This document shows, piece by piece, positions 1 through 30,850 of a DNA stretch of 30,850 nucleotides; the first letter of the stretch is position 1, and every line of letters begins with the position of its first letter. The notes beneath the pieces were generated by a model. That model ran no database searches. It was not told where the DNA came from and worked only from the letters and a program-made list of their open reading frames with translations. Both the position numbers and the translations under genes were made by a program. This stretch comes from a virus, in IMG/VR virus record IMGVR_UViG_3300033153_005718, positions 1 through 30,850 of that record. One strand, written 5' to 3'.

Positions 1-832
1 CTCCTGACAGGACGCCAGCAACACTAGCGCGAAACACAAACCCCGACGAATATTCCCACAAGGTAAGATGCCCAACAGTATTCGCTTCGACAACCCAAAA
101 GTTTGTAGCGTCTTGTATCCGAAACGCTACTTTAATGCTATCCAGATTTGGTAAGGTATCCACCTTAAACTCAATAATGCAATCTGCCTCATGCGTAAAC
201 GTTGCGCCCTCTGCAACAACTCCCGCCTTGACATCCGTCGCTATGCCGTTGTCGGTGTCCCAGGGGGCGGCGAGTTGGGCGATGCGCATGGAGTTAAACA
301 ATTGCGTAGAGTCTGCGTAATCGTGACGAGCAAACAAGCTAGCTGTGTTGTCAACCTTGTCTACATAGCGAACTAGCCAGCTTGTCCCAACATACATACA
401 GAAAAAGCAGCCGGTAGAGCGTAGCACGAGAGCATGCTTTAGCGCTCCAGAAAGCCCTGTTGGCTGTGGCGAGTTACTTGTCCAGAAATAACTATTCTCC
501 GATGAATAAAGACGATTTGTCCCAGATTTCCCCCATCCCACTATTTGCCGTCCCGAATTATTTGGAAGCCACCAAAACAGCATTGTCCCCGCGGCCCGCG
601 TTATATTATCAGAATACCACGGCTCCCCGCTGGCGTCTATGCTTAGTTGCCCGCCAGCTATAAGGTTATTGGCTGGGTTCTGAAATGTCAAAGTCCCCGG
701 CCCTGGCTCACACGTCCTCGGACTTGTGATAGGCGCGGCTTCATCGGTAAGAAAATCATCGCGAAGTAAAAACTCTAATGGAACAACGCCATATAACCTC
801 CTGGCTGCCGTTGCTAAGAATCCGCCGATCAT
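1..832 (-). CDS. Lectin-like tail fibre/receptor-binding protein, 3' end missing
   Basis: An open frame of 277 codons starts with ATG at 832 and runs off the left edge without a stop, so it is a truncated gene and not empty sequence. The start follows a strong Shine-Dalgarno site (AGGTGGAG) and lies one base after the stop of the upstream gene. The protein begins MIGGFLATAARRLYGV and continues with LLRDDFLTDEAA, EPGPGTLTF and FWWLPNNSGRQIVGWG, a glycine-, tryptophan- and asparagine-rich pattern typical of beta-sandwich (concanavalin/LamG-like) surface proteins. Its place downstream of the lysin, after the tail genes, fits a virion adhesin or receptor-binding protein. The beta-sandwich call is inference from composition; the open frame and start are seen directly. 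Confidence 0.75.
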   Translation of the reverse strand, partial: MIGGFLATAARRLYGVVPLEFLLRDDFLTDEAAPITSPRTCEPGPGTLTFQNPANNLIAGGQLSIDASGEPWYSDNITRAAGTMLFWWLPNNSGRQIVGWGKSGTNRLYSSENSYFWTSNSPQPTGLSGALKHALVLRSTGCFFCMYVGTSWLVRYVDKVDNTASLFARHDYADSTQLFNSMRIAQLAAPWDTDNGIATDVKAGVVAEGATFTHEADCIIEFKVDTLPNLDSIKVAFRIQDATNFWVVEANTVGHLTLWEYSSGFVFRASVAGVLSG

Positions 833-833
833 A

Positions 834-1193
834 TTACTCCACCTCTATCCTAACTTCTGTTTCAGTTCCAACGAGATCGGTATGCTCCATCCATGAATGA
901 TAACCCAACTCAGCAGCAATAGCATTCTCAATCATCCATTTATGTCCCATTTCTCCAGCACAATCAAAGACAATGATACTGTACTCTTCTTCTCCTACGT
1001 ACATTGTTCCTTCATGACCAATTAGATCACAGTTAGGTACAGAGATCATCATGTCATACTCTGATAAACCATCTGGAAGCTGATCCCATTCTTGTCGAAG
1101 TTCAATAGTGCGAATGGTAGGCCACATGGCATAGCCACTGAGATAACCTATTAAAGTAAAGATAATTGGAGCAAGCTGAATCACTTTAGACAT
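834..1193 (-). CDS. Small membrane-anchored or secreted protein of unknown function
   Basis: This 119-residue protein has an N-terminal hydrophobic stretch (about residues 6-25, IQLAPIIFTLIGYLSGYAMW) that could be a signal anchor. A soluble acidic domain follows, with NCDLIGHEGTMYVGEE, FDCAGEMGHKWM and a C-terminal TEVRIEVE. Two cysteines and three histidines (GHEG, GHKW, SWMEH) are spread through the domain; a metal site is possible but unproven. Its start overlaps the end of the lysin gene by 13 bases, so the two are probably translationally coupled. The position suggests an accessory lysis or envelope protein. I do not recognise the family. Confidence 0.75.
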   Translation of the reverse strand: MSKVIQLAPIIFTLIGYLSGYAMWPTIRTIELRQEWDQLPDGLSEYDMMISVPNCDLIGHEGTMYVGEEEYSIIVFDCAGEMGHKWMIENAIAAELGYHSWMEHTDLVGTETEVRIEVE

Positions 1194-3472
1194 CCTGGAA
1201 GAATAACTTTATTATCAGGCCGTTGACCTGGTGCATGTATCTCGCTAATGGCAGACCAGGCGGGAGTGTTTGGATCTTGATGTTTCCTCATCCACTGCAC
1301 TAAACCGTATCCCTTTGCATAAAAATATAATTCGCCACCGCTTACCCATTCGATTTCGATTACATCATTCAATGTGATCCCAGCTCTACTTGTCCATTGA
1401 GAATACCTTTTAACAAACTTACGCGTATCCTCAACCAGACCAGAATTATCTTCTGATGGATTGCAGTTCCAATCATAGAACTGAACCCAAAGGGCTACGC
1501 TAAACGATTGTCCAACAGACATATGGCGAGGAAGCCACCTAGACATATCCGTTCCCTTCGGTTCTTGTAATTGATAGTATCTCCCCTCCCCTGGTGAAGT
1601 ATCCCATCCTCTATAGATAGAATTGGATGTCTGAAACAGTTGCTCTGCATTTCCATTCTTTGTCTGCCAAAATTCATCTACGCTTAGTGCTTGTGTTTGA
1701 AATCTTTCAGAGCCACCGTTGGCATTCGTCATTTCATACAATCTGCCATCACCTTTGATATATTCCAATAAATCAATTGTAACAGGAAACGGACTTGGCG
1801 GAGCATCCTTCCCTTCTAAAAAAGGCCATGGATCAACACATTGACCAAAGCGCCACATGGGATAGCCATTGCCTGTATCACTACGCCACAGTAAACCGAA
1901 GTGAATATGAGGGCCGGAGGAAATGCCTGTATTACCACTGAAGCCAACTATTTCGCCGGCTAAAACTTTTTCGCCAACAGATACGGGAAGGTTAGGTTTT
2001 GCATGAGCATAAACAGTATGGAATCTAACTCCTTTAACTTCATGCCTTAGATAGACGTGCCAGCCATAATTGCTAAGACTACCAGATCCGGTTCTATCTG
2101 AAGCCCAAACAACCTCTCCCTCCTGAACGGCATAGTATGGCAAACCATAGCTAACTCCATAATCTATTCCTTCATGACCAGGAAGGCCATATGGTAAATA
2201 TGATTGTGGATTAGCACCAAAGACCTGTGTTACTCTATCTGTGGCGCACGGCCGATACTTAAATAGATCGTCAATCGGCTGCGGCTTATTATCTTTGAAA
2301 TACAAAACCTCATACTTAAAATTATTAGCTTTTAGTTCCCGTATAGTTTCTTTTTGCGACTCCAATTCTGGATCAACAACAATCGCATAGGATTCTACAT
2401 TGCCACCAAAGAGCATGGTTAATGTATCATCCAGACTTGCCGTGATCGTCCTTTTGTAATTCTGGTAGGCATAAGAACCAGCGATAACCCATTCGGTTTC
2501 CATGTGTTCCTGTGCTAATTTCAGAATAACAATCTTTGGTTTAACACCTGGCAATGGTAAGTCTGGAAGATCTGGCGGTTCAGGGATTGCTGGCTGAGGC
2601 CAATCGCGTTTAATGACATTGTTGGATAAGTTTGTCATATAACCATTGATTGTTTTGCCAAGGTCTGTCCACATTGGATCTTTGTCTAATGCCCACAACG
2701 AAAACATTTTTACATTGGGTACATTTTCAAGATACCAATACATCATATCCATTATTTGCGGAGTTCCGGTATGCCATGTAGGTGCATCCCGATAATTCCA
2801 ACCAAACTCGGTGATAAATATGGGGGGAGGTGTTATTCCATTCTCAAAACAAGCAGCATTAACATCGGAACATCTGCCCATAAGATATGGGATTGTATCC
2901 TTCATGATCTGCTCGCCTTGCTCATTATTCAAAGCGTATTCATGAACAGCATGAGCCAGCTTGTCTGGATGTTCTTCTATCTTTCTGAACCAGGCCAACA
3001 TGCCGGGTGTACGATTATGCTCAGGCTCCGGTTCCCCTGTTGACCATCCTGGACCACAGAATTTATAACCTTGTTCCATCATTTGATCTGCGAGTTCACA
3101 AAGAAAATGACCAATCCAATTGGATCTCTCTTTGTTTAATTCGTTAATCATTTCAACATAGAAGATGTCTTTGTCTAACTCTGGAGGCCAATTCTCGTTA
3201 ATCTTTTGGACATATCTTGCGGCCTCTGCCGGGATATTTGCACCATACATGGGAGCATCGTAGCCCTTTAAACATCGGTAGACACCATATCCAATAGAGC
3301 CTTTCTGGATTTCTGCCTGGAAGTCCATCATGCCAGACGTTCCATCAACGCACTTCATAGAAAGTGTTTGACTATCAGCAGCCATCTTGCGAATGTAGTC
3401 GCCAATTCCATCACAGTAACATAGAACTGACGCATGAAAACCGGCGCCAATGGAAAGTTTGCCCTTAGCCAT
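1181..3472 (-). CDS. Bifunctional lysin: GH-A-type glycoside hydrolase plus M23 peptidase
   Basis: This 763-residue protein joins two catalytic modules. Residues about 1-290 look like a clan GH-A TIM-barrel glycosidase: the acid/base signature EMINELN (Glu111) and the nucleophile signature ITEFGW (Glu222) are in the usual order. Residues about 410-550 are an M23 (LytM-type) zinc endopeptidase with the HxxxD motif (His433, Asp437), the YAH histidine (His490) and the HxH motif (His522, His524), so all expected metal and catalytic residues are present. A proline-rich linker (around 294-312) follows the first module, and a roughly 210-residue C-terminal region of unknown fold follows the second. 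The start overlaps the holin gene by 8 bases. Together these support a cell-wall-degrading endolysin. The sugar substrate cannot be told from sequence, and no signal peptide is visible. Confidence 0.85.
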   Translation of the reverse strand: MAKGKLSIGAGFHASVLCYCDGIGDYIRKMAADSQTLSMKCVDGTSGMMDFQAEIQKGSIGYGVYRCLKGYDAPMYGANIPAEAARYVQKINENWPPELDKDIFYVEMINELNKERSNWIGHFLCELADQMMEQGYKFCGPGWSTGEPEPEHNRTPGMLAWFRKIEEHPDKLAHAVHEYALNNEQGEQIMKDTIPYLMGRCSDVNAACFENGITPPPIFITEFGWNYRDAPTWHTGTPQIMDMMYWYLENVPNVKMFSLWALDKDPMWTDLGKTINGYMTNLSNNVIKRDWPQPAIPEPPDLPDLPLPGVKPKIVILKLAQEHMETEWVIAGSYAYQNYKRTITASLDDTLTMLFGGNVESYAIVVDPELESQKETIRELKANNFKYEVLYFKDNKPQPIDDLFKYRPCATDRVTQVFGANPQSYLPYGLPGHEGIDYGVSYGLPYYAVQEGEVVWASDRTGSGSLSNYGWHVYLRHEVKGVRFHTVYAHAKPNLPVSVGEKVLAGEIVGFSGNTGISSGPHIHFGLLWRSDTGNGYPMWRFGQCVDPWPFLEGKDAPPSPFPVTIDLLEYIKGDGRLYEMTNANGGSERFQTQALSVDEFWQTKNGNAEQLFQTSNSIYRGWDTSPGEGRYYQLQEPKGTDMSRWLPRHMSVGQSFSVALWVQFYDWNCNPSEDNSGLVEDTRKFVKRYSQWTSRAGITLNDVIEIEWVSGGELYFYAKGYGLVQWMRKHQDPNTPAWSAISEIHAPGQRPDNKVILPGCLK

Positions 3473-3794
3473 CGCTAGACTCTTTGTCAGACGTAACCTT
3501 CTTTAATATATTATGTACGCCTTCGTATCCACTGATAGCCAACCCCGTCCCGAAGATGGTGAGTAGAATTAATTCAGCCCACACAGAAGGTTGAGCATCC
3601 CAGCCATTATAGACTGAGATAACCAGGGCTGCCCCAAAAGCCAGTAACAGTGTTGTGCCGTTAATCACGATACTTTTTGTATCTGGATCTTGAATCTTGT
3701 TGAATACTGGCTTAAGCAACTGGGTTAAGATACCTGCAATAACAGCAATCCCAACACTCTGTAATAATAAAGCTGCCACTTGTTCACTTGTCAT
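3465..3794 (-). CDS. Holin, three predicted membrane segments
   Basis: The 109-residue protein has three hydrophobic segments: about residues 9-27 (LLQSVGIAVIAGILTQLL), 48-65 (TTLLLAFGAALVISVY) and 73-90 (ELILLTIFGTGLAISG). A charged tail ending KKVTSDKESSDG follows. This size and topology are typical of phage holins, which form inner-membrane holes that release or activate the endolysin. It lies directly upstream of the lysin, overlapping it by 8 bases. I chose ATG at 3794 because AAGGAG sits 7 bases upstream and because it overlaps the previous stop as TGATG; a GTG one codon earlier is possible but too close to the ribosome site. Confidence 0.8.
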   Translation of the reverse strand: MTSEQVAALLLQSVGIAVIAGILTQLLKPVFNKIQDPDTKSIVINGTTLLLAFGAALVISVYNGWDAQPSVWAELILLTIFGTGLAISGYEGVHNILKKVTSDKESSDG

Positions 3795-4267
3795 CACGAA
3801 TCTCCTTCCTTTATCCTTTCCGAAATCTTAAATTCCTCTGTGACTAATTCAACTACTCGATCTGTTAAAAAATTTACATCATATCTTGCTCGAACTCGTC
3901 TTATATAAAGACCAGGTGGTAAATAATGTGGAATCTTTACAGATATGGTGGAAACAGAGCAGCCAGTAGGTAAATTATCAACAAAAACAGGAGCACCATC
4001 AAAGAGTTGTCTTGTATCAAGGTTTATAAATGTTGGAAACAAGGTAGCTCCAGATGTGGTGTTTCTACAAATATCTGCGGTAATATTCATTGTTTCACCA
4101 GCATGATAGCTATTCTTATCAAGAATAAGTGGCGAATTAAGTGTTATTGGAGGATTGTCCTGAATAACAATAAAGTACAAAAACAAAAACATAGAACATA
4201 AGGCAAGCAGAAGAATTAATACCGATACCACATTCAAGAATTTATAGTTACGATCGCTGATAGTCAT
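3794..4267 (-). CDS. Membrane-anchored Ig-like protein in the lysis cassette
   Basis: This 157-residue protein has a short cytoplasmic start (MTISDRNYKF), a long hydrophobic anchor (about residues 12-34, VVSVLILLLALCSMFLFLYF) and an outside beta-rich domain. The domain opens with LDKNSYHAGETMNITADI and includes YLPPGLYIRRVRARYD, a pattern seen in immunoglobulin-like or fibronectin-like folds. Two cysteines (CRNTT, TGCSV) could form a disulfide outside the membrane. It sits between an XhlA-like membrane protein and the holin, with 1- and 4-base overlaps, so it is probably co-translated with them. A regulator of lysis or a spanin-like envelope protein are options. No family is recognised. Confidence 0.75.
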   Translation of the reverse strand: MTISDRNYKFLNVVSVLILLLALCSMFLFLYFIVIQDNPPITLNSPLILDKNSYHAGETMNITADICRNTTSGATLFPTFINLDTRQLFDGAPVFVDNLPTGCSVSTISVKIPHYLPPGLYIRRVRARYDVNFLTDRVVELVTEEFKISERIKEGDS

Positions 4268-4509
4268 GGAACTTGCCCTCTTATTACTATTGCCAATAGA
4301 GCCGTGAGTACAGCTACTAAAACCAAACCAACCATCCCATAAACAAGTCTCTGAACCGGCTCGAATTGAGACTTGGTTACAAACTGCTCCTTGCTTTCGT
4401 GTTTTAGTTCCTTTAAATCACCTTGCATACGTTCGAGGATAATCCGCTGCTTGGTAAGCTCGATGAGAATTTCAACATTGTCTATGTCTTTATCCATACT
4501 AATATCCAT
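4264..4509 (-). CDS. XhlA-like coiled-coil membrane protein
   Basis: This 81-residue protein has a charged, heptad-like N-terminal region (about residues 9-50, including LIELTKQRIILERMQGDLKE) and one C-terminal membrane span (about 56-76, LVYGMVGLVLVAVLTALLAI) ending in a short basic tail. Small proteins of this design next to a holin and lysin resemble the XhlA/hemolysin-like membrane proteins of phage lysis modules, which are thought to assist the holin. It overlaps the next gene by 4 bases (ATGA). The start has only a modest ribosome site (GTGAGA). The assignment rests on architecture and context. Confidence 0.7.
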   Translation of the reverse strand: MDISMDKDIDNVEILIELTKQRIILERMQGDLKELKHESKEQFVTKSQFEPVQRLVYGMVGLVLVAVLTALLAIVIRGQVP

Positions 4510-4536
4510 TTCTCACATACTAATACTCTTAAAAAC

Positions 4537-4764
4537 AAGGATTGCGTGGCAACCTCAAGCCTGCCCTCTCTGGGGCGCACCTGGCGTAGTATGTCAACTT
4601 GCTGTATGTCAATCTGCCCACTCGGATCTCTTAACCTGCGTATTTGATTGTACCAACAGAAGGAAGATCTCCTTGATGTGAAATGCGCCACACGTTTGAC
4701 GACGTGTATTAGCGCGATTAATAAACAGATTAGCGATGCTGCCTAAATTCCCCACGCAATCCTT
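4537..4764. repeat. 13-bp inverted repeat flanking a gap
   Basis: AAGGATTGCGTGG at 4537-4549 and its exact reverse complement at 4752-4764 bound a 202-base interior with no firm gene. A perfect 13-bp pair this close is unlikely by chance. It could be the ends of a small mobile element or a regulatory stem. Confidence 0.6.
4589..4612. repeat. 9-bp direct repeat GTATGTCAA
   Basis: GTATGTCAA occurs at 4589-4597 and 4604-4612, period 15. On the minus strand each reads TTGACATAC, so each holds a perfect -35-type TTGACA. It could be an operator or promoter pair before the lysis genes; no good -10 box follows. Confidence 0.45.
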
Positions 4765-4770
4765 ATCCAT
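4609..4770 (-). CDS. Possible 53-residue protein in the regulatory-looking gap
   Basis: An ATG at 4770, just downstream of GAGGT in the repeated motif at 4768-4797, opens a 53-codon frame starting MDKDCVGNLGSIANLF and ending in TGA at 4609. The product is basic with a hydrophobic patch (EIFLLLV) and matches no family I know. A second frame from GTG at 4691 to 4482 overlaps it and contains GQIDIQQVDILRQ, but it has no ribosome site. The whole stretch lies between 13-bp inverted repeats, so it may be regulatory DNA and not a gene. Low confidence. Confidence 0.3.
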   Translation of the reverse strand: MDKDCVGNLGSIANLFINRANTRRQTCGAFHIKEIFLLLVQSNTQVKRSEWAD

Positions 4771-4797
4771 TACTCTGGTACCTCATTACTCTGGTAC
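4768..4797. repeat. 14-bp direct repeat CATTACTCTGGTAC
   Basis: The word occurs at 4768-4781 and 4784-4797, period 16, overlapping the end of the 204-residue gene. On the minus strand one copy gives the stop of that gene and the next gives the start of the possible 53-residue gene. A recent duplication is likely. Confidence 0.6.
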
Positions 4798-5400
4798 TAT
4801 ATCATCCCAATTGCCAGGCGGTAATAGCTCGGCCGGATAATCTGGCTCTGTTGCTGCCATCTCATCAATATAATCATTATCAACCCGTGCTGGGCCTTTC
4901 GTCGTTGTTATACCACAGTCTGAGATAGTGACAGTCCAAATATTTTGTAAGTTGGGAGTTGCTAAATGATAAACATGATACATTTCAATGGGTGGTTCAA
5001 TGGGTGGTTCAATGGGTGGTTCAATGGGTGGTTCAATGGGTGGTTCATAAGGATAGATAAAATCTACATCAAAAAACGTTGCCTCTGCGGAGCTTCTCAA
5101 CTCCATTCTTGCCCTATTTGCTCCAGGCGGAACTTCAATTACTTCACTAATTGAAAACTCAGTGAAGATCGTGGAAGTTACATAGTGACCCGATTGGAAA
5201 TGGTCAACCCACCATGTAATCATTACTTGCCCACTCCCCTCAATTTCGGCAACAATCTTTACCTCTTCGCCGACAGTGAAAACATCGTCAACATCACCTA
5301 GCCACCGGCCTCTTTCTCCAGGATCACATATTATTGTGTACCGATCACCCTCTAGTGAAAATTCAGGAGAACCCTCATCGGAATATGGCCTAAATATCAT
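4786..5400 (-). CDS. Beta-sandwich accessory protein with a PPIE repeat linker
   Basis: The 204-residue protein has an N-terminal domain (about residues 1-117) with alternating beta-strand pattern, for example DDVFTVGEEVKIVAEIEG and MITWWVDHFQSGHY, as in carbohydrate-binding or Ig-like sandwiches. A proline linker of five perfect PPIE repeats (about 119-138) follows, and then a short C-terminal domain (MYHVYHLATPNLQNIW). The linker is coded by five identical 12-bp units, so its length could vary by slippage without loss of frame. The start overlaps the previous stop by 4 bases (ATGA). The position after the tail-tip genes suggests a small tail or surface protein; the function is inferred only from fold pattern and context. 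Confidence 0.75.
   Translation of the reverse strand: MIFRPYSDEGSPEFSLEGDRYTIICDPGERGRWLGDVDDVFTVGEEVKIVAEIEGSGQVMITWWVDHFQSGHYVTSTIFTEFSISEVIEVPPGANRARMELRSSAEATFFDVDFIYPYEPPIEPPIEPPIEPPIEPPIEMYHVYHLATPNLQNIWTVTISDCGITTTKGPARVDNDYIDEMAATEPDYPAELLPPGNWDDIVPE
4984..5043 (-). repeat. Five perfect 12-bp repeats encoding PPIE
   Basis: TTCAATGGGTGG (plus strand) is repeated five times without change. Twelve bases keep frame, so the proline linker of the 204-residue protein can lengthen or shorten by slippage. Confidence 0.9.
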
Positions 5401-5639
5401 CTGGCATCTCTTGGAGAATCGTCAATATTCGGAACGCGTTGGGTTGGGGGTGGAGTTGGTTGTTCCGGTCTCTTTACAATATGTCCCATTTTCGATCGCA
5501 TCAAACTCTCGTTCAGCATGTTGGCAATCATTTCCAACTCAAGCATGTTCGTATCCTTTTGCTGCTTAAATACCGGCACAGGCCCATTTGGCCCAACAAT
5601 AATATATACTGAAAAAACAAGGTCTTTTTCGTCCATCAT
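5397..5639 (-). CDS. Small hypothetical protein
   Basis: This 80-residue protein starts MMDEKDLVFSVYIIVGPNGP, has a middle helix-like part (LELEMIANMLNESLMRSKM) and ends in a proline- and charge-rich tail (RPEQPTPPPTQRVPN). The start is supported by AAGGAT about 5 bases upstream. The last 4 bases overlap the next gene start (ATGA), so the two are probably co-translated. It lies between the tail-fibre gene and the lysis module. I do not recognise it. Confidence 0.65.
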   Translation of the reverse strand: MMDEKDLVFSVYIIVGPNGPVPVFKQQKDTNMLELEMIANMLNESLMRSKMGHIVKRPEQPTPPPTQRVPNIDDSPRDAR

Positions 5640-5700
5640 TATCCTTTTCCTGGAATTATTAAATCACAATCATTATATAGCCATTTTCCCCAAACATTTA

Positions 5701-5940
5701 CTAAGTCATGTCGATTGGCTGAGTATACAGAAGTTTCTGAGCCTCGCGATACTCGTAATCCTTCACCCATAATACCATCTGGGCGCGAAGTTTGCGTTTG
5801 CCAAACTGCGCTTTGGTTTCTGTGTTGGGTTCTTCGTCAATATCTAACTCTCGATAACCGAAATGCCCTGCGATTCCATCAATGAAACGCTGTAGGTGCT
5901 CGTCATTGATTTTGAATGTGACATCAGTGTATGTTGCCAA
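5701..5940 (-). CDS. Small hypothetical protein with TTG start
   Basis: This 79-residue protein begins MATYTDVTFKINDEHLQRF and ends EAQKLLYTQPIDMT. It has a mix of helix-like and charged segments and no recognised motif. It opens with TTG, supported by a strong GGAGG 6 bases upstream that lies inside the last codons of the tail-fibre gene; the two genes overlap by 17 bases. The overlap makes expression likely to be coupled to the fibre gene, so a small tail-fibre accessory or chaperone role is possible but unproven. Confidence 0.7.
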   Translation of the reverse strand: MATYTDVTFKINDEHLQRFIDGIAGHFGYRELDIDEEPNTETKAQFGKRKLRAQMVLWVKDYEYREAQKLLYTQPIDMT

Positions 5941-8900
5941 GTCGTTCCTCCAATTCTTCTATCCGCTGATAAAGCTCCCATAACGCACCACTATGTAGGC
6001 GCATCATGCCTGTTGTGTTAATCATTGTGTTGCCATCCGGCATTGTTTGAATCAGTCTTTGTTCTTCTAAATCATCACGGTTGTATCGCACAAAATCATC
6101 AAACTTTGTGCGAATCGCAGTTGGAGATAATAAGCTCACGGCCCTAACCATTTCGTTATCACTAGCTAGATGATCGAAGTTTTGATATAGCGTTCCCAAT
6201 GTATAAAGATCGCCGTCACCCTTTGTTACCTGAATTATTGAAGTGTTGTTTCGGACGACAACCACATTGCTTGTAAGTGGAACGGTTGTGTTATCAACCT
6301 TGCCAAGAAGTATAACCGGCGCTCTGTCGGTTGAACTCGGTTGATTTGCGCTGCCAACCACCCATATCCCATGATTTATGTCACTAATTCCTCTAAGGTA
6401 TGCGCCTCCATCTGATCCTCCAGCTTTATTGACTTGAAAATACGAATTGGCGTTATCCATTCCTTGAGCAAGCGACGTATCAACTTCCGTAGATCGACAA
6501 TCAAAAATCACACCGCTATTACCAGCTTGATTAAGAACCAACTGCCCATAATCTGCGCTTTGTGCATTGGAAGCTCCAACCGACAAGCCAGACCTGGCAG
6601 TTAAATCACCAGTAATCACGAAGTTTTTCGAGGATGCCGTGATTTCAGTCGATGTAGAAGTTCCGTAATTATCCAGTAATAAATACACATCGGAATCGTT
6701 TGTTCCATAAGCTTTTAATAGAAGCCTTGAATAATTACTTGTGGCTCTTGCATGAGATAGTATCTGTAAATAAGAGTCTCCTGACACGGAATTGCCATCT
6801 GGATCGGATATTAGATATACGTATTGCGGAGCTTTGTCCTCTGCATACATTCCGCCTACTATCTCGTCGTCGCCATTCTTGAAAGGAAAGCCTTGCATCA
6901 TCGCATGACTTGTATTAGAGGCAAGTATGAACGAAAAACCATATTCATCAAAAAGCGGAACACCTGTTGTTCCGTACGTAGTTATTCCTCCCGTACTCTC
7001 TATATACATCATTCCGGTGAAATAACTTCTGCCTGCGCCGGAATCTAGCGTAATGACCTTTTCGCCATTACCATTTCTGAAATAAGTTTCAGCACCGTCC
7101 CAAATCATTGCGCCGCCACCGCTTATAGTTGTGCCGCCAAGCCGCATCTTGAAAACATCATCAATGTCATTGAAAACAATGAATCCATCACCACCCTCGT
7201 CGAGTCCTAATGGCAATGGGTTTCCTACAGCAATGCTTGGAACGTCTGGATCAAGACGAATTGTTTCGCTATCAACATTTTGGGGAATAATATACCAATG
7301 GAGTCTTATCCTAGATCCGTCCCAATCGCCTTGCGACATGATTTCCAGCGGCTTGACGTAAACAGTTATTAAACCACTTGAGGTTTCCTGTGTAGCGATT
7401 GTCACCTCTCTGGAATGAGGGGCGTAGTCTGGGCCTGTATTATCTTGAATTTCGGCAACCAGGCGCATCTCAGTGTCAGGATCTACGACTACTGTGACAT
7501 GCGCTTTTATTTGAATCATTTCAGTGGAAGAGAATGATGAAGTCATATTGGTTAAATCAAAGGTGGCTACCGAATGATGCTCTTGTCCTTCTGAATACAG
7601 CTTGTTGCGAATATAATCAGATCCCCCTCCTAAATCTGGATCGTCATCAATTAATGAATAAGCAACTGTTCCCGTACTTAAAAGCAGATTATCTGTCCAA
7701 GGTTTCCCTTGTTCGTCATTTCCTAAATTAACATCATTATTCGGCCGTATCGTTGTTGATCCCGCTCCATAATCAACAGTAACCTCAATCGCGTTTAATC
7801 TGATATATCCTGTATTGTCCCGGCCACCATTGTAAAGACTAAATGACATGCCATGTGATTCAAGTTTAAATTCGCTAGAAACAAAGTGCATACCAGCAGG
7901 ATTGCCGACAAACAATCCCATGATGCCGCGATCACCTGTGATTCCGCCAAGATCGCCAAGACGAATTGGATTCTTTATATTTGTAGGCGTATACGGATTG
8001 CTGCTCCAGCGGCCCAATCCGATGTATGGAGATCCCATTTGATCAATTGCATTGAGATTAATCCAACCATCGCCTGACTGGCCAAAATCAACAACGACAT
8101 TACCTTCTCGAACGACCAGGCCGACTGGAGCCGCTCCTATATCACGAGCGGTAAATGTCCATCGCTGACTTCCATCACCTTGATCTAAGTAATTTGTAAC
8201 CTGTCCCCAAACCTTAGCTTTGACTAAGCCTCCACCACTACGATCGAGTGGGAGCAATAGACAATAATCATATTGACCAAATATAGGAACGCCCTCAAGA
8301 CCATTTGCATCTTCGACAAAAATATTTGAACCGACACCTACGGCCGTAATTGTAAAGTCTTTTGTAAGAAACGATCCTGACGGCGTAATGAAGTCCTGCC
8401 CCGTCTTTACACGAGCCTGTTCCATTGTAAATGTTGTTACAACAAGCTCTTCAAAATATGCTGACCGCATATCCATATGGCCACCATAGGAGATTCCCCA
8501 CCCCGCTCCCATAAAGCCAGACACAAACTGATCGCTTTTTAGAAGAGGATAATTCCATCCTTCGCTTCCAATCCGAATTACTTCACCGACTGGTATGAGA
8601 ATAAGACTGTCCTCCGGCTGAACAGACAAATGTCCAGTACCGGTTGTTATATTGCCTACAGACTCGAAGTGCAGCTGATTGTTAATGGCAACGATAAATG
8701 AATCGGGGTGTAAATAGATATTTTCGGCTGGCTGTAACGTCAATCCCCCCTCCTCGGTTTCGATGGAACCAGCCACTTCGAATCGCAATTCATTAGCAAT
8801 CCATACTGTGCCATCACCGGGGCGTAAGAATAAGTCTCCCTCCGGGACTATTTCAAGATCTCCAGCGTCCACTTCAATACTATGACTGCCACCAACAAAC

Positions 8901-10792
8901 ACCAATGAGCCGTCAATCACTAATTCATGGTAGGATGGTCCTGAGCCAATGCCCAAACCACCCAGTTGTACCATTCCACCGGAATCACCGGCGATAATAG
9001 TGTTTGGATGCGTTTCGGCATCGCTAGTTGTGTTTACGGATATTTGCTGGCCGCTTAATAATATATGGGAGCCTGCCGTTGCCTCATCATGATGTGCATC
9101 TGGATCTGCTACGTGAGCACTAAGATCAACACCATCAAATCTTCCGCCTGCAAAAATATTTACATCCCCAGTGAATGCTCTACTGGCGGAAACTGTCATA
9201 TATTGCAAATGATCATCGTCTGCTAGCCCTGTTAATGCTCCATGATCTGTAACGCCTGGCGCTGTACCTCCATTACCCCCTGTAATAACAACATTGCCGC
9301 CCGATCCTCCCATCCGTTTTAATCTGTCAGCGAGGGCAGTATTCCCACTTAATTCGCCTTTGTACCAGAATTCTCCAAGATCGTAGGTAACATATCTAAC
9401 GCCATCACTTGCATCTGCGGAACAGGTAAAACTTCTGATCCATAAATCTTTGTTTACATACCAAAGAACCTCTCCCCCGATCTCTCGTTCATATTTAAGA
9501 TTTAACGATTGTCCGATATGGGCATCCCTAAGAGCAACGGTTTTGGCAGTATAATCATCATTAAGAACAGTTCTGCTTAACAGATAATCAGCACAGGCAT
9601 TGATTAACCGTTGCTGTGCCGCCAATATGGCTTCGGGTGTATCTGTTTGCGCTTTGATATAATCAAATGACTCGCTGTTCTCAACGATTTGATGGAATGA
9701 CATTCCAGCTTCACCGGAGTCATAAACAAGCATAGATTCATTTGGATAAAGTGTGAAGCCTGTTGGAATAACAAGATCGCCGACATCAACTCCAACAAAA
9801 GATAAACCATCACCTCCAGATGCTAATACACGCGTCACACCACTTTTGATACTTAAATGTTTATTACAATCTATGATGGGGGCATAATTAATGTCGTTCT
9901 TAAAAAGAGCCAGACCAACATCTTTAACTGACCGCAAATTAAAAGAAGTGGACAAGGCAGCTTCATTAGTTTTGATCCAATAGAGCATACGCTGTGGTAA
10001 ATCCGTGATGCTTGTTGTCCATTGCCACCCGGCTTGTGTCGCAATATCACTGAGTAGATCAATGCACTTGCGGCCCCCTACTTCATGAAATGATCCAAGA
10101 GGTGATTTTGATTGACCTGAACTCCAGCCCGTTTGACTATAAGCTATTGCTTGCTCAATGTCGTTTTGAGAATTACCAAAAAAAATATCGTATGTAGTTG
10201 TCGCGCCGGCAGTTGGTTCGCTAGGTTGCCAATCCTCTACGTAAATTCTACTCTCTCCACTTGAATATTTTGTAATTGTGGCTACATAACCATCAATCTC
10301 AACAACGCCACCATTATAGAAATCTTCAGCTTCTTGATGAGCAGCATCAAGAAAAATATAATCCGTTGTCCACGCGGTTGTTTCCCCGCTGTAAACTTCT
10401 GAAATATAGGCAAGGCGTAATACCTTGCGCTGTAATTCTTTTGATATGCCGGCCCCTGTCCAGGTAAGAGTCCCCGATCCATCAGCATTTTCCTGGTAAT
10501 CTTCATCTTCAATAATGAATATCGCACAAACAGCATCTCCTCCATTAAGAAACAAAGGATGGCGACAGAATGTTAATGCAATATCTCCCTTTTTTACGAG
10601 CGGGTGGTTGTCACGGTTCATGATGGTGGATACGGCCGATCCAGAACCGAATCCACCTCCTTCAAACTTGCCCTCAGTAGATAGGAGACTTATTTCATCA
10701 ACGGTTCTCCCGTAATCGGCAACCGTTTTTCTTGTGGCGAGATTTGAAGGAGTAAATACATGAAGGAATGGACCTGACCAGTTTGTACTCAT
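5924..10792 (-). CDS. Tail-tip hub and central fibre protein
   Basis: This is the largest protein in the window (1622 residues). The first about 490 residues look like a tail-tip hub domain; the stretch TLTWTGAGISKELQRKVL (about 108-125) recalls the ReqiPepy6 Gp37-like tail-tip family. A glycine-rich hinge (about 495-512) leads into DHGALTGLADDDHLQY (516-531), a motif common at the start of phage fibre shafts. Three 38-residue beta repeats follow (638-742, the third partial), then long beta-rich segments, and finally a C-terminal coiled coil (RIEELEERLGNIH). It follows the tape measure and the Dit-like gene, the usual place for the tail-tip fibre that meets the host. The family match is from memory; the repeats and motifs are visible. 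Confidence 0.85.
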   Translation of the reverse strand: MSTNWSGPFLHVFTPSNLATRKTVADYGRTVDEISLLSTEGKFEGGGFGSGSAVSTIMNRDNHPLVKKGDIALTFCRHPLFLNGGDAVCAIFIIEDEDYQENADGSGTLTWTGAGISKELQRKVLRLAYISEVYSGETTAWTTDYIFLDAAHQEAEDFYNGGVVEIDGYVATITKYSSGESRIYVEDWQPSEPTAGATTTYDIFFGNSQNDIEQAIAYSQTGWSSGQSKSPLGSFHEVGGRKCIDLLSDIATQAGWQWTTSITDLPQRMLYWIKTNEAALSTSFNLRSVKDVGLALFKNDINYAPIIDCNKHLSIKSGVTRVLASGGDGLSFVGVDVGDLVIPTGFTLYPNESMLVYDSGEAGMSFHQIVENSESFDYIKAQTDTPEAILAAQQRLINACADYLLSRTVLNDDYTAKTVALRDAHIGQSLNLKYEREIGGEVLWYVNKDLWIRSFTCSADASDGVRYVTYDLGEFWYKGELSGNTALADRLKRMGGSGGNVVITGGNGGTAPGVTDHGALTGLADDDHLQYMTVSASRAFTGDVNIFAGGRFDGVDLSAHVADPDAHHDEATAGSHILLSGQQISVNTTSDAETHPNTIIAGDSGGMVQLGGLGIGSGPSYHELVIDGSLVFVGGSHSIEVDAGDLEIVPEGDLFLRPGDGTVWIANELRFEVAGSIETEEGGLTLQPAENIYLHPDSFIVAINNQLHFESVGNITTGTGHLSVQPEDSLILIPVGEVIRIGSEGWNYPLLKSDQFVSGFMGAGWGISYGGHMDMRSAYFEELVVTTFTMEQARVKTGQDFITPSGSFLTKDFTITAVGVGSNIFVEDANGLEGVPIFGQYDYCLLLPLDRSGGGLVKAKVWGQVTNYLDQGDGSQRWTFTARDIGAAPVGLVVREGNVVVDFGQSGDGWINLNAIDQMGSPYIGLGRWSSNPYTPTNIKNPIRLGDLGGITGDRGIMGLFVGNPAGMHFVSSEFKLESHGMSFSLYNGGRDNTGYIRLNAIEVTVDYGAGSTTIRPNNDVNLGNDEQGKPWTDNLLLSTGTVAYSLIDDDPDLGGGSDYIRNKLYSEGQEHHSVATFDLTNMTSSFSSTEMIQIKAHVTVVVDPDTEMRLVAEIQDNTGPDYAPHSREVTIATQETSSGLITVYVKPLEIMSQGDWDGSRIRLHWYIIPQNVDSETIRLDPDVPSIAVGNPLPLGLDEGGDGFIVFNDIDDVFKMRLGGTTISGGGAMIWDGAETYFRNGNGEKVITLDSGAGRSYFTGMMYIESTGGITTYGTTGVPLFDEYGFSFILASNTSHAMMQGFPFKNGDDEIVGGMYAEDKAPQYVYLISDPDGNSVSGDSYLQILSHARATSNYSRLLLKAYGTNDSDVYLLLDNYGTSTSTEITASSKNFVITGDLTARSGLSVGASNAQSADYGQLVLNQAGNSGVIFDCRSTEVDTSLAQGMDNANSYFQVNKAGGSDGGAYLRGISDINHGIWVVGSANQPSSTDRAPVILLGKVDNTTVPLTSNVVVVRNNTSIIQVTKGDGDLYTLGTLYQNFDHLASDNEMVRAVSLLSPTAIRTKFDDFVRYNRDDLEEQRLIQTMPDGNTMINTTGMMRLHSGALWELYQRIEELEERLGNIH
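8567..8881 (-). repeat. Three 38-residue beta repeats within the tail-tip fibre
   Basis: Residues 638-675, 676-713 and 714-742 of the fibre protein align without gaps, the third being partial. Each starts (S/N)I(E/T), has a QP or VP near position 12-13, a proline at 21, and (in the first two) ends in a (R/H)FE..G stretch. The spacing suggests rungs of a beta-helix or beta-prism shaft that arose by duplication. Confidence 0.75.
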
Positions 10793-11241
10793 GAAAACAT
10801 TTCCACGGGCCTAAATGTGACAGAAAGACCACTAATTATGCTTTTATAGGAATCGTACCATCGGACATCTTGTGTAAAAGTATAACTTTCAAGCTCGCAT
10901 TCTGCAGTCATAAAGGCAAGAGAACCATGTACTCTAGCTTTAAAAGTTTTTGTTAATCCATAAAGACCAACAGGAGGAATTCCAAAGAACCCATTAAATG
11001 CAGTTTGAAAGCCATAATCATCATTGCTGTAACAAACCATAATTAAGACAAACGGCCGTGGAGTAAGTTTGGCGCCATTTCCGTAATTGAAATCAAATAG
11101 ATCGCCTCCGGCAACTGGGATGATGCCTGATTTTACTGTGGGGATAGGTAATTCAAAAGCCTGGGTATCAAGTCCACTAGGCGAATTACCACCTCGAATA
11201 TTAACCGCATTAAATGATTCTGGAACTAAATAGGTGGTCAT
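10789..11241 (-). CDS. Distal tail (Dit-like) protein
   Basis: This 150-residue protein lies exactly between the tape measure and the tail-tip hub, where siphophages encode the distal tail protein that connects tube and tip. It shares 4-base overlaps with both neighbours. The sequence is beta-rich, with PRPFVLIMVCYSNDDYGF and TKTFKARVHGSLAFMTAE, and lacks membrane segments. It is shorter than many two-domain Dit proteins, so it would correspond to the ring-forming core or to another minor tail protein. The call rests mainly on gene order. Confidence 0.6.
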   Translation of the reverse strand: MTTYLVPESFNAVNIRGGNSPSGLDTQAFELPIPTVKSGIIPVAGGDLFDFNYGNGAKLTPRPFVLIMVCYSNDDYGFQTAFNGFFGIPPVGLYGLTKTFKARVHGSLAFMTAECELESYTFTQDVRWYDSYKSIISGLSVTFRPVEMFS

Positions 11242-14200
11242 ATTAACCCCGCTTTCTCTAATGCAGAATATAAACCATCACTAGCTCCTGCCGCAACTTG
11301 ACTCGGATTATGAACGCCTGTGGCAAACTGATTTATAACTTCAATGTTTATCCCTCCTGCTCCCGATGGCGCTTGCCCGGATGGGGTCACATTGACATAC
11401 TCTCCGCTTGAAACGCCGATCAAGTAATCATCATTATTGTAACCAGCAGGAACCACCATTGATCCACCTGTGGCGAATTCGGAATCTCCACCGCCTGGAC
11501 TATCCCCTGAAGATCCTCTTACTTGATAATCAACATAGATAGTCATATACCGATCCCTAGCTGCAATATCAGTATGTGTACCAAAATCATCAACATCAAT
11601 TATTGCCTGGCCAACATTTGCATTAACCCAAGCTTCCCACTCGCTAGTTGTAATAAGAACTAATTGTTCTTCTAGTGCAGTAAGCTTTGCTTCATCTTCT
11701 TCTGGTATTCTAACTTGAATAATGGGGTCCATAAATCCCTGCTCGGCTCTGGCTATTCCTGGAGTAACTCCCTCGGCCCAATTAGATGGATCAAAATGAG
11801 CAATAGCTTCATCAGCTGACCATAAACCGTCTGCCACTCCCTGAGCGGCGATGGCCTGAGCCTCTAGACCGAGGTCAGCAAAGCCCTTTGATTCGGCAAG
11901 CTTGCCTATTTCTATGCTGATTCCTATGAACTCTTTCTGTAATTCTCCGGCTTCTTCGGTAAGTAGCCCTAACCTGACAGCTAGATCAATGGTGCTTTCT
12001 TCAAAGCCCATACTGGCGATCATTCCATCAATAAGAGCCTTTTTATAATGAGTGTCAATCGCGTCGCCTGCTTCTTCTAACTGCCTTCTAAGTTCTTCGA
12101 TCTCTTCTGGATCTGTAGCTATACCAAGTTCTACTTGCAGGCCACTAATGTTATCTATGTAAGATTGGCTTGTTTCGTATGCTTCGACTAATTTCGCATT
12201 TTGCTCAGCAAGCCTTTCCGCTATGACTCCTTCCCAATATGCGCGCTGTTCGGCAACGGCTAACGCAGACTGTTCAGCCTTTTCTTTTCTTTCAGCTTCC
12301 TCTGCTTGTTTTAACTGAAGTTCATAAGCTTCTTTTTGAGCCTCAGTCATTCTATCAAAATCTTTTAGCCGGTCTATATCTGAAATAGATTGATAGATGC
12401 TTAGCTCTTCCTTTTTTCCAGCTAGTGCGTTTTTTTGAAAGTGATATAGAAACAGTTCGAGTTCCAATTGCTCTTGAGATATATCAAGATTTACGAGAAG
12501 CAATCTTGCTGCTTCGCGTCTTAAATCATTTATCTCGCCAGCTATCTCTATTTCAGTTCCTCCGACATCAACGAGAGAAGTAAGATAACTATCTATTTCA
12601 ACGCCTTGGGTCCCAGTTAGGGCTGATTCTCCTATCGCAGCATTCAACTCTCTATATGAGGCAATCCCCGAAGATATGCCATTAATCAAATCATAAAGGC
12701 TTGTTTTCGCATTAGTAAAGCCCATCGCCAATCCCTTTGTCAGAGATCCTTCAACGGCATAGGCTGCATCTTTAGCAGAGTTCATTTCCTCTGTTGCAAG
12801 ATATAGTGTCCCTTCAAATTCGGCGACCTGAGCATCAAGCGTCCCGACTGCAACATTTGCGCCCTCATACGCTTCAGCAAGTTCGGACGTATGCCGGCCT
12901 GTTAATTCGAGAATGCCACGACCAGCAAGCATATCACGATAGAATTTACTATTTCCTTGGGCAAGCTCGCTTACTGACTGCCCCGTTGCCTCAGCGTGTT
13001 CTTCAATTAAAATAAGACCTTCAACGAGTGTTCCACCGGCGGCGGTAAATTCCCTGAACCCCATTCCTGCGGCATCAACAAAGGCATTACTTAGTTGTGT
13101 CCCTCTGACCGCGATCTGTGTGAGCATATTGCCTAAGAGATCTCCAATCTCCTTGAAGTCATCACCTTGGCGATTCATGACAATCATCGCGGCGGCAACT
13201 TCTTCTAAACTTACGCCAGCTTCAGCAGCCGGGGAGATAATCTTAGCCATGCCACTGATCAGATCTTGTGTTTCAAGATTGGAGTTTTGAACGAGATAGG
13301 CATACTGATCTAGAACTTCGTTGATGTCGTAGACACCTGTGCCATAAGCATTAACGGTGCTCATGCCTGATACGAGTGTGTCTGTCATGTCAGCATTGGC
13401 AACACGCGCTGCATCTGTTGATACGGCGACTGCTTTCATGGCCTCATCATATTCAAGACCAAGATTCATGGCCTTTCTGATGGCTGTTTGCGTTTCTAAT
13501 GTGCCACGGCCCAAAGCTCTTGCGGCCCTAACTGTTGACTCGTAAAGCTCTTCGTGGCTATTTATAAGTTCAGGAACTTGCGCCTTGGTTCTGGCAACTT
13601 CTTCTTCAAGGGAGGAGAAGGTTTCTGTGGCCTGTCGCTGAAACTCTTTGGCCGCTTCCGCCCCTCTGCGGAAGGCATCTCCTATAATGCTCATACCCTT
13701 GAAAACAAGACCAGCTACGCCACCAGCGGCTACGGCCGTGATTAAGGATTCTTTTAGTTTGCCAACTTCAACGCCAAACATTCTTGTTTCGTTTTTCGCT
13801 CGCACTTCGGCCTGGGCAAGCCTTAAAGTCTCTGATTGCTGGGCTTTCATAGCGATTGCAGCTTCGCTGACTCCAATCTCTAACTGCTTTTCTTCAGTGG
13901 CAAGTCTCTGCGTAGCCTGACCTAATGCTTTGGTGCTAACAAATGCTTTATCTTGCTCCAAATCCATTTGCTTTAATGCAGTTGCATGACGTATCGTAGC
14001 ATCTGTAGTTGATTTGATAGCGACATGATTTTCTTCTTGCTCTAGAACCAGTCGCTTTAATCCAGTTTCATACTGCTGGTTTGCATCTGTTATGGATTTT
14101 TGAGCAACATATCCTTCTTCCAAGGAAAGAGTTAATCGCTCTTCGGCAACGGCATGTTGTTTTATCGCATCGGCTGATGCTTCTGATTTCTGTGTTCCCT

Positions 14201-14594
14201 CATGTAGTTCTCGATTTAATTGGCTTTGTGAATCTGCGAAGTCTCTTGTAATTGCAGAAAGTTTTGATGCTTCTTGTACCTGTTCGCTGGTCGCACTTTC
14301 CATTCCTGCAAGTTGAACGGCATATTCCTTTGCTTCTTGGGTTGTCTTTTGCATGGTGGCCGCAACACGATCAAGATCGCCGTTAAGAACGCGCATTTCT
14401 TCACCGGCAGTATCACCTGAAGCATCAACACGGCGAATGGCCTCTGCTATTTTCTGAGATGCAGACGCAGCTTGCTCTTGTGCGGTTGCGAGTTGTAGAA
14501 GCTCGTCTGTCAGCTTATCTACCGCTGCGGCAGCCTGCGTTACCCCTTTTGTTTCGGCATCAACGACAACTTTGGTTTTTAATACTTCTGGCAT
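11238..14594 (-). CDS. Tape measure protein
   Basis: This 1118-residue protein follows the two tail chaperone frames, the usual place of the tape measure, which sets tail length and is threaded inside the tube. The first about 280 residues are helical and rich in Ala, Gln and Glu, and contain five tandem 28-residue repeats (126-265). A hydrophobic segment follows (about 284-304, SLITAVAAGGVAGLVFKGMS). The middle is long and helical, with a second coiled-coil tract (about 700-800, rich in EEAERKEKAEQ). The C-terminus is glycine-rich (SGDSPGGGDSEFATGGS) and ends in a helical tail (GASDGLYSALEKAGLI). An AAAGG ribosome site precedes the start. By the usual proportion of residues to tail length this would give a tail of well over 100 nm. 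Confidence 0.92.
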   Translation of the reverse strand: MPEVLKTKVVVDAETKGVTQAAAAVDKLTDELLQLATAQEQAASASQKIAEAIRRVDASGDTAGEEMRVLNGDLDRVAATMQKTTQEAKEYAVQLAGMESATSEQVQEASKLSAITRDFADSQSQLNRELHEGTQKSEASADAIKQHAVAEERLTLSLEEGYVAQKSITDANQQYETGLKRLVLEQEENHVAIKSTTDATIRHATALKQMDLEQDKAFVSTKALGQATQRLATEEKQLEIGVSEAAIAMKAQQSETLRLAQAEVRAKNETRMFGVEVGKLKESLITAVAAGGVAGLVFKGMSIIGDAFRRGAEAAKEFQRQATETFSSLEEEVARTKAQVPELINSHEELYESTVRAARALGRGTLETQTAIRKAMNLGLEYDEAMKAVAVSTDAARVANADMTDTLVSGMSTVNAYGTGVYDINEVLDQYAYLVQNSNLETQDLISGMAKIISPAAEAGVSLEEVAAAMIVMNRQGDDFKEIGDLLGNMLTQIAVRGTQLSNAFVDAAGMGFREFTAAGGTLVEGLILIEEHAEATGQSVSELAQGNSKFYRDMLAGRGILELTGRHTSELAEAYEGANVAVGTLDAQVAEFEGTLYLATEEMNSAKDAAYAVEGSLTKGLAMGFTNAKTSLYDLINGISSGIASYRELNAAIGESALTGTQGVEIDSYLTSLVDVGGTEIEIAGEINDLRREAARLLLVNLDISQEQLELELFLYHFQKNALAGKKEELSIYQSISDIDRLKDFDRMTEAQKEAYELQLKQAEEAERKEKAEQSALAVAEQRAYWEGVIAERLAEQNAKLVEAYETSQSYIDNISGLQVELGIATDPEEIEELRRQLEEAGDAIDTHYKKALIDGMIASMGFEESTIDLAVRLGLLTEEAGELQKEFIGISIEIGKLAESKGFADLGLEAQAIAAQGVADGLWSADEAIAHFDPSNWAEGVTPGIARAEQGFMDPIIQVRIPEEDEAKLTALEEQLVLITTSEWEAWVNANVGQAIIDVDDFGTHTDIAARDRYMTIYVDYQVRGSSGDSPGGGDSEFATGGSMVVPAGYNNDDYLIGVSSGEYVNVTPSGQAPSGAGGINIEVINQFATGVHNPSQVAAGASDGLYSALEKAGLI
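13800..14219 (-). repeat. Five tandem 28-residue repeats in the tape measure
   Basis: Residues 126-153, 154-181, 182-209, 210-237 and 238-265 line up without gaps. Most copies begin with a hydrophobic residue then an acidic cluster, carry a Lys near position 13 and end in Arg or Gln. The copies are diverged. Twenty-eight residues equal four heptads, so each copy would extend a coiled coil by a whole number of turns; this looks like length change by internal duplication. Confidence 0.75.
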
Positions 14595-14603
14595 ATTTAA
14601 CCT

Positions 14604-14903
14604 TTACAAAACCTCAGCTACTTTGTCGAGCAGCTTATCTTCTTCCTTTGTAAGCTTTTCCCCTTTTTTAGTTTTGTAACCTAAGACAGCTACCTTTTTA
14701 GCTGTATCCATTAGATACAATAGGTAGCTGTTTCGCCGCTTTTCTGTTATCCAATCACCTCCAGGGTAGGGAAGTTTAAATATGAATCGTCCTGCCGCCT
14801 GGCTCGCCTGCGGATCAAATAGCCAATTAGACATCGATAGTATTGGATGAATCGGTAGAAGTTCATCCTCTTTTGCCGTTGCCCAATTCCAGACGAGCCT
14901 CAT
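14604..14903 (-). CDS. Tail assembly chaperone, second frame (gpT-like)
   Basis: A 99-codon frame starting MRLVWNWATAKEDELL lies between the first chaperone gene and the tape measure. It sits in the -1 frame relative to the first chaperone and is reached by the slippery site CCCAAAC at 14906-14912. The product is therefore likely made mainly as the C-terminal part of a frameshift fusion (about 215 residues), like lambda gpGT. An ATGA overlap could also let it start alone. The sequence has a basic, lysine-rich C-terminal half (KKVAVLGYKTKKGEKL). In this family the T part binds the tape measure during tail assembly. Confidence 0.8.
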   Translation of the reverse strand: MRLVWNWATAKEDELLPIHPILSMSNWLFDPQASQAAGRFIFKLPYPGGDWITEKRRNSYLLYLMDTAKKVAVLGYKTKKGEKLTKEEDKLLDKVAEVL

Positions 14904-15250
14904 GAGTTTGGGAGGTTTAGTGCATCGTCAATTAATGGTTCCAATAATGGCATTATTACATTTGTCAACGCGGGGTACGGCCGATCGCCTTCTCTAAAAT
15001 GACTGATCGAGGTTCCTGGAAAATCTATGGCCCGCACAAGATGCTTTCGCGCATCGACTGTCGTATGGGACTTGAGAAGCATCTCATCTCCTTCTTTCCA
15101 TTCTGTGACAATCTCGATTGCTTTTTGCGCTTCTTCCATGTATTTGGCGAGATCTCCATCGGTCATAATGATTGGAATTGTTACCGTCCCTTTCATTCCT
15201 GCTGCTTCGATCTCTATTACTTGTTCATTGACAAACTTCTTTTCAGCCAT
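14900..15250 (-). CDS. Tail assembly chaperone, first frame (gpG-like)
   Basis: This 116-residue acidic protein (MAEKKFVNEQVIEIEAAGMK) lies directly after the tail-tube genes and before the tape measure, the conserved position of the G chaperone. Its last codons carry CCCAAAC immediately before the TGA stop, so a fraction of ribosomes would slip to the -1 frame and make the G-T fusion. The start has a good AAGGGG site. In lambda-like phages the G and GT products coat the tape measure before the tube polymerises around it. Family assignment is from order and frameshift site, not from motifs. Confidence 0.8.
   Translation of the reverse strand: MAEKKFVNEQVIEIEAAGMKGTVTIPIIMTDGDLAKYMEEAQKAIEIVTEWKEGDEMLLKSHTTVDARKHLVRAIDFPGTSISHFREGDRPYPALTNVIMPLLEPLIDDALNLPNS
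14906..14912 (-). promoter_or_regulatory. Programmed -1 ribosomal frameshift site CCCAAAC
   Basis: On the minus strand the zero-frame codons are CTC CCA AAC TCA TGA, so the heptamer C CCA AAC is in the exact X XXY YYZ phase. A -1 slip continues CTC ATG AGG into the second chaperone frame. The slip site lies only one sense codon before the stop. This is the known arrangement of tail chaperone genes in many long-tailed phages. Confidence 0.85.
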
Positions 15251-15300
15251 CTATTCCCCTTCTATATTCACGATATACACGATTGGTAGCCTATTTGCGA

Positions 15301-15765
15301 CTATGCTACTGCGGCTGGTGTGATTTCCTCGGTGACAACGATCACAGCGGCTACGGCTTCTTCCTCGGTATCTGCATCCATATCTGAATGAGGAGGGCAT
15401 GATACGACGTGGATGCTGCCGCCGAAGGTATAGCCGGTCATTCCGGCTGTTACTCCAGCTGGTATAACTACCATTGAAGCAAGCTCGGTGTTATTTTCAT
15501 ATGCTTCCCAAAGCTCGACCATTAAACCGTCAGCGCCGGCCGTTTCATCAAGGGACCGATCGTCGAGAATGCTCATGGCTACCTCGAAGTTTCCGGCTTT
15601 CGCTCTAGTCTGGGTTTCTGTTTTACTTCCACCCAAGCTGTTCACGATTCTTTCGCTTTTACGGGGAACGTTGTAGGAAAGCGTTTTAACACTTCCGTTC
15701 TGCTCTGTTCCGCCGATGTTGACGGACCCGCGATCAGGTATGTAAAGTTGAGTTGTTATTGGCAT
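15301..15765 (-). CDS. Major tail (tube) protein, copy 2
   Basis: This 154-residue protein is the second of two tandem paralogues; by hand alignment without gaps about 121 of 154 residues are identical. Identity is complete in GSVKTLSYNVPRKSERIVNS and in GYTFGGSIHV, and lowest around residues 71-95. Position between tail-completion genes and the chaperones marks it as a tail-tube protein, the subunit stacked in rings along the tail. The C-terminus is acidic then hydrophobic (DADTEEEAVAAVIVVTEE). An AAGGAT ribosome site precedes the ATG. Tube identity comes from gene order; the duplication is visible. Confidence 0.75.
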   Translation of the reverse strand: MPITTQLYIPDRGSVNIGGTEQNGSVKTLSYNVPRKSERIVNSLGGSKTETQTRAKAGNFEVAMSILDDRSLDETAGADGLMVELWEAYENNTELASMVVIPAGVTAGMTGYTFGGSIHVVSCPPHSDMDADTEEEAVAAVIVVTEEITPAAVA

Positions 15766-15805
15766 ATTTCTTATCCTTATTTGTTAAAGATTGAAAAATC
15801 TTCTT

Positions 15806-16270
15806 TTATGCAATCGCGGCAGGGGTAATATCCTCAGTAACGACGATAACTGGGACAACGGCTTCTTCTTCGGTATCTGCATCCAAATCTGCATGAGGAG
15901 GACAAGACACCACATGGATGCTGCCGCCGAAGGTATAACCGGTCATGCCGGTCGTGCTTCCAGCAGGAACAACGAGCATGTTTGTTAGCTCGGTGTTGTT
16001 TTCGTAAGCATCCCAAAGCATTTTCAAGACTCCGGTTCCCGCTGCGCTTTCCAGAAGGGATCGATCGTCAAGAACGCTAAGAGCTACCTCGAAATTGCCT
16101 GCCTTTGCTCTGGATTGGGTTTCTGTCTTGTTTCCACCCAGGCTGTTTACGATCCTTTCGCTTTTGCGCGGGACGTTGTAGGAAAGGGTCTTTACGCTTC
16201 CGTTGTGTTCACTACTGTTGATTGTAACTGATCCGCGATCAGGTATGTAAAGTTGATTTGTTATTGCCAT
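15806..16270 (-). CDS. Major tail (tube) protein, copy 1
   Basis: This is the upstream member of the duplicated pair (154 residues, MAITNQLYIPDRGSVTINSS). It has an AGGAG ribosome site and is followed by a 40-base gap before copy 2. Both copies keep the same length, start, cysteine (VSCPPH) and C-terminal pattern, so neither looks like a decaying pseudogene. Two tube proteins could form a mixed tube, or one could cap or initiate it. Copy 1 and copy 2 differ mainly at 16-20 and 73-97, regions likely to face the tube surface or subunit contacts (inference). Confidence 0.75.
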   Translation of the reverse strand: MAITNQLYIPDRGSVTINSSEHNGSVKTLSYNVPRKSERIVNSLGGNKTETQSRAKAGNFEVALSVLDDRSLLESAAGTGVLKMLWDAYENNTELTNMLVVPAGSTTGMTGYTFGGSIHVVSCPPHADLDADTEEEAVVPVIVVTEDITPAAIA

Positions 16271-16271
16271 G

Positions 16272-16523
16272 CTATTCTCCTGTCTCTACTTTATCTTCGG
16301 CAATTATTCGCCGCATGAGTAGACGATTTATATCTTTTTCTCCTAAATGTTCAAAAGGCCGGCGTGGAGAGCTATCGGCGTATGGATCTTCTTCCGGCTT
16401 GATTAATTCATACTCATCCGGGATCATCGCTTTGTACAACACGGCCTTGAGGATTACGTACTGGGTTTGTGCCTCTTCGTTTTCGCTTTCTTCTTTTGGA
16501 CTGACGCTTTTCCTTTTTGTCAT
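16272..16523 (-). CDS. Small charged hypothetical protein between tail genes
   Basis: The 83-residue protein starts MTKRKSVSPKEESENEEAQT and contains a hydrophobic core segment (YVILKAVLYKAMIPDEYELI) and a C-terminal helix (KDINRLLMRRIIAEDKVETG). I chose ATG at 16523 because it overlaps the previous stop as ATGA and has AAGGAT just upstream; a longer frame reaching 16622 has no such support. It ends one base before the tube gene region. No family recognised; a tail-assembly accessory role is suggested only by position. Confidence 0.65.
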   Translation of the reverse strand: MTKRKSVSPKEESENEEAQTQYVILKAVLYKAMIPDEYELIKPEEDPYADSSPRRPFEHLGEKDINRLLMRRIIAEDKVETGE

Positions 16524-16945
16524 GTAATAATCCTTACTATTGTGCGACCTGGATGTGAGTTGTTGACACCTCCCGGCGCTAACGGCCGTAAACTGAAATG
16601 GGGAAAGACGATCTTTCGCCACATTGTATTGCTGTAATTCTCCGTGCCTAAAACGCGATAGATTGCATTTTCAATATCGTCGCATAGATCTTCTTTTTCT
16701 TCAAGCTGACCTTGATCGAATTTAACGAGCCAGTAAAGTATATACTGATAGACGGGTCTGCCGGATGATTTTCCGATCACTGGATATTGAGAAGGGGAGG
16801 AACCACCGGAATAGACGCATAGCTCGTTGTTATACTTTCCTGGAAGCTGCGAAGAGTTATAGACATGAACTTGAAATGTTCCGCCAATTTCGGCATCTAA
16901 ACTTAATAACCTGGCTATCTCTTTTCGGATCTCTTTGATAAGCAT
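16520..16945 (-). CDS. Tail terminator/completion protein
   Basis: This roughly 141-residue protein (MLIKEIRKEIARLLSLDAEI) follows the gp10-like gene and precedes the tube genes, the place of the tail terminator (gpU-like), which caps the finished tail and meets the head. It shows alternating helix and strand (QVHVYNSSQLPGKYNNELCV, YQYILYWLVKFDQG) like this family. The chosen ATG overlaps the previous stop as TAATG. A GTG at 16957 would add four residues. The family call rests on order and size. Confidence 0.6.
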   Translation of the reverse strand: MLIKEIRKEIARLLSLDAEIGGTFQVHVYNSSQLPGKYNNELCVYSGGSSPSQYPVIGKSSGRPVYQYILYWLVKFDQGQLEEKEDLCDDIENAIYRVLGTENYSNTMWRKIVFPHFSLRPLAPGGVNNSHPGRTIVRIIT

Positions 16946-17394
16946 TAGCTGTTCCACAAATCAACTATGTAGGCATTAAACATTTCGTTGCTGACTCTCT
17001 TTACTAGCGGTTCTATTGCCTGTGTGGCAAGTGCAAACCATTGAAATCTTTCAGCATGGTATTCAGCGCCATATACGATGGGGTAACCACCCCATTTTAT
17101 GTTTTGCGGGGCATTTGGATTAATGTCTACGATCACGGATGCGGTAACGCTGTTTGCTGAGGAAAAAAGCTCTTCTTGACCTAACTGGTGTTCTTTCCGT
17201 AACAGCCCAGTATCAACCGGAGAAAAAGACTTTGCTAAGGTTAGATATGCTTCTCCTAGTACTAACGCGATCTGCATGGCGATGTTATCTTTGCCTGGCT
17301 TGGTTATATCGTTGAGCGACCTTAATTTGTCGGCCTGCTCATCAACTTGCGCGGCGAATACATCTAGGGGAGGTTTCGCGTACCAACTAAGCAT
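16945..17394 (-). CDS. HK97 gp10-like head-tail joining/tail-completion protein
   Basis: The 149-residue protein (MLSWYAKPPLDVFAAQVDEQ) contains the motif SFSPVDTGLLRKEHQL, matching the 'PVDTG.LR' signature of HK97 gp10-type proteins that work at the head-tail or tail-completion interface. I chose ATG at 17394, with AAGGAGA 6 bases upstream, over a longer frame to 17421. It overlaps the previous gene by 8 bases. The C-terminal half (YGAEYHAERFQWFALATQAI) also fits this family, where a conserved 'Y..y.E.G' type segment occurs. Confidence 0.75.
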   Translation of the reverse strand: MLSWYAKPPLDVFAAQVDEQADKLRSLNDITKPGKDNIAMQIALVLGEAYLTLAKSFSPVDTGLLRKEHQLGQEELFSSANSVTASVIVDINPNAPQNIKWGGYPIVYGAEYHAERFQWFALATQAIEPLVKRVSNEMFNAYIVDLWNS

Positions 17395-17701
17395 TGCCGT
17401 CTCCTTGTAATACGATTTCAAGAAACTTAGGAGATGTTAAAGGCCATTTGTTGACGCTGTGAATCCTGAAATCCTCGCCTGTATTGAATACAAGACGCAT
17501 GTTTTCGCTGATCCTTTTTTTAGATACTTTGGTTACTATTTGAGCCGGGATAAAATCGTAGGCTGTTTCCGCGCGGGATTGCCGAAAAATGTATGGAAAG
17601 ACGTTGGAACAGCGCAAACTTGCGGTTACTTCAACCTGATCTCCGGTTTCTTGATCGACCTGCATGATTGAGCAGTATGTGACCATTAGATGTTCGTACA
17701 C
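17387..17701 (-). CDS. Head-closure (stopper) protein
   Basis: This 104-residue protein lies between the connector and gp10-like genes, where phages encode the head-closure or stopper protein that seals the portal after packaging. It is strand-rich (QVEVTASLRCSNVFPYIF, AETAYDFIPAQIVTKVSK, NMRLVFNTGEDFRIHS), in line with the small beta-barrel fold of stoppers. The start is GTG overlapping the previous stop as TAGTG; an ATG five codons later is an alternative, and neither has a strong ribosome site. Call by order and size. Confidence 0.6.
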   Translation of the reverse strand: MYEHLMVTYCSIMQVDQETGDQVEVTASLRCSNVFPYIFRQSRAETAYDFIPAQIVTKVSKKRISENMRLVFNTGEDFRIHSVNKWPLTSPKFLEIVLQGDGNA

Positions 17702-18099
17702 TAATTAATACCCGGAATTGATGGATACATGCCGACACCAACATACGATGATGCCGATCTTGTTTTTGATCCTTCGCCTAGTTCTGGAGATCCGTATCCC
17801 CATTCTGCTCGATATTTCGCAGCTTTTCTGGCAAGTAGGACTGAGGCATTGTTGACTTCGCTTGCCGGCCCTAATTCGGATTCTAATGGCTGAGATGCCC
17901 ACGATGTTGAAGCGATCTCAAGTAGTTTCGCGCTGACACGTCCTATGTCCCGCTGCGATGGCCCGGTCACTTCGGTAACGCTTTCTGCATTTGCAGCGTA
18001 GGCTATTTCGATTTCGGAGAACTGCCGGCGACCTGGAAGGATGCCGTTCTCGCAGTCTGTGTCACCGATCTCGATTCTCACGGACTCTATTAGCTTCAT
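17701..18099 (-). CDS. Head-tail connector (adaptor) protein
   Basis: The 132-residue protein starts MKLIESVRIEIGDTDCENGI and shows the pattern of gp6/adaptor-type connectors: an N-terminal helix, a 'IGD' turn, FSEIEIAYAANAESVT and a long helix (NASVLLARKAAKYRAEWG). The adaptor forms a ring below the portal. It follows the helix-hairpin-helix gene with a TAATG overlap. The 'IGD.....' plus 'A....A.....a.W' pattern is a good match from memory of the family. Confidence 0.7.
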   Translation of the reverse strand: MKLIESVRIEIGDTDCENGILPGRRQFSEIEIAYAANAESVTEVTGPSQRDIGRVSAKLLEIASTSWASQPLESELGPASEVNNASVLLARKAAKYRAEWGYGSPELGEGSKTRSASSYVGVGMYPSIPGIN

Positions 18100-18479
18100 T
18101 ACGCACCATCCCTGGCCGGTTCAGGAGCATCGCCGTAAAGATTGATCTCTCGATTATCGCGCAGCCAATTCGCTATGTCGGCTGCTGACTTTTGCCCGAT
18201 ACCGTTTAATGCTTTTAGACCGATGAATGTATTGGGGATTTCGGATATTGTTTCAATGCCGTTTTTCTTGAGCAGGCGAATATGAGGGATGCCGCTGCCT
18301 TTTAATCTGTCTGACGGAAGAGGATCTTCTTCTGACTCTTCTTTTAGATCAACTTGCGGCATGGGAAGGGGAACATCGCCAATTTCGGCATGATACGCTA
18401 GGTACTGCTCAACTGTCGCTGTCCGACCATACCAATCTACGTAGTTACGGCCGTTTTTTAGAACGGGTAGTAATGTCAT
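18099..18479 (-). CDS. Helix-hairpin-helix protein in the head operon
   Basis: This 126-residue protein contains a clear helix-hairpin-helix motif (LKALNGIGQKSAADIANWL, with Gly93-Ile94-Gly95) near its C-terminus. An acidic middle (LKEESEEDPLPSDRLK) precedes it. Such motifs bind the DNA backbone without sequence specificity. It lies between the major capsid and connector genes, and an AAGGTG ribosome site precedes the ATG. A DNA-binding part in the head or neck is unusual; it could contact packaged DNA at the portal. Alternatively the motif mediates protein contacts, as in some Rho-N/HhH head proteins. Confidence 0.7.
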   Translation of the reverse strand: MTLLPVLKNGRNYVDWYGRTATVEQYLAYHAEIGDVPLPMPQVDLKEESEEDPLPSDRLKGSGIPHIRLLKKNGIETISEIPNTFIGLKALNGIGQKSAADIANWLRDNREINLYGDAPEPARDGA

Positions 18480-18505
18480 TGTTCACACCTTATTTGTGTA
18501 AGAGA

Positions 18506-18564
18506 CAGAGGTCTATGATAAATCGACCTCTGCTCCCTTACATATGCTGCGGAGCTAATCTCCG
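18506..18564 (-). terminator. Two hairpins after the major capsid gene
   Basis: An 8-bp stem CAGAGGTC (18506-18513) pairs with GACCTCTG (18525-18532), and a 5-bp stem CGGAG (18550-18554) pairs with CTCCG (18560-18564). They lie in the 96-base gap just after the capsid stop. Neither is followed by a run of T on the minus strand, so they are more likely RNA-stabilising or attenuating hairpins than full terminators, and could help keep capsid mRNA more abundant than the genes downstream. Confidence 0.45.
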
Positions 18565-18575
18565 TTTAGATTCAT

Positions 18576-19691
18576 CTATGTCAAATCGCTTGACGCGATT
18601 GCAATTTTCTCCGGCACTTCGATGACTGGAAGGCCATTTGTCACGGCCCGGCCGTGAAGCTGCATAGGCATAGCTTCGGGTGTAAACAACTGCGCCCATC
18701 GACCTGGCGCTCCGCCACCTTCGACGGTAGGACCAATGTGCGTATAACCAAGTGCCATTGACTTGTACGGATCGTCTACCGAACCTTCACCGACGCGATA
18801 GCCTGTTCGACCTGCGTTGGCAACGGCGAGGATCTTTCCTTCGGGCATGAAGGGCAATAGCTGGGTCGCATCAGGCCCGGCAGGGTTCATGACTTCCGCT
18901 TCAAGTCCGTATGCTTTGATACTGATTGTGCGGCGCATGTCACTGTCACGCCGTTCGGTTGTTCCGATCAGGCGCGTGAAGGTGTATTCCTGCGTCCCGT
19001 TTGCCATGTCGGTGTAGTTGATCAATTCAATGCTGTTCACAGGATTGTCAACGATCTTGGTCATGGTGTTGGGATGGACGATGAAGGAATTGATATTGTA
19101 GTGCAGCACACGCTGTAGTTCAGCAATGTCGTCCCAAAAACCGGACGCGGTGCTGTCCCATGCTGCGGTCCCTGTCCGTTTGGTCAGGATGTTCGCTGCC
19201 GGGATTCCATAATCAACGGCGATTGCCATGTCGTTGAAGGTCCAGGCGATTGCTCCGCTGGTTAGTGCCTGCGCTCGTAGCCACTCAAAGGCATCAACAT
19301 GCGCCTGCACGATTACTTTATCTAGGAAGTTTAACGCTTCGTTTTGGATGAAGTCGATTGAATCGCTTAATCCTAGATTACGCAAGATGCCTTGCATACG
19401 ACGAATCGCACGCTCAGGCAATATCACGTAGTTTGCGAGCTTGGCAACTTCTTCCATGAAGGTGCTGACCTCGGTTATCCCGGTCGGGGGATAAGGAGAG
19501 TCAGTCCCGGCAAGGCCGGCCATCGCTGAACGAACGGTCATTGATCCGTTTTCTACGTTATAGGATGGCTCGTTCATTTCGGGTAAATACTGGTTAAAGA
19601 GATACCAGGCTGGCGGCCGTACTTCATTCGCAAACACGAAGGAAGCGTCGGCTCCAAGTTCTTTCAATGCTTCAGCAAAGTTTAGATTCAT
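18576..19691 (-). CDS. Major capsid protein (HK97 fold, lambda gpE-like)
   Basis: The 371-residue protein follows the scaffold and decoration genes, the usual place of the major capsid protein. It starts MNLNFAEALKELGADASFVF and contains LFNQYLPEMNEPSYN, SFIVHPNTMTKIV and ILAVANAGRTGYRVGEGS. Length and the early extended segment followed by a long helix (ILPERAIRRMQGILRNLG) fit gpE-type HK97-fold capsid proteins. An AAAGGAAA site precedes the start. A separate scaffold-like gene upstream means the delta-domain scaffold is not fused. The family subtype is from memory, the head role from context. Confidence 0.85.
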   Translation of the reverse strand: MNLNFAEALKELGADASFVFANEVRPPAWYLFNQYLPEMNEPSYNVENGSMTVRSAMAGLAGTDSPYPPTGITEVSTFMEEVAKLANYVILPERAIRRMQGILRNLGLSDSIDFIQNEALNFLDKVIVQAHVDAFEWLRAQALTSGAIAWTFNDMAIAVDYGIPAANILTKRTGTAAWDSTASGFWDDIAELQRVLHYNINSFIVHPNTMTKIVDNPVNSIELINYTDMANGTQEYTFTRLIGTTERRDSDMRRTISIKAYGLEAEVMNPAGPDATQLLPFMPEGKILAVANAGRTGYRVGEGSVDDPYKSMALGYTHIGPTVEGGGAPGRWAQLFTPEAMPMQLHGRAVTNGLPVIEVPEKIAIASSDLT

Positions 19692-19718
19692 TTTTTATTT
19701 CCTTTATCCTTACTTTGC

Positions 19719-20105
19719 CTAAACTACCCGATCGTCAGAATAGGTGAGCCATATGACTGCGGCGCCTATTTCTGATTTGATCGTTGCCCATGCGGCATCG
19801 CCGAAGTCGGGGGTTAGGTTCTCGAAGAGAACGCCGCCGATGATCAGGCCATGTCCGGGCAAACCGGATTTATCATTTTTGTCTGCGCTCGCCACCAATA
19901 CGCCATATGCAACTTCGGTTCCCGGCCGTGTTAGCCTGGGGCACATTTTGCCACTGGCTGCTATAAGGGACATGGGTGTCCCGGCTGGAATCAAGGTTTC
20001 ATCGTCGGTGTTATCCCAATCTATGTCTCGGCCCATGTCAAATAAGAGTGAATTAGGCTGCGCCACAAATGGGAGAGCATCATCATGTGTTACTACTCGT
20101 GCCAT
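19719..20105 (-). CDS. Head decoration protein (lambda gpD-like)
   Basis: This 128-residue protein lies directly before the major capsid gene, the usual place of the decoration protein that trimerises on the capsid. It has the features of that family: an extended N-terminus (MARVVTHDDALPFVAQ), a beta-rich core with LIPAGTPMSLIAASGK and a glycine-rich region (YGVLVASADKND, GLIIGGVLFENLTPD). A GAGGTAAG ribosome site precedes the ATG. gpD-type proteins are similar in size (about 110 to 130 residues). Confidence 0.75.
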   Translation of the reverse strand: MARVVTHDDALPFVAQPNSLLFDMGRDIDWDNTDDETLIPAGTPMSLIAASGKMCPRLTRPGTEVAYGVLVASADKNDKSGLPGHGLIIGGVLFENLTPDFGDAAWATIKSEIGAAVIWLTYSDDRVV

Positions 20106-20141
20106 TTATCTTACCTCTCGCGTCTATAAAATGACGCTTAG

Positions 20142-20858
20142 TTAATCTGAGCTGGTGACAGGCTCGCTTCGCTTTTTTACCTGATCCAACTTCGCCTGAA
20201 GCAATGGGTTCCTACCGTTTCCGGCATCGCCGGAGGTGCTGCCTTGCTGCTGTATCCAAGTCTGCCCTGTTTCAACTTCTCCTGCCGCTTTCAGCGCAGG
20301 AAGAAAATCATTCCAGTTTTTCTCGGCGTAAACGTTAAGGCCGGTTTTGTCATTGCCTTCGACTACGTTGACGACTCGCATCGCTTTGCCGTCATCATCT
20401 GAGGCTTCGCCTATTTCTAGTGTTGCTCCGTCTGGTAGGAGCTTTGACAATACCTTGGGATTAACACCGGCGACTGCGGCCGCGTCGCTAACCATTTGGT
20501 ACTTTTCTAGCTGTATGAGTTTGCTCCCCCTGTCTCCGATCTCTTTGACTGTGCCCATCCCCTTATACTCTTTCCACATTGCTCCATCTTCGGCGCTGAG
20601 GACGACGCTTCCTTCTTTTGGTACTAACGCTTCTGCGGCCTGCGCTCGCTGCCGCATGTGGTAGTTTCGCTCATGTAGTTTCTCGGCGTAGCGTGTGAGA
20701 TCTCCCTGATTTCTTGCTAACTGGCTTTTGAAGTCGGCGGCACGAGCAGCGTCGTCGTTGGCTGTCGTTTGTGTCGTTCCACCTGTCGTTCCTGTCGTTC
20801 CACCGTTTCCTTCGCCATTTCCTTCTGGATAACGGTGCAATCCGTTCATTAATAACAT
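20142..20858 (-). CDS. Scaffold-like head protein
   Basis: The 238-residue protein follows the portal and precedes decoration and capsid genes, as scaffolds do. It has a low-complexity Gly/Thr/Asn start (about residues 12-34, NGEGNGGTTGTTGGTTQT), a charged helical part (DDAARAADFKSQLARNQGDL) and a Lys/Glu-rich end (LLQAKLDQVKKRSEPVTSS). No protease motif (serine-histidine dyad) is apparent. AAGGGG precedes the first ATG; a second ATG lies three codons on. A promoter (20897-20925) sits just upstream, which would raise expression of the scaffold, decoration and capsid genes. Confidence 0.65.
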   Translation of the reverse strand: MLLMNGLHRYPEGNGEGNGGTTGTTGGTTQTTANDDAARAADFKSQLARNQGDLTRYAEKLHERNYHMRQRAQAAEALVPKEGSVVLSAEDGAMWKEYKGMGTVKEIGDRGSKLIQLEKYQMVSDAAAVAGVNPKVLSKLLPDGATLEIGEASDDDGKAMRVVNVVEGNDKTGLNVYAEKNWNDFLPALKAAGEVETGQTWIQQQGSTSGDAGNGRNPLLQAKLDQVKKRSEPVTSSD

Positions 20859-20896
20859 TTATAACCCCTTCTGTTCTTTCTTCGTTCTTACTGTTT

Positions 20897-20925
20897 AATA
20901 TAATCTATGATCTGTCTAAAATCAA
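20897..20925 (-). promoter_or_regulatory. Sigma-70-type promoter before the scaffold gene
   Basis: On the minus strand TTGATT (20920-20925) and TATATT (20897-20902) are separated by exactly 17 bases in an AT-rich gap between portal and scaffold genes. The match is 4 of 6 and 5 of 6 to the sigma-70 consensus. It would start transcripts about 30 bases before the scaffold ATG, giving extra mRNA for the capsid genes. Confidence 0.6.
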
Positions 20926-20937
20926 GTGATACTATTT

Positions 20938-22524
20938 TTAGGGTGTTGTATTTGAGGCTGTTGGCTTTTCAACTTTGTTTTTCTCTGTCCTTAACTGTGT
21001 TCCTTCTCCTGTTCCTCCGGCCGCATCAACCAGCCCCGGCTTGACTACCGCTTCAACGCTCAACTCTGCGTTTTCGAGCGCCTGAATGATTTTGAGGATC
21101 TCGGCTGTTGGCTGGCTGTAGCCTGCTTCGGCAAGGGCTGTTTCATGACTGATGAATCGGTCTGTTCGTAGTTGACTGAGTAGTAGTTTCTGCTCGGTTG
21201 TGACTACGCCTGTGTCAATTCGCACTTCTACTAATGCTCGATAAGGAGTTGGTTCTCCTCCTCCTAGGATGAACTGACCCATCAATAAGGCTGTTTCGAT
21301 CACCCATCGCACCATGAGCCGCGTCTCATTTGCCATGTCTGTGGCGCTGGCTTCAAAGTCTCCTTTTGCTAGTTGTAGTTTTTCGCCGCTGGCCTGGGCC
21401 AAGCCTGTCAGCAATGTATACTCTTGAAAGGCGCTGGCGATCATGCTGTTCCTTAGTTCTTTTCTCGCTTCTGTGAATAGATTGGGACTGACTGGTTGTG
21501 TGCGGGTAAATCCTCCGCTCATGGCTGCTTTTTCTACTTCGTTGTCATCTATAACCATGGCCGGTTGTAGAAAATGACTTCTTCCCGCTCCTCGCACCAT
21601 TGGATCTGGGATGAAGGCTTCTTTGCCATCTTCGCTTTCTTCCCAGTGGCCCGGCGGTAATAATCCGAAGAAGAAATCTTCTGGCCAGGCGGCTCCCATG
21701 ATTGCGGCTTGAAATGCGGTATAAACATGGTTTAAGAATCGCTGCTGGCTGCGCTGGCTGCTGGTCATTAGTAACGGCCGCTCCAGCTGATACATGGTCA
21801 AGTTGCCTAATAATGGCAGTTCAACTGTTCCGGTGCTTACTTCTTCGCTGTCTATCAGGCTTTCCAGGACGGTTAATCCTTGCTCGTTGATGAATACTAA
21901 CTCGGCTCGATCGAATTCTTTGCCTGCTTTTTCTTCGCTCCAGGAGATGAAGCCTGTCTTTTCGTATTCTGAATCGGCATCTTCAAAGACGACGGCCGTG
22001 CCTGGGTCGGGCGCTTCTAATTCGATGAGGCTTAATGCCATGCCCAAATTCTCGGCTTTGATTGTCCCGCCTTGCTCTAGTCTCTGCTCAGGTATGAAAA
22101 ACCGCAGCACTCCTCTTCCGTCTTGTCCTTCATCTCCGGCCCACCCGCTGTTTTCTATGGCGTCGGCTACGGTGGATACGACTTGCTTTTCTTCTAGCCA
22201 GTTCTCTACAAATTGTTTTAGTTCTAATGCCTCTGCTTCTGCAAGAGGCTTGTTGTCTAAATCGTGGATTTCCCATGTCCACGCTTTCCCCGTTAAGGCC
22301 CAGCGCTCTCTCTTTCGGATCTCGTTTAATACGTCTTCACTGACGAAGATCCTTTGCATCTCGGCTGCCCACTGTCCGTACTGTGGGTGATCCGCTGGCA
22401 GGCGCGGTCCTGTGTATCCAAAGCCTGCTTGCCAATGATCGCCGATACTGTACAACCTGTTGCTCTCGTTTATGCTGGGTATTTTCTTTTCGAGATCTTC
22501 TACTTCTAGTTCCGGCCGTGCCAT
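20938..22524 (-). CDS. Portal protein
   Basis: The 528-residue protein is placed right after the terminase and has the acidic, helix-rich pattern of portals. The N-terminal part has QRIFVSEDVLNEIRKRER and the central part the crown/stem-like RPLLMTSSQRSQQRFLN. The segment SGGFTRTQPVSPNLFTEARK (about 355-375) lies where the DNA-facing tunnel loop is expected, and LRTDRFISHETALAEAG is typical of the end of the clip region. It forms the 12-fold ring through which DNA passes. A GGAG ribosome site precedes the ATG. The family is inferred from position and pattern, since portals are poorly conserved. Confidence 0.8.
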   Translation of the reverse strand: MARPELEVEDLEKKIPSINESNRLYSIGDHWQAGFGYTGPRLPADHPQYGQWAAEMQRIFVSEDVLNEIRKRERWALTGKAWTWEIHDLDNKPLAEAEALELKQFVENWLEEKQVVSTVADAIENSGWAGDEGQDGRGVLRFFIPEQRLEQGGTIKAENLGMALSLIELEAPDPGTAVVFEDADSEYEKTGFISWSEEKAGKEFDRAELVFINEQGLTVLESLIDSEEVSTGTVELPLLGNLTMYQLERPLLMTSSQRSQQRFLNHVYTAFQAAIMGAAWPEDFFFGLLPPGHWEESEDGKEAFIPDPMVRGAGRSHFLQPAMVIDDNEVEKAAMSGGFTRTQPVSPNLFTEARKELRNSMIASAFQEYTLLTGLAQASGEKLQLAKGDFEASATDMANETRLMVRWVIETALLMGQFILGGGEPTPYRALVEVRIDTGVVTTEQKLLLSQLRTDRFISHETALAEAGYSQPTAEILKIIQALENAELSVEAVVKPGLVDAAGGTGEGTQLRTEKNKVEKPTASNTTP

Positions 22525-22563
22525 GCTGATTCTCCTATTGAGCGCCGTATCTTCGGCGTATTC

Positions 22564-23319
22564 TTATATGGTCAAACTATGTAATCTTCTGCGCCGCTGT
22601 CTCTTCCTCTTGCTTGTCCATGTTAATGCTGCGGCGGCTAATACGGCGACCATAGCGGCATCGTCATGATCTCCTTCAGGTGCGGCTTGTGTACTTGCGT
22701 CTATGTTGGCGATCTGCGCCAATATGATGGGACTCTTGATTCCTAGCTCTCCGATTTCCATCAACTCGGCTAATTTATCCATGGCTAATGTTTTTGTTCT
22801 TTGGGTGGTGAGCCAGCCTGTTTTGTTGTCAAAGGGATTCTTGTACAACCACTTGTAATCGTAGAGATCTCGCAAGGCGAGCTGCACAGCATGACCATGA
22901 TTGTTCCTCTCTACACAAACGGTGGCCTGGTTGAACGCCTGCGCTAATCTGTAAATGTATCCGGCGAAGGTGCTTGGCTCCCACGCTCCTTCGGCATAGG
23001 CTACTTCCTCGAAGAGTAATGCGTCCCATATGGCGACTGCAGATGGATCGTTTACTGTGTCACCTTCTGCCGGGTCAGCGGTGATGAGATACGGCCGTCC
23101 TAGTAGTATTGTCTCGTAATAGACTATCCCCGGTATCCTTGGCAAACCGGCCCGACCTAATCTGCTTAATGGATCTGCTTCTCTTGTCGCAGCTTTGATC
23201 CAACTAGGCAAGAATCGCTTGTTTGCGCTCAGTCCGGCTAATGCCTGGGATGGAATTTCTGGATATTCCTGCCACAGATCGTCTTGCTCTTTGGTTTTTA
23301 GCTTGGCCTGGCGTACCAT
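22564..23319 (-). CDS. terL: Large terminase, nuclease part
   Basis: This 251-residue frame carries the RNase H-like nuclease half of a large terminase: LITADPAEGD (Asp82), VCVERNNHGH (Glu137) and APEGDHDDAA (Asp217/Asp219/Asp220) give the three acidic metal-binding positions. Its beginning (KLKTKEQDDLWQEYPE) matches the segment linking the ATPase to the nuclease in intact terminases. It overlaps the ATPase frame by 22 bases in a different frame, with no clear ribosome site before its ATG. Either the two are expressed as separate subunits, or a frameshift (programmed, or an indel) joins them. The nuclease cuts concatemeric DNA at headful or site-specific ends. Confidence 0.85.
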   Translation of the reverse strand: MVRQAKLKTKEQDDLWQEYPEIPSQALAGLSANKRFLPSWIKAATREADPLSRLGRAGLPRIPGIVYYETILLGRPYLITADPAEGDTVNDPSAVAIWDALLFEEVAYAEGAWEPSTFAGYIYRLAQAFNQATVCVERNNHGHAVQLALRDLYDYKWLYKNPFDNKTGWLTTQRTKTLAMDKLAELMEIGELGIKSPIILAQIANIDASTQAAPEGDHDDAAMVAVLAAAALTWTSKRKRQRRRRLHSLTI

Positions 23320-24110
23320 GGCAGGAAGAGGGGGATGTAGTCGCTCTCTCCTTTTACGCTACGTCTGTATAATGCTGCAAAATTGTTGTTTGGAACTTCT
23401 TTGTCATTCGTGGAAATTATTGCTAATTTACCGCCTGCATCTGCGGTTTCTTCGGCCGCGTTTAGCAACTGCTTGAGGAAGGGAATAAAGGCTCCTTCAT
23501 CAATCAATACGAAGCTGGCGGTGAAACTGCGGCCGCTGTGCTTTGTGGTCATGAAGCTCTTGGCCCGACTACCGTTCTTTAGGATCAACTGTTGCTCTAA
23601 TACTTTGTCTGCTTCCGGCCGTATCCAGTCTGGCAGTCTTTCCCACATGCCTGCTATTCTTCTGGCAAGTTCTCGTGAATCTTCTCCGTTCTTGGAAAAT
23701 AATAGGATCATTGATCCTGGCTTGAATACCATTAACCACAGGCTGTATCCGATTAGCAGCCATGTAATTCCTAGCTGCCTTGCTTTTAGGATGACAACTT
23801 TGTTGTTTTTGTGTACAACTTTGATTGCTTCTCGCTGTGCCGACCATAGTTTAAAATCGTACCAAGCTGTTCCCGGCCGGTTTGGATCTTCTATCTGACA
23901 ATAGTTGTCAATGAAGTATCCTGGGGACATGCCGCATTTGGCGATTTCTAATGCGTGATGATCTTTTTCTGGGGCGATGATTGGGACGGTTGAGTCTTTG
24001 GCCGGCGAGGTTTCACGCTCGCCGGCCATCGTTGTCTCTTCGCGCAACGTTATTTCCTGATCTCTGGGGGGTATCTCTGTGTCGATCTCTTTTGTATCTT
24101 CGCCTTGCAT
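23298..24110 (-). CDS. terL: Large terminase, ATPase part
   Basis: The 270-residue frame carries the ATP-binding half of a large terminase. Walker A-like KARQLGIT lies at residues 109-116, Walker B VLIDEG at 201-206, and the coupling motif IISTND at 231-236. It ends at LFLPWYARPS, a segment that in intact terminases continues into the nuclease half, here found in the overlapping -1 frame. The first 50 residues are charged and poorly ordered. No ribosome site precedes the ATG at 24110; an internal ATG at residue 28 is possible. This motor packages DNA into the procapsid through the portal. Confidence 0.88.
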   Translation of the reverse strand: MQGEDTKEIDTEIPPRDQEITLREETTMAGERETSPAKDSTVPIIAPEKDHHALEIAKCGMSPGYFIDNYCQIEDPNRPGTAWYDFKLWSAQREAIKVVHKNNKVVILKARQLGITWLLIGYSLWLMVFKPGSMILLFSKNGEDSRELARRIAGMWERLPDWIRPEADKVLEQQLILKNGSRAKSFMTTKHSGRSFTASFVLIDEGAFIPFLKQLLNAAEETADAGGKLAIISTNDKEVPNNNFAALYRRSVKGESDYIPLFLPWYARPS

Positions 24111-24119
24111 GACAAAACG

Positions 24120-24128
24120 AGTATACCA
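24120..24128 (-). promoter_or_regulatory. Possible extended -10 promoter before the terminase
   Basis: The minus strand has TGGTATACT at 24128-24120 (TGn plus TATACT, 5 of 6), only 10 bases before the terminase ATG, and no Shine-Dalgarno site. If used it would give an almost leaderless mRNA. There is no recognisable -35 box. Weak evidence. Confidence 0.3.
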
Positions 24129-24151
24129 TATTTGAGGTTTTGACTAGATTT

Positions 24152-24385
24152 CTATTCTTCTAAACTCTCTAACCACCTCGCTGCATTAACTATGCGCTGC
24201 ACGATCTCCGGCCTCTGTGTCCTCGACCACGCGATCATCTTCACGTCTCGCTCTGTCGCCCCGGCCGCTATTGCTGCTTCCAACGCTGCCGCGATGGGAG
24301 GATGCTGCATTAATAACCAGTTCCAACTCTCTTGATCTAATGTGACTCCGAAATAGTCTAATGCTTGCTCTTTCTGTTGTGCCAT
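24152..24385 (-). CDS. Small hypothetical protein upstream of the terminase
   Basis: The 77-residue protein (MAQQKEQALDYFGVTLDQES) is helical, with alanine-rich parts (PIAAALEAAIAAGATERDVK) and a C-terminal helix (IVQRIVNAARWLESLEE). I chose ATG at 24385 for its strong AAGGAG site; a longer frame to 24436 lacks one. The place just upstream of the large terminase could suit a packaging accessory or small-terminase-like protein, but it has no recognised DNA-binding motif. Unknown function. Confidence 0.65.
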   Translation of the reverse strand: MAQQKEQALDYFGVTLDQESWNWLLMQHPPIAAALEAAIAAGATERDVKMIAWSRTQRPEIVQRIVNAARWLESLEE

Positions 24386-24395
24386 TGAATTCTCC

Positions 24396-24791
24396 TTATT
24401 TGTGATAATCGCCAAACTGCTTGATAAACCTGTCACATAATTGTCTTACTGTTTCTTTTGATCCTGGAAACCACGTATGGTTATATCTATGCCACGAAAC
24501 TATACAATTGGCTGCATCTACATCTTGTTCTTCATCTTCTGTTTCATGCTCGGCTAAGATGAAAATCGTTGGCTTTGTTATTTGCAGGTCATCTGTCAAT
24601 CTTTGAAATGCCATTGCTTGACCACGGCTCATACTCTTGCCTTTGCTTTTTAGTTCAATGAATATGTAGCAGCTATCTCTATATTCTATTAATCCGTCGA
24701 TATCTGTTGGAGATATACCATAATCGAATACTAATCCAGAAAAATCGTTTAATTGCCTGGCTCGCGATCTCCATACTATTTTACCTAGCAT
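24396..24791 (-). CDS. PD-(D/E)xK-like nuclease
   Basis: The 131-residue protein has a likely PD-(D/E)xK core: SPTDIDGLIEY (Asp30/Asp32) followed by a strand and the E-x-K motif in IFIELKSKGK (Glu46, Lys48), then a glutamine-containing helix (SRGQAMAFQRL). This is the order of metal-binding residues in Holliday junction resolvases, VRR-NUC and related phage nucleases. I chose ATG at 24791, which overlaps the preceding methyltransferase by 11 bases; a TTG at 24827 would add 12 residues. Near the terminase it may trim or resolve DNA for packaging, or act in recombination. Confidence 0.6.
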   Translation of the reverse strand: MLGKIVWRSRARQLNDFSGLVFDYGISPTDIDGLIEYRDSCYIFIELKSKGKSMSRGQAMAFQRLTDDLQITKPTIFILAEHETEDEEQDVDAANCIVSWHRYNHTWFPGSKETVRQLCDRFIKQFGDYHK

Positions 24792-25713
24792 ATAATATTG
24801 TCCCGTATTGCTTAAATTCAGCCGCAAATATGTCCACTTTTGTGCTTGGCCCTATGTATATTATTGCTTGGGCTTGTAATGGTGTTTTGCCTTTGTTTCC
24901 TTCTTTGTCTATGAACCTGATCCTGCTCCTGGGAAAACATATGACTCCGCATTGTTCTGCTAATTGCCTGAACCACTTTGTTTCTGTCGCATTGTTCACC
25001 AGGATGATGGCTTCTTCTACTGTTCCGCTTGTTATGCTTTCTGCTAGTTTCTGACAGAATTGCGCGATTAATGGCTGTGAATAAGGTGGGTTCATCCATA
25101 TTCTCCCGCCCCACTCCCATAGCAGTCCGTCATCTTCTTCTGTGAAGTAGGCAATTGCTTGTACTATTTCGTTTGCTGTTTCTGAGGAGGCAGGATCTAG
25201 GTCGATCTCTCCCATTACTTTTCTTGCGGATTCTATATATGTTTTTGGGGTATACCATTCGTTTTCGCCACTGGCTTGACCTACGTGCGCCCCATTGATT
25301 GCTCGCAATACGCCAGCCTGAGACAACTCCTTTCCGCTGTCTTTCATGTCGTTTATTATCTTGTCAAATTTTTCTTCGGGAATGCTTGCCATTTTCTGCC
25401 ATCGGGACGACGACATCTTGCTGATGTTGTTATCTTCAAGCGCCTGGGCGTATTCGGAGATAGGTAACACGCTGTTACTTATCTTTTTCCCTGGCGGCTT
25501 CCCCCTCTCGTATTCCTCTAAAAATGTGCCTCCTTTTCTCTCGGCCCGTATCTGTACCTCTTTCGCTTCTTGGGCAACTTCTCCCATGTTTCTTGCTGTT
25601 GCTAATGCGTTTGCTGCCATTGCGGCATCCTTTATGTCTAATACGTCGACCATTTCACCGGCTTCTCTTAGAGCTAGTTTCATTCTGCTTATTGGTATTA
25701 GTTCTGTTGGCAT
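24781..25713 (-). CDS. DNA N6-adenine methyltransferase (Dam-like) with N-terminal helical domain
   Basis: Residues about 150-305 are a phage-type Dam methyltransferase: NEWYTPKTYIESARKVMG, the SAM-binding region DLDPASSETAN (from 171) and the catalytic motif NPPY (208-211), which accepts the target adenine. The first about 150 residues are a helical, charged domain (RAERKGGTFLEEYERGKPPG) often fused to such enzymes in phages and genomic islands, possibly a target-binding or partner module. AAGGGG precedes the ATG. It is the first gene after a strong terminator, so its transcription may rely on read-through or on its own weak promoter. It could protect phage DNA from host restriction. Confidence 0.8.
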   Translation of the reverse strand: MPTELIPISRMKLALREAGEMVDVLDIKDAAMAANALATARNMGEVAQEAKEVQIRAERKGGTFLEEYERGKPPGKKISNSVLPISEYAQALEDNNISKMSSSRWQKMASIPEEKFDKIINDMKDSGKELSQAGVLRAINGAHVGQASGENEWYTPKTYIESARKVMGEIDLDPASSETANEIVQAIAYFTEEDDGLLWEWGGRIWMNPPYSQPLIAQFCQKLAESITSGTVEEAIILVNNATETKWFRQLAEQCGVICFPRSRIRFIDKEGNKGKTPLQAQAIIYIGPSTKVDIFAAEFKQYGTILYAR

Positions 25714-25731
25714 TTTGCCCCTTATAATAAA

Positions 25732-25761
25732 AAACGCCTTCTCTTGGCTGAGAAGGCGTTT
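25732..25761 (-). terminator. Strong rho-independent terminator on the minus strand
   Basis: A perfect 12-bp stem AAACGCCTTCTC / GAGAAGGCGTTT with loop AGCCAA is followed on the minus strand by TTTTTTATT. This is a textbook intrinsic terminator closing the small-gene operon. The next gene (25713) then needs read-through or its own promoter. Confidence 0.85.
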
Positions 25762-25836
25762 GTGTTACAATTTCGTTAGTGACCGTGTCTCAGCGGTTGC
25801 TCGTTCCCCGGCTGTTTGTGCAGTGCGGGGTTTTTT
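25734..25836 (+). ncRNA. Candidate plus-strand small RNA
   Basis: On the plus strand a perfect TATAAT (25723-25728) lies just before a hairpin, then a 44-base linker, then a strong hairpin CCCCG (25806-25810) to CGGGG (25826-25830) with TTTTTT (25831-25836). The inner part of the second hairpin pairs well on the plus strand (including a G-U pair) and would be C-A mismatched on the minus strand, so it is a plus-strand terminator. There is no plus-strand gene before it, hence a roughly 100-base RNA is suggested. No good -35 box is visible, which weakens the promoter side. Confidence 0.4.
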
Positions 25837-25855
25837 GATCAACGAGAGTATATCA

Positions 25856-26080
25856 CTACGTCTCTTTCTTGGCTAACTGCAACAACACTTGCCCCCGCTG
25901 CACATCGTTTATATGCACCACCTCCTCCCATTCCTCTTTGTAGTCTTTTACCCAATATGCGATGAGGTCGTTGAGCGATACTAATACAATTTTGACTTCA
26001 ATCCTGATCTCAGGATCGCTTCCTGTTATTTCCGCTTCGCCTCGCTCTCCTATCTCGTATGTTGGTTTTGACTCACTCAT
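25856..26080 (-). CDS. Small acidic hypothetical protein
   Basis: This 74-residue protein starts MSESKPTYEIGERGEAEITG and has strand-like and helix-like parts (IEVKIVLVSLNDLIAYWVKD, EEVVHINDVQRGQVLLQL). It has no recognised motif. It starts 8 bases inside the end of the upstream coiled-coil gene and is the last gene before the terminator. Function unknown. Confidence 0.65.
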   Translation of the reverse strand: MSESKPTYEIGERGEAEITGSDPEIRIEVKIVLVSLNDLIAYWVKDYKEEWEEVVHINDVQRGQVLLQLAKKET

Positions 26081-26297
26081 CTGCTAGGTACTCCGCTTTC
26101 TCTGAACATTCAAGGAACAGCCACTCCTCTTTTGTGTTTAATCTTTCTAACCTGCTGACTTTTTCGCGGAGTTTTTCGATCTCTTCTTTTAGCTCTTGCT
26201 CTTTCGAGGAGGACACCCGCTTTGCTTTTTCCAATTCCTTTTCTAACCACTTTATGTAGTTGACGGTTTTTGCGAAGCCTGATTCTTCGTTGCTCAT
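26073..26297 (-). CDS. Small coiled-coil protein, paralogue of the next upstream gene
   Basis: This 74-residue protein is nearly all charged helix (IKWLEKELEKAKRVSSSKEQ, ELKEEIEKLREKVSRLERLN) with hydrophobic residues at heptad spacing, so a coiled coil is likely. It shares the start MS(N)E, the IKWLEE-type segment and the SKEQEL/LRE segment with its upstream neighbour, so the two look like diverged tandem paralogues. It may form homo- or hetero-oligomers with that neighbour. No known family. Confidence 0.7.
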   Translation of the reverse strand: MSNEESGFAKTVNYIKWLEKELEKAKRVSSSKEQELKEEIEKLREKVSRLERLNTKEEWLFLECSEKAEYLADE

Positions 26298-26310
26298 TTA
26301 TACCTCTCTC

Positions 26311-26565
26311 TTAACTGTCATAATATCGCCCATGCTCCACGTACATTAAGCCGGCCTCTACCATACGCTCACATAGGTTATGGTGATCTTCTCTTAATGA
26401 TTTTAGCTCGTCTAGTATTTCTTGCTCTTTTGGGGAGAGTAAGGCCCGGCACAGGAGTAGCTTCTTGTTTATGGCTGCGTTTTCTGCGCTGAGGTTCTCG
26501 ACTCGCTCTTCTAACCATTTTATGTGGGGTGGGAAATCATGGAATGTTGGTTCTTGCTCACTCAT
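26311..26565 (-). CDS. Small coiled-coil protein
   Basis: This 84-residue protein (MSEQEPTFHDFPPHIKWLEE) has the helix RVENLSAENAAINKKLLLC and a second helix SPKEQEILDELKSLREDHHN. It pairs with the next gene as a likely paralogue (shared IKWLE and KEQEI/L...LRE segments). It starts by a TAATG overlap with the gene upstream, preceded by GAGGAAAG. Two cysteines (LLLCRALL, NLCERM) have no clear metal-binding spacing. Function unknown. Confidence 0.7.
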   Translation of the reverse strand: MSEQEPTFHDFPPHIKWLEERVENLSAENAAINKKLLLCRALLSPKEQEILDELKSLREDHHNLCERMVEAGLMYVEHGRYYDS

Positions 26566-26810
26566 TACTCTTTCCTCGCGGTAGACTCGGCGCTCGCTAT
26601 GATCGCCTGCATCTCTGCTTTCTCTGTCACGCTGTCGTCAGCAATACGGTTTAGCTTCTCGGCGCCATCTTCTACGGCCGCACGGTTGCTGCTTTTTGCT
26701 ATTACCCGTATGCCGGTCTTGAAATCGAATAAGGTCCACTTGTTGCCCCATTCCCGAACTGCCCTAAACCTGGGCTTGTCGTTGTGGATCGCTCCGTACT
26801 TGTCGTTCAT
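26565..26810 (-). CDS. Small hypothetical protein
   Basis: This 81-residue protein (MNDKYGAIHNDKPRFRAVRE) has basic and aromatic residues (WGNKWTLFDFKTGIRVIAKS) that suggest a small beta-rich nucleic-acid- or protein-binding fold, but no motif is recognised. It overlaps the previous gene by 4 bases (ATGA) and the next by 1 base (TAATG). It is part of a compact block of five very small genes. Function unknown. Confidence 0.65.
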   Translation of the reverse strand: MNDKYGAIHNDKPRFRAVREWGNKWTLFDFKTGIRVIAKSSNRAAVEDGAEKLNRIADDSVTEKAEMQAIIASAESTARKE

Positions 26811-26986
26811 AGTTTCTCCTGGATGATCTTCGCGGCGCTGATTAAGCCGGCTATCCGACCTTCGTTGAAAATTCCGGTTACTCTATCCCCTTCCCGCCTG
26901 GCGCTTTTGGCTTTGTTTTTGCTGTCATTGATCTCTTTGCTGATCTTCCAAAGTTGGTTCTCGCTGGTTTCTTTTGCGCTGCTCAT
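26807..26986 (-). CDS. Small helical hypothetical protein
   Basis: The 59-residue protein (MSSAKETSENQLWKISKEIN) is basic and helical (SKNKAKSARREGDRVTG) with a hydrophobic end (GLISAAKIIQEKL). I chose ATG at 26986, which overlaps the methyltransferase stop as ATGA and has a GGAG-rich site upstream; a longer frame to 27022 is less well supported. It is adjacent to the methyltransferase and co-translated with it, so a partner role is possible but not shown. Confidence 0.6.
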   Translation of the reverse strand: MSSAKETSENQLWKISKEINDSKNKAKSARREGDRVTGIFNEGRIAGLISAAKIIQEKL

Positions 26987-27696
26987 AGTAGCCCTCTCTC
27001 CTTCATTGATAAAAGATGCCACGGTATGTCTATGCTCCCGCCAAGTTTTAGGAATGCCGTGGCAAATGTCTCTGTGTTATCACCAAAGTATGTGACCATG
27101 CTCGCTTTGCTTACGCCTTTGGCTACTTTTCCCGATTCTCCGTCTATATAATTTATCCGCACGTCAGGCTTCCACCTGGGATACTCTTTTAATATGTTGC
27201 CCCATCCTGTGCTTTCGCTGGCGAAGGTTAGCATTAATCCTTCGACGATCTCGCCTGTTCTCCAGGCATACTCCATTCTGCTTACCCATTCTAATATGCC
27301 CGGCCGGAACTGTAGGATGTGGTAATCTCTTTTCTGACACCTTTTCTTGTAACAGCTAAAGTTCCCGTCTTTGTTCACGTTGCAGGCGCTCTCGCCTTGC
27401 CCGAATGGTGGGTTGAGCCACACACGCCCTTCCCAGTCTTTTGTCAGTCCGTCTTGCCCTCTATACCTGCGATAGAATCTTGCGTCGCCTGACCATCTTG
27501 GATTGATTGGTACTTCTTCGTAGCCAGGTTCGAGATAGCTTCTTCTCGCTCCAATTCGCAGGTTCGCTTTTTCGCTGGTGGCCGGGTCGAGATCGATCTC
27601 CCCTCCGAATAATTCTTTGGCTGCTTCTATGATGTCCATTGGTGTCCACCACTCGACGTTCCCGCTGCTTTGGTTGATTAGTTCGTGATTTTCCAT
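26983..27696 (-). CDS. DNA N6-adenine methyltransferase (Dam-like) with cysteine-rich insert
   Basis: The 237-residue protein is a second phage Dam-type enzyme: VEWWTPMDIIEAAKELFG, the SAM-binding DLDPATSEKAN (from residue 35) and NPPF (95-98) in the catalytic loop. Just after the catalytic loop it has an insert with Cys105, Cys115, Cys120 and His126, which looks like a zinc-binding or zinc-ribbon-like module. I chose ATG at 27696 because AAGGAG is 6 bases upstream; the earlier ATG abuts the site. It likely methylates adenine to protect phage DNA or mark it. The insert is uncommon for the family as I know it. Confidence 0.8.
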   Translation of the reverse strand: MENHELINQSSGNVEWWTPMDIIEAAKELFGGEIDLDPATSEKANLRIGARRSYLEPGYEEVPINPRWSGDARFYRRYRGQDGLTKDWEGRVWLNPPFGQGESACNVNKDGNFSCYKKRCQKRDYHILQFRPGILEWVSRMEYAWRTGEIVEGLMLTFASESTGWGNILKEYPRWKPDVRINYIDGESGKVAKGVSKASMVTYFGDNTETFATAFLKLGGSIDIPWHLLSMKERGLL

Positions 27697-27706
27697 GCTC
27701 ATCTCC

Positions 27707-27916
27707 TTACCAGAACCAAGCTGGCTTTACTTCTCCACACTTGCTGCACATCCATCCTACAAGTTTTACTTCTCCTAGTCCGTTGGTTAGGAATTTCCCT
27801 TCGCTAATAAATCGCCCGCACTTAGGACAACGCCTGAATACGTACCCCAGGCCATTTCCTCCGCAGTCAAAACAGACTAATGCCTCTCTCTTCCCCCATT
27901 CGTAATCAACTGGCAT
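27707..27916 (-). CDS. Small zinc-ribbon protein
   Basis: This 69-residue protein (MPVDYEWGKREALVCFDCGG) has three CxxC pairs: Cys15/18, Cys30/33 and Cys57/60. Two or more zinc sites are likely. A longer frame to 28186 exists but has no ribosome site at its start; GAGGT lies 4-6 bases before the chosen ATG. It starts 2 bases after the previous stop, so the two genes are coupled. Such ribbons bind DNA, RNA or partner proteins; which one is unknown. Confidence 0.7.
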   Translation of the reverse strand: MPVDYEWGKREALVCFDCGGNGLGYVFRRCPKCGRFISEGKFLTNGLGEVKLVGWMCSKCGEVKPAWFW

Positions 27917-27918
27917 CG

Positions 27919-28161
27919 CTACCTCTTCGGCGTGAGCCAATCTGCATAGACCCAGCCGTCTGCTATGCCCTTCTCGTGACATTCGGTTTTTTGTACTACT
28001 CCGGTAATGTTCCCATAATCGTCTTTGAGGATGGATAGATCGCAGATGTATCGCCGCTGCTCTCCTAGTGGATCGCTGCTGGCCCGAACATACACGCGCA
28101 TGGGATGATACTCTTGCCCGCAGTAGTAACATTTGTCGATTTCTGCTGCCGCTTTTTTCAT
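27919..28161 (-). CDS. Small cysteine-containing protein
   Basis: This 80-residue protein (MKKAAAEIDKCYYCGQEYHP) has a CxxC pair at 11/14, further cysteines near 40 (YICDLS) and 61 (TECHEK), and three histidines, and may bind one zinc. The segment VRASSDPLGEQRRYICD is polar. It has an AAGGGG ribosome site and its own promoter 48 bases upstream (28209-28236), so it opens the accessory operon. Function unknown. Confidence 0.65.
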   Translation of the reverse strand: MKKAAAEIDKCYYCGQEYHPMRVYVRASSDPLGEQRRYICDLSILKDDYGNITGVVQKTECHEKGIADGWVYADWLTPKR

Positions 28162-28208
28162 GCTGTTTCCCCTTTATTTGCTCCACTCCTGCTCAGGAAT
28201 GTCCTTAG

Positions 28209-28236
28209 ATTATACCATAGAATACGTACTGGGCAA
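28209..28236 (-). promoter_or_regulatory. Sigma-70-type promoter opening the accessory operon
   Basis: On the minus strand TTGCCC (28231-28236) and a perfect TATAAT (28209-28214) are separated by 16 bases. It lies right after the stop of the 310-residue gene and drives the zinc-ribbon, methyltransferase and coiled-coil genes to the terminator at 25732-25761. Confidence 0.65.
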
Positions 28237-29169
28237 CTAATCCGCAGATTCTTTGTTGCCTCCCGGAAGCTTTTGATCGTCGCTCGCTTCTGCCTGATCT
28301 AAGATAACAACTGGACGGCCGTTTTCCGTACCTGGCGCTGCTCCCAATTCGTCCCAACTGCTGAGCTGACTGGTTGCTTTTTCCATTAGCTGAGCGACTT
28401 GCCCTTCGCTTAGTTCCGCTTTTATGTTGATGTTGGTATTTACAGAGCCTTTTGCGGCGGTGGATCGGTCTGCGGCTTGCATGATGTCTCGCGCCGCTTG
28501 CAGCTGCACCCACGGATTTGGATGCTCTAGTAATGTGGTCCTGACTTCTGCGGCCCGACCTGCGCTTGTCCGGGTGATTCGCGTCGCTTTCCTGATCTCG
28601 CTTAATTCATGGTCCAGAACCTCGCTCTCCATTAGGCTGTAGATCTCGTCGTAGATGCTGCGGATCTTGGGTTTCATCATCCACTGTTCCCAGGCTACCC
28701 GGCTTGAGGTAATGGCTAGGTCAAAGACTTGTTTCCTTGGCTTGCTTAGGTAATCTGCGGTAACTACGAGTAGGATGGTCCTTTTCATGACGAGCATTTG
28801 TAGGTTTTTTACTTTCCAGGTGTCTATCCTGTCTAATATTGGCTTGGTCTTTGCTAACCACCTGATGTGATGCTCGGTTATCCCTTCTTCTATGGCGGTT
28901 TTTTGTACCCACTTGGTCATTTCGCTGAAATCTTCGTGCTTGGGCTTGCCTAGACTCCTGGCAAACCATTCCATTGGCCCCTCATCTTTCCCTTTTGCCT
29001 CTGGTAGCTCTACTTCTGCGAATTCTGCGGCCGGACCTTGCTGTATCTGGTGACTCTTTTCGTGCCACCATTTCTTTTCTCGCGTTCTGGCTTCTTTTTC
29101 TGCTTCGATGTCAGGGGGATCTGTCCTTCTGTTTCGCCTGGTGTTGCTGCTGCTGCTTTCTGCGCTCAT
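28237..29169 (-). CDS. Possible small terminase
   Basis: This 310-residue protein is charged and helical. The start has a Ser/Arg/Asp-rich tail (about 1-35), the middle has EEGITEHHIRWLAKTKPILD and LVMKRTILLVVTADYLSK, and the C-terminal part has WVQLQAARDIMQAADRSTAA followed by a Ser/Asn-rich and acidic tail. The QLQAARDIM..A segment followed by a short beta tail resembles small terminase or DNA-packaging proteins in which ordered helices recognise DNA. A strong AAGGAGG precedes the ATG. It is separated from the large terminase by the accessory genes, which is unusual but seen. No HTH motif is obvious, so the call is tentative. Confidence 0.5.
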   Translation of the reverse strand: MSAESSSSNTRRNRRTDPPDIEAEKEARTREKKWWHEKSHQIQQGPAAEFAEVELPEAKGKDEGPMEWFARSLGKPKHEDFSEMTKWVQKTAIEEGITEHHIRWLAKTKPILDRIDTWKVKNLQMLVMKRTILLVVTADYLSKPRKQVFDLAITSSRVAWEQWMMKPKIRSIYDEIYSLMESEVLDHELSEIRKATRITRTSAGRAAEVRTTLLEHPNPWVQLQAARDIMQAADRSTAAKGSVNTNINIKAELSEGQVAQLMEKATSQLSSWDELGAAPGTENGRPVVILDQAEASDDQKLPGGNKESAD

Positions 29170-29257
29170 TGGTTGCCTCCTTCGGCGGCCGTTTTCTTAT
29201 GGGATCTGCTTCGTTGTTTATATTACCACGTTTTATTCAGGCTATCCGTACTGCTTA

Positions 29258-29285
29258 ATGACAGAGGAGGGGGATCTGGTATAAT
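29258..29285 (+). promoter_or_regulatory. Sigma-70-type promoter for the HNH gene
   Basis: ATGACA (29258-29263, 5 of 6 to TTGACA) and a perfect TATAAT (29280-29285) lie 16 bases apart on the plus strand, about 75 bases before the HNH gene. The spacer contains GAGGGGGAT, also found before the next candidate promoter at 30049-30078. Confidence 0.65.
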
Positions 29286-29302
29286 AATGAGGTCTTTATC
29301 GT

Positions 29303-29333
29303 GCGGTTCGCGCTGCTGGAAACAGCCAACCGC
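29303..29333 (+). promoter_or_regulatory. Leader hairpin before the HNH gene
   Basis: GCGGTT (29303-29308) pairs with AACCGC (29328-29333) and inside it GCTG (29312-29315) with CAGC (29323-29326). It lies in the 5' leader, 15 bases before the GGAGGT site, and could tune translation of the HNH gene. Confidence 0.45.
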
Positions 29334-29359
29334 TCTACAGCCTGACTTGGAGGTGCAGC

Positions 29360-30055
29360 TTGATTCAAGACTCTATCATCAATCCAAAACATTTCCACGG
29401 TAAACCTTGCAAGAAATGTGGGGCTACGCTTCGGTATAAGCGCAATCGTAGGTGTGTCGAATGTAAGAAGAAAGAAAACCATTGTTGGTCAGAAGGTAAT
29501 AGAGAAAGAACGCGAAGTAATAGTCGTCGTTATTATTATGCAAATTTAGAGGAGCGCCTTAAAAAAAATCGCGCTTATCGAAAAGCTAATCCTGGAAAGG
29601 ACCGTGAACAAAGGCGTCGATATCGTCAGGAAAATCGAGAAAGGATTCGGAAAATAAATCGTCGTTATTATTATGCAAATCCAGAGAAGGTTCGAGCAGG
29701 GGTCCGCCGATGGGGGCTGGCAAATCCAAATAGATTGCGTTTTTATAGCCAGCGGCGCCGTGCTCTAAAGTATACCGCAACGGTTGAAAACGTCATTGAT
29801 ACAAAAGTCTTTGCGCGTAACAAATGGACCTGCGGGATCTGTGATAAGCCTGTAGATCCAGACCTCAGGCATCCAGATCCGATGAGCGCAAGCCTTGATC
29901 ACATCATCCCGCTGTCAAGGGGTGGGGATCACTCTTATGCGAATACTCAATGTACACACCTGGTTTGTAACTTGAGGAAGCATAATAAATACGATGGTCC
30001 TAATCCTGACGGCTCTGATCGTTGGATGCAGCTAAGTCTCTTTGAAATTTGCTAG
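29360..30055 (+). CDS. HNH endonuclease with zinc ribbon and repeat region
   Basis: The 231-residue protein starts at TTG, supported by GGAGGT 5 bases upstream. It has an N-terminal zinc ribbon (Cys17/20, Cys32/35), a basic middle with repeats (NRERTRSNSRRYYYANLEER and NRERIRKINRRYYYANPEKV) and a C-terminal HNH nuclease domain: CGIC (158-161), LDHIIPLSRGGDHSYAN (His181, His191) and CNLRKHNK (Cys203, Asn204). HNH proteins are often free-standing homing enzymes in phages, or act in packaging. It is the only plus-strand gene, has its own promoter, and its composition (AT-rich repeats) differs from neighbours, so transfer is likely. Confidence 0.85.
   Translation: MIQDSIINPKHFHGKPCKKCGATLRYKRNRRCVECKKKENHCWSEGNRERTRSNSRRYYYANLEERLKKNRAYRKANPGKDREQRRRYRQENRERIRKINRRYYYANPEKVRAGVRRWGLANPNRLRFYSQRRRALKYTATVENVIDTKVFARNKWTCGICDKPVDPDLRHPDPMSASLDHIIPLSRGGDHSYANTQCTHLVCNLRKHNKYDGPNPDGSDRWMQLSLFEIC
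29524..29680 (+). repeat. 22-bp direct repeat inside the HNH gene
   Basis: The same 22-bp word occurs at 29524-29545 and 29659-29680, encoding RRYYYAN plus part of the next residue. The spacing of 135 bases keeps frame (45 codons). It marks a duplicated NRER...RRYYYAN-type unit. Confidence 0.8.
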
Positions 30056-30078
30056 GGGAGGGGGATTAGAAATATATT
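30049..30078 (+). promoter_or_regulatory. Candidate promoter into the hairpin region
   Basis: TTGCTA (30049-30054) and TATATT (30073-30078) are 18 bases apart on the plus strand, overlapping the end of the HNH gene. The spacer contains the same GAGGGGGAT word as the HNH promoter. It would start a transcript entering the gene-free hairpin field. Confidence 0.4.
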
Positions 30079-30850
30079 TTAGACTTTCTTCGCCTTTCCT
30101 CCTTATTCCAAGTCTCTTTTACTAACTGTCGGTGTGCCTGTCGGGTTCCCTTATAGGGTTGCTTCGGTGTCGTATCCTCTCTTGGTTGAGGAGGGATTTT
30201 CTAGGGAGTCCCCTAGCGTAAGCTTTCGATGACCTCTCCTAAGCCGGCGCACCGGCTACGACCGGCACTCCGGCCGGTCGTCACGTATCTTATCTGTATC
30301 TTAGTCTCTATATCTATTCAGATATAGAGACGGCATCAGCTTCCATGCTATCACATGCTCGCAGATGCCCACACCACACGGCCGTCACGTATGTATAGTC
30401 CGTGTGGTGTGTATGTGTGTAGTGGGGAAACCTCGTCGTTTTGTGTTACCTAAAGGTAACAGTCACTCCTCGGTTTCCCCACTGGGGGGGGGTGTGTGTA
30501 TGTAGTGTGTAGGTATGTGATACCTACTTCCGGCCGCAGCGAAGCACCGGCTCCACGGTCCCCCATAATTTTGGGAGAGCATGAAGCCGGTGCTTGCATG
30601 AGCGTGCACGTGTGGGGTGGGGGATGTATCCGTATGTATAGTGATGGCATGTGCCCTTCGGCTTGCCTCCGACGGGCGGTCCCGATCGGCATCGGGTTCG
30701 CCTTCGCCCCGGCCGTGAAGGGATGCCCCTGCATGATAAAGCATGTGGTGTACACGTGTGTGCATGGTGGTGCATGTGTCAGATACCCAGGGGTGACGGG
30801 GGTCCACAGGTGTGCCGGGGGCATATACATATATATGCACAATGCAGAAT
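30079..30850 (+). ncRNA. Gene-free hairpin field, candidate large structured RNA
   Basis: No convincing gene is seen. Perfect stems include: 6 bp at 30242-30257, 8 bp at 30259-30280, 12 bp at 30304-30331, 12 bp at 30370-30411, 12 bp at 30421-30483 with an inner 7-bp stem (30444-30461), 7 bp at 30509-30527, 11 bp at 30542-30595, 6 bp at 30681-30696 and 7 bp at 30821-30838. An outer helix GGCAT/CCCTTC (30646-30659) with GAAGGG/ATGCC (30717-30727) encloses the 30681 stem, and the surrounding pairs include G-U, which pair on plus-strand RNA only. Large phage RNAs such as GOLLD or ROOL have this look; a replication origin is the alternative. The strand and identity are inferred. Confidence 0.45.

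Follow-up and report, generated by a model that had tools for sequence, protein, structure and literature searches.

The sequence analysed here (the window) is an IMG/VR virus record of 30,850 bases, at the right-hand end of which lies a gene-free and hairpin-dense region (30056-30850) with an architecture of conserved hairpins strung on C/A-rich linkers (Table 1). The structured region overall comprises approximately 0.8-0.9 kb, and the window ends inside it. The flanking genes of this uncultured phage run leftward, on the minus strand; they include a conserved gene for a 310-aa protein, which has a split terminase among its own leftward neighbours. Two adjacent and very similar 154-aa genes on the same strand (15301-15765 and 15806-16270) represent a tandem duplication in the structural region, and two Dam-type DNA methyltransferase genes are located close together (24781-25713 and 26983-27702, minus strand).

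The element is carried by four contigs, the window and three others from IMG/VR. IMGVR_UViG_3300021514_000001 (L003) has a copy that is 97% identical to that of the window, and IMGVR_UViG_3300033143_003656 (L006) and IMGVR_UViG_3300033141_002166 (L005) together represent a second lineage in which the element is ~70% and the neighbouring protein 65% identical. Scans of viral and genome sequences, of a phage collection by DNA and protein, and of plasmids provided no relatives beyond these four; the DNA search of the phage collection returned just one 32-base chance match, and a search of the same collection with the helicase protein gave only distant helicase matches of at most ~32% identity. 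Four further contigs (L011, L013, L014 and L016) were rejected as relatives, the 17-19-base string that they share being a chance match inside unrelated coding sequence. L003 continues for ~85 bases from the point where the window ends to the upstream gene, and within these bases it shares with L006 a motif consisting of actatatggcttcgactt, a short covarying hairpin and then agaggactatgcgaaaacaagg. The large terminase gene of the window (22564-24110, minus strand) is split into overlapping open reading frames (22564-23319 and 23298-24110); as the two halves are in one frame in L003 and L005, the window copy has a frame break (assembly error or mutation). One end of the IMGVR_UViG_3300021514_000001 record (L007:1-100) consists of a tandem array of the 18-base unit CGATCCGCCAGGATGCAG, and a similar array is present in L009.

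Table 1. Features of the element and its neighbours in the window
Feature	Position	Strand	Observation
Putative large structured RNA element	30056-30850	-	Incomplete at right end of window; 5' end of a minus-strand RNA beyond window
H1, AGCCGG hairpin	30242-30257	-	4 of 6 pairs changed on both sides in second lineage
H2, ACGACCGGC hairpin	30258-30281	-	Identical in all copies
A-rich single-stranded stretch ACUAAGAUACAGAUA	30289-30305	-	Conserved
H3, GUCUC hairpin	30304-30331	-	Arms largely replaced in second lineage, pairing kept
H4, GGCAUC stem	30332-30369	-	Purine internal loop conserved on minus strand
H5, CACACCACACGG hairpin	30370-30411	-	Arms invariant in 4 of 4 copies
H6, nested hairpin (inner stem 30444-30461)	30421-30483	-	Two compensatory pairs in outer stem
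H6 internal loop	30421-30483	-	Tandem G.A on minus strand in both lineages
H7, GUAGGUAU hairpin	30509-30527	-	In L003, one U-A pair becomes U-G, which fits minus strand
H8, long hairpin	30542-30595	-	On minus strand, pairing at 23 of 24 positions; A-rich loop
H8 wobble	30542-30595	-	Three interior G-U pairs
Multi-branch region	30646-30727	-	Differs between lineages
HNH endonuclease gene	29360-30055	+	Apparent insertion, separate from RNA; missing in L005 and L006
Direct repeat TGCTAGGGGAGGGGGAT, right copy	30050-30066		Flanks HNH insertion; diverged left copy at ~29264-29275
Conserved 310-aa protein gene adjoining element	28237-29169	-	No Pfam family

The HNH gene that adjoins the element looks like an insertion with target duplication. 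In the window and L003 it sits between two copies of TGCTAGGGGAGGGGGAT (exact over 17 bases in L003), and L006, which is without the gene, has one copy; the neighbours that border the element are the same in L005 and L006, and neither contig has an HNH gene between them. Its product is a small HNH/endonuclease-VII-like protein for which Pfam reports HNH only, and the gene contains an internal 57-base repeat (29498-29554 and 29633-29689, 77% identical, 135 bases apart). At the opposite flank, TAAGGAATGATCA is found at the end of a gene twice, ~200 bases apart, in L006 (8715-8950) and once in L003, which suggests that a duplication or a relic lies immediately upstream of the RNA.

Hairpin content and conservation of the stems

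The hairpin content of the region is far above that expected of its composition. Perfect 12-bp arms occur at 30304-30315/30320-30331, 30370-30381/30400-30411 and 30421-30432/30472-30483, the last enclosing the inner stem of H6, and an imperfect palindrome of 27+27 nt spans 30542-30595. For 30056-30850, perfect inverted repeats numbered three at a minimum arm length of 12 (loops of at most 60) compared with none in 200 dinucleotide shuffles, and four at a minimum arm length of 10 compared with a shuffle mean of 0.04. Minimum free energy z-scores for the window copy (pair span limited to 150) were -6.4 on the plus and -11.4 on the minus strand, and whole-element folds of two relatives gave z-scores of -6 to -11. 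The field of stems described by the earlier note, including the stem nested within 30421-30483, is thus present where that note placed it. The note had also seen no believable gene here, and a six-frame comparison of L003 with L006 agrees: every frame aligns about equally poorly and none is favoured, so that no conserved frame runs through the region and a protein-coding reading was rejected. The open reading frames that do occur are mainly a consequence of the sequence being stop-poor.

Related contigs provided the covariation comparison that the earlier note had proposed. In seven helices that align well, 98.3% of cells are paired on the minus strand and 12 pairs carry two-sided changes; this set was drawn from the consensus fold and is still more neutral than a hand-matched count. 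When partners were shifted by 1-3 columns as a slide control, pairing dropped to 33-49%. With hand-matched helices added, 26 two-sided changes keep pairing and one pair is broken, a count that leans towards structure since the hand-matching picked the pairing register. RNAalifold on both strands likewise backs compensatory changes between the lineages. With just two deep lineages to compare, row-mixing shuffles are of little use, and more can be learned from the slide control. Within that scope of two lineages, stems are kept by paired substitutions, as in structured RNAs generally, and the proposal of a large structured phage RNA gains support from them. Very probably, then, the product of 30056-30850 is a large structured RNA that falls outside the known families.

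Strand of the putative RNA

Watson-Crick stems look alike on either strand, and the assignment of strand therefore depends on wobble pairs and loops. The seven helices are 98.3% paired on the minus strand versus 94.6% on the plus strand, and one-sided changes in the hand-matched helices keep pairing in four of five cases on the minus strand and in none of five on the plus strand. G-U pairs valid on the minus strand only are found in H8 (30542-30595; three in the window copy and one in L006), and H7 of L003, H4 of L006 and, in the upstream motif, the GGY/GCC pair each contribute one minus-fitting wobble. On the minus strand A makes up 41-43% of the unpaired bases; those of the plus strand are U-rich. 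A mechanical count of wobble pairs over all strong helices of the element gave a mixed result, for which reason we rely on helices that are homologous between the lineages.

The wobble in conserved stems, the tandem G.A and the A-rich loops all fit the minus strand, which we consider the likely strand of this RNA on evidence that amounts to about eight wobble positions. The neighbouring phage genes also run in this direction. The earlier note had instead proposed a plus-strand RNA, citing G-U pairs valid only on that strand. The multi-branch region does have such pairs, at the end of one helix, and H6 of L006 carries an extension that likewise fits the plus strand, but wobble and loops over the conserved stems favour the opposite orientation.

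Relation to known large RNAs

Rfam searches at gathering thresholds gave no match in the window, L003 or L006, including to GOLLD, ROOL and HEARO, which the earlier note had suggested as possible identities, and permissive E-values added irrelevant chance matches only. HEARO/OMEGA RNAs are constantly associated with an IscB-type HNH gene. The element resembles them in that an HNH gene adjoins it in the window; it differs in having no Rfam match and in that its HNH neighbour is small, endonuclease-VII-like and absent from relatives. As the RNA region is retained in L005 and L006 without an HNH gene, the proposed HNH-RNA link fails and an OMEGA/HEARO identity was rejected.

GOLLD genes are often located near tRNA islands; ARAGORN detected no tRNA or tmRNA within the window. 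GOLLD is a large RNA of phages and prophages, in many cases over 800 nt, that forms nanocages, and ROOL is another phage/prophage RNA that forms a nanocage (PMC12286853). The element is similar to GOLLD in being large, phage-borne and elaborate in predicted secondary structure; with ROOL it shares the character of a large, structured RNA of phages that has no known protein partner. In contrast to both, it has no covariance-model match and no tRNA in the window; it further differs from GOLLD in its placement between leftward phage genes and its string of hairpins on C/A-rich linkers, and from ROOL in that no pseudoknots were identified. GOLLD and ROOL identities were rejected on the covariance models, by which measure the element belongs to neither family, though it is like them in kind.

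Alternative readings and a neighbouring segment

On balance, we favour by a little the reading in which a new and lineage-specific large structured RNA of ~0.8-0.9 kb, transcribed leftward with the surrounding genes, acts as a stand-alone RNA. It would arise within the leftward (minus-strand) transcript and be processed out of, or accumulate from, that transcript, and in infected cells it may offer a scaffold for binding. L006 has ~200 extra bases on the side of the element opposite the HNH site; both these and the HNH insertion leave the hairpins intact, which argues against tight coupling to the neighbours and for a stand-alone RNA. The motif CACATGC (CACAUGC in RNA) occurs on the minus strand 3, 4 and 6 times in three copies of the element versus an expectation of ~0.15, and may be a recurring site of binding; its positions partly differ among copies and, compared with the average, the sites show no clear excess of unpaired bases. 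A cis-acting minus-strand intercistronic or leader region would instead control the leftward mRNA, through antitermination, stability or translation of the 310-aa gene, without being a separate RNA. The location between two leftward genes makes a promoter of its own unnecessary, consistent with our finding none for the element above chance level. However, two copies of the four have an 800-base HNH insertion between the element and the downstream gene with the hairpins undisturbed, and the element is large for a leader; we regard this arrangement as unlikely.

A plus-strand structured RNA, antisense to the leftward genes, would agree with the lower absolute minimum free energy on that strand, with some of the wobble extensions and with the apparent plus orientation of a neighbouring second element, but wobble inside the conserved helices fits the minus strand. 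The promoter proposed to point into the region (30049-30078, 9 of 12 bases, also present at the homologous place in L003) belongs to a class of sites of which three were found and 3.8 are expected by chance; it sits in the right-hand repeat flanking the inserted HNH gene and is poorly kept in L006, and a plus-strand RNA seems improbable. Replication origins and packaging sites consist of palindromes or iterons that are strand-neutral and to which an adjacent initiator or terminase binds. A DNA element of this type would suit an intergenic, palindrome-rich region with repeated CACATGC, inside which both the window and L005 contigs end. It would leave unexplained the wobble pairs kept in stems, and the strand-biased G-U-type changes and A-rich loops on one strand are those expected for RNA and not for duplex or cruciform DNA; no initiator gene was identified beside the element, and we give this reading a low probability.

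One gene beyond the putative stand-alone RNA, outside the window, lies a second conserved non-coding segment (L003 12250-12500, plus strand; L006 7845-8080, minus strand) with a long identical core of ~47 bases between the two contigs. Fold z-scores for L003 and L006 were -7.5 and -5.6 on the plus versus -3.8 and -4.7 on the minus strand, interior wobble pairs in L003 are plus-only (5 versus 0), and there was no Rfam match. This segment is apparently a plus-strand structured RNA of ~250 nt in opposite orientation to the first. It is possible, though we hold the idea tentatively, that the element is a large phage RNA of a new class and that, with this second, opposite RNA, it makes up a module of two RNAs specific to this lineage of phages, and two structured segments so close together represent a testable pair.

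To our knowledge, the large phage RNAs described are few, including GOLLD and ROOL, and have roles that are yet to be solved. If the element is indeed a further and unrelated member of this kind, it would suggest repeated origin of such RNAs in phages, and its clear stem conservation would provide a compact system for asking what large phage RNAs do.
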